Source: Flavobacteriia bacterium (lineage in GTDB: Bacteria > Bacteroidota > Bacteroidia > Flavobacteriales_D > Crocinitomicaceae). Taken from it: a stretch of 64,000 bases of DNA. The notes beneath the pieces are model-generated. The model was not told the DNA's origin. It searched no databases and saw nothing but the letters and a program-made list of their open reading frames with translations. The position numbers and the translations under genes were made by a program. The stretch spans positions 1 through 64,000 of the forward strand of contig JACOTM010000051.1 in assembly GCA_016178305.1 (NCBI GenBank), given 5' to 3'. This document shows positions 1 to 64,000 of this stretch, piece by piece. Numbering within the stretch: the stretch's first letter is position 1; each line of letters begins with the position of its first letter.

Positions 1-819
1 TTTATCGCTGAAGAAGAGTCGAGAATAATTACCCCGCAAGATGAGAAATTCATAGAAGAAAAAATAGATATTGATGTTCTTAAAGAAGATATAAAATCAA
101 CGGGTGAAATAAATCAAGATGAAAAAAATAACAATACAGACTCTGCATTAATAGTGGAAAAAAACGAGATGGAACAACAACTCGTAAAAAAGAAAACGCC
201 GAAATCAAAATCTGAAAAACAAGCAAAATTAAAAACACCAAAGACATCTCGAAAAAAAAAGGAGAAAACAATTAATACCAATAACAAGAAAAAGATTATT
301 CTACTTACAAGCAGTGTATTATTACTTGGGTTAATAGTTGTTTCAATATTTGTTTTTCTGAATAAAGATGAAACATATATTGTAGAGCAACCAAATTCAA
401 AAGAATTAGCTGAAAACAATAAAAATATTGAAAAAACACCTGAAAATACAGAAGTAAATACTTTGGAGACTGAAACAGAAATTATTGAAACAAAGGTAGG
501 GGATTCTCTACCAGTAGAACCAATCGAAAAAGAAGTTGTGAAACCAATTGAAAAAAAAGCGGTTAAATCTGAAATAGTGAAACAGGTTGTAGTCTCAACT
601 TCATCCACCCATAATTATCATATCATTGGAGGTTCATTTTCAGTAGAAGAAAATGCAAATCGATTTGTGGAACAAATGAAATCAAAAGGATTAAATGCAC
701 AAGTATTAGGTAAAATTGATAAACTATTTGTTGTTAGCATTGGAGTATATTCTTCTAAAATAGAAGCAGAGCAACAAAGTAAAGCTCAAAACATGAAAGG
801 ATGGATTTTTCGAAAATAA
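1..819 (+). CDS. SPOR-domain membrane protein, C-terminal part (probable HU-CCDC81/SPOR family)
   Basis: The reading frame is open from the first base, so the gene begins upstream and only its 3' part is present; a GTG at 154 is probably not the start. Visible in order are an acidic then lysine-rich linker, one hydrophobic membrane segment (about 289-363, ending SIFVFLNK), a Glu/Lys/Pro-rich periplasmic spacer, and a C-terminal SPOR-like domain (about 610-815, with the stretch FVVSIGVYSSKIEAEQ). SPOR domains bind denuded septal peptidoglycan. In Bacteroidota this order (cytoplasmic DNA-binding-like HU-CCDC81 domains, transmembrane helix, SPOR) is common, so the missing N-terminus is probably HU-like; that part is inference. 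It is likely a septum or cell-wall protein. Confidence 0.8.
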   Translation, partial: FIAEEESRIITPQDEKFIEEKIDIDVLKEDIKSTGEINQDEKNNNTDSALIVEKNEMEQQLVKKKTPKSKSEKQAKLKTPKTSRKKKEKTINTNNKKKIILLTSSVLLLGLIVVSIFVFLNKDETYIVEQPNSKELAENNKNIEKTPENTEVNTLETETEIIETKVGDSLPVEPIEKEVVKPIEKKAVKSEIVKQVVVSTSSTHNYHIIGGSFSVEENANRFVEQMKSKGLNAQVLGKIDKLFVVSIGVYSSKIEAEQQSKAQNMKGWIFRK

Positions 820-886
820 GGAAGAAACTTCTATGTTTTTAGAGACGTAAAGATGATTCAATCAATACCAATCCAATAAAAATTTA

Positions 887-2686
887 ATGCTCATTTTTAG
901 AAAAAAACGAATTGGAAATATAGATAATATTGCATTATTTATTTGTTCTGTATTGATAATTTATCTCTCCTATAATACCGGTGTAAGTAATATCTTAACA
1001 TGGGATATTTTTGGTCATTATGTATATTTACCAATGATTTTTAACAAAGGAAAAATTATACATGAAAACTTAGAATACTTTGATCAAATTAATGTAATTT
1101 ACAAAAACACGCCTTATTTTTATCAATTCGTACAAGTTGAAAATGGTCATTTTATCACGAAATATACTTCAGGCTGGGCAATAGTATTGAGCCCTTTTTA
1201 CTTTATAGCTAATTTAGTATGCCGATTTACAGGATATAAAAATGATGGATTTTCATTACCTTATCAATATATAATTTCATTTGGAGTGACATTCTATACA
1301 TTAATGGGATTATTCTATTTGAAAAAAATTATTTCTTATTTATATAAAGAACAGATTGCAGCATTTGTATTAATCATAATAGTTTTTGGAACGAATTTCT
1401 TATTCATGAATTATGTTGCAAAGGGATCATCTAATAACATTGAATTTACTTTTGTTGCATTAATGATTTGGCAAACTATTCAATTTCATAATTCATATAA
1501 ATTAAAATATGCTATCGGAATAGGTGTTTCTATTGCTCTAATTGGATTAATCAGACCCCCAGATTTAGTGTTAGTATTGATTCCTTTAGGTTGGAATATC
1601 AAAAATTATGGGACATTAAAAAAGAAATTAATTCTATTTTGGATTACTGAAAGAAAGAAAATAGTAATAAGTATAACGATTGCTTTTTTACTGCTATTTG
1701 TACAATTCTTGTATTGGAAATTATGTACAGGTCATTTATTAATGAACAGTTATTCGAATAATCCAGGAGAAGGATTTGATTGGTTTAATCCTCATATTAT
1801 TGAGGTTTTATTTAGTTTTAGAAAAGGGTGGTTTTTATACACGCCAATCATGATTTTTGCAGTAATTGGACTTTTTCAATGGGGAAAAAATAATAACATT
1901 ATTGGTCATTACCCCTTTATTGCGTTTTTGATATTTCTATATTTAGTTTCATGTTGGACTACATGGTGGTATGCGGACAGTTTTTCGCAACGGTCATTAA
2001 TTGATATTTACCCTTTGTTAGCAATTGGATTAGCCACATTTATTAATGAATTGTTTATGGGAAAAAAAGCGATTTATTATACACTAATTTTTTTAATATT
2101 AATTGGATTTAACCTGTTTCAAACGTATCAAATTGATAGAGGAATAATACATACTTCTCGCATGACAAAAGATTATTATTTTTCAATTTTTGGACAGATA
2201 AATCCCCCTTCTGAAAAGCAAAAAAACATGCTGTTAATTGATCGAGAAACTAAATATTTTTCAGGTTTCGATGATAAAGATAATTATCAGATTTGTTATG
2301 TAAAAGGGTATAAATTCCCCAAAAATACTAAAATCAATAAAGAAAGTCCATACAGTCCTATTATTGACATCCAATCATCGGTAATAACGAAGCAAGATCA
2401 TTTTTGGTTAAAAGCGGTATTTGAATATGAAGGAAATTACGAGCAATTGAAAGGGAAAATATTTAATACAGCAGCAATGTATCATCACAAAAGTTATCAA
2501 TATAGTGGTCAATATATTGAAGATTCGCTTATACATTATGATACTATAAAAAAAGAAGTAGTATTTGAATATTTAAGTCCTGAATTTAGAACGAAAGATG
2601 ATATTGTGCGCGTAAATGTTTTTTATGAATCAGGAGCAGCATTAATTTTAAAAAGAGTACGAATAATATGTTATCATAAAAAATAA
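887..2686 (+). CDS. polytopic membrane protein, GT-C glycosyltransferase-like
   Basis: This 599-residue protein has about ten hydrophobic segments in the first 420 residues and a soluble, mainly beta C-terminal tail of about 180 residues. The first periplasmic loop contains WDIFGHYVYLP and is followed by YTSGWAIVLSPFYF, the layout of GT-C lipid-phosphosugar-dependent glycosyltransferases, whose catalytic Asp lies in the first loop. A role in transferring a sugar from a polyprenyl-phosphate donor to an envelope acceptor is therefore plausible, but no substrate can be named. The ATG at 887 gives a normal positively charged N-terminus before the first helix. It stands alone, 67 bases after the SPOR gene, and ends at a stem-loop. 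Confidence 0.6.
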   Translation: MLIFRKKRIGNIDNIALFICSVLIIYLSYNTGVSNILTWDIFGHYVYLPMIFNKGKIIHENLEYFDQINVIYKNTPYFYQFVQVENGHFITKYTSGWAIVLSPFYFIANLVCRFTGYKNDGFSLPYQYIISFGVTFYTLMGLFYLKKIISYLYKEQIAAFVLIIIVFGTNFLFMNYVAKGSSNNIEFTFVALMIWQTIQFHNSYKLKYAIGIGVSIALIGLIRPPDLVLVLIPLGWNIKNYGTLKKKLILFWITERKKIVISITIAFLLLFVQFLYWKLCTGHLLMNSYSNNPGEGFDWFNPHIIEVLFSFRKGWFLYTPIMIFAVIGLFQWGKNNNIIGHYPFIAFLIFLYLVSCWTTWWYADSFSQRSLIDIYPLLAIGLATFINELFMGKKAIYYTLIFLILIGFNLFQTYQIDRGIIHTSRMTKDYYFSIFGQINPPSEKQKNMLLIDRETKYFSGFDDKDNYQICYVKGYKFPKNTKINKESPYSPIIDIQSSVITKQDHFWLKAVFEYEGNYEQLKGKIFNTAAMYHHKSYQYSGQYIEDSLIHYDTIKKEVVFEYLSPEFRTKDDIVRVNVFYESGAALILKRVRIICYHKK

Positions 2687-2734
2687 AATAAGAATCTTTT
2701 ATGTTTGTTTTATCAGAGATAGAAGATTCTTATT
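2687..2734 (+). terminator. stem-loop after the GT-C-like gene
   Basis: A 12-bp perfect inverted repeat (2687-2698 with 2723-2734, arms AATAAGAATCTT / AAGATTCTTATT) surrounds a 24-base loop, beginning right after the stop codon. The T-tract is poor, so termination may be weak or the stem may only protect the 3' end. Confidence 0.5.
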
Positions 2735-2817
2735 GTATCAATTTCTATATTTATTTCGTTAATAGTCAATAGGGGAAATAGTAGTTGAAAAAAATTAAAT
2801 ATGTATGAATTAATATG

Positions 2818-2832
2818 TTTCGTATTACGAAA
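2818..2832. promoter_or_regulatory. perfect 15-base palindrome beside gapA stop
   Basis: TTTCGTATTACGAAA is a perfect dyad with a single central base, 10 bases past the gapA stop codon. On the minus strand it could form a small hairpin at the gapA 3' end, but it lacks a following T-run, so it may instead be a protein-binding site. Function is unknown. Confidence 0.3.
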
Positions 2833-2842
2833 AAAGAGTGAA

Positions 2843-3832
2843 TCATAATTTAATCGCCAAATCAATTAATCGATTTGAATAGCCAGCCTCGTTGTCATAC
2901 CATCCAACAATTTTAATCATATTTCCAACAACTGTAGTCATTTCTGAATCAAAAATACAACTATTAGGATCTCCAATGATATCAGCTGAAACGAGTGGTT
3001 CATCGGTATAAGCTAAAATTCCTTTCAATGATCCTTCGGCTGCTTTTTTCATTGCATTATTTATTTGTTCAGCTGTTGGTGCATTTTTTACTACTAACGT
3101 TAAATCAGTTAACGAACCATCTGGAACAGGAACACGCATTCCTCCACCGCCCATTTTGCCTTCCAATTCTGGAAAAATTCGGGTGATAGCTTTTGCAGCG
3201 CCAGTTGTTGTTGGAACAATGGATAAATTAGCAGCTCTTGCCCTTCTTAAATCGGAATGCGGTGAATCATGTAAGCGTTGATCTGAGGTATAACTATGTA
3301 CTGTGTTGATAAAAGCACTCTCAATTTCACATAGTTCTAAAAGTACTTTAATCATTGGTGCAGCAGAGTTTGTGGTACAGGAGGCATTTGAAATAATAAC
3401 ATCCTCATCTGTCAATAGATGATCGTTAACACCTAAAACGACTGTTTTTACGTCTTCTGTTTTTGCTGGAGCAGATATAATTACTTTTTTTGCTCCTCCG
3501 ATCAGATGTTTACCAGCTTCAGCAGGAGTTAAAAATAATCCAGTTGACTCAAGGACAATTTCTACATTATATTTTTTCCAAGGAATTAATTCTGGATTTC
3601 GTTCTTTTAGAAAAATAATTTGTTTTCCATTTTCGAATATGATTGTATTTTCTAGAATGGTAAAGGGGTGTTTCAATTTTCCGTGTACACTATCATATTT
3701 TAATAAATGTGCCAAAGTTTTCACATCAGCTAAATCATTCACAACAGCAATGTTAATATCCTTATGTTCCAATGCTAAACGGGTGAAATATCTTCCAATT
3801 CGCCCAAAACCATTTATACCAATTTGTTTCAT
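2843..3832 (-). CDS. gapA: glyceraldehyde-3-phosphate dehydrogenase (type I)
   Basis: Converts glyceraldehyde 3-phosphate, phosphate and NAD(P)+ to 1,3-bisphosphoglycerate in glycolysis and gluconeogenesis. The N-terminal Rossmann motif GINGFGRIGR, the catalytic Cys in SNASCTTN, the phosphate-binding SYTSDQ and TTTGAAKA segments and the C-terminal WYDNEAGYSNR are all present. I start it at the ATG at 3832 (MKQIGINGFG), giving 329 residues, the usual size. The frame stays open 28 codons further upstream to 3916, but those residues match nothing in the family and come from a repeat element. Nucleotide-binding Asp (VVND) follows the second beta strand as in family members. Monocistronic on the minus strand. 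Confidence 0.97.
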   Translation of the reverse strand: MKQIGINGFGRIGRYFTRLALEHKDINIAVVNDLADVKTLAHLLKYDSVHGKLKHPFTILENTIIFENGKQIIFLKERNPELIPWKKYNVEIVLESTGLFLTPAEAGKHLIGGAKKVIISAPAKTEDVKTVVLGVNDHLLTDEDVIISNASCTTNSAAPMIKVLLELCEIESAFINTVHSYTSDQRLHDSPHSDLRRARAANLSIVPTTTGAAKAITRIFPELEGKMGGGGMRVPVPDGSLTDLTLVVKNAPTAEQINNAMKKAAEGSLKGILAYTDEPLVSADIIGDPNSCIFDSEMTTVVGNMIKIVGWYDNEAGYSNRLIDLAIKL

Positions 3833-3867
3833 CTCTTGTCGATTTGTTGTAATGTTATGTTCTAAGA

Positions 3868-4045
3868 ATCTCCTAAATTTATTATGGCTTCCATCGTTTA
3901 AGTCTTTTCTGCTCAAAATCCTTTAAGTTTTAAGAATACGAAATTTCAGCGAAGCTAAATAAGATCTATTATTACTGAAAAACTTACCTCTTTTGAACGA
4001 AAAATTCAATAAAATATGTTCATCAAATAACTTTAGACAGTTTCT
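3868..4045. repeat. degenerate inverted-repeat element, copy A (MITE-like)
   Basis: This stretch aligns along its length with 15971-16129, sharing blocks such as CTAAATTTATTATG, TTAAGTCTTTT, ATTATTACTGAAAA and TTTAGACAG, at about 70% identity by eye. Its ends are imperfect inverted repeats: TCCTAAATTTATT at the left and the complement of AATAACTTTAGACAG at the right. No coding capacity is seen. The pattern suits a small non-autonomous element, or the remnant ends of an insertion sequence. It lies directly upstream of gapA and accounts for the false N-terminal extension of that frame. Together with the terminator at 4089-4119 it fills most of the gap between gapA and gldM. Confidence 0.6.
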
Positions 4046-4088
4046 AAAGGTAGAAAAAAGATTTTTAATATTGAAGAAAAAATTGAAT

Positions 4089-4119
4089 TGAAAAATAGCG
4101 ATTATTTCTAACCGCTATT
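4089..4119 (-). terminator. rho-independent terminator of gldM
   Basis: On the minus strand AATAGCG, a 12-base loop, CGCTATT and then a run of T form a compact hairpin (4094-4119) 24 bases beyond the gldM stop codon. Confidence 0.7.
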
Positions 4120-4143
4120 AAACTGATTTAGGTATAGAAGGAA

Positions 4144-5901
4144 TTATTCAACAAAAATAATAGCGCTTGTAATACTGGAAGTTTTAGCGCCTATACATTT
4201 GGAAAAAATAATGATTTTATTCCCTTTTCGAACTTGTTTCAAAATATCAATTGCTTTTTGATTTAAATTTTCTCCTTTTCCATCTGCTCTTAATGGAGTT
4301 CCTTCTACAGAGATAGACCAATCTATTGTTGAATATGAAATATTTAAAGGAACAGAAGCATCGTAACAGTTTTTTATTTTTTTTATGGATTTTATTAAAG
4401 ATATACTAGCTTTTGATCCATTTGACAGCGAACCAAAATAAAGTTGTGGAGTAGGTAATGGTGCAATTTTATAATTATATGTACCCAGTAATTTTTTTGA
4501 ATTTGAATTTTTGTTTTTACCATAAACAGTCATTGAGCAGACTCTTATATTATTTGAAGGTTCAACAATATATTTCGTTCCTTTTTTTATTAATTTTAGA
4601 CCTGAAGTTCCTGAAATACTTACTTCATCATAACCAGATGCTACAGCTTCGATTTCATTTGGATAATTTTTATAAAGTATATTGTAAGCAGGAATTGAAA
4701 TAGTGCCTTGAGGTTTAAGGACTGTAACTTTTGTTTCCCATTTTTCTGTTTTTAATTCACCAGATTTTTTTCGAATTGAAATTTCCCCCTGTAATTTCAT
4801 TTCTGAATTTCCAGAAGCTTTTGCTTTGACAATGCCATATCCATCTTGGATTGATATAATATTTTTTCCATTATATGTGACACTTGGTTGGTTATCGGTA
4901 TCGTAAGCTGCCATCATTACTTTAATTTCTACATCTTCTCCTTGATTAGCTGAAGCAGGGCCATAAGCTAAAGCAACTACTTTGTTAAAGCTGTACTCAC
5001 CTGTAGATACTTTACTTTTTAAATGACTAATTGCTGTGGCTCTTGCAGTTAATATTTCTTGTTGTAAAGAAGTAAGAGAAGCCATCGCAGCAACAAGTGG
5101 AGAATGATCAAAAGTTTTCCCTATCCAATGGATGTTTTTTTCTTCTTCGGTATCATAACGTTCATTTTTACTTAACTCAGTATAAATTTGTTTTAATATT
5201 TCTTTATCTTCATTTACATTAATATTATTTTGAGCTAACATTTGATCGACTTGTTTATTTAAGTCAATATTATCTTTGAATTTATTAATATTTATTGGTT
5301 TAAAACTGTATTTTTTATCTCCAAAATTGTAAGTACCTAACAAATGGCAAAGTGTGTTTCGATATTCATTGTAATTACTCCACAAACTTTTACCTAAACC
5401 TGTAATATTGGTTAATTCTTCTCCAATAATTTGGTGCATTGGAACATCATATTGGTCTTTTGCTTGAATTGCATGTAAATTAAAACGCATAGGTTGAAGA
5501 GGTTTGTTGTTCGAATATTTTTTCCAAATGATTGTTGCTGGATCATTGTCTTTTTCAATGGAAATTAATTCGCCACTTTTTTCTAAAATGTCTAGTTTGA
5601 TAGCATCAATTTCTTTAATTTGTTTGGCTGTTTCCAGATCTATTTTTTCAGAAATATTTAAAAAGTATTTTACTTTTGCTACTTTTTGCGGATTGGATTT
5701 ATCATTTAATTCTTCTCGCAATTCAGCTATAGAAGCATTACCTCTATCTAGTTGTTTTGTACATGCTTTTTGAATATTATCTTCAATAGCAACGAACGCA
5801 TCAAGTACTGCTTTTGTTACGTTTAGTGCTAATAATGCCATCAGGACTAAATACATTAATCCAACCATTTTTTGTCTTGGTGTTTCTTTTCCTCCCGCCA
5901 T
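4144..5901 (-). CDS. gldM: GldM, type IX secretion/gliding motor protein
   Basis: GldM pairs with GldL in the inner membrane as the proton-driven motor of the T9SS, and its long periplasmic part reaches the GldK/GldN ring. The N-terminus MAGGKETPRQKMVGLMYLVL is the family signature and leads into the single membrane helix (about residues 13-31). The rest is a large periplasmic domain: a helical GldM_N part to about residue 300 (ending around ATAISHLKSKVSTGEYSF), then beta domains to the C-terminus. At 585 residues it is longer than the usual 510-530. gldM normally lies in gldKLMN, but here there is no gldK, gldL or gldN beside it, so this may be a paralogue. Its neighbour upstream is a T9SS cargo gene, separated by a terminator. 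Confidence 0.9.
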   Translation of the reverse strand: MAGGKETPRQKMVGLMYLVLMALLALNVTKAVLDAFVAIEDNIQKACTKQLDRGNASIAELREELNDKSNPQKVAKVKYFLNISEKIDLETAKQIKEIDAIKLDILEKSGELISIEKDNDPATIIWKKYSNNKPLQPMRFNLHAIQAKDQYDVPMHQIIGEELTNITGLGKSLWSNYNEYRNTLCHLLGTYNFGDKKYSFKPININKFKDNIDLNKQVDQMLAQNNINVNEDKEILKQIYTELSKNERYDTEEEKNIHWIGKTFDHSPLVAAMASLTSLQQEILTARATAISHLKSKVSTGEYSFNKVVALAYGPASANQGEDVEIKVMMAAYDTDNQPSVTYNGKNIISIQDGYGIVKAKASGNSEMKLQGEISIRKKSGELKTEKWETKVTVLKPQGTISIPAYNILYKNYPNEIEAVASGYDEVSISGTSGLKLIKKGTKYIVEPSNNIRVCSMTVYGKNKNSNSKKLLGTYNYKIAPLPTPQLYFGSLSNGSKASISLIKSIKKIKNCYDASVPLNISYSTIDWSISVEGTPLRADGKGENLNQKAIDILKQVRKGNKIIIFSKCIGAKTSSITSAIIFVE

Positions 5902-5952
5902 GATATAAAATTTTAAAGGTTATATCATAGAAATTCGAGAATAAAAAAAAGT

Positions 5953-5987
5953 AACAAAAAAAACGTCTCAAGAAATTGAGACGTTTT
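5953..5987 (-). terminator. rho-independent terminator of the type B cargo gene
   Basis: CGTCTCA / TGAGACG (5964-5983), extended by A/T pairs to 11 bp, has a 6-base loop and on the minus strand is followed by eight T. It separates the cargo gene from gldM. Confidence 0.85.
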
Positions 5988-6007
5988 ACAAAAGGTAATT
6001 TCAAATA

Positions 6008-8827
6008 TTATTTTTCAGTGAATATTTGGATAAAACCTTGTTTATTTAATTCTTCATTTTCAATAGTTGTTGACTTAATAGTATAAAAATATACTCCTGT
6101 TTCAACGAGTGTTCCATTCGGGTTTTTACCATCCCAATTGAAAGTCGCTTGATCAAAAGAAGCAACTATATTCCCCCATCTATTTACGATAGTGATATTG
6201 AATGTTTTGAAAAAATCCAAATCAGAAGTTGTTAATTTGAATACATCATTCACGCCATCGCCATTTGTTGTAAATGTATTTGGTACTTCAATATCACAAA
6301 CTTTCACGGTAATTATAGAACTATCGGTGTAAGTACCACAATAATTTGAAGCTGTAAGTGAGTATATTCCTTCTGTATTTACGGTTATCGTTGGTGTAGT
6401 TGCATTTGTTGACCAAATCAGGTTATCTACAAAATTTGGTTCATATATATTTGATAATATCTCTTGATTATAGCCAGCACAGATTTTATAATTGATTAAA
6501 TCAACATAAGGATTTGGAATAAATTTAATTGTCAATGTATCATCATCATTACATGTAGATTCTGTAAATATTAAATTATAAGTTCCAAAAGCTGAAATAT
6601 GCATACCCGTATTTAAAGAATCTTGGTGACGATAAATTACAGCTCCAGGACAATTGTAACAAGACCAAATTCCTTCTTGAATTCCAGTATTTGAATGCAT
6701 TTCTACAGAGTCACCACACCATTTGTCAAAATAATTGATTTGTATTGGTTGTTGGGTTGAAATAGTAAAGGTTGTATCTTTTGTACATCCGTGAGCACTT
6801 GATAATGTTGCAGTATATGTTCCTGGATTAAAATTAGCAGAATATAAAGTGTCTAAAGCTAAATTTGCAAATCCCCAAGAGATTCCACCCATAATTAATG
6901 AATCTGCCACCTCTAAATGCTTTTGTAATCCAGGGCATGCAAATAAATTAGTATCTAGACCAAAAATAGGTGTGTCTTCCCATGTTATTTCAACAGTATC
7001 TTTATCCTGACATCCATTTTCAGTATAAATTAATGAAAAAGTATTATGATTTGGTAAAGTTACCTGTGTGTTTAAATTATTATTGAAAAATGTTGGTGCA
7101 GGTGTAGGACTTCCCAAAACAGACCATGTCCCAGAACCTATCCCACCTACATTAGCAGTAAAAGTGTAGGTATTGGCACAAATAAATTTATCGTTTTCTA
7201 ACACTAAATTTGGCTGAGAAATAACTGTAAAAATAGTGTCGGCAGAGCATAAACTTGTCGAATCCCAAATAGTTACATGATAAGTTCCTGCCCCTAAGTT
7301 GGCACTGAAATTTGTATTTAATATTGTTGAGCCAGACATCCAATGAGCAGAGTCTAAAGCGTTTGAATCTGGTAAAAACAAGTGTGTTGTTAAGTTATCA
7401 GGACAATAAAACATACTTCCTTGCATATTGAAAAAAGGAGTTCCAGGAATGTAAATAGTTGTATCTAAATCCATGGTACAGCCACCATTTGTTACCTGAA
7501 CTGCTAAATTACCATTAAAACTTGTATTAATTAATGTGGATGAATCTGTGCCACCATTTGACCATAGAAAACCATCATAAGTAGTGTTTGAAATTGAAAC
7601 AGCAACTGGGGCGCATCCAGGAGTATAAGTAATAATTGGTATAATAGGAAAAGCCAAAGCAGGATCTGTAACTTCTAATTTATAGGTCACAGTTGTTGAA
7701 CCAGGTGTAGAGAAATTATCTGTTCCAGTAACCACGATATCATGGACTCCAACAGTTTGTTGACTACCGATAATTTGCAAAGTAAGATTTCCAGTATAAC
7801 CAGAGGTGTTTGATAACACTTGAACATTAGATAAAGTTGGAGCTGTATAACTTACAGAAGTAATTTGGTTATTTTCAGGACCGATAAAAGGAAAAGAAAT
7901 TACAATCGTATCTGCGGAATGACAAACTGAAAAAGTATCGCAAGCATTACTTTGAATAGGAATTGGTGAAAGGTTACCACTTGTTACGTTACAAAAATCA
8001 AAGAAATAAGATTTATGATCTAAGAAATCAACACCATCATTGATGCCATTTGGTCCGTCGTAATCAGAACCTGCATGGTCAAAACGACCAATTTGGAAAT
8101 AATCAAGATTATTTCCTCTGTTTGCTCCAGCAGTTGCAGGCGTTCCTCCAAATCCACTTATTCCAGAAGAAGCACTACCAGTTGTCCAATTCATATCGTC
8201 GTAGTGAATAGCACAATTCCCACTAATAACTAAAGGATCAAAACCATTGGTAATTACAATTTGACATGTATTTTTTTTATCACACTGAGATGAAAAATAT
8301 CCAGCATTTACCCAATTGAAGATAGCTGCTGTTGGAGTTACTGTACAATGCATTGTCCCACAACTTCCAAAATCAAAATCTGCCCAAAAAGCAGCAATCA
8401 TTTTATTTCCAGTTGATGGAAATGCAGAGGATGAGAAAGATGAAATTGAATTTTGAAAACTAATGTTTCCATTGTTATTCATATATACTGAATTGTAGCT
8501 ATCTCCAAAAAAACAAAATGTAAAAGGTAAATTAATTATTGGAGCACTTCCATCATCTGTACTCCATGAAATATTATATGCTGGACCAGGAGGAGCAAAA
8601 TATTGAGCACAACCTGTAGCTTTTTCTATATTAAAATGTTTCACAAAGTTAACTCCGCCTTCTAAATCATTTGGATTAACCATACCATTACTTAGTAATA
8701 TTTCATCTCCAAGAAGCGTTCCTTGTGTTTTTCGTAATTGATATTCTGCTTCTGTCACAAAATTTCCTTGTTGAGAATATCCCAAAACTGGGCAAAGAAG
8801 CAGTAGTAATATCCAAATTTTATTCAT
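6008..8827 (-). CDS. secreted T9SS type B cargo with nidogen-like domain
   Basis: This 939-residue protein starts with a signal peptide (MNKIWILLLLLCPVLGYSQQ). Residues about 85-265 resemble a NIDO (nidogen extracellular) domain, with MIAAFWADFDFG, a CQIVITNG strand and the IHYDDMNWTTGSAS region. Several Ig/PKD-like cysteine-containing repeats follow. The last 90 residues are the gliding-motility C-terminal domain (CHU_C, T9SS type B), recognised by VPNTFTTNGDGVNDVF, NRWGNIVA and NWDGKNPNG. It is expected to be exported by Sec, passed through the outer membrane by the T9SS and kept at or released from the surface. The ligand is unknown. An adhesive role is inferred from the NIDO and Ig-like repeats. 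Confidence 0.9.
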   Translation of the reverse strand: MNKIWILLLLLCPVLGYSQQGNFVTEAEYQLRKTQGTLLGDEILLSNGMVNPNDLEGGVNFVKHFNIEKATGCAQYFAPPGPAYNISWSTDDGSAPIINLPFTFCFFGDSYNSVYMNNNGNISFQNSISSFSSSAFPSTGNKMIAAFWADFDFGSCGTMHCTVTPTAAIFNWVNAGYFSSQCDKKNTCQIVITNGFDPLVISGNCAIHYDDMNWTTGSASSGISGFGGTPATAGANRGNNLDYFQIGRFDHAGSDYDGPNGINDGVDFLDHKSYFFDFCNVTSGNLSPIPIQSNACDTFSVCHSADTIVISFPFIGPENNQITSVSYTAPTLSNVQVLSNTSGYTGNLTLQIIGSQQTVGVHDIVVTGTDNFSTPGSTTVTYKLEVTDPALAFPIIPIITYTPGCAPVAVSISNTTYDGFLWSNGGTDSSTLINTSFNGNLAVQVTNGGCTMDLDTTIYIPGTPFFNMQGSMFYCPDNLTTHLFLPDSNALDSAHWMSGSTILNTNFSANLGAGTYHVTIWDSTSLCSADTIFTVISQPNLVLENDKFICANTYTFTANVGGIGSGTWSVLGSPTPAPTFFNNNLNTQVTLPNHNTFSLIYTENGCQDKDTVEITWEDTPIFGLDTNLFACPGLQKHLEVADSLIMGGISWGFANLALDTLYSANFNPGTYTATLSSAHGCTKDTTFTISTQQPIQINYFDKWCGDSVEMHSNTGIQEGIWSCYNCPGAVIYRHQDSLNTGMHISAFGTYNLIFTESTCNDDDTLTIKFIPNPYVDLINYKICAGYNQEILSNIYEPNFVDNLIWSTNATTPTITVNTEGIYSLTASNYCGTYTDSSIITVKVCDIEVPNTFTTNGDGVNDVFKLTTSDLDFFKTFNITIVNRWGNIVASFDQATFNWDGKNPNGTLVETGVYFYTIKSTTIENEELNKQGFIQIFTEK

Positions 8828-8885
8828 TTTTATAGTATTTTGTAATGTATTTTAACAAGACTCTTATTTTTTTTTAAAAGTTGCA

Positions 8886-8893
8886 CAAAATTA
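8886..8893 (-). promoter_or_regulatory. probable -7 element of the type B cargo gene
   Basis: On the minus strand TAATTTTG matches the Bacteroidota -7 consensus TAnnTTTG, about 60 bases before the cargo start codon. No clear -33 TTG is seen, so this is a weak call. Confidence 0.4.
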
Positions 8894-8939
8894 TAATTTT
8901 TTCTTATTTTATTTTACTTTCTAATCATAATTAAAAAAT

Positions 8940-8947
8940 TAACTTTG
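8940..8947 (+). promoter_or_regulatory. probable -7 element of the tktA operon
   Basis: TAACTTTG matches TAnnTTTG and lies 28 bases before the tktA ATG. The upstream -33 motif is not clear. This AT-rich gap carries divergent promoters for tktA and the cargo gene. Confidence 0.45.
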
Positions 8948-8975
8948 TATTTAATAAGTTGAAATAATAATAAAA

Positions 8976-9818
8976 ATGGATACAATAGAGTTACAAAAAA
9001 TTGCTTCACAAGTTAGAAGAGATATAGTTAGAATGGTTTCAGCAGTTAATTCAGGTCATCCTGGAGGTTCTTTGGGATGTACAGATTTTTTGACGGTATT
9101 ATATTTTGACCAAATGAATCATAATGCAGCTAATTTTACGATGAATGCAATTAATGAAGATGTATTCTATTTATCAAATGGACATATTTCACCAGTTTGG
9201 TACAGTGTGTTAGCCCGTTCAGGTTATTTTCCTGCTGCTGAATTAGGGACTTTTAGAAAATTATCCACACGTTTACAAGGTCATCCATCTACCGACAAAA
9301 ACTTACCAGGTATTCGTATGGCTTCTGGCTCTTTAGGTCAAGGATTATCAAATGCACTTGGAACATGTCAAACAAAAAAATTAAATGGTGACAAATCAAT
9401 TGTATATACTTTACATGGTGATGGAGAATTACAAGAGGGGCAAATATGGGAAGCCGCTATGTATGCCAGTGCAAATAAAGTAGATAATATTATTTCTACC
9501 ATTGACTACAATGGACGCCAAATTGATGGAGATGTAGAAGATGTTTTGTCTTTAGGAAATCTATCTCAAAAATGGCAAGCTTTTGGATGGGAAGTACTTT
9601 CAGTTGATGGGCACAATATAGATGAATTAAAAGCAATTTTGTCTAAAGCGAGAACCATGACAGGTAATGGAAAACCAATTGTTATTATTATGAAAACTGA
9701 AATGGGACAAGGTGTAGATTATATGGTAGGATCTCATAAATGGCATGGTGTTGCTCCAAATGCGCAACAATTAGAAATAGCTTTAAATCAATTGGAAGAA
9801 ACTTTAGGAGATTATTAA
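8976..9818 (+). CDS. tktA: transketolase, N-terminal (pyrophosphate-binding) subunit
   Basis: First half of a split transketolase, which moves two-carbon ketol units between sugar phosphates in the non-oxidative pentose phosphate pathway. Residues show the early NSGHPGGSLGC motif, LSNGHISPVWY, and the thiamine-diphosphate/Mg2+ motif starting at GDGELQEG and ending near DYNGRQ. At 280 residues it matches the usual split N-subunit. It needs the C-terminal subunit encoded at 11181 to be active. The two halves are normally adjacent; here a vWA gene sits between them, starting on the base after this stop codon, so all three appear cotranscribed. Confidence 0.96.
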   Translation: MDTIELQKIASQVRRDIVRMVSAVNSGHPGGSLGCTDFLTVLYFDQMNHNAANFTMNAINEDVFYLSNGHISPVWYSVLARSGYFPAAELGTFRKLSTRLQGHPSTDKNLPGIRMASGSLGQGLSNALGTCQTKKLNGDKSIVYTLHGDGELQEGQIWEAAMYASANKVDNIISTIDYNGRQIDGDVEDVLSLGNLSQKWQAFGWEVLSVDGHNIDELKAILSKARTMTGNGKPIVIIMKTEMGQGVDYMVGSHKWHGVAPNAQQLEIALNQLEETLGDY

Positions 9819-11171
9819 TTGAAAAAATTATGTTTCATATTATTTGTTTTTTGTTGTTCAATTATTTTTGGACAACAAAAAACACGCATCCTATTTATTT
9901 TAGATGCTTCCAATAGTATGAATAATAAATGGGATGAAACTCAAACAAAAATTCAAGCAGCTAAAGAATTATTATCTCAAGCTGTAGATAGTTTAGAAGG
10001 GACTCCAAACTTAGAAATAGCACTAAGGGTTTATGGCCACCAAACTCCTATTACTACAACAACTCAAGATTGTAATGATACTAAATTGGAAGTGCCTTTT
10101 GGTCCAGAAAATTATTCGAAAGTTAAAAATAGAATTATTTCGATTGTAGCGAAAGGAACGACCCCTATTGCTAGATCTTTGGAGGCTGCTGCTGCAGATT
10201 TTCCAGATACCACAACAAGAAATATTATCATTTTAATTACGGATGGTTTAGAAGCATGTGATAATGATCCGTGCGTAATTGCTAAAAAATTAAAAGATAA
10301 AGGAGTCAAAATAACACCATTTGTTATTGGTTTGGGTTTAGATTTATCTTATTTAGAAAAATTTAATTGCATTGGTGCTTATTCTGAAGCAGAAACAAAA
10401 GGAGCTTTTAAAAGTGTGTTAAAGAATGTAATTTCTAAAGCTTTATTAAACACGACGGTTCAAATTAATTTAAATGATATTAATAAAAAGCCCGTTGAAA
10501 CAAATGTCACGATGTTTTTATACAAATCCGGGACAAATCAATTAATGTACACTTTTGAACATACAATTAATCAATACGGAAACCCAGACACGTTAATTCT
10601 CGACCCGCAGTATAAATATGATTTAATTGTCAATACAATTCCTAAAGTTGAAAAAAAGAATATTGTTATTTTAAAAAACACACATAATACAATTATTGTT
10701 GATGCCCCCCAAGGATTTATTAAAACACGATTAGTCAATGCTTCGAAACCTTATCATATTGAAGCAAGAATCATGCAGGAGAATTCTAGCAATACAATTA
10801 ATCTTCAACAAATTAATACCTCAGATAAGTACATTATTGGAAAATACAAAATTGAAATATTGACCTTGCCTCGGATTTATGTTGACGTGAATGTAACTCA
10901 AAGTCAAACTGTTACAGTCGATGTGGTAGCTCCAGGTTATATAAGTTATAAAGCAATTCATTTAATCGTTGGGCAAATCTTTTTAGTAAAAGAGAATGGT
11001 AATTTAGAATGGGTTTGTAATTTAGATCAAGAAAATAAAACAGGAATTTGGCAATTACAACCAGGTAATTATAGAGTAGTTTATAGAGAAAAAAATCAAA
11101 AAAATACTATAAATACCATTGAAACAAATTTTAGAATTAATTCAAATAAAACAACAACATTAATATTATAA
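9819..11171 (+). CDS. secreted vWA-domain protein between the transketolase halves
   Basis: A 450-residue protein with a signal peptide (MKKLCFILFVFCCSIIFGQQ). A von Willebrand factor A domain follows, with a complete metal-binding MIDAS: D29-x-S31-x-S33, Thr in KGTTPIA (about 114), and Asp142 in ITDGLEACD. The remaining 230 residues look beta-rich, with no domain I can name. The start is TTG, directly after the tktA stop; it is favoured because it gives an ideal signal peptide and there is no nearby in-frame ATG. The product should be periplasmic or outer-membrane facing, which does not fit the cytosolic enzyme encoded on either side. Role unknown; vWA domains usually mediate metal-dependent protein binding. 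Confidence 0.85.
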   Translation: MKKLCFILFVFCCSIIFGQQKTRILFILDASNSMNNKWDETQTKIQAAKELLSQAVDSLEGTPNLEIALRVYGHQTPITTTTQDCNDTKLEVPFGPENYSKVKNRIISIVAKGTTPIARSLEAAAADFPDTTTRNIIILITDGLEACDNDPCVIAKKLKDKGVKITPFVIGLGLDLSYLEKFNCIGAYSEAETKGAFKSVLKNVISKALLNTTVQINLNDINKKPVETNVTMFLYKSGTNQLMYTFEHTINQYGNPDTLILDPQYKYDLIVNTIPKVEKKNIVILKNTHNTIIVDAPQGFIKTRLVNASKPYHIEARIMQENSSNTINLQQINTSDKYIIGKYKIEILTLPRIYVDVNVTQSQTVTVDVVAPGYISYKAIHLIVGQIFLVKENGNLEWVCNLDQENKTGIWQLQPGNYRVVYREKNQKNTINTIETNFRINSNKTTTLIL

Positions 11172-11180
11172 AATAAAATC

Positions 11181-12137
11181 ATGATTGAAATCGAAGTTTT
11201 AGGAAATAAAGATACACGTTCCGGGTTTGGAGAAGGATTGTTAGAAGTTGGTAAAAAAAATAAAGACGTTGTTGCTTTGTGTGCCGATTTAACTGGTTCT
11301 TTGAAAATGGATGCTTTTCAAAAAGAATGTTCAGATCGTTTTTTTCAAGTTGGTATCGCTGAAGCAAATATGATTGGAATGGCTGCTGGAATGACTGTTG
11401 GAGGTAAAATACCATATACGGGAACTTTTGCGAACTTTTCTACAGGTCGTGTTTATGATCAAATTCGCCAAGCTATTGCTTATTCTAAAAAGAATGTGAA
11501 AATATGTGCTTCTCATGCTGGTTTGACACTTGGAGAAGATGGTGCAACGCATCAGATTTTAGAAGATATTGGAATGATGAAAATGTTACCTAACATGACT
11601 GTCATTGTTCCGTGTGACTTTAATCAGACTAAACAAGCAACCATCGCAATTGCTGATCATAAGGGGCCTGTATATTTGAGATTTGGACGACCAGTTATGC
11701 CAATTTTTGTAAAACCAGATGCTCAATTTGTAATTGGAAAGGCTGATACAATTATAGAAGGTTCAGATGTTACGATTATTGCTTGTGGTCATTTGGTTTG
11801 GAAATCAATTGAAGCGGCAAAAGTTTTAGAAGCGCAAGGTATTTCAGTTGAATTGATTAATATGCATACAATCAAACCATTGGATAAAGAAGCTATATTG
11901 AAATCAGTTGCTAAAACAAGATGCGTTGTAACAGCAGAAGAACACATGATTAATGGTGGGCTAGGAGATTCAGTTGCACAAGTGTTGATTCAAAATGATT
12001 TAGTGCCCCAAGAGTTTGTAGGAGTAAATGATTCTTTTGGAGAAAGTGGTACTCCAATGGAATTAATGACAAAATATGGAATAGATACTCAAAATGTTGT
12101 TGATGCAGCATTGAAAGTGATTCAACGTAAAAAATAA
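11181..12137 (+). CDS. tktB: transketolase, C-terminal (pyrimidine-binding) subunit
   Basis: Second half of the split transketolase (318 residues). It has the pyrimidine-binding domain with the catalytic Glu region ([16 protein letters not shown]) and a C-terminal transketolase domain ([19 protein letters not shown] onward, ending [12 protein letters not shown]). The motif [15 protein letters not shown] is characteristic. The ATG is nine bases beyond the vWA stop codon. A hairpin terminator follows, so tktA-vWA-tktB forms one transcription unit. Expected to form a heterotetramer with TktA in the cytoplasm. Similarity to DXP synthase C-terminal regions exists, but the split two-subunit layout argues for transketolase. 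Confidence 0.95.
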
Positions 12138-12154
12138 TAGGAATATATTTCTTA

Positions 12155-12188
12155 AAATGCACTGCTGACTTAGTAGTGCATTTTTTTT
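12155..12188 (+). terminator. rho-independent terminator of the tktA-vWA-tktB operon
   Basis: AAATGCACTGCT, a 5-base loop, then AGTAGTGCATTT with one mismatch, followed by T8. Confidence 0.9.
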
Positions 12189-12212
12189 GAAATAAAAATA
12201 ATAAATTGGAAT

Positions 12213-13403
12213 ATGAGTTCAATACAAGATTTTTTAAAATTGCAAGGACAAACAAATCAAAATCCTTATCTAATTGAAGTAGAAAAATCAAAAGGGATAT
12301 ATATCTATGATAAATCTGGAAAAGCTTATATGGATATGATTGCAGGAGTTGCCGTTAATAATATTGGCCATTGTCATCCAAAAGTTATAGCAGCCCTAAA
12401 AAATCAAATTGATAACTATCTACATGTGATGGTTTATGGGGAGTTTATCCAAGATTCTCAATTAAACTTTGCGAAAAAATTAACGAGTCTTTTACCTGAA
12501 TCATTAAATTGTGTTTATACTGTTAATTCAGGAACAGAAGCAAATGAAGCTGCATTGAAATTGGTTAAACGAGTAACTGGAAGGACAGAACTTGTTTCCT
12601 TTAGAGGATCATATCATGGTTCAACACATGGTTCAATGGCTGTTTCGGGTAATGAAATTAAAAAACAAGCATTCAGACCTTTACTTCCAGATGTTCGTTT
12701 TTTACAATTTAATTCAAGGGAAGATTTAGAACAAATTACCACGAAAACAGCTGGAGTAATTATTGAAACTGTTCAGGGAGATGCGGGTGTAAGAGTCCCT
12801 CGTCAAGAATTTTTAAAAGCCCTGAGAGAGAAATGTACAGAAGTCGGTGCATTATTGATTTTTGATGAAATTCAATGTGGAATGGGACGTGCAGGGAAAA
12901 TGTTTGCTTTTGAAAAATTTAATGTTGTACCAGATATTTTAACTTTAGGGAAAGCGCTTGGAGGAGGAATGGCTATCGGTGCTTTAGTTTCTTCCTCTAA
13001 AAATTTATACGAGTTCACTTACAATCCAATGTTGGGCCATATTACAACATTTGGGGGACATCCAGTAGTTTGCGCAAGTGCTTTAGCTTGTTTAGAAGTA
13101 ATGGAAACGGAAATAGATTTTAATGAAGTGGAACGATTAGGAAAATTGTTGGAAGACTTAATAAAAATCAATTCTGAAATTAAAGAGATTAGAAGAATAG
13201 GAATGATGTTTGCTTTCGATATGGAGTCTTTTGAACGTGTTGAGCGAGTTGTCAAAAAATGTCTCGAAAAAGGATTAATAAGTTTTTGGTTTTTATCCCA
13301 TCCTTATAGCTTCAGATTATCTCCACCATTAACGATTACAGAAGGAGAAATTAGAAAGGCAGCTCAAATTATTTTGGATTCGATTGAAGAAACAAGATTA
13401 TAA
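12213..13403 (+). CDS. class III PLP aminotransferase (acetylornithine/ornithine type)
   Basis: A 396-residue PLP-dependent fold-type I enzyme. Visible motifs are VNSGTEANEAALK (phosphate binding), FRGSYHGST, Asp218 in LLIFDEIQCGMGR (pyridine nitrogen), and the Schiff-base Lys247 in LTLGKALGGGM. The family includes acetylornithine, ornithine, 4-aminobutyrate and related omega-aminotransferases. Bacteroidota genomes commonly carry such a gene annotated only as an aspartate aminotransferase family member, and no arginine-biosynthesis genes lie nearby to settle the substrate. It ends 6 bases inside the convergent gene at 13398, so the two share their 3' ends. Confidence 0.88.
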   Translation: MSSIQDFLKLQGQTNQNPYLIEVEKSKGIYIYDKSGKAYMDMIAGVAVNNIGHCHPKVIAALKNQIDNYLHVMVYGEFIQDSQLNFAKKLTSLLPESLNCVYTVNSGTEANEAALKLVKRVTGRTELVSFRGSYHGSTHGSMAVSGNEIKKQAFRPLLPDVRFLQFNSREDLEQITTKTAGVIIETVQGDAGVRVPRQEFLKALREKCTEVGALLIFDEIQCGMGRAGKMFAFEKFNVVPDILTLGKALGGGMAIGALVSSSKNLYEFTYNPMLGHITTFGGHPVVCASALACLEVMETEIDFNEVERLGKLLEDLIKINSEIKEIRRIGMMFAFDMESFERVERVVKKCLEKGLISFWFLSHPYSFRLSPPLTITEGEIRKAAQIILDSIEETRL

Positions 13404-13880
13404 ATTTTCATTCATTTTTAATTTAATCCAATCGATTGCTTTTTCAGTTGAATTAAAAATCTTTGTTGGTTGTGCTGGTTTATTAAATTTTAAGTAAAAA
13501 TCAGCAAGTATTTTTTGAGCGATATTACTGATGACAATTGCATCAACGAAAGTATAAGATTTTTCAAGTTCTTTGGCAGACCAATTTCGAACTTCAGGTT
13601 CTACATCAGAGAAAGATTTAAATTCGTAAATATTGTAAAACAATCCACCACCATTTTCATCTAAAAATTTATATCCTTCCGTAACCATTTCCATTGTAAC
13701 CTTTTCTCCCTCTTTAATTATAGCATGAAAAACACGATTTTCATAGAGCCTAAATAATATAGGGCCTATATCCTTTTCATCGACTAAAATGAAATCTAAT
13801 TTTCGATATTTTTTATCTGTCAACATGGATGAAGTATGTTGTAAATATATATCAACTTCCATATTATTCATATAAACCAT
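13398..13880 (-). CDS. hypothetical protein, possibly SpoIIAA/STAS-like
   Basis: A 160-residue protein without signal peptide or membrane segment. The alternation of predicted strands and helices, and the ending FNSTEKAIDWIKLKMNE, recalls SpoIIAA-like/STAS-fold proteins of Bacteroidota, whose last helix often carries a similar DA-x-x-WL pattern. That is a weak resemblance and no function is claimed. Met1, Met4 and Met7 are all possible starts. Its stop overlaps the convergent aminotransferase by 6 bases, and it precedes waaA on the same strand with a 39-base gap after the waaA stop codon. Confidence 0.6.
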   Translation of the reverse strand: MVYMNNMEVDIYLQHTSSMLTDKKYRKLDFILVDEKDIGPILFRLYENRVFHAIIKEGEKVTMEMVTEGYKFLDENGGGLFYNIYEFKSFSDVEPEVRNWSAKELEKSYTFVDAIVISNIAQKILADFYLKFNKPAQPTKIFNSTEKAIDWIKLKMNENL

Positions 13881-13919
13881 TAAAAAAATACGATAAACTA
13901 AGTAAAAATGAGGATGAAT

Positions 13920-15062
13920 TTATTTTAACAAATTTTGAATTATTTTTTGTGAAGCACCTTGATTGTTAGAAACAACGGCTTTTGATTTAAGAATCAGATG
14001 ATTTAAATTATTTTTTATTAGTTGATAAGATTCTAAAAATTGGTCACTCGTTTCTATCGAAAAACCAATTCCATTTTCTATAAAATCTTGTGCTTCAGGA
14101 AAACGTGAATGTTTTGGACCAAATATAACAGGTAATCCAAAAACCGCTGGTTCTAATATATTATGAAGATTTCCAGAAAAACCACCACCTATAAAGGCGA
14201 TTTCTCCATAGTTATATGCGCAGGCAAGATGTCCAATTGTATCTAATAATAAAACATTTGATGAAGTGGTATTCGAAAGAAAATTTGAATAACGAATAAT
14301 CGGCGAATGAAATGATTTTTCAATCTGTGCTAAATGATTTTCGTCGATGGAATGAGGAGCAATGATAATTTTACAAGTAATCTTATGCTGGTTAATCAAT
14401 GGGATAATTATTTTTTCCTCTTCCGGCCATGAACTTCCAATTATTAAAGCTTTTTCATTATTTAAAAATTTTTCTAGCGTGGGATTTGATTGCATTAAGT
14501 TCTTGTTCTCAATGACTCTGTCAAAACGGGTGTCACCAGAAATAATATAATTGCTTATCCCAATAGATTTTAAAAGACTTGCTGATTGCTGATTTTGAAC
14601 AAAAAAATAATCGAATTGTTTTAGTATTGAAGGAAAAAAGGAAATGCTTTTTTTGAAATATAATTGATTTGGTCTAAAAATGGAGCTGATCGAGTATATT
14701 TTTATATCATTTTTTTTTGCTTCAAAAATATAATTAGCCCAAAATTCATATTTTACAAAAAATATTTTTTGAGGATGGATTTTAGCAAGAAATTTTTTGG
14801 CGTTAGAAGGGGTATCAAGAGGTAAATAACATACGAAATCACAAGGATTTTTACGTTTATGGTAGTGTAAAAAGCCAGAAGGAGAAAAAAAAGTGATTAA
14901 AAAATAAATAGAGGGATCTTTTTTTTTTAATATATTCATAACAGGTAAAGATTGGTAACCTTTCCTACCTTTAATCCATGCTTTTGCTTTTGGATTAAAG
15001 AACGAAGCAAAATGAATTAAAATATTGTAACAATAGATACTAAAAGTATAAAAGTAATGCAT
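13920..15062 (-). CDS. waaA: Kdo transferase WaaA with internal deletion, probably inactive
   Basis: WaaA adds Kdo from CMP-Kdo to lipid IVA in the inner membrane. The start is the ATG at 15062 (MHYFYTFSIYCYN, N-terminal membrane anchor), one base after the preceding stop. Family motifs present include LITFFSPSGF, CYLPLDTPSNAKKFL, FFVKYEFWANYIF, GDTRFDRV, SSWPEEE, APHSIDENHL and FIGGGFSGNLHNILEPAVFG. What is missing is the segment of about 28 residues that normally lies between GRKG and the TFFSPSG strand and carries the H-x-S-x-GE motif with the catalytic Glu. Here GRKGYQ runs straight into SLPVMNILKKKDP. At 380 residues it is about 30 short of relatives. The frame is intact. Either the enzyme is inactive or the assembly lost bases near 14955. 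Confidence 0.88.
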   Translation of the reverse strand: MHYFYTFSIYCYNILIHFASFFNPKAKAWIKGRKGYQSLPVMNILKKKDPSIYFLITFFSPSGFLHYHKRKNPCDFVCYLPLDTPSNAKKFLAKIHPQKIFFVKYEFWANYIFEAKKNDIKIYSISSIFRPNQLYFKKSISFFPSILKQFDYFFVQNQQSASLLKSIGISNYIISGDTRFDRVIENKNLMQSNPTLEKFLNNEKALIIGSSWPEEEKIIIPLINQHKITCKIIIAPHSIDENHLAQIEKSFHSPIIRYSNFLSNTTSSNVLLLDTIGHLACAYNYGEIAFIGGGFSGNLHNILEPAVFGLPVIFGPKHSRFPEAQDFIENGIGFSIETSDQFLESYQLIKNNLNHLILKSKAVVSNNQGASQKIIQNLLK

Positions 15063-15063
15063 T

Positions 15064-15822
15064 TTAATTGTAATAAAATTCCTTTGGTAATCTTTTGTAT
15101 ATTGGTACAAACCAACCTAATCTTATTCCAAATTGCAAATCAATCATTGTTTTTTTTGAAACTGGAATATCCGGTTGATCAAAAAAAACTGTTCTCATGT
15201 TTTTGGTAAATCCTTGTTGAGCATAAAAGCCTCCATAAAAATTAAATACACCCCGATTTGCTAAAAAAGAGTATCCAATAAATTCATGTATATTAGGCCC
15301 CATTGTTAGACGGTCATATCCTTTTTTGTAATTTAACTCAATTGAAGGTACAACTTGATCTTGTGTTTCTATCCTTAATTTATGTGCTAATAAACCAATA
15401 CCGCCATGAACAAAAATACCTGAGTTTGAATTCGGGCTTAGTATAGGTAATATTTTTCCAAAAGTAATATTTGCATTAAAACCTCTTGCAGATACAACAA
15501 CTTTAGCAATATCTCCATTCATATCAGTGATATTTCCATAAGAATCAACTAGATTATCAAATAAACCAGACGCTTTAACTTTATTTCCAAAAATAAAATT
15601 GGCATCAAAGCCCAAGAAATAATTCTTATTTGTTTTGTATCCTGCTAAAAACCCAATATGATTTAAATAACCATATTTTAAACCTAAATCACCACCCGTA
15701 AAATTTCCGCCATAATGAACAGCTACCCAAGGTGTTGATATAATTGAATCTTTTACATTTCTTTGACTGTAAGAAAATGAAGAGAAGAAAAAAATTAGTG
15801 TAAAAATTCTTATATATTTCAT
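15064..15822 (-). CDS. putative outer-membrane beta-barrel protein
   Basis: About 252 residues from the Met at 15822, which gives a clean signal peptide (MKYIRIFTLIFFFSSFSYSQ). Two further Met codons lie upstream at 15828 and 15831. The mature part consists of alternating amphipathic strands with many Gly and aromatic residues (WVAVHYGGNFTGGDLGLKYG, FNFYGGFYAQQGF), as expected for a small outer-membrane barrel. I cannot assign a named family. It is followed after one base by waaA, so the two are likely cotranscribed. The link to LPS assembly is only contextual. Confidence 0.7.
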   Translation of the reverse strand: MKYIRIFTLIFFFSSFSYSQRNVKDSIISTPWVAVHYGGNFTGGDLGLKYGYLNHIGFLAGYKTNKNYFLGFDANFIFGNKVKASGLFDNLVDSYGNITDMNGDIAKVVVSARGFNANITFGKILPILSPNSNSGIFVHGGIGLLAHKLRIETQDQVVPSIELNYKKGYDRLTMGPNIHEFIGYSFLANRGVFNFYGGFYAQQGFTKNMRTVFFDQPDIPVSKKTMIDLQFGIRLGWFVPIYKRLPKEFYYN

Positions 15823-15970
15823 AAACATCAAAAGTAATTTCTTTTTATTAATTAAAACTAAGATTGAGATTAATTATTGTGATATTATTTTAAACATTGG
15901 AGTTCGGTTAAATTTTAATCGAAACAAGGGGTTTAATAACGAAGCGAAATTTTAAAAAAACATTGAGTAA

Positions 15971-16129
15971 CTCTGTCTAAATTTATTATGATTTCAATAT
16001 TTTAAGTCTTTTCCTCTCAAAACGCGTTAAGTTTTTAAGAAATAAAGATCATTATTACTGAAAATCTTGCCTTTTTTGAGTGAAAAATCCAATAAAATCT
16101 TTTTATTAAATAATTTTAGACAGATTCTG
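15971..16129. repeat. degenerate inverted-repeat element, copy B (MITE-like)
   Basis: Second copy of the element at 3868-4045, in the same orientation. Its terminal inverted repeats are better preserved: left CTCTGTCTAAATTTATTA, right complement of TAATTTTAGACAGATTCT. It is shorter than copy A by a block of about 20 bases near the middle. No reading frame is evident. Of the 390-base gap between the barrel gene and the DUF5715 gene, this element fills 159 bases. The rest (15823-15970 and 16130-16221) is AT-rich with no feature I can name. Confidence 0.62.
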
Positions 16130-16221
16130 AAAATATTGACAAAAACAGAATCACTTCTTGAAGGACAATTTAAATTTGTATAATTTGAAAATTGGCACAA
16201 ACATTGTTGTGATTTGTAAGA

Positions 16222-16908
16222 TTGAAAAATATTTTACAAATATCATTGTCGTCAATATTATTAATTTTCCTTTTAGGAAATAATGAGAATAGTAATGCTT
16301 CAAATTCTGAGAATTTTTTTAAACAAATTTACCATTCTGATAAACAGCATAAGTTAGAATTTCACCCAAAAATCGACTATACTTTGTTAAATGATCAATT
16401 ACATGATTATATAAAGTCTTCATATATCAGTGGTATTGGGATTATAAAAAAAACGAAAGAAATAAATCCTTTTTTTAATAAAGGAAATTTAATTCTTTTG
16501 AAGAATACAGAGTCTTACTTTGTTGATACAATGGAGTATAGTTATCCTTTTTTAATCCCCAAAGCTTATACTTTATTGAATGAAATTGGAGATAAGTTTC
16601 AATTAAAATTAAAGAGAACAAAATATAAAAATGTAAAATTCTATATCACGTCAGCTTTAAGAACTCTAAGTTCAGTGAAAAGGTTAAGAAAACATAACAG
16701 AAATGCTTCAAAGTATAGTGCTCACATGCATGGAACTACTTTTGATTTAGGATACGATGAATTTTATTGTAAAAGGTCATTGAATAAAAAAGAAGTAGAA
16801 TATTTGAAAAGCATATTAGCATCAATATTAATAGATTTAAAAAAAGAAAAAAAATGTTGGGTTACCTACGAGGTCAATCAAACATGTTTTCATATAGTAT
16901 CAAGGTGA
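16222..16908 (+). CDS. DUF5715-family protein, M15-like metallopeptidase fold
   Basis: A 228-residue secreted protein starting with an atypical TTG. An in-frame stop lies just upstream and no ATG gives a signal peptide, whereas TTG yields a hydrophobic leader (MKNILQISLSSILLIFLLG). The core contains FYITSALRT, then SAHMHGTTFDLGY with His168 and Asp175, and near the C-terminus CFHIV. Together these match the H-x6-D ... H zinc-binding pattern of LAS/M15 D,D-peptidases, which DUF5715 proteins share. A role in trimming peptidoglycan in the periplasm is a reasonable inference, not shown. It lies 92 bases after repeat copy B and is separated from the sugar operon by 169 bases. Confidence 0.75.
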   Translation: MKNILQISLSSILLIFLLGNNENSNASNSENFFKQIYHSDKQHKLEFHPKIDYTLLNDQLHDYIKSSYISGIGIIKKTKEINPFFNKGNLILLKNTESYFVDTMEYSYPFLIPKAYTLLNEIGDKFQLKLKRTKYKNVKFYITSALRTLSSVKRLRKHNRNASKYSAHMHGTTFDLGYDEFYCKRSLNKKEVEYLKSILASILIDLKKEKKCWVTYEVNQTCFHIVSR

Positions 16909-17077
16909 AATTTTCGATAAAAATTGAAGTTGTTACGATTAAAAAGAAATATTTATAGAGGGAACTTAGTTTAAGCATAATTACTTAAAGCATCTCTTTT
17001 TCCAATATTTACTGTGATTTTTGCTAGTTATTATATATCTTTAGCGTTTTTTTACAAGTTAAGAAATAGTAAAACAA

Positions 17078-18223
17078 ATGATTCAAGTGAACAAAATCCA
17101 AATGGTAGATTTAGTGTCTCAATATCAAGATATTAAACAGGAAGTAGATGAGGCTATTTTAAGCGTTATTGAAAATGCTAATTTTATTAATGGTCCAGAA
17201 GTTAATTCTTTTAAATCTGACCTTGAATCATATCTTAATGTAAATCATGTGCAACCTTGTGCAAATGGAACGGATGCTCTGCAAATAGCTTTAATGGCTT
17301 TAGGGTTAAAGCCTGGGGATGAAGTAATAACTCCTTCTTTTACTTACATAGCTACTACAGAAGTAATGGCTTTATTGGGTTTGAAACCAGTTTTTGTTGA
17401 AGTTAATCCTGATACATTTTGTATTGATGCCTCAAAAATAGAAGCTGTAATTACTTCGAAAACAAAAGCAATTGTACCTGTTCACTTATATGGTCAAGCA
17501 GCTCCGATGAATGAGATAATGGCCATTGCAAAAAAACATAATTTATTTGTCGTTGAAGACAATGCCCAAGCGATTGGATGTGATTATATATTATCTAATG
17601 GAGAAACAGTGAAAACAGGTACAATAGGAACAATTGGATGTACTTCATTCTTCCCATCAAAAAATCTTGGATGTTATGGAGATGGCGGCGCTTTATTCAC
17701 AAATGATTCAGAACTGGCTGTAAAAATAAAAATGATAGCAAATCATGGTCAAAGTAAAAAATATTACCATGATGTTGTCGGTTGCAATTCTCGTTTAGAT
17801 ACGATTCAAGCAGCAGTTTTGAAAATTAAGCTTAAAAAATTAAATGAGTATAATGCTGCAAGAAACAAAGTAGCATCTTATTATGATAATTTCTTTGTGC
17901 AATTTCCTCAAATAATAACGCCAGTTAGGGCTACTGATTCAAATCATGTTTTTCATCAATATACTTTGAAAGTAGAAGGACTGGATAGAGATGAATTGAA
18001 TAATTTTTTAGAAGAAAAAGGGGTGCCTTCAATGATTTATTATCCAGTTCCTGCGCATCGTCAAAAAATGTTTGAATCTTTTGGTAGTGCTTCAACTCAT
18101 TTACCAATTACCGATTGGTTAACAGAAAGAGTAATTTCTTTACCAATTCACACAGAAATGAAACAAGAGCATTTAGATGTTATTTGTAATGCTGTTGCTG
18201 AATTTATTAAAAGTAAAGAATAA
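17078..18223 (+). CDS. wbpE: UDP-3-keto-GlcNAcA aminotransferase (DegT/DnrJ/EryC1 family)
   Basis: A 381-residue sugar aminotransferase. PLP motifs are NGTDALQIALMAL, EDNAQAIG with Asp161, and the Schiff-base Lys195 in FFPSKNLGCYGDGG. The family transaminates keto-sugars. The neighbouring wbpB, wbpD and dehydrogenase genes point to the 3-amination step of UDP-2,3-diacetamido-2,3-dideoxy-glucuronate synthesis, with glutamate as donor. The ATG at 17078 gives MIQVNKIQMVDL; the Met at residue 9 is an alternative start and the usual position for many family members. It is the first gene of an operon running to 25283. GDP-perosamine synthases look similar but the context does not support that. Confidence 0.88.
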   Translation: MIQVNKIQMVDLVSQYQDIKQEVDEAILSVIENANFINGPEVNSFKSDLESYLNVNHVQPCANGTDALQIALMALGLKPGDEVITPSFTYIATTEVMALLGLKPVFVEVNPDTFCIDASKIEAVITSKTKAIVPVHLYGQAAPMNEIMAIAKKHNLFVVEDNAQAIGCDYILSNGETVKTGTIGTIGCTSFFPSKNLGCYGDGGALFTNDSELAVKIKMIANHGQSKKYYHDVVGCNSRLDTIQAAVLKIKLKKLNEYNAARNKVASYYDNFFVQFPQIITPVRATDSNHVFHQYTLKVEGLDRDELNNFLEEKGVPSMIYYPVPAHRQKMFESFGSASTHLPITDWLTERVISLPIHTEMKQEHLDVICNAVAEFIKSKE

Positions 18224-18258
18224 TTTAACCTTGTATATCATACAAGACGACTCACTAT

Positions 18259-19590
18259 ATGAAAAAAATTGCAGTTATAGGTACAGGATATGTTGGTTTG
18301 GTTTCAGGAACTTGTTTTGCTGAAACTGGAAATCAAGTTATTTGTGTAGATATCAATGAAGAGAAAGTTCAAAGAATGCGTAATGGCGAAGTGCCAATTT
18401 ACGAACCGCATTTAGATGTTGTATTTGAACGAAATATTCGTGAAGGAAGAATTCAATTTACCACAAATCTAAAAGAAGCTGTTGATTTTGCTGAAATTAT
18501 ATTTTTAGCTTTGCCAACGCCTCCTGGCGAAGACGGATCTGCCGATTTAAGTTATGTATTAAATGTAGCCAATCAGTTGGGACAAATAATGACAGAATAT
18601 AAGGTTATTGTAGATAAATCAACTGTCCCTGTAGGAACTTCAGAGAAGGTAGAAGCAGCGATTAAAAAGCATGCATCCGTAGAATTTGCAGTAGTTTCAA
18701 ATCCTGAATTTCTTAGAGAAGGTTTTGCAATTGATGATTTTTTAAATCCTGATAGAGTCGTTATTGGAACTTCAGATCCGCGTGCTGCGAAAATCATGGA
18801 AGAGCTATATAAACCATTTATTAGAGATGGGCATCCGTTAATTGTAATGGATGAAAAATCTGCTGAATTAACTAAATATGCAGCCAATGCTTTTTTAGCA
18901 ACTAAAATTACATTCATGAATGAAATTGCAAATTTCTGTGAATTAGTGGGAGCAGATGTAGATAAAGTTCGTTTAGGAATTGGTTCAGATTCTAGAATTG
19001 GTCATAAGTTTTTATACCCAGGAATTGGATTTGGAGGAAGTTGTTTCCCGAAAGATGTGAGTGCATTATTGAAAAGTGGTAAACAAGCAGGTTACAATTT
19101 TGAGATTATTCAAAGTGTTTTAGATGTTAATGAAAAGCAAAAAGTAACGATAGTTCCTAAAGTGAAAAATTACTTTGGGGATATCAGAGGAATGAAATTT
19201 GCAATTTGGGGATTAGCATTTAAACCTGACACAGATGATATTCGAGAGGCTTCTGCATTGTATATAATTGATGAATTAATAAAGGCAGGTGCTGAAGTAG
19301 AAGTGTATGATCCTGAGGCAATGCCAAATGTGAAAGAATTGTTAGGAGATAAAATAGCCTATGCTAATCATCAATATGATGCACTTGAAAATGCAGATGC
19401 TTTATTAATAGCAACCGAATGGTCTGCATTTAGAAATCCAGATTTTGATAAAATTAAATCGAAGTTAAAGCAGCCTATTATTTTTGATGGCAGAAATATT
19501 TTTGAATTAGATCAAATGTTAAATTTAGGTTTCTATTACAATTCAGTAGGTAGAAAAACAGTTTTACCATTTGTTCAAACAGAAAAATAA
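18259..19590 (+). CDS. ugd: UDP-glucose 6-dehydrogenase
   Basis: Oxidises UDP-glucose twice with NAD+ to UDP-glucuronate. The 443-residue protein shows the Rossmann motif [36 protein letters not shown], and the catalytic Cys262 in [14 protein letters not shown]. The C-terminal UDP-binding domain contains [15 protein letters not shown]. It overlaps the next gene by one base (TAATGG). Coupling with the downstream UDP-glucuronate decarboxylase suggests part of its product becomes UDP-xylose. Confidence 0.95.
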
Positions 19591-20585
19591 TGGAAAAAAG
19601 AAAAAGAATATTAATTACAGGTGCTGCTGGATTTCTTGGTTCGCATTTGTGTGATCGTTTTATCAAAGAGGATTACCATGTAATTGCAATGGATAATTTG
19701 ATTACAGGTCAATTGAAAAACATTGAACATCTTTTTCCATTAGAGAATTTTGAATTTTACAATCACGATGTTTCAAAGTTTATTCATGTAGCAGGTGATT
19801 TAGATTATATTTTACATTTTGCATCTCCAGCAAGTCCGATAGATTATTTAAAAATTCCTATTCAAACTTTAAAAGTTGGTTCTTTGGGAATTCATAATTG
19901 TTTAGGTTTGGCAAGAGTGAAAAATGCACGTGTATTAATTGCTTCAACTTCTGAAGTATATGGTGATCCAACAGTTCACCCACAAACAGAAGAATATTGG
20001 GGAAATGTAAATCCAATTGGACCACGCGGAGTTTATGATGAAGCGAAACGTTTTCAAGAGGCTATAACCATGGCTTATCATACGTTTCATGGTGTAGAAA
20101 CTAGAATTGTAAGAATATTTAATACTTATGGGCCAAAAATGCGTTTGAATGATGGACGTGTTTTACCAGCATTTATCGGTCAAGCATTGAGAGGAGAAGA
20201 TATTACTATTTTTGGAGATGGTTCTCAAACGAGAGCATTCTGTTATGTAGATGATTTAGTTGAAGGGATTTACAGATTGTTGCATAGTGATTATGTGTAT
20301 CCCGTGAATATCGGAAATCCAGATGAGATTTCAATTAAAGATTTTGCAGAGGAAATAATAAAATTAACTGGAACTGATCAAAAAGTGGTATTTCACGATT
20401 TACCAGTAGATGATCCAAAACAACGTCAACCAGATATTTCAAAAGCGAAAGAATTATTGGATTGGAGTCCAAAAGTAAGTCGTTCTGAAGGATTGAAAAT
20501 TACGTATGAATATTTCAAAAGTTTGAGTCCAGAAGAATTAAGAAAAAAAGAACATAATAATTTCGATAAATATATTATAAGATAA
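19590..20585 (+). CDS. uxs: UDP-glucuronate decarboxylase (UDP-xylose synthase)
   Basis: A 331-residue extended SDR enzyme. It has the NAD motif [20 protein letters not shown], and the catalytic pair Tyr149 and Lys153 in VYDEAKR, which together with [10 protein letters not shown] is typical of UDP-glucuronate decarboxylases rather than 4-epimerases. It would convert UDP-GlcA to UDP-xylose plus CO2. Its start overlaps the ugd stop and its stop overlaps the wbpD start, each by one base, indicating translational coupling. Confidence 0.88.
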
Positions 20586-21154
20586 TGAGCTATTTTGCAC
20601 ACGAAACAGCAATCATTGACGAAGGTTGTACAATTGGAGAAGGAACAAAAATTTGGCACTTTTCACATGTAATGCCTAATTGTACAATTGGAGAAAAATG
20701 CAATATTGGACAAAATGTTGTGATATCTCCTGAAGTAATCTTAGGGAAAAATGTAAAAATTCAAAATAACGTTTCTATTTATACAGGAGTTATTTGCGAA
20801 GATGATGTATTTTTAGGTCCTTCGATGGTTTTTACAAATGTGATTAATCCTCGAAGCGCTGTCAATAGAAAAAATGAATACGCAAAAACGATTGTAAAAA
20901 AAGGTGCTAGTATTGGTGCGAATGCGACGATCGTTTGTGGTCATGATATAGGCGAATTTGCATTTATTGGAGCAGGTGCAGTAGTAACTAAAACAGTTCC
21001 AGCTTATGCATTGGTTGTTGGGAATCCAGCGAGACAATTAGGTTGGATGAGTGAGTTTGGTCAACGTTTGGAATTTGATTCAGAAGGAATTGCTTTATGT
21101 ACTGAAAGCAATGAAAAATATAAATTAGAGAATAATAAAGTAACAAAAATATAA
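20585..21154 (+). CDS. wbpD: UDP-2-acetamido-3-amino-glucuronate N-acetyltransferase
   Basis: A 189-residue left-handed beta-helix acyltransferase with hexapeptide repeats ([19 protein letters not shown], then [13 protein letters not shown], and [13 protein letters not shown]). It acetylates the 3-amino group made by WbpE, using acetyl-CoA, and forms trimers. The loop [18 protein letters not shown] is characteristic of WbpD/WlbB-type enzymes. It is bracketed by uxs (one-base overlap) and wbpB (one base between stop and ATG). Confidence 0.9.
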
Positions 21155-21155
21155 G

Positions 21156-22196
21156 ATGAGTATTTCCGATAAAAAAATACGATTTGCTGTTATAGGTGCA
21201 GGTCACATAGGAAAACGTCATGCAGAGATGATTCGTCGTGAGAATGAAGGAGAATTAGTTGCAATGATTGATGTTCGTTCAAAAGAAGAATGCAATGCTG
21301 TTGATTTCGGTGTTCCTTTTTTTAAATCTTTTGATGAATTATTAGCGTCAGGTATAGAATTTGATGTAGTAAATGTGTGTACTCCAAATGGTTTGCATGC
21401 GGAACAAAGTATTGCGGTATTGAATGCTAAAAAACATGTGGTATGTGAAAAGCCAATGGGTTTAACAAAAGAAAGTTGTGAACGAGTAATTTTTAAATCT
21501 TTGCAAATGTCTAAAAGTGTATTTTGTGTGATGCAAAATAGATACTCTCCACCATCAGAATGGATTAAGTCAGTGGTAGAAAATGGAACTTTAGGAGATA
21601 TTTATATGGTTCAATTGAACTGTTATTGGAATAGAGATGATCGTTATTACAAAGCAGGAGGTTGGAAAGGAACACCTGATTTAGATGGAGGGACATTGTT
21701 TACGCAGTTCTCTCATTTTATTGATATCATGTATTGGTTATTTGGTGATATTGATAATATTCAAGGACGTTTTGCAGATTTTAACCATCAGAATTCAACT
21801 GCTTTTGAAGATTCAGGAATTGTAAGTTTTGATTTCATTAATGGAGGAATGGGTTGTATTAACTATTCAACTTCAGTAGCAAATCAAAACTTAGAAAGTT
21901 CGATTACAATTATCGGAAGCAAAGGAAGTGTGAAAATTGGCGGTCAATACATGAACGAAGTTGAAGTTTGTAATGTGACGGACTATGAAATGCCAGTTTT
22001 AAAAGAATCAAATCCTGCAAATGATTATGGACCATACAAAGGTTCAGCAGCAAATCATAATTATGTGATTCAAAATGTAATTGATTCTTTGAAAGGAAGA
22101 TCAACTGCAACAACGAATGCATTGGAAGGATTGAAAGTAGTAGAGATTATTGAACGTATTTATAAAGTAAGAAATGAGCAACTCAATTTACAATAA
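21156..22196 (+). CDS. wbpB: UDP-GlcNAcA 3-dehydrogenase (Gfo/Idh/MocA family)
   Basis: A 346-residue NAD-dependent oxidoreductase that would oxidise C3 of UDP-GlcNAcA to the keto-sugar used by WbpE. The N-terminal Rossmann motif is VIGAGHIGKRHAEMI, with the family's catalytic Lys in HVVCEKPMG. The C-terminal half is the Gfo/Idh/MocA alpha-beta domain, with GGTLFTQFSHFIDIMYW. It overlaps the following dehydrogenase gene by 23 bases. Confidence 0.88.
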   Translation: MSISDKKIRFAVIGAGHIGKRHAEMIRRENEGELVAMIDVRSKEECNAVDFGVPFFKSFDELLASGIEFDVVNVCTPNGLHAEQSIAVLNAKKHVVCEKPMGLTKESCERVIFKSLQMSKSVFCVMQNRYSPPSEWIKSVVENGTLGDIYMVQLNCYWNRDDRYYKAGGWKGTPDLDGGTLFTQFSHFIDIMYWLFGDIDNIQGRFADFNHQNSTAFEDSGIVSFDFINGGMGCINYSTSVANQNLESSITIIGSKGSVKIGGQYMNEVEVCNVTDYEMPVLKESNPANDYGPYKGSAANHNYVIQNVIDSLKGRSTATTNALEGLKVVEIIERIYKVRNEQLNLQ

Positions 22197-23478
22197 ATTA
22201 ATTAACAAAGAAGCTAAATTAGCGGTTATTGGATTAGGTTATGTTGGTTTACCAATCGCCTTAGAATTTGCAAAACAAATTAAAGTTGTAGGTTTTGACA
22301 TCAATCAAGAAAGAGTTGATTTAATGAATAATAAAATCGATCCTAGTAATGAATTAGATGCTGCTGCGTTTGAGAATAGTGATATTCTTTTTACAGCTAA
22401 TTTGGATGATTTAAAAGATGTTGAATTCTTTATTGTTGCAGTTCCTACTCCAATTGATAATGCAAATTTACCTAATTTAAAGCCATTATTAGGCGCAAGT
22501 TCAACGGTAGGAAAAGTATTGAAAAAAGGAGATTATGTAGTTTTTGAATCTACTGTTTATCCAGGATGTACTGAAGAAGATTGCATCCCAGTTTTGGAAA
22601 AAGAATCAGGGTTAAAATTTAAAGAAGATTTCATGGTTGGTTATTCTCCTGAAAGAATCAATCCAGGAGATAAGGAACATACATTGCAAAATGTAATCAA
22701 AGTTGTATCTGGATGTTGCAATACTTCTTTAGAGGAAATAGCTAAAACGTATGAATTGGTTGTAAAAGCAGGTGTTCATAGAGCAACAACAATCAAAGTA
22801 GCAGAAGCAGCTAAAATTATTGAAAATACACAAAGAGATTTAAACATCGCTTTGATGAATGAATTGTCAATTATTTTTAATAAATTGAAAATTAATACGT
22901 TTGATGTATTAGAAGCAGCTGGAACGAAATGGAACTTTTTAAAGTTTTCACCAGGTTTAGTTGGAGGACATTGCATCGGAGTAGATCCTTATTATTTGAC
23001 TCATAAAGCAGCTCAAGCAGGCTATCATTCTAAAGTAATTACTAGCGGAAGATACGTGAATGATTCAATGGGAGGCTATATTGCTAAACAAACAGTTAAG
23101 AAAATAATTGCTCAAGGAAAGCACATTCAAGATGCGAAAGTATTGGTGATGGGAGCAACGTTTAAAGAAGATGTTTCTGACATTAGAAATTCTAAAGTAA
23201 TAGACATTGTAAATGAATTAGTTTCTTTTCAGGTTCATGTTGATTTAATCGATCCTCATGCGAGTTCGGAAGAAATGAAACAAGAGTATGGCGTTAGTTT
23301 AATTGAAAAAGCAACAAATGATTATGATGCAATTGTTGTTGCGGTGAATCATAAGGAATATAAATTGATGAAGGAAGCAGATTTTAAAAATTTATTAAAA
23401 GAAAATAAAGGTTTATTAGTTGATGTTAAAGGAATATTCAAAGATCAAATTAGCGAGATAGAATATTGGAGTTTATAA
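22174..23478 (+). CDS. wbpA: UDP-N-acetylhexosamine 6-dehydrogenase (WbpA/WbpO/TviB group)
   Basis: A 434-residue nucleotide-sugar dehydrogenase, distinct from ugd. Motifs are VIGLGYVGLPIALEFAK, FESTVYPGCTEEDCIPVLE, VGYSPERINPGD, and the catalytic Cys267 in LVGGHCIGVDPYYLTHKA. This subgroup oxidises UDP-GlcNAc or UDP-GalNAc to the uronic acid. The context of wbpB, wbpD and wbpE favours UDP-GlcNAc, giving UDP-GlcNAcA, the first step of the diacetamido-glucuronate route. By sequence alone it could also be a WbpO/TviB-type UDP-GalNAc dehydrogenase. Confidence 0.88.
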   Translation: MSNSIYNKLINKEAKLAVIGLGYVGLPIALEFAKQIKVVGFDINQERVDLMNNKIDPSNELDAAAFENSDILFTANLDDLKDVEFFIVAVPTPIDNANLPNLKPLLGASSTVGKVLKKGDYVVFESTVYPGCTEEDCIPVLEKESGLKFKEDFMVGYSPERINPGDKEHTLQNVIKVVSGCCNTSLEEIAKTYELVVKAGVHRATTIKVAEAAKIIENTQRDLNIALMNELSIIFNKLKINTFDVLEAAGTKWNFLKFSPGLVGGHCIGVDPYYLTHKAAQAGYHSKVITSGRYVNDSMGGYIAKQTVKKIIAQGKHIQDAKVLVMGATFKEDVSDIRNSKVIDIVNELVSFQVHVDLIDPHASSEEMKQEYGVSLIEKATNDYDAIVVAVNHKEYKLMKEADFKNLLKENKGLLVDVKGIFKDQISEIEYWSL

Positions 23479-23479
23479 G

Positions 23480-24529
23480 ATGAGTTATACTAAAAACATT
23501 TTAATTACTGGAGGAGCTGGTTTCATTGGCTCCCATGTAATTCGTTTATTTGTAAATAAATATCCAAATTATAGAATTATCAATTTTGACAAATTGACGT
23601 ATGCAGGAAATTTAAAAAATTTAAAAGATATAGAAGAAAAATCAAATTATGTTTTCTTCAAAGGAGATATTTGTTCTACAAAAGACTTGAAAAATGTTTT
23701 TACAACATATTCTATAACTGATGTAATCCATTTGGCTGCAGAGTCCCATGTTGATCGTTCTATTGAAGGGCCAATGGAATTTGTAATGACGAATGTTGTA
23801 GGAACGGTCAATCTATTACAAACAGCGAAAGAAAATTGGATAGAAGAAGGTCATGTTTTTTATCATGTATCAACGGATGAGGTATTTGGAAGTTTGGGAA
23901 GTGAAGGCTTATTTTCAGAAACAACTTCTTATGACCCTCGTAGTCCATATTCGGCTTCTAAAGCATCATCAGATCATTTTGTTAGAGCGTATTTTCATAC
24001 TTATGGCTTACCTGTAAAAATATCTAACTGCTCTAATAATTATGGTTCACATCATTTCCCTGAAAAATTAATTCCCTTAATTATTAATAATATTTTCAAT
24101 AATAAACCATTGCCAATTTACGGAAAAGGAGATAATATTCGTGATTGGTTGTGGGTTGAAGACCATGCACTTGCAATTGACACTATTTTCCACAATGGAA
24201 AATTAGGGGAATCATACAATGTTGGTGGATTGAATGAGTGGACAAATATTGATCTAGTGAAGTATTTGTGTAAAATTTTAGATAAGAAGTTAAACAGGTC
24301 AGAAGGGACAAATGAAAAACTAATCACCTTTGTGAAAGATAGAGCTGGCCATGATGCAAGATATGCAATAGATGCTTCAAAATTAGCAAATGATTTGGGT
24401 TGGAAACCATCCGTAAAATTTGAAGAAGGATTAGAAAAAACGGTAGATTGGTATTTGGCAAATATGGACTGGGTAAGTGAAATTACGAGTGGAGAATATC
24501 AAGATTATTACACCAAAATGTATCGATAA
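23480..24529 (+). CDS. rfbB: dTDP-glucose 4,6-dehydratase
   Basis: Makes dTDP-4-keto-6-deoxyglucose, the precursor of rhamnose and other deoxysugars. The 349-residue extended SDR protein has TGGAGFIGSHV, AAESHVDRSI, the catalytic Asp133-Glu134 in STDEVFG, and Tyr157/Lys161 in YSASKASSDH. NCSNNYG and IRDWLWVEDHA are also diagnostic. No rfbA, rfbC or rfbD lies in this operon; a reductase resembling rfbD is 11 kb away at 36081. It begins one base after the preceding stop. Confidence 0.95.
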   Translation: MSYTKNILITGGAGFIGSHVIRLFVNKYPNYRIINFDKLTYAGNLKNLKDIEEKSNYVFFKGDICSTKDLKNVFTTYSITDVIHLAAESHVDRSIEGPMEFVMTNVVGTVNLLQTAKENWIEEGHVFYHVSTDEVFGSLGSEGLFSETTSYDPRSPYSASKASSDHFVRAYFHTYGLPVKISNCSNNYGSHHFPEKLIPLIINNIFNNKPLPIYGKGDNIRDWLWVEDHALAIDTIFHNGKLGESYNVGGLNEWTNIDLVKYLCKILDKKLNRSEGTNEKLITFVKDRAGHDARYAIDASKLANDLGWKPSVKFEEGLEKTVDWYLANMDWVSEITSGEYQDYYTKMYR

Positions 24530-24539
24530 ATAACATATT

Positions 24540-25283
24540 ATGGGCTTTTTATCACGAATTTTTTCAAACAATGAAAAATCGAAATCAATAAATTTAGGGG
24601 ACTTAATAACAGATATTCATAGTCATTTAATACCAGGAATCGACGATGGTTCTCAATCTTTAGATGATTCGATAGCCATGCTTCATAAATTTAAAGAATT
24701 AGGATATAAAAAAGTTATTACAACTCCACACATAATGAGCGATCATTATAGAAATACGCCTGAAATCATCTTAAATGGTTTAGAAGTTGTTCGAGCTGAA
24801 TTAAAAAGAATAAACTTAGACATAGAGATTGAAGCTGCAGCAGAATATTTTTTTGATGAGACAATTTTTGAAAAAATTAGAAATCGTGAATTATTGACTT
24901 TTAATGGAAATCATGTATTAGTTGAATTTTCATTTTTTTCGATGCCACAAGGAGAGGAGAATTTATTTTTTGAATTATTAACGAATGGATACCAACCTGT
25001 TTTAGCGCATTTTGAAAGATATGCATTTTTACATGGTTCAATTGAAAAAGCGATTGAATGGCGAAATAAAGGGATTTATATACAAATGAATTTAAATTCA
25101 CTTTCAGGACATTACGGACCAGAAGTGAAAAAGCAGGCAGAAAAATTAATTCAAGCTGAAGCCATTGATTTTGTTGGAACTGATTGTCATAGAATTGAAC
25201 ATTTATTATTGTTAGAAAAACAATTATCAACGCCACTTTTTCATAAACTAATAAAATTAAATTTTAAAAATCAACAGCTTTAA
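24540..25283 (+). CDS. PHP-family protein tyrosine phosphatase (CpsB/CapC-like)
   Basis: A 247-residue metal-dependent phosphatase of the polymerase-histidinol-phosphatase fold. Metal ligands are visible in DIHSHLIPGIDDGSQ, TTPHIM, AHFERY and GTDCHR. In Gram-positive and some Bacteroidota capsule loci this family dephosphorylates the BY-kinase that controls chain export. No such kinase is present in the window, so the partner must be elsewhere. It closes the nucleotide-sugar operon, ten bases after rfbB. Confidence 0.88.
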   Translation: MGFLSRIFSNNEKSKSINLGDLITDIHSHLIPGIDDGSQSLDDSIAMLHKFKELGYKKVITTPHIMSDHYRNTPEIILNGLEVVRAELKRINLDIEIEAAAEYFFDETIFEKIRNRELLTFNGNHVLVEFSFFSMPQGEENLFFELLTNGYQPVLAHFERYAFLHGSIEKAIEWRNKGIYIQMNLNSLSGHYGPEVKKQAEKLIQAEAIDFVGTDCHRIEHLLLLEKQLSTPLFHKLIKLNFKNQQL

Positions 25284-25303
25284 AATTTTAATAGAACTTA
25301 GGT

Positions 25304-26206
25304 TTAAAAATAAAAACCATGACCAGAAAATTTATTATGTGAAAAAATCAAAGTTGGAAAAGGAATTTTGATGTAATTAAATTGTCTAATAATTGACTTT
25401 AAGCATCTATTTTTAATGGGTATTTTACTAAAATCAATATCTAAAGAAAATAAAAATTTTCGACTAGCATATAGCGTTTGTCCCGATGTAGGTTCAAAAT
25501 AAGTATTTTGATTACCAATTATTTTTTGATCAATGCTATATCCTAAGGCGAAACAAATCCAAGGAGGGATGTTTAAACGAGGTATAAAACTTTTAAGATT
25601 GAAACTCATCCAATAAGATTGACCATTGTAATCTTTTAATAACCGTTCTTGAAAATTGTGCCCTAACACATCTGGACGAAGTTGCGCATAAGGTGTATGA
25701 TGGGCTGAAAATTTTAATATTATCCGTTGTTCTTTCCACATTAATTCTTGAGATGAAAAAAGAATTAATCCAGTAGTATTAGCTGTCATATCAGACCATG
25801 AAAATCCCCAGCCATTACTTTTTCCATCTAAAATTTCTAAAGTTGTTTGAAAACCAAAAGCCACAGAAGACCCTATAACGACAGCTTTTAAAGGTTTTAT
25901 TCCACACCATTTCATATTATTACTAATAAGAACAGCTAATTTATTAGTCGTATATAAATGTCCCGTTTTATCCATTTGTAACCATTCTTTACTGTCGTTG
26001 AAAACATGAAATTTGGAAGTTGAAAAATTCGAGTACCAGATATTATTCAATGCTATTGTTCCTCCAATCCAAGTAGAAGTAATGATAGAACTTGAAGCAA
26101 TAAAACGTTTCTTAGATAGAGTATCAGAAGGATAACAAATTTGATTTTGATTGAAAACAAAACCAATTAAAAAAAAATAGAAAAAGAAAACTAATTTACA
26201 CCTCAT
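25304..26206 (-). CDS. DUF2279 (YfiM-like) protein
   Basis: A 300-residue exported protein with an N-terminal hydrophobic leader (KLVFFFYFFLIGFVF). The family core is clear: DKTGHLYTT, ILDGKSNGWGFSWSDMTANTTG, QELMWKEQRIILKFSAHHTPYAQLRPD and KDYNGQSYWMS. DUF2279 proteins are predicted outer-membrane or lipoprotein-like and have no established function. It is convergent with the sugar operon, 20 bases from its end. Confidence 0.8.
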   Translation of the reverse strand: MRCKLVFFFYFFLIGFVFNQNQICYPSDTLSKKRFIASSSIITSTWIGGTIALNNIWYSNFSTSKFHVFNDSKEWLQMDKTGHLYTTNKLAVLISNNMKWCGIKPLKAVVIGSSVAFGFQTTLEILDGKSNGWGFSWSDMTANTTGLILFSSQELMWKEQRIILKFSAHHTPYAQLRPDVLGHNFQERLLKDYNGQSYWMSFNLKSFIPRLNIPPWICFALGYSIDQKIIGNQNTYFEPTSGQTLYASRKFLFSLDIDFSKIPIKNRCLKSIIRQFNYIKIPFPTLIFSHNKFSGHGFYF

Positions 26207-26365
26207 TTAAATCGAAATTAATTCAAAATTTTAAAGTATGCCAATTAAATTGAAAAATACTTTTGAAAATCCATTTTTTATTGCAATATTATGTTATATT
26301 TAACGTGTTACATAGTTAAATTAACACCGTTAATAAGATAATAACCAAACAAAATACATACTATT

Positions 26366-27049
26366 ATGGATTCAATAAGAAGAGACTGGAACGAGATAAA
26401 AACAAATGATAGCTGGGCGATATTTAAAATTATGTCTGAGTTCGTTGAAGGATATGAAAGAATGGCAAAAATAGGGCCTTGTGTTTCTGTTTTTGGTTCA
26501 GCAAGAACGAAACCGGATAATAAATATTATCAATTGTCAGTGGAAGTAGCTGAAAAATTAGCTCAATCAGGATATGGAGTGATAACTGGTGGTGGTCCAG
26601 GTGTAATGGAAGCTGCCAACAAAGGTGCTCAATTGGGGAAGGGAAAGTCCGTTGGATTAAACATTGACTTACCATTCGAACAAAATCATAATCCATATAT
26701 AGATGCGGAACATAACTTAGAATTTGATTACTTTTTTGTTCGAAAAGTGATATTTGTTAAATATTCTCAAGGTTTTGTCGTGATGCCAGGAGGTTTAGGA
26801 ACTTTAGATGAAACATTCGAAGCATTGACATTGATTCAAACGAAGAAAATTAATAAAAGACCAATAGTTTTAGTTGGTAAAAAATATTGGACAGGATTAG
26901 TTGATTGGATTAGGGAGGCTATGCTAGAGCAAGAACAAAATATATCACCTGGAGATTTAGATTTATTTGCAGTTGTTGATACTGCGGATGAAGCAGTTCA
27001 ATATATTAATGATTTCTATAAATCACATCAATTATCCCCAAATTTTTAG
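26366..27049 (+). CDS. LOG-family nucleoside monophosphate phosphoribohydrolase (TIGR00730)
   Basis: A 227-residue Rossmann-like protein with the two family motifs GGGPGVMEAANKGA and PGGLGTLDETFEAL, which form the catalytic and phosphate-binding site. LOG proteins cleave cytokinin riboside 5'-monophosphates or other nucleotides to the base and ribose 5-phosphate; in bacteria the true substrate (often AMP-like) is unsettled. SVFGSARTKPDN near the N-terminus is typical. It is monocistronic, ending at a strong terminator. Confidence 0.92.
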   Translation: MDSIRRDWNEIKTNDSWAIFKIMSEFVEGYERMAKIGPCVSVFGSARTKPDNKYYQLSVEVAEKLAQSGYGVITGGGPGVMEAANKGAQLGKGKSVGLNIDLPFEQNHNPYIDAEHNLEFDYFFVRKVIFVKYSQGFVVMPGGLGTLDETFEALTLIQTKKINKRPIVLVGKKYWTGLVDWIREAMLEQEQNISPGDLDLFAVVDTADEAVQYINDFYKSHQLSPNF

Positions 27050-27073
27050 TTAAAAGAAGAATATTATTATATC

Positions 27074-27110
27074 AAATGAGAAAAGAAAAAAAACTTTTCT
27101 CATTTTTTTT
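27074..27110 (+). terminator. rho-independent terminator after the LOG gene
   Basis: AAATGAGAAAAG and CTTTTCTCATTT form a 12-bp perfect stem around an A-rich 8-base loop, with T8 at the 3' side (three of them in the stem). Confidence 0.9.
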
Positions 27111-27115
27111 GAATA

Positions 27116-27148
27116 TTGTTAATACTTCATTCTTAATACTTAAATTTG
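27116..27148 (+). promoter_or_regulatory. Bacteroidota-type promoter of the PASTA gene cluster
   Basis: TTG (27116-27118), a 22-base spacer and TAAATTTG (27141-27148) match the TTG-N~20-TAnnTTTG consensus, 24 bases before the PASTA start codon. Confidence 0.65.
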
Positions 27149-27172
27149 ACCTCTTGAATTTAGAATATATAC

Positions 27173-27988
27173 ATGGAATTATTTAAAAAAATTCGATCAT
27201 TTATTTGGAGTAAACATTTCCTGAAACATTTAGGATTGGTTATTTTGGCTTATATCGTTATTGTAACAATTGTAATTTTTTATTTAGATAGTTACACCAA
27301 TCATGGTCAAAAAATTGAAGTTCCGAATTTAGTTGGAAAAAATGTAAGCAATATCAAAGCAATAATTGAAGAAAAAGATTTACAATACGAAATCTTAGAT
27401 TCAATATACGACCCGAAAAAACCAGAGGGTACAATTTTAGAACAAGATCCGCTACCAACTTCAAAATCCCTTGTTTATGTTAAAGAAGGGAGGATCATTA
27501 CATTAAGAGTTTCTAAAAAAACACGTTTGGTAGAAATGCCGAGTTTGATTGACAAATCAATTCGATTTGCAGAAAGTGTTTTGGAAAATAGAGGTTTAGA
27601 ATGTCTAATTGAGTATAAACCTTCTTCTGAAGCTGATGGAGCTGTTTTAGAACAAAAATATAAAGGTAAAAATATCAAAGAAGGCAAAAGAATTCCAATT
27701 GGGGCTAAAATTGTCTTAGTAGTAGGAAGAAATGAAGGCGGAGAACCGGTACAAATCCCAAATTTATACGGACTAACAATATCTGAAGCAAAACAACGTT
27801 TATCTGAAATACCTTCGTTGGTTTTTAATTTAAATTGTCCTGATTGTAATACTTCTGAAGATTCAACTTCTGCAAGAATAGAGTACCAATCTCCTGAATA
27901 TATTGAAGGAGTTTTGTCACCAGCAGGAACAACGGTAACAGTAAATGCAACGAAGAACTTTGTAGATGATGGAAATCATAATCCATAA
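27173..27988 (+). CDS. membrane-anchored triple-PASTA protein
   Basis: A 271-residue protein with a short cytoplasmic tail, one membrane helix (about 18-38) and three PASTA domains outside (starting near VPNLVGKNVSNIKAI, MPSLIDKSIRFAESV and IPNLYGLTISEAKQR). PASTA domains bind muropeptides or beta-lactams and are usually fused to Ser/Thr kinases or penicillin-binding proteins; here no kinase or transpeptidase domain is attached. Such stand-alone proteins are frequent in Bacteroidota, often near rluD as here. Likely a cell-wall sensor or scaffold, by inference. Confidence 0.88.
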   Translation: MELFKKIRSFIWSKHFLKHLGLVILAYIVIVTIVIFYLDSYTNHGQKIEVPNLVGKNVSNIKAIIEEKDLQYEILDSIYDPKKPEGTILEQDPLPTSKSLVYVKEGRIITLRVSKKTRLVEMPSLIDKSIRFAESVLENRGLECLIEYKPSSEADGAVLEQKYKGKNIKEGKRIPIGAKIVLVVGRNEGGEPVQIPNLYGLTISEAKQRLSEIPSLVFNLNCPDCNTSEDSTSARIEYQSPEYIEGVLSPAGTTVTVNATKNFVDDGNHNP

Positions 27989-28005
27989 AAAGATATTCAG
28001 TAGTT

Positions 28006-30222
28006 ATGAGAATTGTATTTTTTTGTATTTTATTACTTCGCTCGTTAAATTTTTTTTCGCAAGATGAAAGTCTTGGAGTGATAATAAAAAATTACGCTTT
28101 AAAAAGTGAAAATACGTGCTTAGAAAAAGCAGGAAGTACAAGTTTTGATAGTACATTTATTTTTGTTCCAGATACACTTACATTGCCTTTTGTAGATGAT
28201 TTTAGTACAAACAAATTTCAAACTTATACCTATGATTATTCTGGTAGTGGAACAACTTTTATTAAGGAATACAAATTATTAGATGGAATTACATCTAATC
28301 CATTACCACAAAATACCCAATATACAATTTTGCCAACATTTCGAAGAACGTATAATATTGGTGCAAACACACATCAGGATGTTAATTTTACTCCTTTGAA
28401 TATTAAGCTAGGAAATCAAAATAGTTATCCTACAGTTTATAGCACAACAGCCGTTTATCCACCATATTATATTTATGATACTTTAGATTTTCCGAATCCT
28501 TCAGATACTATTTGGTTAACGAATCCAGATGTTTTACAAGATTCAGCGACTCAATTTTTTACGGTAATTAATAATGCTGAAAAATTATGGGTTAATGATA
28601 ATGTTTACCAAAATTACAGGTATGCAGTTGAGCCTTGGACCCTGGGTGTTGCAACTTTTGATGGTTTAGATAGAAATGGGAAGGCTTATTCTTTAGGAGC
28701 ACTAAATCCTAGTTATGCTGATTTTTTAACATCAAAACCGATCGATATTTCTAGCTTTACAGCTTCAGACTCTTTATACTTAAGTTTTTTATATCAAGCA
28801 GGTGGCTTTGGAGATACGCCAGAATCCATAGATTCATTGGTCTTAGAATTTTACGCAAAAGATTTGAATCAGTGGTTTAGGATATGGAGTGTTTCTGGTT
28901 CAGCTTCTACTGTATTTAATATAGGACATCAGAAAATTGTAGATTCTAAATATTTTAAAGATGGATTTCAATTTCGATTTAAAAATTATGGAAGTTTAGC
29001 AGGAGGATTTGATCATTTTAATTTAGATTATGTTCACTTAAGAATTGCATCAGGACATCAAGATACCATTTTTAAAGATTTTGCATTTGTATATCCGATT
29101 AAATCCTTATTGAAAGATTATACTTCAGTTCCTTGGGATCATTATAAGAATAATTTTAATGGAAAAATGTCTAATAGTGTTGAGGTAGTTGTACGAAATG
29201 GTAGTAACCAAGCTGAAAATAATTCTACACCAGGTAAAACGGAAATTTTTCAAAATAATACATTGAAAGGAATGTTTAATTTTACAGGGCAAAGTTTAGC
29301 AAATAATGATTTAAATTATTCACCATTTACAACGTATTCTTCATTACATGATTTTTCTTCTGGATATCATTTTGATGAAAATACACCTGGAGACCAACAA
29401 TTATTTGACGTTAAAAGTACAGCTCAAGTAATTTATCCCAATTTAAATGTTAACGATACAACGCATACGAATCAGTATTTTGGAAATTATTATAGTTATG
29501 ACGATGGTAGTTCAGAAGCTGCTTATGGACCTACAGGGATTCAATCTCGATTAGCGATACGTTTTGATGCTTATGAATCCGATTCTTTGATAGGAATAAT
29601 GTCTCAGTTTGTAGAATCTGCTACAGATGTATCAAATTCATTGTTTGTTTTAACAGTATGGAATGATAACAATGGTCAGCCAGGCAATATTGTTTATGAA
29701 GATGAAGTTTTTAATGCACGTAACCCAATTTACGAAAACGGACTGAATAATTTCCATGTATATTACTTTAAAGATACGATGAAGGTTTATGTAGAAAAAA
29801 CGTTTTATATTGGGTGGAGGCAGTTTGATGCGAATCGTTTAAATATTGGTTTTGACAAAAACAATAATAATTCAAGTAAAAATTTTTATAGCTCAGGAAA
29901 TAATATGCCTTGGAATCCTTCTTCTATACCTGGTACAATAATGTTAAGACCTGTTTTTTCAACAGCATTAGATAATGTTTTAGCGTTGGAAGAAAGTGAA
30001 ATGGAGGACGAAAATATTGAAATATATCCAAACCCAACATTTGATTTTTTAACAATTAAATCGAATAGAAATATTAATAAAATTGAATTATTTACATTGC
30101 AAGGTCAATTAATTTTAGAATCGAATGAACAAGTGATTGATATTTCAAATTTACCATCAGGGATTTATTTATTGAAAGAAAAAGGAAATTCTCTTAAAAC
30201 TTATAAAGTATTCAAAAATTAA
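28006..30222 (+). CDS. secreted T9SS type A cargo protein
   Basis: A 738-residue protein with a signal peptide (MRIVFFCILLLRSLNFFSQ), a long beta-rich middle region without a recognised catalytic motif, and a C-terminal type A sorting domain of about 75 residues (IEIYPNPTFDFLTIKS, IELFTLQGQLI, ISNLPSGIYLLK). The sorting domain should be removed by PorU-like sortase on the surface. It lies 17 bases after the PASTA gene and overlaps rluD by one base, so the three are cotranscribed. The function of the passenger is unknown. Confidence 0.88.
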   Translation: MRIVFFCILLLRSLNFFSQDESLGVIIKNYALKSENTCLEKAGSTSFDSTFIFVPDTLTLPFVDDFSTNKFQTYTYDYSGSGTTFIKEYKLLDGITSNPLPQNTQYTILPTFRRTYNIGANTHQDVNFTPLNIKLGNQNSYPTVYSTTAVYPPYYIYDTLDFPNPSDTIWLTNPDVLQDSATQFFTVINNAEKLWVNDNVYQNYRYAVEPWTLGVATFDGLDRNGKAYSLGALNPSYADFLTSKPIDISSFTASDSLYLSFLYQAGGFGDTPESIDSLVLEFYAKDLNQWFRIWSVSGSASTVFNIGHQKIVDSKYFKDGFQFRFKNYGSLAGGFDHFNLDYVHLRIASGHQDTIFKDFAFVYPIKSLLKDYTSVPWDHYKNNFNGKMSNSVEVVVRNGSNQAENNSTPGKTEIFQNNTLKGMFNFTGQSLANNDLNYSPFTTYSSLHDFSSGYHFDENTPGDQQLFDVKSTAQVIYPNLNVNDTTHTNQYFGNYYSYDDGSSEAAYGPTGIQSRLAIRFDAYESDSLIGIMSQFVESATDVSNSLFVLTVWNDNNGQPGNIVYEDEVFNARNPIYENGLNNFHVYYFKDTMKVYVEKTFYIGWRQFDANRLNIGFDKNNNNSSKNFYSSGNNMPWNPSSIPGTIMLRPVFSTALDNVLALEESEMEDENIEIYPNPTFDFLTIKSNRNINKIELFTLQGQLILESNEQVIDISNLPSGIYLLKEKGNSLKTYKVFKN

Positions 30223-31262
30223 TGCAAGAAGAGATTGAAAACAATGATAATGAAGAAAATGAAGAAGAATTATTTGAACATTATCGATTTAAAGTAGATT
30301 TAGGACAAGAAGTATTGCGAATAGATAAATTTTTACTTGATAGGTTACCGAATACATCAAGAAATAAAATTCAAGTTGCAGCTAAAAATGGTAATATTGT
30401 TGTAAATGGTCTAGTCGTTAAGCCAAATTACAGAGTGAAACCTAAAGATGAAGTTGCGATTGTTTTACCTTACCCAATTCGAGAAATTGAGTTAATTGCT
30501 CAAAATATTCCAATTGAAATAATTTATGAGGATGAGTCTTTCGTTATAGTTAATAAGCCATTCAATATGGTTGTTCATCCAGGTTATGGGAATTATACGG
30601 GTACAATGGTAAACGCTTTAGTATATCATTTTGATAATTTACCGCATAGAATACAAGATTATTTTGGAAGGCCAGGATTGGTTCATCGTTTAGATAAAAA
30701 TACAACTGGAATAATGGTTGTAGCTAAAACGGAGTTTGCATTGACAAATCTAGCAAAGCAATTTTACGATAGAACAACGGAACGGAGATATCATGCTTTG
30801 GTTTGGGGAGACATTGAGCAGGACGGAACAGTTATAGGTAATATAGGGAGATGTTTAAAAAATAGAAAAGTAATGGACGTTTTTCCTGAGGGAGAATATG
30901 GAAAACACGCAATTACGCATTATAAAGTACTAGAAAGATTTGGTTTAGTTACTCTGATTGAATGTAAATTAGAAACAGGGAGGACACACCAAATACGAGC
31001 ACATTTAAAGTCGATAGGACATCCATTATTTAATGATAATGAATATGGAGGAGATCGAATTGTGCGCGGTACATCTCATGCAAAATATAAAAAATTTATA
31101 GAGAATTGTTTTGAATTATTACCAGGACAAGCTTTACATGCTAAAACATTGGGGTTGAGACATCCTCATACTAATGAATTTTTATCTTTTGACTCCGAAT
31201 TGAATTCAGGATTTGCCCAGATAATTGAAAAATGGAGAAAATATGTTAACGATTTAGAATAG
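30222..31262 (+). CDS. rluD: RluD-type 23S rRNA pseudouridine synthase
   Basis: A 346-residue enzyme of the RluA family. It has an N-terminal S4 RNA-binding domain (about 30-90, with IDKFLLDRLPNTSRNKIQ) and the synthase domain with catalytic Asp158 in GLVHRLDKNTTGIMV. RTHQIRAHL and HALYA-like ALHAKTLGL elements follow. It probably modifies uridines in helix 69 of 23S rRNA, as RluD does. An acidic N-terminal tail (EENDNEEN-like, first 20 residues) is extra. The TAATG junction couples it to the cargo gene upstream. Confidence 0.93.
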   Translation: MQEEIENNDNEENEEELFEHYRFKVDLGQEVLRIDKFLLDRLPNTSRNKIQVAAKNGNIVVNGLVVKPNYRVKPKDEVAIVLPYPIREIELIAQNIPIEIIYEDESFVIVNKPFNMVVHPGYGNYTGTMVNALVYHFDNLPHRIQDYFGRPGLVHRLDKNTTGIMVVAKTEFALTNLAKQFYDRTTERRYHALVWGDIEQDGTVIGNIGRCLKNRKVMDVFPEGEYGKHAITHYKVLERFGLVTLIECKLETGRTHQIRAHLKSIGHPLFNDNEYGGDRIVRGTSHAKYKKFIENCFELLPGQALHAKTLGLRHPHTNEFLSFDSELNSGFAQIIEKWRKYVNDLE

Positions 31263-31437
31263 AGTTGATGAAAATTTAACAAAATCGTTTTTGCTGTTCT
31301 GAAATTGGAAAATGATAATTATTTTTGAATATTAAATTTAAAATGTAGAAATTCAATTATTGAAGTTAATTTTATTTTGAAATTAACTAAATTATTGTTT
31401 TCTTCGCCGTTGTATTTTTTTAACGAAGCTAAAAATT

Positions 31438-33528
31438 ATGAAATTAATAATTCCAGTTGCTCTTTTATTGTTTGCATTTGTTTTTACAAGGTGTTCTCAA
31501 AAGCAATTAGTTGAAGCAGAAAACGCTTATCGAGGTCAACAATATTGCGAAGGAGCTGATAAATTTAAAGTAGCATATACTAAATTAAGTTCCAAAGGAG
31601 AAAAAGCTAAAAGGTTAAAAGGCGAAATGGCTTATAAAACTGGAGAAAGCTACCGATTATCAATGTCTTATAAAGATGCAAATGAGTGGTATCAAAGAGC
31701 TATAGATTTAGATTATGCATCTATCAATCCATTGGTGTATTATTACAATGGAGAAATGCTTCAAATGATGGGGCAAATAGACAAAGCACTAAAAAATTTC
31801 GAAGAATATAAAAAATTAGTGCCAAATGATGATAAAGGTGACGCAGCTGTTCAGTCTTGTAAGTCATTTGCTGAAATGAAAGAAGATAAATCGAAACATG
31901 TGATTGAAAACCAAGTAACGTTGAATTCGAAAGAATATGACATGGCGCCAATGTTTGGAGATTCTAAAGATACAAAATTGTATTTCAGTTCAACGAGAAG
32001 TGGAGGTTTTAGTGAAACAAAAGATCCAAGAACGTGTGAATCTTATATGGATTTATGGTTTACTTCTATTGATGCGAAAGGAAATGTAACTGAACCAAAA
32101 TTAGTAATAGGTGAAGGAATTAATACCGAAGATAATGAAGGAACAGTTTGTTTTGATGGACGTAAGAAATTAATGTTTTTTACAAGATGTCCAAATGAAA
32201 AAAAGAAAAATTTAGGTTGTGATATTTGGGTGTCAGAAGTTAAAGGAAAAGATGAATGGGGAACGCCTAAAAAAATTGAATTAAAAACAAATGATTCTAT
32301 TACAGTTGGGCATCCTTGTGTTTCAGATGATGGAAAATATTTAATTTTTGTTTCTGATATGCCAGGTGGATCAGGAGGTAAAGATTTATGGTATTCAACT
32401 TATGATAAGAAAAATGATAAATGGGCAGCTCCAATAAATTTAGGAAAAGAGATTAATACTTCCGGAAACGAATTATTTCCAACTTTTGCAAAAAATGGTG
32501 ACTTGTTATTCGCAACTGATGGCATGGTCGGTTTAGGTGGATTAGATATTTATAAAGCGAAAAAAATAGGGAATGAATATAAATGGGAAGATCCTAAAAA
32601 TTTAGGCGCTCCAATTAATTCTGAAGCTGATGATTATGCATTGATAGAATCTTCAAACATTAAGGGATATTTTACTTCAGATAGAAAAGGTGTAAACGGA
32701 ACAAAACCAGATATATATACGTATGACCTTCCACCAAATTTATTTGACTTAAAAGTTATTGTTTCTGAAAAAGGTAATAAATCTGTTAAAATAGCAGATG
32801 TAGTTGTAGTAGTTAAAGGATCTGATAATTCTACTTGGGAAGGGAAAACAGCGAAAGATGGTTCAATTATGTGGGATAAAAAACCTACTGGCGAGAGATT
32901 TATAGCACAAGATGTAACTTATAACATTAGTATTGCTAAAGATGGTTTTTATGAGTATAAAAAAGCAACTTCTGTTTCAACTATAGGCGCAGTAGATCAT
33001 CAGAATTTTGTTATTGATATGGAATTGCTGCCAATCAAACCAATTCGTCTTCCTGAAGTTCGATATCCTTATGGGCAATATACTTTACTAGTTGACTCAA
33101 CGATAAACTCAAAAGATTCATTAAATTTTGTGTTTGATTTATTAAATGAATATCCTGGAATGGTCTTAGAATTAAGTTCACATACTGATGCTAGAGGTAA
33201 AGATGCAGCTAACCAAATATTATCTGAAAATCGTGCAAAAGAATGTGTGAAATATTTAGTAGAAGAAAAAGGTATAGATCCAAATAGATTAAAACCAGTT
33301 GGTCAAGGGGAAAGAACTCCTGCAACTTGGAAAGATCCTGTAACAGGAGAGGTTGTAACGCTAACAGAAGCGTATATCAATCAGTTTAAAGAAAAAGATA
33401 AAGTTAAATTTGAGTTGTTACATCAATTAAACAGAAGAACAGAAGGAAAAGTATTGACTTTAGAATATGTTCCTGTGGCACCAGGTACATCACCAGCGCC
33501 AACTACACCTGTAACTCCAGGGAAATAA
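31438..33528 (+). CDS. porE: PorE-like OmpA-family lipoprotein with TPR and WD40-like repeats
   Basis: A 696-residue protein. A signal peptide with Cys19 in FVFTRCSQ suggests a lipoprotein. Domains in order: TPR-like helices (about 25-150), WD40/PD40-like beta-propeller repeats (about 165-430, with LYFSSTRSGGF, IFVSDMPGGSGGKDLWYS, GYFTSDRKG), a carboxypeptidase-regulatory-like domain (about 435-530) and a C-terminal OmpA peptidoglycan-binding domain (LSSHTDARGKDAANQILSEN with the conserved Asp and Arg). This exact order is that of PorE, an outer-membrane component that tethers the T9SS to peptidoglycan. Other OmpA-TPR-PD40 proteins exist in Bacteroidota, so orthology is probable rather than certain. 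Confidence 0.8.
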   Translation: MKLIIPVALLLFAFVFTRCSQKQLVEAENAYRGQQYCEGADKFKVAYTKLSSKGEKAKRLKGEMAYKTGESYRLSMSYKDANEWYQRAIDLDYASINPLVYYYNGEMLQMMGQIDKALKNFEEYKKLVPNDDKGDAAVQSCKSFAEMKEDKSKHVIENQVTLNSKEYDMAPMFGDSKDTKLYFSSTRSGGFSETKDPRTCESYMDLWFTSIDAKGNVTEPKLVIGEGINTEDNEGTVCFDGRKKLMFFTRCPNEKKKNLGCDIWVSEVKGKDEWGTPKKIELKTNDSITVGHPCVSDDGKYLIFVSDMPGGSGGKDLWYSTYDKKNDKWAAPINLGKEINTSGNELFPTFAKNGDLLFATDGMVGLGGLDIYKAKKIGNEYKWEDPKNLGAPINSEADDYALIESSNIKGYFTSDRKGVNGTKPDIYTYDLPPNLFDLKVIVSEKGNKSVKIADVVVVVKGSDNSTWEGKTAKDGSIMWDKKPTGERFIAQDVTYNISIAKDGFYEYKKATSVSTIGAVDHQNFVIDMELLPIKPIRLPEVRYPYGQYTLLVDSTINSKDSLNFVFDLLNEYPGMVLELSSHTDARGKDAANQILSENRAKECVKYLVEEKGIDPNRLKPVGQGERTPATWKDPVTGEVVTLTEAYINQFKEKDKVKFELLHQLNRRTEGKVLTLEYVPVAPGTSPAPTTPVTPGK

Positions 33529-33545
33529 AAAATTAAAATGTAAAT

Positions 33546-33577
33546 AAAAAAGGTCTTTCATTGGAGAGACCTTTTTT
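33546..33577 (+). terminator. rho-independent terminator after porE-like gene
   Basis: AAAAAAGGTCTTTC and GGAGAGACCTTTTTT form the stem, with a short loop and T6 at the 3' side. Confidence 0.9.
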
Positions 33578-33624
33578 ATTTAATAAATATTTCTTAACTT
33601 CAAGTGAACATATTTTAATCACTT

Positions 33625-34824
33625 ATGAAAGAGGAGTATTTACATTACATTTGGCGTCTTAAAAAAATACCAATTCATCAATTGAAATTGTCAACTGGAG
33701 AAGAAATAATTATCCATTACTGTGGAGATTATAATCAAAATCAAAGTGGACCTGATTTTAATAATGCAATTATTGAATGGAAAGGAATTAAATGGGTTGG
33801 AAATTTGGAAATGCACATTAATTCATCGGATTGGTATCAGCATAAACACCACTATGACTATGCTTATGATAATGTGATTCTTCATGTTGTTTATAAACAT
33901 GACAAAGAAGTATTCATAAAGAATAGATCGCTTCCTACTATTGAAATAAAGGAATTTGTAAATGAATTGAACTATCAGGATTTTCTTAATTTCACTTCTT
34001 GTTTAAATGATTTTCAATGCCAAGGAAGTATCGAAAAGATAGATTCTATTTTTATTGAGTCAATGAAAGAAAAAGCTTTGGTTAAAAGACTAAATAGAAA
34101 ATTAAATCAATTTAAGAATCTAAGTTTTGAAAATGACCCCGCCCAATTATTATATAATTTGATGGGGAAAGCTTTTGGTTGCAAAGTAAATGCCCAACCT
34201 TTTCAAGAATTAACAAATCAAATCCCGATTCGTATCTTAAAAAAGGAAACCGCGTCTTTTTCAAAAGAGATTATTTTAAATGCTTCTGGTGCGTTTGGTG
34301 ATTTGCAATTAAATCAAGGAAATTGGATTTATTTTCAGCAAAAACATAAAATTAGTGGTGTACCAAGATATAATTGGAAATATAAAGGATTAAGACCTTC
34401 CAGCTTTCCAGAAAAACGATTGATGCAATTTGCTTCAATTGTTGAAAAATTTGATTTTGATACATCTTTTACATATTTAACGGTTACTGAAATAAAAAAC
34501 TATTTAGTTGATTTATTAGAGTTAGAACCTTCTTTACCGAAAATAACGAAAACAATGAAAGAATTAATTTTGATTAATTGTTTTGTGCCCTTTATTTGGT
34601 GGTATGGAAATGTAAAAATGGATGATGAATTACAACAAAAAGCAATTGATTTACTAATAATGTTACCAGCAGAAACAAATACAATTCTAAAAAAATGGAA
34701 AAAAAATAATGTAAAATGTTTAACTTCGTATGATTCACAAGCTTTATTAGAAATTTACAATGAATTTTGTGTCTGCAAAAAATGCTTACATTGTGATATT
34801 GGGATTAATATTTTAAATAAATGA
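33625..34824 (+). CDS. DUF2851 family protein
   Basis: A 399-residue protein recognised by its N-terminus (MKEEYLHYIWRLKKIP, then SGPDFNNAIIEWKGIKWVGN and LEMHINSSDWYQHKHH, followed by VILHVVYKHD). A C-terminal cluster CVCKKCLHCDIG could bind metal. The family is widespread in Bacteroidota and without known function; a nuclease-like fold is possible but not shown here. It overlaps the PspC gene by four bases (ATGA). Confidence 0.85.
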   Translation: MKEEYLHYIWRLKKIPIHQLKLSTGEEIIIHYCGDYNQNQSGPDFNNAIIEWKGIKWVGNLEMHINSSDWYQHKHHYDYAYDNVILHVVYKHDKEVFIKNRSLPTIEIKEFVNELNYQDFLNFTSCLNDFQCQGSIEKIDSIFIESMKEKALVKRLNRKLNQFKNLSFENDPAQLLYNLMGKAFGCKVNAQPFQELTNQIPIRILKKETASFSKEIILNASGAFGDLQLNQGNWIYFQQKHKISGVPRYNWKYKGLRPSSFPEKRLMQFASIVEKFDFDTSFTYLTVTEIKNYLVDLLELEPSLPKITKTMKELILINCFVPFIWWYGNVKMDDELQQKAIDLLIMLPAETNTILKKWKKNNVKCLTSYDSQALLEIYNEFCVCKKCLHCDIGINILNK

Positions 34825-35057
34825 AAACAATTCAGAAAATTCTATTATTCTTTGAGATGCGTTCTTACGGTGTCTGCGAATGGTGGGCAAGAAAGCTTGG
34901 TATTCGAACATCTAAAGTTCGAATAGGCTTTATTTACGCCTCTTTCATCGCTTTAGGATCTCCTTTATTTATCTATTTGACAATGGCTTGGATTTTGGAA
35001 CATAAACATTATTTTAAATTTCAACGTAAACGTAGAACTTCAATCTGGGAATTATAA
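34821..35057 (+). CDS. small PspC-domain membrane protein
   Basis: A 78-residue protein with YGVCEWWARKLGIRTSKVRIGFIYASF, a short PspC domain, and one membrane helix around residues 38-60. PspC-domain proteins act in envelope-stress sensing in proteobacteria; in Bacteroidota such short versions are of unknown role. It is translationally coupled to the DUF2851 gene by an ATGA overlap and is followed after one base by a K+ channel gene, so these three form an operon. Confidence 0.85.
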   Translation: MKTIQKILLFFEMRSYGVCEWWARKLGIRTSKVRIGFIYASFIALGSPLFIYLTMAWILEHKHYFKFQRKRRTSIWEL

Positions 35058-35058
35058 T

Positions 35059-36078
35059 ATGTTTAAATCATTAAAAATTACGAGTCTTTTATTTTTCGTT
35101 TTTTTACTATTATTAGTGATTGGAATCGGAACAACAGGATATATGTTTATCCAGAAATGGTCATTTGTTGATTCATTTTACATGACAATTATTACGATTT
35201 CAACAGTTGGTTTTAGAGAAGTTGGTGATTTAACCATTGGAGGAAAGCTTTTTACAGCATTTTTAATTATTACAAGTTTTGGTACATTTGCGTACGCAGT
35301 TACTTCAATTACAGCATTTTTAGTTGGAGGAAAATACCGAAAATATCTAAAAGAGTATAAGTTAATGAAAGAATTTGAAAAATTAACCGATCATGTAATT
35401 ATATGTGGTTTTGGACGAGTAGGGATTCAAGTAGCAAAAGATTTACAAGCTCATGGCACAAAATTTATTATTATTGAAAATAATGAAGAAGTTGTGAAAG
35501 ATAATGAATTGTTGCCAGGTTATTTGTTTTTAAAAGGAGACTCAACAGTTGATGAGAATTTACTAAAAGCTGGAATTAAAAAAGCGAAAGCAATGATTAG
35601 TTGTTTGCCAAAAGATGCCGATAATCTTTATGTTGTATTGTCTGCCTCAGAGTTAAATGGGAAATTATTAATCATTTCAAGAGCAACCAGCGCCTCTACA
35701 AAAACGAAATTAAAACGAGCTGGGGCACACAATGTTATTTTGCCAGATGCTGTTGGAGGTTCACACATGGCATCTTTAATCTCAAACCCAGATGTAATGG
35801 AATTTTTAGATATTATTCGGGTGCAAGGTTATAATGGCGCAAACATTGAATCAATTTCTTTCAGTGAATTACCTGATCAATTTAAAAATAAAACGATTGG
35901 ACAATTAGAGGCAAAGCGATTGACAGGAGTTACAATTATTGGTTTTAAAACACCAGATGGAGAATATTTAATTAACCCTGATTTTGAAATAGAAGTTATT
36001 CCACATTCCAAACTTTTTGTCTTAGGAAATCAAGAGCAAATTGAAAAATTAAATAAATTATTCGGATTAGAACATTGA
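35059..36078 (+). CDS. two-TM potassium channel with RCK (TrkA-N/TrkA-C) domains
   Basis: A 339-residue protein: membrane helix (about 8-32), pore loop with the filter-like TISTVGFREVGD, a second helix (about 60-85), then a RCK/TrkA-N domain (VIICGFGRVGIQVAKDL) and a C-terminal TrkA-C domain. This is the layout of MthK/Kch-type channels. The filter reads TVGF rather than TVGYG, a variation common in Bacteroidota channel homologues, so strict K+ selectivity is assumed rather than shown. The RCK domain would gate in response to NAD(H) or ions. Confidence 0.88.
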   Translation: MFKSLKITSLLFFVFLLLLVIGIGTTGYMFIQKWSFVDSFYMTIITISTVGFREVGDLTIGGKLFTAFLIITSFGTFAYAVTSITAFLVGGKYRKYLKEYKLMKEFEKLTDHVIICGFGRVGIQVAKDLQAHGTKFIIIENNEEVVKDNELLPGYLFLKGDSTVDENLLKAGIKKAKAMISCLPKDADNLYVVLSASELNGKLLIISRATSASTKTKLKRAGAHNVILPDAVGGSHMASLISNPDVMEFLDIIRVQGYNGANIESISFSELPDQFKNKTIGQLEAKRLTGVTIIGFKTPDGEYLINPDFEIEVIPHSKLFVLGNQEQIEKLNKLFGLEH

Positions 36079-36080
36079 AT

Positions 36081-36968
36081 ATGAGAATATTAATTACTGG
36101 TTCAAACGGACTGTTAGGGCAAAAGATAGTTAAATTATGTCTTGAAAAAGGATTGGATTTTATTGCGACATCAAAAGGTACGAATAGAAATCAAGATTGC
36201 CCCGCCATAAAATATTTAGAATTAGATATTACAAATCCGAGGGAAATTACAAGTCTTTTTGAAAATTATTACCCTACGCATGTTATACATACTGCAGCAA
36301 TAACGAATGTTGATTATTGTGAAGACCATTCTGAAGAATGTTTTCAAGTGAATGTTCAAGCCACTCAAAATTTATTTGAAGCATCGAAAAGATTTCAAGC
36401 ACATTTTGAATTTTTGTCAACTGATTTTGTTTTTGATGGAGAAAAAGGAAATTATGAAGAAGAAGATCCGGTAAATCCATTAAGTGTATATGCAAAATCA
36501 AAGGTCGAAGGAGAAAAGCTATTAATTAATGATGTTTATACCAATTGGTCAATCGTTCGAACAATAATAGTATATGGAGAGGGAAATAATTTATCTCGAT
36601 CTAATTTAATTTTATGGTCAATTAATGCGTTAAAAAAAGGCGATGAAATCCAAGTTGTAGATGATCAATTTAGAGCCCCAACTTGGGCAGCGGATTTAGC
36701 ATGGGCTTGCCTTAGAATAGTAGAGAAAGATAAAAAAGGGATCTTTCATATTTCGGGACCTGAAACCTATTCGATTCTAGAAATAGTTTTTAAAGTTGCA
36801 GATTATTTTAATTTGGATAAAAATTGTATAATCCCAATCCAATCAAATACATTGAATCAAGCAGCAAAAAGACCACCTAATACAGGATTTAATTTAAATA
36901 AAGCAAGGAAAGAATTGGAATATAATCCCTTAACATTAATTGAATCTCTTGGATTCTTATCGAAATGA
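36081..36968 (+). CDS. SDR sugar-nucleotide reductase, RfbD-like (dTDP-4-dehydrorhamnose reductase family)
   Basis: Starting at the ATG at 36081 (MRILITGSNGLLGQKI), the protein has 295 residues. A TTG two codons earlier overlaps the previous stop and is less likely. It has the RfbD family motifs TGSNGLLGQ, HTAAITNVDYCED, FEFLSTDFVFDG and the catalytic Tyr/Lys in YAKSKVEGEKL. It would reduce a 4-keto-6-deoxysugar nucleotide, possibly the product of rfbB at 23480, but its membership in a K+ channel operon leaves the substrate open. Confidence 0.82.
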   Translation: MRILITGSNGLLGQKIVKLCLEKGLDFIATSKGTNRNQDCPAIKYLELDITNPREITSLFENYYPTHVIHTAAITNVDYCEDHSEECFQVNVQATQNLFEASKRFQAHFEFLSTDFVFDGEKGNYEEEDPVNPLSVYAKSKVEGEKLLINDVYTNWSIVRTIIVYGEGNNLSRSNLILWSINALKKGDEIQVVDDQFRAPTWAADLAWACLRIVEKDKKGIFHISGPETYSILEIVFKVADYFNLDKNCIIPIQSNTLNQAAKRPPNTGFNLNKARKELEYNPLTLIESLGFLSK

Positions 36969-37031
36969 TAAATAATTAACTAAAGTTATTTTGTAAAAAA
37001 ATAACTATATTCGGCGTTCAAAAAATATATT

Positions 37032-38801
37032 ATGTCAAATACATCATCATCTGGCTGGGGATCAAGAGTTGGATTAATATTAGCAATGGCTGGAAATGCT
37101 GTTGGATTAGGGAATTTTTTACGTTTTCCAGTACAAGCAATTGAAAATGGAGGAGGAGCATTTATTATACCTTATTTAGTTTGCTTTATTTTTATGGGAA
37201 TACCTCTATTATTTGTTGAATGGTCAGTAGGGAGATTTGGAGGGAAATTCGGACATCATTCAACTCCATTTATTCTTGATTCAATGGATAAAAGAAAATT
37301 GTGGAAGTATATTGGTGTTTTTGGAATTTTTACAAATCTAGCTGTAGCAGCATATTATTGTTATTTGGAATCATGGACTTTATCGTATGTTTGGCACTCT
37401 GTAGCAGACACTTTTGCAGGTAAATCTCAGGGGCAAGTTGCTGGTTTTTTTGGAAATTATGTGTCTTTAAGTACAATGGAGCCAATTATCTTTTGGGTAA
37501 TTTGTTTACTATTGAATACTTGGATTTTATCAAAAGGCTTGAGTGGTGGAGTTGAAAAAGCAGCTAAAATAGGAATGCCATTATTATTGTTGTTTGGAGC
37601 TTTTTTGGCATATAAAGCTGTGACAATTCATGCAGGTGAACATGGAGCAATTAATGATGGATTATTAGGACTTGATTATTTATGGACACCAAAATTTGAT
37701 ACTATTTGGGAACCAAAAGTTTGGTTAGCTGCAGCAGGACAAATATTTTTCACTTTGTCGATAGGTATGGGGTCTATTCAATGTTATGCATCGTATGTAA
37801 GAAGCAAAGATGATATCGCTTTGAATGCCATGTCTGCTGGTTGGATGAATGGTTTTGTGGAAGTTGTTTTAGGTTCAGCAATCATTATTCCTATTTCTGT
37901 AGGATATTTAGGAATTGATGGTTTGAAAGATTTATTGAGTGATGGAGGAGGTTTAGGATTAGGATTTAAAACACTTCCTTATTTATTTGAACAATGGGGT
38001 TCTGTATTAGGTGTATTTGCTGGCGTTGCATGGTTTGGTTTATTGTTTTTTGCTGGAATAACTTCGTCTTTAGCAATGGGAACTCCTGTAATGGGATTTT
38101 TACAAGATGAATTTGGATGGAAAGAAAAAAACGCGGCTTGGATGTTTGGTGCATCTGTATTCTTATTAGGGCTACCAACGGTATTGTTTTTTAATAATGG
38201 TGTTTTTGATGAATATGATTATTGGGCAGGGACAGTTTCCTTAGTTTTATTTGCTTTTGTAGAAATAATATTGTTCGCTTGGATTTTTGGAATGGATAAA
38301 GGTTGGAAAGAAATTATGCAAGGTTCTGATATTAAAGTGCCAATCTTTTTTAAATTTATTATTAAATATGTAACACCAATTTTCTTAGGATGGGTCTTCT
38401 TTTCTAGTATTCCTGGAATAGCTGACACTATTTCTCATAAAACATCGAAAGAAAAAATAGCTTTTTATGAAAGTAAATCTATGATATCTGATAAAATTGA
38501 AGAGAACCAAAAAATATTGGAAAATAAAAAAGATTTTAAACCTCTATTCTTAAAAGATACATATTCAGATAAAACATTAGAAGCGAATAAGAAAATAGAA
38601 ATCACAACTTATTTACTTGTGAAAAAACAAAGAGATTTATTAAAATCTATTGAAGATGATAGCTATAGAAAAGCTAAAATAACAGAGGAAGAAAAAACTA
38701 TTTTATATAAAAATATCAGTAGAGCGTTATTAGTAATTCTTTGGCTTGGTATTGCATATATGGTTTATTTAGCAAGTGTTAAACGTCGTAAATTAGCATA
38801 A
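37032..38801 (+). CDS. sodium:neurotransmitter symporter (NSS) family transporter
   Basis: A 589-residue transporter with the helix 1 signature SRVGLILAMAGNAVGLGNFLRFP, whose unwound part binds Na+ and substrate. The remaining 10-11 helices follow through to about residue 470. Bacterial members such as LeuT, TnaT and MetP carry amino acids with Na+. Unusually, about 95 polar, Lys/Glu-rich residues (about 473-565) lie before one last helix. The stop is two bases from the ATG of a small membrane protein gene at 38804, which suggests a two-component transporter. Confidence 0.9.
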   Translation: MSNTSSSGWGSRVGLILAMAGNAVGLGNFLRFPVQAIENGGGAFIIPYLVCFIFMGIPLLFVEWSVGRFGGKFGHHSTPFILDSMDKRKLWKYIGVFGIFTNLAVAAYYCYLESWTLSYVWHSVADTFAGKSQGQVAGFFGNYVSLSTMEPIIFWVICLLLNTWILSKGLSGGVEKAAKIGMPLLLLFGAFLAYKAVTIHAGEHGAINDGLLGLDYLWTPKFDTIWEPKVWLAAAGQIFFTLSIGMGSIQCYASYVRSKDDIALNAMSAGWMNGFVEVVLGSAIIIPISVGYLGIDGLKDLLSDGGGLGLGFKTLPYLFEQWGSVLGVFAGVAWFGLLFFAGITSSLAMGTPVMGFLQDEFGWKEKNAAWMFGASVFLLGLPTVLFFNNGVFDEYDYWAGTVSLVLFAFVEIILFAWIFGMDKGWKEIMQGSDIKVPIFFKFIIKYVTPIFLGWVFFSSIPGIADTISHKTSKEKIAFYESKSMISDKIEENQKILENKKDFKPLFLKDTYSDKTLEANKKIEITTYLLVKKQRDLLKSIEDDSYRKAKITEEEKTILYKNISRALLVILWLGIAYMVYLASVKRRKLA

Positions 38802-38803
38802 TT

Positions 38804-38950
38804 ATGAGTTCAAGTGGATTAACAATGATGTTGATTACAGAAATTTCGATAACTGTAATAACAGGATATTTTTTCTTTAAAGTATTATTTACAAAACCAA
38901 ATTCAGAACCGGATTCATATTTAGAAAATGACGACGAAGAAAGATAATTG
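38804..38950 (+). CDS. 48-residue membrane microprotein, MetS-like NSS small subunit
   Basis: MSSSGLTMMLITEISITVI is followed by TGYFFFKVLFTK and a polar acidic tail (ENDDEEDN). It has one membrane helix (residues about 7-28). The ATG lies two bases after the NSS transporter stop and a terminator follows at once, so it is cotranscribed. In Corynebacterium the methionine/alanine NSS importer MetP needs a similar small subunit, MetS. Size, topology and position agree, although sequence similarity cannot be tested here. It is too short for usual gene callers. Confidence 0.7.
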
Positions 38951-38952
38951 AT

Positions 38953-38990
38953 AGGTATCAGTCTGAGATTTATTTTAGGCTGATACTTTT
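38953..38990 (+). terminator. rho-independent terminator after the NSS operon
   Basis: GTATCAG pairs with CTGATAC (38954-38985), extended by three further pairs, and is followed by TTTTC. Confidence 0.75.
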
Positions 38991-39017
38991 CTTAGAACAC
39001 CTAATTGTTTGAATGCG

Positions 39018-39893
39018 ATGAAATTCCGCAATGCATTAAAAATTTCAAAAAAAAATAGAGTAGGGGTGATTCTTTTGGCTATTTTAACTTTTTGCATTAT
39101 CTTTTTTCCAAGAATTTTAATTTATTTTTCGGATAGTGATTCTAAATTTTCAGCAATAGCCTCAAAATCAAAAATTTGGGAATTCAAAGAAAAAACATTT
39201 CAAAAACACGTATATTATAAGCCATCGTATTCTAAAAAATCAAAATATAAAATACCACCGAAGCATTTTGATCCTAATACATATTCTGAATCAGATTGGT
39301 TAAATTTAGGCTTGTCTGAAAAGCAAGTTGCCGTTGTTTTGAAATTTACAAAAAGAGGGATTCGATCCAATGAAGACTTAAAACGTATTTTTGTAATTCC
39401 AGCACAATTGTATGAGTTAATAAAAGATTCAACGACTTATCCAACGATTTCCAATGAAGCATATAAGAAAGAAATCATTCTTGAAAAAGTAGTATTGCAA
39501 AAAATTGAAATAAACGCGGCAACAGAAGAACAATTAATGGAAATAAAAGGGATAGGTTCTTTTTTTGCAAAACAAATTATTCGCAAACGATTAGAATTAG
39601 GAGGCTTTGTTTCAAAAGAGCAATTATTAGAAGTTTGGAAAATGGATCAAGAAAAATATGATTTAATTAAAGACTTGATCGTTGTTGATTCAAAGAAAAT
39701 TAATAAAATAGCAATCAATTCTGCAACGATTGAAGAATTAAAAGCTCATCCATACATTCGGTGGAATATTGCGAATTCAATCATTAAAATGCGAGAACAG
39801 AAAAATGGATTTCAATCAATCGATGAATTAAAAGAATCGAAATTAATCGATGAAGAAAAATTTCAAAAAATAAAAATGTATTTAACTTTGTAA
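39018..39893 (+). CDS. ComEA-like helix-hairpin-helix membrane protein
   Basis: From the ATG at 39018 (MKFRNALKISKKN) the protein has 291 residues: a membrane helix (about 15-35), a linker, and three helix-hairpin-helix repeats. Two are clear, INAATEEQLMEIKGIGSFFAKQI and INSATIEELKAHPYIRWNIAN. These repeats bind DNA non-specifically, and ComEA of competence systems is the model. In Bacteroidota such proteins occur without a competence operon. It precedes apt by one base. Confidence 0.85.
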   Translation: MKFRNALKISKKNRVGVILLAILTFCIIFFPRILIYFSDSDSKFSAIASKSKIWEFKEKTFQKHVYYKPSYSKKSKYKIPPKHFDPNTYSESDWLNLGLSEKQVAVVLKFTKRGIRSNEDLKRIFVIPAQLYELIKDSTTYPTISNEAYKKEIILEKVVLQKIEINAATEEQLMEIKGIGSFFAKQIIRKRLELGGFVSKEQLLEVWKMDQEKYDLIKDLIVVDSKKINKIAINSATIEELKAHPYIRWNIANSIIKMREQKNGFQSIDELKESKLIDEEKFQKIKMYLTL

Positions 39894-39894
39894 A

Positions 39895-40425
39895 ATGACA
39901 TTAGAAAATAGAATTAAAACGGCAATTAGAGATGTGCCTAATTTCCCTAAGGAAGGAATAATATTTAAAGACATTACGCCAATAATGATGGATCCTAAAC
40001 TTTCTAACGATATGTTAGATTATTTAGTTGAAATCTATCAGAAAGAAGAGATTGATGTAGTAGCAGGAATTGAAAGTAGAGGTTTTTTATTTGGTTATGC
40101 TTTGGCTATGCGATTAAATTTACCATTTGTATTGATTCGTAAAAAAGGAAAACTACCTTATGAAAAAATTAGCCATAGTTACGATTTAGAATATGGAAGT
40201 GCCACTATTGAAATCCATACGGATGCAATAGCAAAAGGTCAAAAAGTATTAATCCATGACGATTTACTAGCAACAGGAGGCTCAGCCGAAGCGGCAGCAG
40301 TATTAGTTGAAAAATGTGGAGGAGAAGTGGTATCGTTTAATTTTTTAGTTTCTTTAGATTTTTTAGAAGGAGCAGAAAAATTAAAAGCATATTCAGACAA
40401 AATTATTAATTTAGTGCGCTATTAA
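39895..40425 (+). CDS. apt: adenine phosphoribosyltransferase
   Basis: A 176-residue enzyme of purine salvage that converts adenine and PRPP to AMP. Family motifs are FPKEGIIFKDITPI, VAGIESRGFLFG, and the PRPP loop VLIHDDLLATGGSAEAA. Length and motif spacing are standard. The start is one base after the ComEA-like gene's stop. Confidence 0.96.
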   Translation: MTLENRIKTAIRDVPNFPKEGIIFKDITPIMMDPKLSNDMLDYLVEIYQKEEIDVVAGIESRGFLFGYALAMRLNLPFVLIRKKGKLPYEKISHSYDLEYGSATIEIHTDAIAKGQKVLIHDDLLATGGSAEAAAVLVEKCGGEVVSFNFLVSLDFLEGAEKLKAYSDKIINLVRY

Positions 40426-40466
40426 AAAAAAGAAAATAATATTAATACCCCAAAACTTAAGTAAAA

Positions 40467-41606
40467 ATGAATTTCGATCAAAACGAAAACCAAATTATGA
40501 TTGCGCAAATGGTGCGTGATTTTGCAGAAAAAGAAATCCGTCCACATTTCATGGAATGGGATGAAACACAAGAATTTCCTGTGTCAGTTTTTAAAAAATT
40601 AGGAGAGCTTGGATTGATGGGGGTTTTTATTCCTGAAGAATATGGTGGATCTGGATTTGGTTATCATGAGTATATCACAGTCGTTTCTGAAATTGCAAAA
40701 GTTTGTGGTTCTATTGGTTTATCAGTTGCAGCTCATAATTCTCTTTGTACAGGACATATTTATTACCATGCAAATGAAGCTCAAAAGAAAAAGTATTTAC
40801 CTAAATTAGCTTCTGCAGAATGGATTGGAGCATGGGGTTTAACTGAAACAGGTACAGGTTCGGATGCTGGAGGAATGAATACAACTGCGGTTAAAGATGG
40901 AGATTTTTGGGTCTTGAATGGTTCTAAAAATTTTATTACACATGGTAAATCAGGTGATGTTGCGGTCGTAATAGCGCGAACAGGTGAAAAAGGAGATTCA
41001 AAAGGGATGTCAGCATTTATCATTGAAAAAGGGACACCTGGATTTACTGCTGGAAAAAAAGAAAATAAATTAGGAATGCGTGCCTCAGAAACATGTGAAC
41101 TAATTTTTGATAATTGCAGAGTACCAGCTGAAAATTTAATTGGAGTAGAAGGAGAAGGTTTTATTCAGGCAATGAAAATTTTGGATGGAGGAAGAATTTC
41201 AATAGGTGCTTTAGCTTTAGGAATTGCAAAAGGCGCTTATGAAGCAGCTGTAAAATATGCTAAAGAACGAGAGCAATTTGGAAAACCGATAGCACAATTT
41301 CAAGCGATAGGTTTTAAATTAGCTGACATGGCGACTAAAATTGAAGCTGCTGAATTATTGTTGCATCAATCAGCATTTCTGAAAAATAAAGGAAGAAAAT
41401 TGACAAGAGAATCTGCAATAGCAAAATTATATGCTTCAGAAATAGCATGTGAGGTTGCGAATGAGGCAGTACAAATTTTCGGAGGATATGGCTATACAAA
41501 AGATTTTCCCGTAGAGAAATTTTACAGAGATGCGAAGCTTTGTACAATAGGGGAAGGAACATCAGAAATACAAAAACTAGTTATTTCAAGAGAAATTTTA
41601 AAATAA
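40467..41606 (+). CDS. acyl-CoA dehydrogenase
   Basis: A 379-residue FAD enzyme that oxidises acyl-CoA to 2-enoyl-CoA in fatty-acid or branched-chain amino-acid breakdown. Diagnostic stretches are [45 protein letters not shown] and [22 protein letters not shown]. The catalytic Glu is expected in IGEGTSEIQ. It resembles short/branched-chain types (butyryl- or isovaleryl-CoA), but the chain-length preference cannot be read from sequence. Confidence 0.94.
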
Positions 41607-41607
41607 G

Positions 41608-41638
41608 TTTGTTAATAAATATATTATTTATACTTTTG
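41608..41638 (+). promoter_or_regulatory. Bacteroidota-type promoter of rpsU
   Basis: TTTG (41608-41611), a 19-base spacer and TACTTTTG (41631-41638) match the consensus exactly, 32 bases before the rpsU ATG and directly after the acyl-CoA dehydrogenase stop. Confidence 0.8.
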
Positions 41639-41670
41639 CATTCCAAAATAGAAAACTAATTAAAAAAGAT

Positions 41671-41862
41671 ATGTTAATAATTCCGGTAAAAGAAGGCGAA
41701 AACATTGAGAGAGCGCTTAAAAAATTCAAAAAGAAATTTGATAAAACGAAAGCGATGAAAGAATTAAGAAGTCGTAAAGAATTTACAAAACCTTCTGTAA
41801 TTAATCGTCAAGGAAGAATTCGTGCTGCATACCGTGAAAGAATGCAATCAATGGAAGCTTAA
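41671..41862 (+). CDS. rpsU: 30S ribosomal protein S21
   Basis: A 63-residue basic protein with the S21 core LIIPVKEGENIERALKKFKKKF and the Arg-rich tail RQGRIRAAYRERM. It is part of the small subunit platform. It sits alone between its own promoter and terminator; bS21 of Bacteroidota occludes the anti-Shine-Dalgarno region, which fits the weak SD sequences seen across this window. Confidence 0.97.
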   Translation: MLIIPVKEGENIERALKKFKKKFDKTKAMKELRSRKEFTKPSVINRQGRIRAAYRERMQSMEA

Positions 41863-41886
41863 GAAACTTTTTTCTTCAAGATACGT

Positions 41887-41918
41887 AAAGGAGTCATATA
41901 ATTATGACTCCTTTTTTT
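41887..41918 (+). terminator. rpsU terminator overlapping the xerC start
   Basis: A perfect 11-bp stem (AAAGGAGTCAT / ATGACTCCTTT, loop ATAATT) is followed by T-run bases to 41918. The left arm contains a GGAG ribosome-binding sequence and the right arm begins with the annotated xerC ATG at 41904, so folding would hide that start. Confidence 0.88.
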
Positions 41919-42797
41919 GTGATTGAAAAATTTATAAATTATTTAGAAACTGAAAAAAGATTTTCGGAGCATACCGTTATTGCTTATAAAAAAGATATTG
42001 AACAGTTTTTAGAATTTACTGAAATAGAAAAGGAAGAGAACATTACAGAAATAACAGTATCAATTATTAGGGCATGGATAGTTAAATTATTTGATTTACA
42101 TATCTCCAAAAAATCGATCAATAGAAAACTCTCTACATTAAGAACTTTTTTTAAATGGTTAATGAAAGAAGGTCTTATTTCTACCAATCCAACAAGTAAA
42201 CTTCAAGGGGTAAAAGCCGAAAAAAGATTGCCTAGTTTTGCTAAAATTTCAGAAATGAACAAAGAGGTAGGTAGCGAAATTTTTAATGATGATTACGACG
42301 GAATTCGCAATAGATTAATCGTTGAAGTATTCTATCAAACAGGTATTCGATTAAGTGAATTGATAACGTTGAATGAGAAAAACATTTCAAAAGAAACAAT
42401 AAAAGTTATAGGAAAAAGAAAGAAAGAGCGAATAATTCCTATTTCAGAAAATTTATTTTCATTGATTGTAACGTATAATGACTTAAAAAAGAGTATGGTT
42501 TTATACGGAGAAACATTTTTCTTGTTAAAAAATGGAAATAAAATGTATCCAAAACTTGTTTATAGAATAATAAATAATTACCTTGGCTATGTAACGAATT
42601 TAGATAAATGTAGTCCACACGTGTTACGCCATACTTTTGCAACTCACATGTTAAACAACGGAGCAGGATTAGAAACGTTGAAAGATTTGCTGGGCCATGC
42701 TAATTTATCAGCTACACAAATTTACACGCACAATTCGTTCACGCAGTTAACAAATATTTATTCACAAGCTCACCCAAGGGGGCATAAAAAAAAATAG
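41904..42797 (+). CDS. xerC: tyrosine recombinase XerC/XerD
   Basis: A 297-residue site-specific recombinase resolving chromosome dimers at dif. It has an N-terminal SAM-like core-binding domain (about 1-100) and a catalytic domain with Arg149, Lys171, His239, Arg242, His265 and nucleophile Tyr274 (QIYTHNS). The ATG at 41904 lies inside the rpsU terminator. A GTG at 41919 gives MIEKFINYLETEKRF, the length at which relatives normally begin, and may be the true start. Whether it is the XerC or XerD partner is not settled. hpf follows after two bases. Confidence 0.93.
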   Translation: MTPFFVIEKFINYLETEKRFSEHTVIAYKKDIEQFLEFTEIEKEENITEITVSIIRAWIVKLFDLHISKKSINRKLSTLRTFFKWLMKEGLISTNPTSKLQGVKAEKRLPSFAKISEMNKEVGSEIFNDDYDGIRNRLIVEVFYQTGIRLSELITLNEKNISKETIKVIGKRKKERIIPISENLFSLIVTYNDLKKSMVLYGETFFLLKNGNKMYPKLVYRIINNYLGYVTNLDKCSPHVLRHTFATHMLNNGAGLETLKDLLGHANLSATQIYTHNSFTQLTNIYSQAHPRGHKKK

Positions 42798-42799
42798 TC

Positions 42800-43090
42800 A
42801 TGGATATCCAAGTACATTCTGTTCATTTTACAGCCGACAAAAAATTAATTGATTTCGTAAACGAAAAAGTTGGAAAGTTAGAGTTGTTTTATGATAATAT
42901 AATAGCAAGCGAAGTTTTTTTAAGATTGGATAAAGATCAAGAGGGAGAGAATAAAGTAGCTGAAGTAAAAATATTGATACCAGGAAAAGAGCTATTTGCT
43001 AAAAAACAATGTAAAAGTTTTGAAGAGGCTGCCGATTTAGCAGTAGAAGCATTAAGAAAGCAAGTAAATAAACATAAAGACAAAAAATAA
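42800..43090 (+). CDS. hpf: ribosome hibernation-promoting factor, short HPF
   Basis: A 96-residue protein of the HPF/RaiA family (MDIQVHSVHFTADKKLIDF, SFEEAADLAVEALRKQV), with a lysine-rich C-terminus and no long-HPF dimerisation domain. It binds the 30S decoding centre and silences ribosomes under stress. Two bases from xerC and followed by a terminator. Confidence 0.94.
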   Translation: MDIQVHSVHFTADKKLIDFVNEKVGKLELFYDNIIASEVFLRLDKDQEGENKVAEVKILIPGKELFAKKQCKSFEEAADLAVEALRKQVNKHKDKK

Positions 43091-43138
43091 TTTCAAAAAA
43101 AAGATATTTAATAAATAATTGATTTACAATAAAATATT

Positions 43139-43170
43139 AAGGAGCGAATTAATTTCGCTCCTTTTTTTTT
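43139..43170 (+). terminator. rho-independent terminator after hpf
   Basis: GGAGCGAA / TTCGCTCC (43141-43161) around a 5-base loop, followed by T9. Confidence 0.92.
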
Positions 43171-43190
43171 GATTTTTTTTCAAAAAAACA

Positions 43191-43220
43191 TTGTAGATTC
43201 AAAAATAGTACCTACATTTG
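43191..43220 (+). promoter_or_regulatory. promoter of the tRNA-tuf operon
   Basis: TTG (43191-43193), a 19-base spacer and TACATTTG (43213-43220) match the Bacteroidota consensus, 62 bases before tRNA-Thr. Confidence 0.82.
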
Positions 43221-43282
43221 CACACCCATAAAGGGAAACACTTTTACAAGTTCTTTAAAATACTGATAACATTAATATAAGT

Positions 43283-43356
43283 GCCGATGTAGCTCAGCTG
43301 GCTAGAGCAGCTGATTTGTAATCAGCAGGTCGGGGGTTCGAGTCCCTCCATCGGCT
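43283..43356 (+). tRNA. tRNA-Thr (TGT)
   Basis: Acceptor GCCGATG pairs with CATCGGC; anticodon loop TTTGTAA gives TGT; the TpsiC arm has GGTTCGAGTCC. CCA is not encoded. First of four tRNAs ahead of tuf. Confidence 0.96.
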
Positions 43357-43368
43357 CAATATATATGA

Positions 43369-43450
43369 GGGGGTGTCGCATAGTGGCTATTGCAGCAGAC
43401 TGTAAATCTGTCACCGTGAGGTATCGTTGGTTCGAGTCCATCCACCCCCA
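43369..43450 (+). tRNA. tRNA-Tyr (GTA)
   Basis: Acceptor GGGGGTG pairs with CACCCCC; anticodon GTA in CTGTAAA; long variable arm (class II), which gives 82 bases. CCA not encoded. Confidence 0.96.
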
Positions 43451-43475
43451 CATTATATTAATGTAATTATAATAA

Positions 43476-43548
43476 GCGGGAGTAGCTCAGTTGGTAGAGC
43501 GTCAGCCTTCCAAGCTGAGGGTCGCGAGTTCGAATCTCGTCTCCCGCT
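43476..43548 (+). tRNA. tRNA-Gly (TCC)
   Basis: Acceptor GCGGGAG pairs with CTCCCGC; anticodon TCC in CTTCCAA; standard cloverleaf of 73 bases with T discriminator. Confidence 0.96.
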
Positions 43549-43574
43549 CTTATTAAATTTTAAAGTTTCTGTAA

Positions 43575-43646
43575 GCCGGTGTAGCTCAGGGGTAGAGCGC
43601 TTCCTTGGTAAGGAAGAGGTCACGAGTTCAATTCTCGTCATTGGCT
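43575..43646 (+). tRNA. tRNA-Thr (GGT)
   Basis: Anticodon GGT in TTGGTAA; acceptor GCCGGTG pairs with CATTGGC using two adjacent G-U pairs, otherwise a standard cloverleaf of 72 bases. The second Thr tRNA of this operon. Confidence 0.94.
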
Positions 43647-43741
43647 CTACAAATGAAAGAATAAGGAGAGATTTCATCCATTTCGGGTGGGATTTTTTAT
43701 ATTCTAAAGATTGGTTTATTAACTAAGTAACAAATATAACA

Positions 43742-44929
43742 ATGGCTAAGGAAAATTATAATCGTTCCAAACCGCACGTTAACATCGGTACAATTGGTCA
43801 CGTTGACCACGGTAAAACAACTTTAACAGCGGCTATTTCAAGCGTACTAGCTTCTAAAGGATTGGCTGCAGTTCGTGATTTCTCGTCTATTGATAATGCA
43901 CCAGAAGAAAAAGAACGTGGTATTACAATTAACACTTCTCACGTAGAGTATGAAACTCTTAATCGTCATTACGCACACGTTGACTGTCCAGGTCACGCGG
44001 ATTACGTAAAAAACATGGTTACAGGAGCTGCTCAAATGGATGGAGCAATTTTAGTAGTTGCTGCTACAGATGGACCAATGCCACAAACACGTGAGCACAT
44101 CTTATTAGGACGTCAAGTTGGTGTTCCAAGATTAGTTGTATTCATGAATAAAGTGGATATGGTTGATGATGCAGAGTTATTAGAATTAGTTGAAATGGAA
44201 GTAAGAGAATTACTTTCTTTTTACAGCTATGATGGTGACAATACTCCAGTTATTCAAGGTTCTGCTTTAGGAGCTTTAAATAACGAACCAAAATGGGTTG
44301 AAACTGTTGAAGCATTAATGGATGCAGTTGATACTTATATCGAATTACCTCCACGTGAAGTAGATAAACCATTCTTAATGTCAGTTGAGGACGTATTTAC
44401 AATTACTGGTCGTGGTACTGTAGCTACAGGTCGTATTGAAGCAGGTGTTGTTAACACAGGTGATCCAGTAGAGATCTTAGGTATGGGTGATGAGAAATTA
44501 ACATCTACATGTACAGGGGTTGAGATGTTCCGTAAAATCTTAGATAGAGGTGAAGCTGGAGATAACGTAGGTTTATTATTACGTGGTATCGAGAAATCTC
44601 AAATCAAAAGAGGAATGGTTATCTGTAAACCAGGTTCAACAAAACCTCATAAAGAATTCAAAGCTGAGATTTACGTATTGAAAAAAGAAGAAGGTGGACG
44701 TCATACTCCATTTCATAACAAATACCGTCCTCAGTTCTATTTCCGTACAACAGATGTTACAGGAGAAATCTTCTTAACAGATGGACGTGAAATGGTTATG
44801 CCAGGTGATAACGTTTCAATTACAGTTAAATTGATCGTGCCAGTAGCAATGGACAAAGGTTTACGTTTCGCTATCCGTGAAGGAGGTAGAACAGTAGGTG
44901 CTGGTCAGGTTACTGAAATTATCGAATAA
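43742..44929 (+). CDS. tuf: elongation factor Tu
   Basis: A 395-residue GTPase delivering aminoacyl-tRNA to the ribosome. G-domain motifs [21 protein letters not shown] and NKVD are present, followed by beta-barrel domains 2 and 3. The switch I region [13 protein letters not shown] is conserved. It carries clearly more conserved, translation-optimised codons (CGT, GGT) than neighbours, as expected for a highly expressed gene. It lies 95 bases after tRNA-Thr(GGT) and before a terminator plus tRNA-Trp. Confidence 0.99.
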
Positions 44930-44953
44930 TTTTTGATAAAAAGATAAAAAATT

Positions 44954-44975
44954 GGGGAGCTTGACTCCCCTTTTT
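44954..44975 (+). terminator. terminator-like hairpin between tuf and tRNA-Trp
   Basis: GGGGAG, loop CTTGA, CTCCCC and T5, ending two bases before the tRNA. It may set the tuf 3' end while allowing partial read-through into tRNA-Trp-secE-nusG. Confidence 0.85.
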
Positions 44976-44977
44976 AT

Positions 44978-45050
44978 GCGGGTGTAGCTCAGTTGGTAGA
45001 GTAGTGGTCTCCAAAACCATTGGTCGTGAGTTCGAATCTTACCGCCCGCG
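44978..45050 (+). tRNA. tRNA-Trp (CCA)
   Basis: Acceptor GCGGGTG pairs with CGCCCGC (one G-U pair); anticodon CCA in CTCCAAA; 73 bases with G discriminator. Placed between tuf and secE as in many bacteria. Confidence 0.96.
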
Positions 45051-45069
45051 CAACATAAAGATAAAAGAC

Positions 45070-45291
45070 GTGTCAAAATTCAAAGAATATATCAGCGAAA
45101 CAGTGAACGAAATGGTTCACAATGTAACGTGGCCAACTTGGAAGGAACTTCAAAGTAATACAATTATCGTAGTTGTAGCTTCAATTATTATTTCTTTGTT
45201 CATTTTTGCAATGGACTTTGGTTTTGGAATTGTAGGAGATTCAGACTCTACATGGAGAGGAATTTTAGGTTTTATTTACCACATGTTTTAA
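45070..45291 (+). CDS. secE: preprotein translocase subunit SecE
   Basis: A 73-residue single-span SecYEG subunit with the conserved amphipathic stretch EMVHNVTWPTWKELQSNT, followed by one membrane helix. It starts at GTG 45070 (MSKFKEYISET). The frame stays open upstream, but that region is tRNA-Trp, so a longer start at 45004 is excluded. nusG follows after nine bases. Confidence 0.93.
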   Translation: MSKFKEYISETVNEMVHNVTWPTWKELQSNTIIVVVASIIISLFIFAMDFGFGIVGDSDSTWRGILGFIYHMF

Positions 45292-45300
45292 CAATTAAAG

Positions 45301-45852
45301 ATGGGAGAGATTAAAAAACGTTGGTACGTTGTTAGAGCAGTAAGTGGTAAAGAGAAAAAAGTCAAGGAATATTTAGACCTTGAAATTTCTCGTTTGAAAT
45401 TGGAAAATTTTGTGGAGCAAGTGTTAATTCCAACAGAAAAAGTCTTCCAAATTCGAAATGGTAAAAAAGTAAGTAAAGAAAAAGCTTACTTACCAGGTTA
45501 TGTGTTAATTGAAGCTGCTTTAGTCGGTGAAGTTACGCATGTTATCAAAAGTATTCCAAATGTAATTGGATTTTTAGGAACTGAAAAAGGGGGAGACCCA
45601 GTTCCAATGCGTTTGGCAGAAGTAAATAGAATTCTTGGAAAGGTAGATGAATTATCTGAAACTGAAGAAGAAATGAAAATACCTTTTGTTGTTGGGGAGT
45701 CAGTTAAAGTAATTGATGGACCTTTCAATAATTTCACTGGTGTGATTGATGAAATCAACGAAGAGAAGAAAAAATTAAAGGTAATGGTTAAAATTTTCGG
45801 CCGTAAAAACTTACTTGAGTTAAGTTATATGCAGGTTGAAAAAGAATTATAA
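45301..45852 (+). CDS. nusG: transcription elongation/antitermination factor NusG
   Basis: A 183-residue protein with the NGN domain (KKRWYVVRAVSGKEKKVKEYL, then LPGYVLIEA and IPNVIGFLG) and a C-terminal KOW domain (VKVIDGPFNNFTGVIDEIN). It binds RNA polymerase and couples it to ribosomes or Rho. Normal length and position before rplK. Confidence 0.97.
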   Translation: MGEIKKRWYVVRAVSGKEKKVKEYLDLEISRLKLENFVEQVLIPTEKVFQIRNGKKVSKEKAYLPGYVLIEAALVGEVTHVIKSIPNVIGFLGTEKGGDPVPMRLAEVNRILGKVDELSETEEEMKIPFVVGESVKVIDGPFNNFTGVIDEINEEKKKLKVMVKIFGRKNLLELSYMQVEKEL

Positions 45853-45937
45853 AATAGTATATTAACCCGTAGGAGTGAGAAAATTTGATTAAAGCTTCCC
45901 AAATGACTCATGTTAGACTACACAATTTTTATATATA

Positions 45938-46384
45938 ATGGCTAAAGTAGTAGCAGGATTGATCAAATTACAGATCAAAGGTGGTGCTGCCAATCCGGCT
46001 CCTCCAGTGGGTCCAGCTTTAGGTTCTAAAGGTGTGAACATTATGGAGTTCTGCAAACAGTTTAATGCTCGTACGCAGGATAAACCAGGAAAGGTATTAC
46101 CAGTTGTTATCACTGTTTACGGTGATAAATCTTTTGATTTCATTATCAAAACTCCCCCAGCAGCAATTCAAATCATGGAAACAACAAAGTTGAAAAAAGG
46201 TTCATCTGAACCAAATAGAAACAAAGTTGCTTCAATGTCTTGGGATGCTATTAGAACAATTGCAGAAGATAAATTACCAGACATGAACTGTTTCACGATT
46301 GATTCAGCAATGAAAATGGTAGCAGGAACTGCAAGAAGTATGGGAGTAACAGTTAAAGGTGGAGATGCACCATTATCAAAATAA
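45938..46384 (+). CDS. rplK: 50S ribosomal protein L11
   Basis: A 148-residue L11 with [21 protein letters not shown] and the RNA-binding C-terminal domain ([11 protein letters not shown]). It is part of the GTPase-associated stalk base. An 85-base leader precedes it, a usual place for L1-mediated translational control of rplKA, but I could not identify a convincing L1 site. Confidence 0.97.
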
Positions 46385-46394
46385 AAGTTAAATC

Positions 46395-47090
46395 ATGAAA
46401 AGAATTTCTAAAAAAAGAAAAGAAGTTTTAGCAAAAGTTGATTTGGCTAAAGCTTATTCATTAGGTGAAGCTTGTAATTTGGTAAAGGAAGTTTCTACTA
46501 CTAAATTTGATGCTTCAGTTGATATCTGTGTAAGATTAGGAGTTGATCCAAGAAAAGCAAACCAAATGGTACGTGGTACTGTTTCTTTACCTCATGGTAC
46601 AGGAAAAGATGTACGTGTCCTTGTATTATGTACACCAGACAAAGAGGCTGAGGCAGTTGCTGCTGGAGCTGATTTTGTAGGTTTAGATGATTACATTGAA
46701 AAAATCAAAGGTGGTTGGACAGATGTTGATGTAATTATTACAATGCCTTCAGTAATGGGTAAAGTTGGAGCTTTAGGTCGTATTTTAGGACCTCGTAGCT
46801 TGATGCCAAATCCAAAAACAGGTACTGTAACAATGGAAGTAGGAAAAGCTGTTGAAGAAGTGAAAGCAGGTAAAATTGATTTCAAAGTTGACAAGTATGG
46901 TATTATTCATAGCTCAGTTGGAAAAGTGAGTTTTGAAGGAGATAAAATTCGTGAGAATTCTATGGAATTAATCCAAACTTTAATCAAAATGAAACCATCA
47001 TCTGCGAAAGGAACTTACATCAAAAGTGTATTCTTGAGTTCGACAATGAGTCCAGGTATTCAAATTGATACAAAATCTGTAGTAGCTTAA
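46395..47090 (+). CDS. rplA: 50S ribosomal protein L1
   Basis: A 231-residue L1 with [20 protein letters not shown] and the SLPHGTGK loop. It forms the mobile L1 stalk at the E site and in many bacteria represses its own operon. It begins ten bases after rplK. Confidence 0.97.
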
Positions 47091-47103
47091 AAACTGACGT
47101 AAA

Positions 47104-47625
47104 ATGACAAAAGAAGAAAAAGCGAAGTATATAGATGGATTAGTTGCTGAATTATCTGCATCTGGTGTTATCTATTTAGCGGATACTTCTGAATTAACAG
47201 TTGAAAGTGTTAACAACCTTCGTAGAAAATGTTTTAACTCAAACATTCGTTTAAGAGTAGTAAAAAATACTTTACTATCTAAAGCAATGGATAAAGTTGA
47301 AGGAAAAGACTATGGACAATTGAAAGATGTATTGGCAGGCCAAACATCAATCATGTTCAGCGAAGTTGGAAATGCACCTGCAAAATTAATTCAGGATTTC
47401 CGTAAAACGAGTGAGAAACCAATTCTTAAAGGTGCTTATATTGAAGAAGCTGTGTTTATTGGTGACAGCCAATTAGCTGCATTAGTTTCTATCAAAAGCA
47501 AGGAAGAAGTTATTGGAGATATCATCGGATTATTACAAAGTCCAGCGAAAAATGTTATTTCTGCTCTTAAAGGGCAAGGCGGTAAAATTGCTGGAATTTT
47601 GAAAACGCTCGAAGAAAGAGCATAA
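47104..47625 (+). CDS. rplJ: 50S ribosomal protein L10
   Basis: A 173-residue L10 (LTVESVNNLRRKCFNSNIRLRV-type RNA-binding domain; C-terminal helices bind L7/L12 dimers). Only 13 bases separate it from rplA, so the long L10-binding leader seen in enterobacteria is absent. Confidence 0.96.
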   Translation: MTKEEKAKYIDGLVAELSASGVIYLADTSELTVESVNNLRRKCFNSNIRLRVVKNTLLSKAMDKVEGKDYGQLKDVLAGQTSIMFSEVGNAPAKLIQDFRKTSEKPILKGAYIEEAVFIGDSQLAALVSIKSKEEVIGDIIGLLQSPAKNVISALKGQGGKIAGILKTLEERA

Positions 47626-47664
47626 TTAATTTATTGTACAATTTAGTTTAAAAAATAAAGAAAA

Positions 47665-48042
47665 ATGGCTGATTTGAAACAAATCGCGGAAACGCTAGTA
47701 AACTTGACAGTTAAAGAAGTTAACGAACTTGCAACTATCTTAAAAGATGAGTACGGAATCGAACCTGCTGCTGCTGCTGCTGTTATGGTAGCTGGTGGAA
47801 GTGCTGACGGTGGTGCTGCTGCTGAAGAAAAAACTGAATTCGATGTAATATTGAAAGCAGGTGGTGCTAACAAACTTGCTGTAGTTAAATTAGTGAAAGA
47901 ATTAACTGGTAACGGTTTAAAAGAGTCTAAAGATTTAGTTGACGGAGCTCCTTCTACATTGAAAGAAGCAGTTTCTAAAGACGAAGCTAATGCATTAAAA
48001 GCTGCTTTAGAAGAAGCTGGTGCTGAAGTTGAGATTAAATAA
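47665..48042 (+). CDS. rplL: 50S ribosomal protein L7/L12
   Basis: A 125-residue stalk protein with N-terminal dimerisation helices, an Ala/Gly hinge ([18 protein letters not shown]) and the factor-binding C-terminal domain ([21 protein letters not shown]). Normal length for Bacteroidota. Confidence 0.97.
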
Positions 48043-48060
48043 CTATCGTACTTTATAAAT

Positions 48061-48100
48061 AGGAAAGGCACGGCATTTTGCTCGTGCCTATTCCTATTTT
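48061..48100 (+). terminator. attenuator-like hairpin between rplL and rpoB
   Basis: AGGAA-A-GGCACG, loop of ten bases, CGTGCC-TA-TTCCT, followed by a T-rich tail. Placed where enterobacteria have the rplL-rpoB attenuator. Likely lowers rpoBC relative to ribosomal protein transcription. Confidence 0.75.
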
Positions 48101-48150
48101 TATTGATTTGAGTAAGTTAAAACGTTTTCATCAACAAATTCTTATAGGCC

Positions 48151-51100
48151 TTGGCAACAACAAGTAATATATCGACAAGAATTAATTTTGCGTCAAGCAA
48201 AAATCAATTTGATTATCCAGATTTCTTGGATATTCAAATTAAGTCCTTCCAAGAGTTTTTTCAATTAGAAACAACTCCTGAGAACAGAGATAGTGAAGGA
48301 CTATTTAAAGTATTTTCTGAGAATTTCCCTATTACGGATACTAGAAATCAATTCGTATTAGAGTTCTTAGATTATTTCGTAGATCCCCCACGTTACACCA
48401 TAGAAGAGTGTATTGATAGAGGATTAACTTATAGTGTTCCGTTAAAAGCAAAATTAAAATTGTATTGTACGGATCCAGAACATGAAGATTTTGAAACCAT
48501 TGTTCAAGATGTTTATCTTGGTACAATTCCTTACATGACTCCAAAAGGTTCTTTTGTTGTAAATGGCGCACAACGTGTTATCGTTTCGCAATTGCACAGA
48601 TCTCCTGGGGTTTTCTTTGGTCAAAGTCGTCATGCGAATGGTACAAAATTGTATTCAGCACGTGTAATTCCTTTCAAGGGTTCTTGGATTGAGTTCGCTA
48701 CTGATATTAACAGTGTAATGTACGCTTACATCGATCGTAAGAAAAAATTACCTGTTACAACTTTATTCCGTGCTATAGGTTACGAAAGTGATAAAGATAT
48801 TCTTGAAATATTTGGACTTGCTGACGAAGTAAAGGCTACTAAAGTTAATTTGAAAAAATTAGTTGGAAGAAAACTAGCTGCTCGTGTTTTAAAAACATGG
48901 ATTGAAGATTTCGTAGATGAGGATACTGGAGAAGTTGTTTCTATTGAAAGAAATGAAGTTCTTTTAGACCGTGAAACCGTAATCGAAGATTTTCATGTTG
49001 ATTTAATTGTTGATTCTGGTGTAAAAACAATTATTCTTCATAAAGAAGATGTAAATAGTGCTGATTTCACTTTAATTTACAATACGTTACAAAAAGATAC
49101 TTCAAACTCTGAAAAAGAGGCTGTTGAACATATTTATAGACAGTTACGTAATGCTGAACCACCAGATTATGAAACTGCAAAAGGAGTTTTTGAAAAATTA
49201 TTCTTTTCAGATACTCGTTATGATTTAGGGGAAGTAGGTCGTTTCCGTTTGAATAAAAAATTAGGAATCGATATCTCTGAACAATCTAGAGTATTGACAA
49301 AAAATGATATTATTTTAATCATTAAGTATTTGATAGAGTTGGTTAACTCTAAAGCTGATGTAGATGATATCGATCACTTATCTAATCGTCGTGTTAGAAC
49401 AGTAGGTGAGCAATTGTATGCGCAATTTGGTGTTGGTTTAGCTAGAATGGCTAGAACAATTCGTGAGCGTATGAATGTTAGAGATAATGAGGTGTTTACA
49501 CCAATCGATTTGATTAATGCTAAGACGTTGTCTTCGGTAATTAATTCTTTCTTTGGTACAAACCAATTATCTCAATTTATGGATCAAACCAATCCTCTTT
49601 CTGAAGTAACTCACAAGAGAAGACTTTCAGCACTAGGACCTGGTGGACTTTCAAGAGAAAGAGCAGGATTCGAGGTACGTGATGTTCACTATACACATTA
49701 TGGACGTTTATGTACGATTGAAACGCCAGAGGGACCAAATATTGGTTTGATTTCTTCATTATGTGTGTTTGCAAAAGTAAATAAATTAGGATTTATTGAA
49801 ACTCCTTATAGAAGAGTAGATGGTGGTAAAGCTGTTATTACAGAAGAACCAGTTTACTTGTCTGCAGAAGAAGAGGATTCTAAAATGATTGCGCAAGCAA
49901 ATGCAATAATAGATGATAATGGAAATTTCTTAACAGATGTTGTTAAGGCTAGATATGAAGGTGATTTCCCGGTTGTGCAACCAAAGGATTTACACTTAAT
50001 GGACGTGGGAGCAAATCAAATTGCTTCGATTGCCGCTTCTTCAATTCCTTTCTTAGAGCATGATGATGCCAATCGTGCATTGATGGGATCTAACATGCAA
50101 CGTCAAGCTGTTCCTTTGTTGAAACCAAATTCACCAATCGTTGGAACAGGTATTGAAAGATTAGTTGCGAGAGATTCTAGAGTATTGATTAACGCTGAAA
50201 ATTCTGGTGTTGTTGAATATGTTGATGCGAATGAGATAGTTATTCGTTATGACTGGACTGAAGATGATAAATTAGTGAGTTTTGATAGTGAAGTGACTAA
50301 ATACACTTTAACTAAATTTGCTAAAACAAATCAAAGTACTTGTATGAACTTGAAACCAATCGTTAAGAAAGGTGATAGAGTTGAAAAAGGACAAGTTCTT
50401 TGTGAAGGTTATGCGACGCAACAAGGTGAATTAGCTTTAGGGCAAAACTTAAAAGTGGCTTTCATGCCATGGAAAGGTTATAACTTTGAGGATGCGATTG
50501 TAATCTCAGAAAGAGTTGTTAGAGATGATGTATTTACTTCTATTCATATTGATGAATATACTGTAGATGTTCGTGATACTAAACGTGGTATGGAAGAATT
50601 AACTTCGGATATTCCAAACGTTAGTGAAGAAGCTACTAAAGATCTTGATGAAAACGGATTAATTCGTATTGGAGCTGAGATTAAAGAAGGAGATATTTTA
50701 ATTGGTAAAATTACTCCAAAAGGGGAAACAGATCCTTCACCAGAAGAGAAATTGTTAAGAGCAATCTTTGGTGATAAAGCAGGAGATGTTAAAGATGCTT
50801 CTTTGAAAGCTGGTCCTTCTTTAAGAGGTGTAGTTATTGATAAAAAATTATTCTCTAGAGCTGTAAAAGATAGAAAATCTAAAGCTCAAGATAAACCTAT
50901 TTTGGAAAGTCTAGATGCTGAATACGAAAGAGATTTTGCAGTATTGAAAGAGAAATTAGTTGACAAATTGTTACAAGTTGTTGGTGAAACTAAGTCAAAT
51001 GGAGTATTTAATAATTTCCGTGAAGAGATTATTAAAAAAGGCACAAAATTTACTCAGAAAAACCTTTTTGCAATTGATTATACAATTGTAAACCCAACTA

Positions 51101-51963
51101 ATTGGACTTCTGAAGCTCATTTGAATACGTTAATTGGTCGTGTAATTCACAACTTTAACATTAAAGCAAATGACTTATTAGGAACATTTAAACGTAAAAA
51201 ATTCCATATTTCAGTTGGTGATGAATTGCCAGCAGGAATCGTTAAAATGGCAAAAGTTTACATCGCTAAAAAACGTAAGTTAAAAGTTGGTGATAAAATG
51301 GCTGGTCGTCATGGTAACAAAGGAATTGTTGCAAATATTGTTCGTGCCGAAGATATGCCATTCTTAGAAGATGGAACACCAGTTGATATTGTGTTGAATC
51401 CACTTGGGGTGCCTTCACGTATGAACTTAGGTCAGGTGTATGAAACAGTTTTAGGTTGGGCAGGACAAAAATTAGGCGTTAAATTTGCTACACCTATTTT
51501 TGACGGAGCTAAACCGTATGAAATTGATGAATGGACTGCTAAAGCTGGAGTTCCAAAATCAGGTAAGACATACTTATATGATGGAGGTACAGGTGAGCGT
51601 TTCCATCAAACTGCTACAGTTGGTGTAATTTACATGTTGAAATTAGCCCACATGGTTGATGACAAAATGCATGCTCGTTCTATCGGACCTTACTCTCTAA
51701 TTACGCAACAACCATTGGGTGGTAAAGCGCAATTTGGAGGTCAAAGATTTGGTGAGATGGAGGTTTGGGCTCTTGAAGCGTTTGGTGCTGCGAACTTATT
51801 ACAAGAAATCTTGACTGTGAAGTCTGATGATGTAAATGGACGTGCTAAAGCATACGAAGCAATCGTGAAAGGAGACAATATTCCTGAGCCTGGTATTCCA
51901 GAATCATTCAATGTATTATTACATGAGTTGAGAGGTTTATGTTTAAACATTTCATTAGATTAA
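48151..51963 (+). CDS. rpoB: RNA polymerase subunit beta
   Basis: A 1270-residue beta subunit with complete domain set. Landmarks are [19 protein letters not shown] at the N-terminus, [28 protein letters not shown] (the rifampicin region), [13 protein letters not shown] and the C-terminal [25 protein letters not shown]. The start is TTG: an in-frame TAG lies two codons upstream and the first internal ATG would remove over 120 conserved residues. rpoC follows after 36 bases. Confidence 0.98.
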
Positions 51964-51999
51964 TTGTTCGATAAGTAGAATTATAGATTAAGCAATATT

Positions 52000-54900
52000 A
52001 TGGCTTACAGAAAAGAAACACCAAAAACACAAAGTAGTTTTAATAAAATTACGATCTCTTTAGCTTCTCCAGAGTTAATGTTAGAGCAATCTAGCGGAGA
52101 AGTTTTAAAGCCGGAAACGATAAACTATCGTACATACAAACCGGAAAGAGATGGTTTATTTTGTGAAAGAATATTTGGACCTGTTAAAGATTACGAATGC
52201 CATTGTGGTAAATACAAAAGAATCCGATACAAAGGAATCGTTTGTGACCGTTGTGGGGTTGAAGTAACAGAGAAAAAAGTACGTCGTGAACGTATGGGAC
52301 ATATTTCATTAGTAGTTCCAGTTGCGCACATTTGGTACTTCCGTTCTCTTCCAAACAAAATTGGATATTTATTAGGGTTACCAACAAAAAAATTAGACCA
52401 AATTATTTACTACGAACGTTTTGTAGTAATTCAAGGAGGTATTGCAACAAATGCAGATGGCTCTGCTTTAAATAGATTAGATTTCTTATCGGAAGAAGAG
52501 TATTTAGATATTTTAGATACTTTACCAAAAGAAAATCAATATTTAGAAGATACAGATCCAAATAAATTTGTAGCTAAAATGGGTGCTGAAGCGCTTTATG
52601 ATTTATTGAAAACTTTAGATCTTGAACAAACTTCTTATGATTTACGTCACCAAGCAAATACGGAAACGTCAATGCAACGTAAAAATGAAGCGTTAAAAAG
52701 ATTACAAGTTGTTGAATCTATGCGTGAATCTCAGGAAAGAATTGATAACCGTCCTGAATGGATGGTTATTAAAGTTGTTCCAGTTATTCCACCTGAATTA
52801 CGTCCTTTAGTTCCATTGGATGGAGGTCGTTTTGCTACTTCAGATTTAAATGATTTATACAGACGTGTTATTATACGTAACAATCGTTTGAAAAGATTAA
52901 TTGAAATTAAAGCTCCTGAAGTAATTTTACGTAACGAAAAACGTATGCTTCAAGAATCTGTTGATTCATTATTTGATAACTCTAGAAAATCTAGTGCTGT
53001 TAAAACGGAATCAAACAGACCTTTAAAATCGTTATCTGATTCATTAAAAGGTAAACAAGGACGTTTCCGTCAAAACTTATTAGGTAAACGTGTTGACTAT
53101 TCTGCACGTTCGGTAATTGTTGTTGGTCCATTCTTGAAATTGCATGAATGTGGTTTACCAAAAGATATGGCTGCGGAGCTTTACAAACCGTTTATCATTC
53201 GTAAAATGATTGAGCGTGGTATTGTGAAAACAGTTAAATCTGCGAAGAAAATTGTTGATAAAAAAGAGCCAGTAGTTTGGGATATTTTGGAAAGTGTATT
53301 GAAAGGACATCCTGTTCTTTTAAACCGTGCTCCAACTCTTCACAGACTTGGTATTCAAGCATTCCAACCAAAATTAATTGAAGGAAAAGCAATTCGTTTG
53401 CATCCGTTGGTAACAACAGCCTTCAATGCCGATTTCGATGGGGATCAAATGGCGGTTCACTTACCTTTAGGTAACGCTGCAATTTTAGAGGCTCAATTAT
53501 TAATGTTGGCTTCTCACAATATCTTAAATCCTGCGAATGGTGCACCGATTGCGGTACCTTCACAAGATATGGTCTTGGGTCTTTACTATATAACAAAAGG
53601 GAAAAGAACGAAAGATGATGTTATTGTTAAAGGAGAAGATGGTATCTTTTATTCTCCTGAAGAAGTAATTATTGCTTATAATGAGAAACAATTAGATCTT
53701 CATGCACACATCAAAGTTAAAAGTTATGACTTAGATGAAAATGGAGTTCCAACTTTACAAATGATTGAAACTACGTGTGGTAGAGTTTTATTTAACGAGT
53801 TAGTTCCAAGAGAAGTTGGGTATATCAATGATGTATTAACGAAAAAAGCATTAAGAGATATTATTGGAAATGTATTAAAAGTTTCTGGAACATCTCGTAC
53901 AGCTCAATTCTTAGATGATATTAAAGAAATTGGTTATGATATGGCCTTCAAAGGTGGATTGTCGTTCAATTTAGATGATATTATTATTCCAAAAGAAAAA
54001 GAAGAATTAGTAGCTAAAGCTGAAACGGAAGTTGTTGAAGTTATGGGTAATTACAACATGGGTTTAATTACAAATAATGAACGTTACAACCAAATTATTG
54101 ATATTTGGACGCATACCAATTCAAGATTGACTAACATTTTGATGGATCAGTTGAAAAATGATATGCAAGGTTTCAACTCAATTTACATGATGTATGATTC
54201 TGGTGCAAGGGGTTCTAAAGAGCAAATTCGTCAGCTTTCAGGTATGAGGGGATTGATGGCAAAACCACAAAAATCAGGTGCTTCAAGTCAAGATATTATC
54301 GAGAATCCAATTCTTTCAAACTTTAAAGAAGGATTATCAATTTTAGAATACTTTATTTCTACTCACGGTGCTCGTAAAGGTTTAGCGGATACTGCTTTGA
54401 AAACGGCAGATGCTGGATACTTAACTCGTCGTTTAGTTGATGTTGCTCAGGATGTTGTTATTAATAGCAATGATTGTGGTACCTTAAGAGGATTGACTGC
54501 AACAGCATTGATGAAAAATGACGAAATAGTTGAGCCATTATATGATCGTATTTTAGGTAGAACATCAGTACATGATATTTACAATTCAGATACAGATGAA
54601 TTAATCGTTGCTGCAGGTGAATTGATTTTAGAAGATACAGCTACAGCAATTGAAAAAGCAGGAATTGATGAAGTTGAAATTCGTTCAGTTCTTACATGTG
54701 AAATGAGAAGAGGTGTTTGTTCAAAATGTTATGGACGAAACTTGTCAAATCACAGGTTAGCACAAATCGGAGATTCAGTTGGTGTTATTGCGGCACAATC
54801 AATTGGTGAGCCAGGTACACAGTTGACATTACGTACATTCCATGTTGGGGGTACTGCGTCAAACACAGGTAGTGATAACGATTTAAAAGCAAAAGCTAGT

Positions 54901-56286
54901 GGTATTTTAGAAATCGAAGAGTTAAGAACTATCGAAAAGAAAAATGCGGATGGTACAGTGAAACAAGTTGTTATTGGTCGTTCTGCTGAATTAAAAATTA
55001 TAGATGAGAAAACAGGAATTGTATTAATGAATACAAATATTCCTTACGGTTCTGAAATGATATTTAATCAAACTGGAAAAATTAAGAAAGGTGATGTAAT
55101 TTGTAAATGGGATCAATATAATGCTGTTATCGTTTCAGAAGTAAATGGTAAAGTGGTATTTGATAGTATTTTAGAAGGTGTAACTTGTCGTGAAGAAGTG
55201 GATGAGCAAACTGGTTTTGCTGAGAAAGTAATTATCGAATCAAGAGACAAAAAGAAAAATCCGTCTATTCATATTATTGATCCGAAAACGAAAGAAATAT
55301 TAAGAGAATACAGTTTGCCAGTTAGTGCTCACATTTCTGTAAAAGAAGGTGATGTGTTAGAAGCAGGTGAAATCTTAGTTAAAATCCCAAGATCATCAGG
55401 GAAAACAGGAGATATTACAGGAGGTTTACCGCGTGTAACTGAGTTATTTGAGGCACGTAATCCTTCTAATCCTGCAATTGTTTCTGAAATCGATGGTATT
55501 GCAGAATATGGTAAAATCAAAAGAGGAAATAGAGAAATTCAAATTACATCAAAAACAGGTGAAGTTCGTAAATATTTAGTTCCACTTTCGAAACATATTT
55601 TAGTTCAAGAGAATGATTTCATTCGTGCAGGTCAACCGTTATCAGACGGAGCGATTACTCCAAATGACATCTTAAATATTGAAGGTCCTACAAAAGTGCA
55701 AGAGTACATTGTAAATGAAATTCAAGAGGTTTACCGTTTACAAGGGGTGAAAATTAATGATAAACATTTTGAGGTAATTGTTCGCCAAATGATGTTAAAG
55801 TCAGAAATTATTGACTCTGGAGATACTAAATTCTTAGAAGGACAGTCTGTACGTAAAGTAGAGATTATGGAAGAGAATGATGGAATTTATGGTATGAAAG
55901 TAGTTGTAGATGCTGGAGAATCTACAGTATTGAAACCAGGGATGATTTTGTCAGCACGTAAATTAAGAGATGAAAATTCTCAATTAAAACGTGAAGATAA
56001 ACGTTTAGTGGAAGCTAGAGATGCAGTTCCTGCAACTTCAACACCATTATTACAAGGTATCACAAGAGCTTCTCTTCAAACTCAATCATTTATTTCTGCT
56101 GCTTCTTTCCAAGAAACAACAAAAGTATTGAATGAAGCTGCATTGTCAGGAAAAGAAGATCACTTGTTAGGATTAAAAGAAAACGTAATTGTTGGTCATT
56201 TAATTCCTTCAGGAACTGGTGTTCGAAAATTCCAAAATATGATTGTTGCTTCGAAAGAAGATTACGCTGAATTATCAGCAAAGTAA
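52000..56286 (+). CDS. rpoC: RNA polymerase subunit beta'
   Basis: A 1428-residue beta' subunit. It has the N-terminal zinc site (CHCGKY ... CDRCGVEV), the catalytic triad NADFDGDQM, the bridge and trigger region ([23 protein letters not shown]), the second zinc site ([16 protein letters not shown]), and a long sandwich-barrel insertion near the C-terminus typical of Bacteroidota. Ends at a terminator. Confidence 0.98.
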
Positions 56287-56304
56287 TATAAAAGAATAAT
56301 CTAT

Positions 56305-56333
56305 AAAGGGGCTACTAAGTAGCCCCTTTTTTT
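56305..56333 (+). terminator. rho-independent terminator of the rpoBC operon
   Basis: AAAGGGGCTAC / GTAGCCCCTTT with a 3-base loop, followed by T7 (three in the stem). The DUF3467 gene begins 13 bases later and may depend on read-through or an undetected promoter. Confidence 0.9.
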
Positions 56334-56345
56334 AAATCTAATAAA

Positions 56346-56654
56346 ATGGAAAATAACGAAAATCAAATGAATATTGAACTTACTGAAGATATTGCTTTAG
56401 GGGTATATTCAAATTTGGCAATTATAACGCATTCTCCAACTGAAATCGTAAGTGATTTTATTCAGATTATGCCTGGAATGCCTAAAGGAAAAGTGCGTTC
56501 AAGAGTTATTATGACTCCTCAAAATGCGAAAAGATTTATGAAAGCATTAATCGAAAATGTTCAAAAATATGAGCAGACTTTTGGTGTTATTGAAGATTTT
56601 GATAACTCAGGTGTTCCTCCAATGAATTTCGGATCACCAGCAACTCAAGCTTAA
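56346..56654 (+). CDS. DUF3467 protein
   Basis: A 102-residue protein with the family pattern ALGVYSNLAIITHSPTEIVSDFIQIMPG and VIMTPQNAKRFMKALIENVQKYE. The family is often next to rpoC in Bacteroidota. Function is not established. It lies between two terminators and may be expressed at low level from rpoC read-through. Confidence 0.88.
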   Translation: MENNENQMNIELTEDIALGVYSNLAIITHSPTEIVSDFIQIMPGMPKGKVRSRVIMTPQNAKRFMKALIENVQKYEQTFGVIEDFDNSGVPPMNFGSPATQA

Positions 56655-56663
56655 AAAATGTTT

Positions 56664-56702
56664 AGAAACTCCTATGTTTGTTTAATTAACCTAGGAGTTT
56701 CT
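56664..56702. terminator. bidirectional terminator between convergent genes
   Basis: AGAAACTCCTA / TAGGAGTTTCT (11-bp perfect stem, 17-base loop) between the DUF3467 gene and the minus-strand M23 gene. Confidence 0.75.
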
Positions 56703-56723
56703 TTATGTTAAATAATAATTTTC

Positions 56724-58403
56724 TTATTCAAACCAAATATCTTTCTCCCAAATTCGGGCGTTTTCACAGGCATCTTTTACAATTAATTTTATCTTATGAA
56801 GACCTTTTAAATCTTTAGGTTTGTTAAAATAAAGATAACTTCCTTTGGATTCATATTCTAATAATTGCCATTCATTATCTATAAATAGATCATAATCTTT
56901 TAATTGCGTTTTTTCTTCACTAATTTTCCATGTTAAAATTGATTTTTTTATGATAGAATCATTTTGATTAAAGTTTGAAGCAACAAATACAGGAGCTATT
57001 GTATCAATATCAATTGAAAATGTACCGAGATATTTTGATTGAGCAATTAACCAACCGTCTTCATAAGTTGTTTCTAAATATTTATTATTCCCACCCACTT
57101 TGATAAAATACTTTTCAAGTGGCAATTCGCTATTTCTAATTTTTAATTTTACTTGAATAGGAAGTTGAATGGCAGTTCCGTTTGATCCAATAGTAATATT
57201 GGTTTTAGCCTGAAAATTTGTTGAAACAGGTTCATATACACAACCTTCTGGGATTTCAATAGTAGATAATGAATCCTGATATGTAAATTTTGAGTTAGGT
57301 AAAATACAATTCGTTATGTTAAATACATTTTTATTTGGATTTCCAGGTAAAACTTTCAAATCAAAGCTTAATTCACTTTGATTATTGTGTGTGTCATAAA
57401 CGAAATATTGAACGTGTAAGGAATCTTTAGGTTGAATTGGAATGATGCCTTTTTTTGAAGTTGAATAGGATTCCAAATAATTTTCATTGGTTTTAAATGA
57501 TTTTTGAAATTTTCGCTTGCTTTTTCGATACTCATCCATATCTTCATGTGTATTAATGAATTTCGATCCATCAAATGATATTTCATCATTTTCGTGAATG
57601 AATACCGTATCGTTATTGACAAGCAATATTGAACCAAAATAACTAAAATCATGCGTGTAGCCATTAATATGATCTTCTGCTTCCAAAGAAAATCCGATAC
57701 CCCCATCAGAACAATAGTCAGATGTAAGCGTTAGTTTATTATTTAAGATGGAATATAAGTTTTTGTTTCGGACAACATTTGCGATTTTTGATTTATTAGG
57801 CCATCGATAAACGTCTTTATTTAAGGCATAAATTTTAATGCCTTGAATTGTCGGAGGTATTGTATCGTAAACATCAAAACCATTTACAAGTGGATTTAGT
57901 GCTAATTCCGTTTTGGTGTCTCTTAATTCAAAATGTAAATGTGGACCGCTTGAGTTACCTGTATTTCCAGTTAAAGCGAAAATTTCACCTTTTTTGATGG
58001 GGATTAAATTTGAATCAGGCTTAAAATCAATTTCAAAGTTCTGTTCTTTGATTTGTTGTAAACTTACAATTGAGTCTAATTTCCCAAGAAACTTACTACA
58101 ATGTGCATAAACACTAGTAATACCATTCGGATGATCAATATATACAACCTTTCCATAACCAAAGGGTGAAATTTTAACTCTTGAAACAAATCCATCTTCA
58201 ATAGCGTGAATATTTAACCCTTCTCGTCCATTTGTTCGGTAATCGATTCCCATGTGAAAATGATTAGGTCTCAATTCTCCAAAATTTGCAGAAAGTGATA
58301 ACGGAATATCTAGAGGAGGAAAATACATTGAATTGGTATCAACTTGCGAATAAGAAGTACTTGAAAATAGAATGAATATTAAAAAACAGAAAAATACCTT
58401 CAT
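56724..58403 (-). CDS. M23-family peptidoglycan endopeptidase
   Basis: A 559-residue secreted protein with signal peptide (MKVFFCFLIFILFSSTSYSQ). The LytM/M23 domain is N-terminal (about 35-170) with zinc ligands in HFHMGIDYR (His50, Asp54) and HLHFEL (His155/157), plus His101 in VYAHCS. The last 380 residues are beta-rich and have no catalytic motif. All metal ligands are intact, so it is probably an active D,D-endopeptidase cutting peptidoglycan crosslinks, not an EnvC-like degenerate activator. It is convergent with the DUF3467 gene and divergent from zapA. Confidence 0.92.
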   Translation of the reverse strand: MKVFFCFLIFILFSSTSYSQVDTNSMYFPPLDIPLSLSANFGELRPNHFHMGIDYRTNGREGLNIHAIEDGFVSRVKISPFGYGKVVYIDHPNGITSVYAHCSKFLGKLDSIVSLQQIKEQNFEIDFKPDSNLIPIKKGEIFALTGNTGNSSGPHLHFELRDTKTELALNPLVNGFDVYDTIPPTIQGIKIYALNKDVYRWPNKSKIANVVRNKNLYSILNNKLTLTSDYCSDGGIGFSLEAEDHINGYTHDFSYFGSILLVNNDTVFIHENDEISFDGSKFINTHEDMDEYRKSKRKFQKSFKTNENYLESYSTSKKGIIPIQPKDSLHVQYFVYDTHNNQSELSFDLKVLPGNPNKNVFNITNCILPNSKFTYQDSLSTIEIPEGCVYEPVSTNFQAKTNITIGSNGTAIQLPIQVKLKIRNSELPLEKYFIKVGGNNKYLETTYEDGWLIAQSKYLGTFSIDIDTIAPVFVASNFNQNDSIIKKSILTWKISEEKTQLKDYDLFIDNEWQLLEYESKGSYLYFNKPKDLKGLHKIKLIVKDACENARIWEKDIWFE

Positions 58404-58505
58404 AATGAATCAAAAGTACGCTTTTTGAAAAATTATATAAAAGAAAATCAAGAAAAATGTTGATAATACAATTCACAATACTATTTTTGTAAAAAGTCGA
58501 ATGAG

Positions 58506-58817
58506 ATGACCGAGAAGATTCAGTTCATAATTGATAGTATTAGATTGAAATGCAAAGATTTGCATTCGCAATTACAATTGGAACGTTCTAAGCAATTAGA
58601 ATTAAAAACTGAATTGGATGCATTAACGTTAGAAAATTCTCAATTGAAAGAGAAAAATTCTGAGTATATGCAAACAAATAATAAACTTGTTACGGAACTT
58701 GAAGCGACGATTAAGCAAGGAATCGAAATGAAGCAATCTGTTGAAATAAATAGAGATGCTGAAATTGACGAATTGGTGAGGGAAATAGAATACTGTATAA
58801 CTCAGTTAAAAAAATAA
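58506..58817 (+). CDS. small coiled-coil protein upstream of zapA
   Basis: A 103-residue protein made almost entirely of heptad-patterned helix (QLQLERSKQLELKTELDAL onward), very charged, without signal peptide. It is two bases from zapA and translationally linked. Size, coiled-coil nature and position recall ZapB, a Z-ring partner of ZapA, but sequence identity to ZapB cannot be claimed. A division-associated role is inferred from context. Confidence 0.7.
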   Translation: MTEKIQFIIDSIRLKCKDLHSQLQLERSKQLELKTELDALTLENSQLKEKNSEYMQTNNKLVTELEATIKQGIEMKQSVEINRDAEIDELVREIEYCITQLKK

Positions 58818-58819
58818 CA

Positions 58820-59119
58820 ATGGGTAAGTTGTCCTTAAAAGTTGTAGTTGCTGGAAGAACATATCCTCTAACCGTGAATGAGGGAGAGGAAGCAAAAGTT
58901 CAAAAAGCAGCAGAAGACATTAATAAAGCAATAAAAATGCTTCAGGATAACTATGCAGTTAAAGATATGCAAGATTTATTAGCGATGACAGCTTTACAGT
59001 TGGCGTCTAAACAAAATGTTCAAAATGTTCAGGTAGAAAAAATAGTTGAACCAGCTGATTATACGGCTGTAGAGACAAAACTTGAAGATTTAAAAAATGA
59101 ATTAGAAGGTTTAAAATAG
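58820..59119 (+). CDS. zapA: cell division protein ZapA
   Basis: A 99-residue ZapA with the N-terminal FtsZ-binding head (LSLKVVVAGRTYPLTVNEGEEAKVQKAAEDI) and a C-terminal helix (MQDLLAMTALQLAS, then a coiled coil). It bundles FtsZ filaments at the septum. It pairs with the coiled-coil protein upstream and precedes rny. Confidence 0.9.
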   Translation: MGKLSLKVVVAGRTYPLTVNEGEEAKVQKAAEDINKAIKMLQDNYAVKDMQDLLAMTALQLASKQNVQNVQVEKIVEPADYTAVETKLEDLKNELEGLK

Positions 59120-59140
59120 GCTAAAAATTTTAAATATATT

Positions 59141-59185
59141 CCCCCACTTCTTCATGTCATTTCGATGTGCAGGGTGGGTTTTTTT
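59141..59185 (+). terminator. terminator-like hairpin between zapA and rny
   Basis: CCCAC pairs with GTGGG across a loop containing a CAT/ATG inner pairing, followed by T7. It ends 20 bases before the rny start codon. It may end the zapA transcript or form the 3' part of a small RNA; too little sequence is present to decide. Confidence 0.5.
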
Positions 59186-59205
59186 ATATAATAAATTACT
59201 GAAAA

Positions 59206-60738
59206 ATGGAAATTGTAATAGGATTGTTAATTGGAATAATAGGTGGTGTAGGTGCTGCGTTTTTTATTCAAAATGTATTACTGAAAAAGAAAAAAGAACA
59301 AATAGTTCGTGAGGCAGAATTAGAAGGAGAAACAATTAAAAAAGACAAAGTTCTTCAAGCAAAAGAAACTTTTATGAAATTAAAAGAAGAGCATGAAGAG
59401 TCTATAAAAGAAAAAGAACGACGTTATCAATCTTTAGAAGATAAAGTAAAAAGTAAAGAAAAGACTTTAACTCAAAAAATCGAAGAAATTAGTAAAAAAG
59501 AAAAGGACACTGAAAAAATTCAATCGGATTTAGAAGGAAAAATTCAAGCATTAGATATAAAAGGACATGAATTAGAAAAAATGCAACAAAAACGCGTTTT
59601 AGAATTGTCTAAAATTAGCGGGATGTCTGAAGATGAAGCGAAAGAACATTTGATGGAAGCGTTGAAAGACGAAGCGAGAACAAATGCAATGATTCATATC
59701 AAAGAGATTACAGAAGAGGCAAAATTAAATGCGAATTTGGAAGCTAAAAAAATTGTCATTCAAGCGATACAACGAGTTGCAACTGAGCAAGCAGTTGAAA
59801 ATGCAGTTTCTGTATTTAATATTGAATCAGATGAAGTTAAAGGAAGAATTATTGGTCGTGAAGGTCGAAATATTCGGGCTTTAGAAGCTGCAACTGGAGT
59901 TGAAATTATTGTAGATGATACTCCAGAAGCAATAATGCTGTCTTGTTTTGATCCTGTTAGAAGAGAATTGGCTCGTTTAGCATTGCATCAATTGGTTTCA
60001 GATGGTCGAATTCATCCAGCTAGAATTGAAGAAATCGTTGCGAAAACAAAAAGACAATTGGATGAAGAAATTGCTGAAACAGGTCGTAGAACATGTATAG
60101 ATTTGGGAATTCATGGTTTACATCCAGAATTAACAAGGATGGTTGGACGAATGAAATATCGCTCTTCTTACGGTCAAAATTTATTACAGCACTCGAGAGA
60201 AGTCGCTAATTTATGTGCGATCATGGCAACTGAATTAGGGTTAAATGTGAAGTTAGCAAAAAGAGCAGGTTTATTACATGATATAGGAAAAGTTCCAGAT
60301 GAAGATCCAGAGTTGCCACATGCAATCTTAGGGATGAAAATGGCTGAAAAATTTGGTGAAAAACCAGAAATTTGTAATGCAATCGGTGCCCACCATGATG
60401 AGATCGAAATGACAACATTGATTTCTCCAATTGTACAGGTTTGTGATGCTATTTCAGGAGCAAGACCAGGAGCAAGACGAGAAGTTGTTGAAGCTTATAT
60501 CAAACGTTTGAAAGAATTAGAGGCATTGGCATTGTCTTATGAAGGTGTATCAAGTGCATTTGCAATTCAAGCTGGACGTGAGTTGAGAATCATGGTAGAA
60601 AGTGAAAAAATAACAGATTTAAAAGCGGATGAGTTGTCTTTTACTATTTCTCAAAGAATTCAAACAGAAATGACTTATCCAGGTCAGGTGAAGGTTACAT
60701 TGATTCGTGAGAAACGATCAATCAATTATGCAAAATAG
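59206..60738 (+). CDS. rny: ribonuclease Y
   Basis: A 510-residue membrane-anchored endoribonuclease that initiates mRNA decay. It has one N-terminal membrane helix, a long coiled coil (about 25-180), a KH domain ([21 protein letters not shown]) and an HD domain with HDIGK and HHDEIE metal ligands. Length is typical. It follows zapA and ends at a strong hairpin. Confidence 0.97.
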
Positions 60739-60760
60739 AATTTAAATAAGTATTTATATG

Positions 60761-60798
60761 CAAAGCTATCATTGAGAAATGGTGGCTTTGTTGTTTTT
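60761..60798 (+). terminator. rho-independent terminator of rny
   Basis: CAAAGCTATCATT / AATGGTGGCTTTG form a continuous 13-bp stem (two G-U pairs) closed by a GAGA tetraloop, followed by a T-rich tail. The next gene begins 12 bases further on. Confidence 0.88.
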
Positions 60799-60810
60799 AA
60801 AGGGTTTAAA

Positions 60811-62211
60811 ATGATTCAGATCTTAAAAGAAAAAATAGAGAAGTTTTATTCTGATAAAAATCTGTTTTTACTTTTGTATACATGGTTAATCACCTTCTTT
60901 TTTGGTTCTAAAATCGGAGCTGTTTCAATTGGTTTTTTGACTATTTATCCCAATTTAATTATCGGAGTATTATTTGTTCCTTTGATTATTTCTACCTTTT
61001 TTTCATTGAATAAATCGTTTAAATTATATTCTTATATTATTCTTTTATTCGTTCTCTATTCAGTAGTATGGATGCTGATGAAAGGTAAGAATGATTACAG
61101 TATTTTTGAATTTAGAAGCTGGATTTTTTATTTGTTTTCTTTCTTAATCTTATCTGTTTCTTATTGTTTTTTTAAAAATAAATCATATTTCAAGCGATCA
61201 ATCAGTTCGGTTTTATGGATTTGGTTTATCGTCTTAATTCTCTTTGGATTCTTAGAAATAATAACAGGATATCATTTTGTTGGATCATTTACAGATAAGA
61301 TTTCAAAGCTGCCAATTTCAATTACGGATTATACACCGGTTTTTATTTTTGATAATCCAAATGATTACATTCTCAATTGTCTTGGAGTTTACTTTATTCT
61401 ACTTTTTGTTGATCAAAAACGTTTTGAAAATAGTTGGTTGATTCTAGCTTCAGCGTTTGTGTTATTTATTTTGTCAATTTATTGTTCAGCTAGAATTAGT
61501 GAATTCATCTTAATCTTATTGATGTTTTTTGTATTACTAAATTCAGGATTCAAAAAAAGTATAGAAACTGTTTCTAGTATGAAATACTTTATAGGAATTT
61601 TTGGTGTATTAATTATAATCTTGATTTATCTAAATCCAATTTTTAAAGGAAAAGACAGAACGGATATAAATAGTTTTTTCTATGAAACAAGTATTATCCA
61701 AAAAGTAAAAGGAAAATTTGAGTTAGTAGATGCAATGAAAACATTATCTGATGAGGATAAACGAATATTAGATAAAGCAATTAAAAGGAAAAATAAAAAT
61801 CCAGGATTTAATTCATCGGACATTCGAAAAAAATTATTTAATAATGGTATTTACTTGATTAAAAAAGATCCTTTACTAGGAGTTGGACCTGGACAATTTC
61901 AGGTATTAAATTCCAATAAAAAAGTTCCGAATGATATTGGAACAAATAGCAGTCCTCACAATTATATAATTGAAGTCATTTCAAACTATGGGATTTTAGG
62001 TTGGATATTTTTTGGCTATTTAGGATTTATAGTTTTTAAACTTTTTAAATCTAACAGGAATTTAAATAAATGGCTAATCGTTACAATTGCCTTGTTCATG
62101 TTAGCTTCTTTTTTACCATCAGCTTTTATCTATCAACCGATCAATTGGTTATTTATGTCTTTATGGATCATTTATATTCATAGTGTAAAAACAGAAGAAA
62201 ATGGCGGATAA
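60811..62211 (+). CDS. O-antigen polymerase/ligase-like membrane protein (Wzy/WaaL)
   Basis: From the ATG at 60811 the protein has 466 residues with about eleven membrane helices and one large extracytoplasmic loop (about 285-370) that contains KKDPLLGVGPGQFQVLNSN, then the SSPHNYIIEV motif with His. This is the Wzy_C/O-antigen ligase pattern. It would polymerise or attach undecaprenyl-linked glycan. An upstream TTG in the same frame (60772) lies in the terminator stem and is unlikely to be used. It overlaps the flippase gene by 11 bases. Confidence 0.82.
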   Translation: MIQILKEKIEKFYSDKNLFLLLYTWLITFFFGSKIGAVSIGFLTIYPNLIIGVLFVPLIISTFFSLNKSFKLYSYIILLFVLYSVVWMLMKGKNDYSIFEFRSWIFYLFSFLILSVSYCFFKNKSYFKRSISSVLWIWFIVLILFGFLEIITGYHFVGSFTDKISKLPISITDYTPVFIFDNPNDYILNCLGVYFILLFVDQKRFENSWLILASAFVLFILSIYCSARISEFILILLMFFVLLNSGFKKSIETVSSMKYFIGIFGVLIIILIYLNPIFKGKDRTDINSFFYETSIIQKVKGKFELVDAMKTLSDEDKRILDKAIKRKNKNPGFNSSDIRKKLFNNGIYLIKKDPLLGVGPGQFQVLNSNKKVPNDIGTNSSPHNYIIEVISNYGILGWIFFGYLGFIVFKLFKSNRNLNKWLIVTIALFMLASFLPSAFIYQPINWLFMSLWIIYIHSVKTEENGG

Positions 62212-63287
62212 AAAATTCATAAAGAATTTCGTGACGATGCTTACAGGGAACACGATCAGTCAATTGATTCCATTTCTTGTTGCTTCTTTTTTGACACGTA
62301 TCTATCTTCCTACTGAATTTGGAGTGTTTTCGAATGTTTTAGCATTGTCTACTTTGTTCGGAATCGTTTCATGCGGTCGATTAGAACTTGCAATTCCTTT
62401 ACCAAAAGAAAAAAATAAGGCGCAAGATATATTATTTACATCTCTCGTTTTGACTCTAATAATAAGTTTGTTAAGTATACTCATTTATATTTTTTCAAAT
62501 TCAATAGGGGATTTTTATAATGATAAAGAATTACCTAATTACCTGTTTTATGTGCCTATTTGTGTTTTGAGTTTTGGTTTTTTAGGTGTCACAAATAACT
62601 GGATTTTAAGACATAAAGAGTACAAAGTGCTTTCAAGGATTAAAATCATTCAATCAGTTATAAATAATTTCGGGGCTTTATTTTTAGGTTATATTGGCTT
62701 TGGTATACATGGTTTATTGATTGCTTGGTTATTGTCTCAATTCATACCAGTAGTTTATATTCTTTTCAAAGAAAAAATAAAATGGGAGAAAAATCGCTTT
62801 TCAAAAAGTGTTGTAGTAGATGTTTTAAAGAATTACAAAGATTTCCCTATGATTAATTCACTTCATGCATTTACTGATATTTTTGCAACGCAAGTAATAA
62901 TCTTTTGGGTGATTTCAACTTTCTACGGAGATGATAATTTGGGTTTATTTGCACAGATGAATAAATACATCAAAGCGCCAATTGTATTAATTACAAGCTC
63001 GGTATCTCAGATTTTTTATGTTGAAGTGAGTAAAGCGATCAATGAAGGTAAATTTTATTTCACCTATTTCAGGTTTACCAATTTTATTCAAGAAACAGAA
63101 AAAAGCATTTTTATTGAGTGCAGTTGGTTATTTGTTTGGATTAATTGGATTGTATTTTGGTGCCATTTCAGACTTGTCGATTTATTCTTCTTTATTGATT
63201 TATAGTATATTATTCAGTGGATATTATATAATTTTATTAACTTGGTATATTAAACTGATAAAACAACACGATGTTAGTATTAATTAA
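62201..63287 (+). pseudogene. Wzx-type polysaccharide flippase, broken by internal deletion and frameshift
   Basis: The first 280 residues (from ATG 62201: FVTMLTGNTISQLIPFLVASFLTRIYLP, about seven helices) are the N-terminal part of an oligosaccharide flippase. Near 63042-63062 the frame changes. Translation in the original frame ends in a foreign-looking tail at 63205, while another frame continues as real flippase sequence (NFISPISGLPILFKKQKKAF and two to three further helices) to 63287. Relatives have roughly 75 further residues between these two halves, so the break is a deletion not divisible by three rather than a single-base error. Residual halves of about 280 and 80 residues are unlikely to work as a flippase. 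Confidence 0.8.
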
Positions 63288-64000
63288 TGGACTTCCTTTA
63301 TTTGCAAAGCGTTTAGCGAAGGATTTAAGTGAAATTGATCCTAATGTTAAATATGTATTTGTCAATACTTATTATTCAAAATGGGATAAGCTAAAATTTT
63401 TGTTTTTAATGCCTTTTGCGAAAGCACTAATTTCTGTAAATGGTGTAAGTGATCGAAGTTTATCTTTGGATTGGGCTCTTTTTTGGAAAAAGCGAATTAT
63501 TTTACAATGGATGGGAACAGATTGTTTATTAGCAATTGAACGTTTCAAAAACAACACGATAAATAGAAAATACATCGATTGTTCTTCAAGTTTTGTTGAT
63601 TCTGATTGGCAGTATGAAGAGGTTAAGAGTATCAATATTGATCCAGTAAAAATTTGGTTTAAATACATTCCTGAAAGTACGACTGTTAAAAAATATGATT
63701 CAATTCGAGTTTTGACGTATGTTGCGCAATCACGTCAAGCTTTTTATGGAATGGATAAGATTTGTGAATTAGCACGAACTTTTCCAGAAATTCAATTTGA
63801 TGTTTTGGGAGTTGAAAATTCAGAATATGAGTATCCTTCGAATTTATCAATTTTAGGTTGGAAAACTGAAAGTGAAGTAGCCGATTTAATGCGAACTTCT
63901 CCAATATTTCTTCGGTTAACAGAACATGATGGATTTTCTGTTTCAGTAACGGAAGCTTTGAGTTATGGATGCGAAGTAATATGGTCGTTTGAATTTGAAT
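63271..64000 (+). CDS. GT4-like glycosyltransferase, 5' part (cut by window end)
   Basis: The ATG at 63271 overlaps the flippase 3' end by 17 bases, and the frame stays open to the last base. About 243 residues are visible. The second half has the glycosyltransferase family 4 layout: a nucleotide-binding segment ending in EHDGFSVSVTEALSYGCEVI, which is the E-x7-E motif region of GT-B enzymes. Substrate unknown; part of the polysaccharide locus. Confidence 0.78.
   Translation, partial: MLVLINGLPLFAKRLAKDLSEIDPNVKYVFVNTYYSKWDKLKFLFLMPFAKALISVNGVSDRSLSLDWALFWKKRIILQWMGTDCLLAIERFKNNTINRKYIDCSSSFVDSDWQYEEVKSINIDPVKIWFKYIPESTTVKKYDSIRVLTYVAQSRQAFYGMDKICELARTFPEIQFDVLGVENSEYEYPSNLSILGWKTESEVADLMRTSPIFLRLTEHDGFSVSVTEALSYGCEVIWSFEFE

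Follow-up and report, generated by a model that had tools for sequence, protein, structure and literature searches.

The waaA locus

The window, a stretch of 64,000 nucleotides, carries an orthologue of waaA (kdtA), which encodes the lipid IV(A) Kdo transferase of family GT30 (Table 1). The product is a protein of 380 amino acids that begins MHYFYTFSIY and reads GRKGYQSLPVMNILKKK at the position of interest, the join. Its closest sequence match in the PDB is WaaA from Aquifex aeolicus (2xci), with which it shares the fold, the anchor helix, and the GRKG motif. The N-terminal Kdo-transferase domain PF04413 is recognized with an E-value of 2.2e-29 (102.7 bits; cut-off 23.9), and the match spans profile positions 31–179 only; among the matches listed for genomes of the order, the domain begins at profile positions 2–18. 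The NCBIfam equivalog PRK05749 falls under its cut-off, as it does for the intact WaaA of a congener (L024).

The gene order around waaA is the same as in genomes G011 and G001, and the upstream neighbor is likewise retained in relatives, which supports the orthology of the locus. In its own genome, a draft of 124 contigs rated 99.99% complete, this waaA is the single match at E-values up to 1. Between positions 11181 and 24529, waaA and its neighbors diverge quickly: waaA is 54–57% identical to its congeners, while genes a few kilobases away are 92–99% identical to those of G011 and G001. A search of a plasmid collection returned only matches below 60% identity.

Table 1. Features of the waaA locus and of related loci in the same genome. 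Positions are those of the window unless a locus and contig are given.
Feature	Position	Strand	Basis or remarks
waaA orthologue, catalytic-base block gone	13920..15062	−	380 codons and stop, frame open without internal stop; PF04413, 2xci match, synteny
N-terminal part kept: membrane helix and GRKG motif, residues 1–36	14955..15062	−	model helix 2–19; alignment
Join, codons Gln-Ser-Leu-Pro	14943..14954	−	codon alignment, 24-residue gap, repeat analysis
Remaining GT-B domains kept, VMNILKKK onward	13923..14942	−	conserved columns all retained
255-aa protein, upstream neighbor of waaA	15064..15831	−	same neighbor in 9/9 congener stretches
468-aa protein, partial Capsule_synth (PF05159)	L142:470-1876, contig C101		adjoins flippase-like gene
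Operon RPE-CBS / DAHP-synthase-like / KdsC	L116:1893-4632, contig C2		in relatives: L117, L120-L135

A conserved block is missing from WaaA

We translated 99 waaA loci and dropped duplicates and fragments shorter than 340 amino acids, leaving 79 distinct sequences, that of the window included. Aligned with the 78 others, the window protein lacks a single internal stretch of 24 residues (72 bases) between GRKGY and SLPVMN, a gap seen in this sequence only (1/79). The stretch that is lost, which includes W-F-H-C-A-S-L-G-E, is the most conserved part of WaaA: W, H, C, A, S, L, G, and E are found in all 78 relatives and F in 75. The catalytic-base motif H-x-S-x-G-E is absent from the window protein and present in 78/78 relatives. 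Among congeners, waaA was found in 11 of the 11 searched, and all 11 that were aligned keep the block. The missing block aligns to WVHTASIGEF of 2xci, whose glutamate we take to be Glu31, the catalytic base of WaaA. Established catalytic bases of the A. aeolicus enzyme are mentioned, with no residue number given, in a passage of one report (PMC12856342).

Outside the gap, all 61 columns conserved in at least 95% of the sequences are kept, every conserved site downstream of the gap among them, and the locus is syntenic with the waaA of congeners. On this alignment, the short WaaA is not a conserved short form, since the form occurs in 0/78 relatives, the protein retains every other strongly conserved site (61 in number), and synteny is intact. 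The sequence-only reading of this DNA had described a waaA with an intact frame and all later Kdo-transferase motifs, lacking the segment with its catalytic base, and these points hold; its figure of about 28 missing residues proved slightly high, 24 being measured. We searched the literature for a WaaA without the catalytic-base segment and found no paper.

The join probably lies at short repeats

In intact relatives, a codon alignment places the 24 further residues either before the Gln of the join or after its Leu-Pro. The missing block is flanked by Leu-Pro on either side in 33/78 relatives, and three congeners have exact 7-base repeats there. Across the 78 relatives, the in-register match at the two edges averages 3.4 bases (median 3), compared with 2.4 bases on average and 3.0 at most in 48 shifted control registers; the repeats are short, and the effect is a modest one. 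The window has a Ser before Leu-Pro; 3/78 relatives have one at the left edge and none at the right edge, so the join was probably made at the left Leu-Pro or beyond it.

The Leu-Pro codon pairs at the two edges share one phase, so a join between them is in frame without selection. The open frame therefore follows from the phase of the repeats, and it is weak evidence of function and no sign of selection. The arrangement resembles what a small in-frame deletion between short direct repeats, or a mis-join between them, would leave behind: several congeners repeat the codons on either side of the block, and one copy is left at the join. It differs in length: in the eight congeners examined, the Leu-Pro pairs are spaced by 23 codons, which predicts a loss of 69 bases, not 72, and leaves one codon over. 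A loss of 72 bases would require that one more codon went or that the left linker was shorter, and the repeats are those of congeners, not of the parent sequence.

Predicted effect on the protein

The AlphaFold2 model of the window protein (48 sequences) has a mean pLDDT of 89.7, with residues 35–38 at the join below 50. In ten-residue blocks from 31 to 80, pLDDT is 52, 79, 81, 71, and 79, against 94, 92, 93, 97, and 97 in the same blocks of the intact congener L024, modeled likewise. In the congener, a strand (48–53) precedes a helix (56–72); the window model has no strand ahead of its helix 40–48 and lacks a complete N-terminal Rossmann domain with its first strand. The protein as written lacks the catalytic glutamate, the first β-strand of the GT-B fold, and half of the helix that follows; unlike 2xci, the window protein has neither a W-F-H-C-A-S-L-G-E-type block nor the first β-strand.

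The rest of the fold is retained. The window model aligns with 2xci over 314 residues (Z 27.3, rmsd 3.1) and the congener model over 340 (Z 30.3, rmsd 3.1), and the donor-binding C-terminal half is kept, matching the CMP-Kdo-binding domain of WaaA (4bfc) with Z 18.8 and rmsd 2.6 over 177 residues. With the first strand and the catalytic base gone, the short WaaA should not transfer Kdo, and going by the model such transfer is very unlikely for the protein as written.

These data also bear on the idea that the short WaaA still transfers Kdo by means of another catalytic base, which we consider highly improbable. In its favor, no other conserved site is lost, and overall the model continues to match 2xci. 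Against this, the most conserved block of the protein is lost together with a core β-strand, the model has low confidence at the join, and the form is shared with none of the 78 relatives.

Kdo and lipid A genes in the same genome and across the order

KdsC, KdsB, LpxK, and LpxL are full length in the window's own genome, which argues against a long-established Kdo-free lineage. A stop codon inside LpxL was considered and rejected; the 310-residue frame is open from its ATG, and the stop lies upstream of the start. The sequence-only reading had pointed to a second waaA and to kdsA, kdsB, and kdkA as genes to look for. No second waaA was found in the 124 contigs; kdsB is present, and a canonical kdsA was not found, as is the case across the whole family. 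For the Kdo kinase (PF06293), weak partial matches only were obtained, in 7 of 12 genomes.

A Kdo transferase of the KpsC/KpsS type (PF05159) gave one partial match (42.6 bits) in the window's own genome and none in 11 congeners. The flippase-like gene beside it suggests a polysaccharide locus, so the protein was not counted as a substitute for WaaA.

Across the order, PF04413 is matched in 187 of 199 genomes and in none of the other 12; among high-quality genomes, 4/150 have no match. G019, G127, G157, and G169, all of high completeness, are among the genomes without a match. G019 belongs to the window's family, is 100% complete, and yet has the RPE-CBS / DAHP-synthase-like / KdsC operon described below (L135). 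In view of G019 and the others, a true absence of WaaA is possible in relatives.

Origin of the short gene

With the rest of waaA intact and the segment present in relatives, sequence comparison makes a one-off deletion or a mis-joined assembly in one draft genome the most likely origin. The proposed event is one isolated loss of 72 bases from a single-copy gene that is healthy in all other respects and sits in its normal syntenic place. A join at the short repeated Leu-Pro codons (TTACC...TTACC) would give an in-frame result without selection, and the short protein as written would be inactive. The sequence would then not be that of the working gene: a short false overlap may have been merged during assembly, or a minority allele may have entered the consensus, and this is the least certain step. 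Assemblers can close gaps through short overlaps; a literature search for gap-closing errors found nothing. In our judgement, an assembly mis-join or an unrepresentative allele has a probability of about 0.55.

Several observations bear on this preference. The 61 retained sites mean that no decay of waaA is visible. In a tree, the end branch of the window protein measures 0.53, against 0.45 for the next congener, which suggests no clear acceleration. A passage of one source (PMC12887879) describes Kdo addition by WaaA as required for viability; such a requirement is not known for the window's family. In our judgement, the lack of decay, the ordinary branch, the full-length KdsC, KdsB, LpxK, and LpxL, the described need for Kdo in viability, and the lack of comparable gaps in other window genes, save two compared with remote relatives only, together make a mis-join or an unrepresentative sequence more probable than an established lineage without Kdo. 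Counting against a local assembly error, the rest of the window appears well assembled: among 21 other genes compared, only two have gaps of more than five residues, and their relatives are at 28–32% identity.

The main alternative is a real and recent loss-of-function deletion in the strain or population, which would have arisen by slippage between the Leu-Pro repeats and be tolerated through a suppressor or be on its way to loss. We find it doubtful overall. The assembled sequence does show the deletion cleanly, with an open frame and normal neighbors, the repeats at the join fit slippage, and the high-quality genomes of the order without a detectable WaaA are in keeping with it; the described viability requirement, with its limit for this family, the intact enzymes both upstream and downstream of WaaA, and the absence of decay in waaA itself speak against it. 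Were the deletion real, the organism would show that a bacterium can live in nature without its usual Kdo transferase. A version in which the deletion is also fixed, and lipid A lacks the usual WaaA-dependent ulosonic acid, would be enabled by a non-standard sugar route of the family, in which RPE-CBS would stand in for KdsD and a DAHP-synthase-like enzyme for KdsA, possibly making a sugar other than Kdo; it appears very unlikely. A draft in 124 contigs could also hide, in a contig gap or outside the bin, a second and working waaA of which the short copy is a dispensable duplicate. That is unlikely as well, given the single match in a genome rated as nearly complete and the position of the short copy in the ancestral syntenic place, where the original is expected.

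An assembly mis-join or unrepresentative allele remains our preferred reading. The sequence-only reading had listed Kdo-free LPS, another enzyme, and an assembly artefact as the possible implications; the artefact stands among the explanations favored here, and a long-established Kdo-free lineage is argued against. More probably, the case is a caution for draft genomes: a gene may be open, in frame, and well conserved there and yet lack its catalytic core.

A family without canonical KdsA and KdsD

The more useful outcome is that a whole family of Flavobacteriales is without canonical KdsA and KdsD and has a conserved candidate replacement operon. KdsA exceeded its curated cut-off in 18 of 59 related genomes, all outside the window's family (0/36 within it), and KpsF/KdsD, at E-values up to 1e-30, was likewise found in 18/59 and in 0/36. 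A second, CBS-fused member of the ribulose-phosphate epimerases (RPE-CBS) is present in 35 of the 36 genomes of the family and, outside it, only in G025 and G032 among the 59, both without KdsA and KpsF. Thus, KdsA occurs in none of 37 genomes with RPE-CBS and in 18 of 22 without it (Fisher 1e-11, a value that ignores shared ancestry).

The DAHP-synthase-like protein of the operon scores 366.9 and 323.4 bits, above the cut-offs for DAHP synthase and below those for KdsA, and carries KPRTS, which we take to set it apart from the KdsA signature. As a candidate lead, the pattern would be accounted for if RPE-CBS and the DAHP-synthase-like enzyme had displaced KdsD and KdsA, or if the family made another ulosonic acid. 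A literature search for kdsA joined with DAHP synthase in Bacteroidetes found no paper. Two more DAHP-synthase-like genes, with C-terminal parts resembling chorismate mutase, are present in the window's own genome. Of the stretches from the family, 18 were read (G000 and 17 others); KdsC accompanies the DAHP-synthase-like gene in all 18, and RPE-CBS directly precedes the pair in 17. G150 is the exception: its RPE-CBS is at another place on the same contig, and waaA is ~4 kb from the KdsC/DAHP-synthase-like pair.
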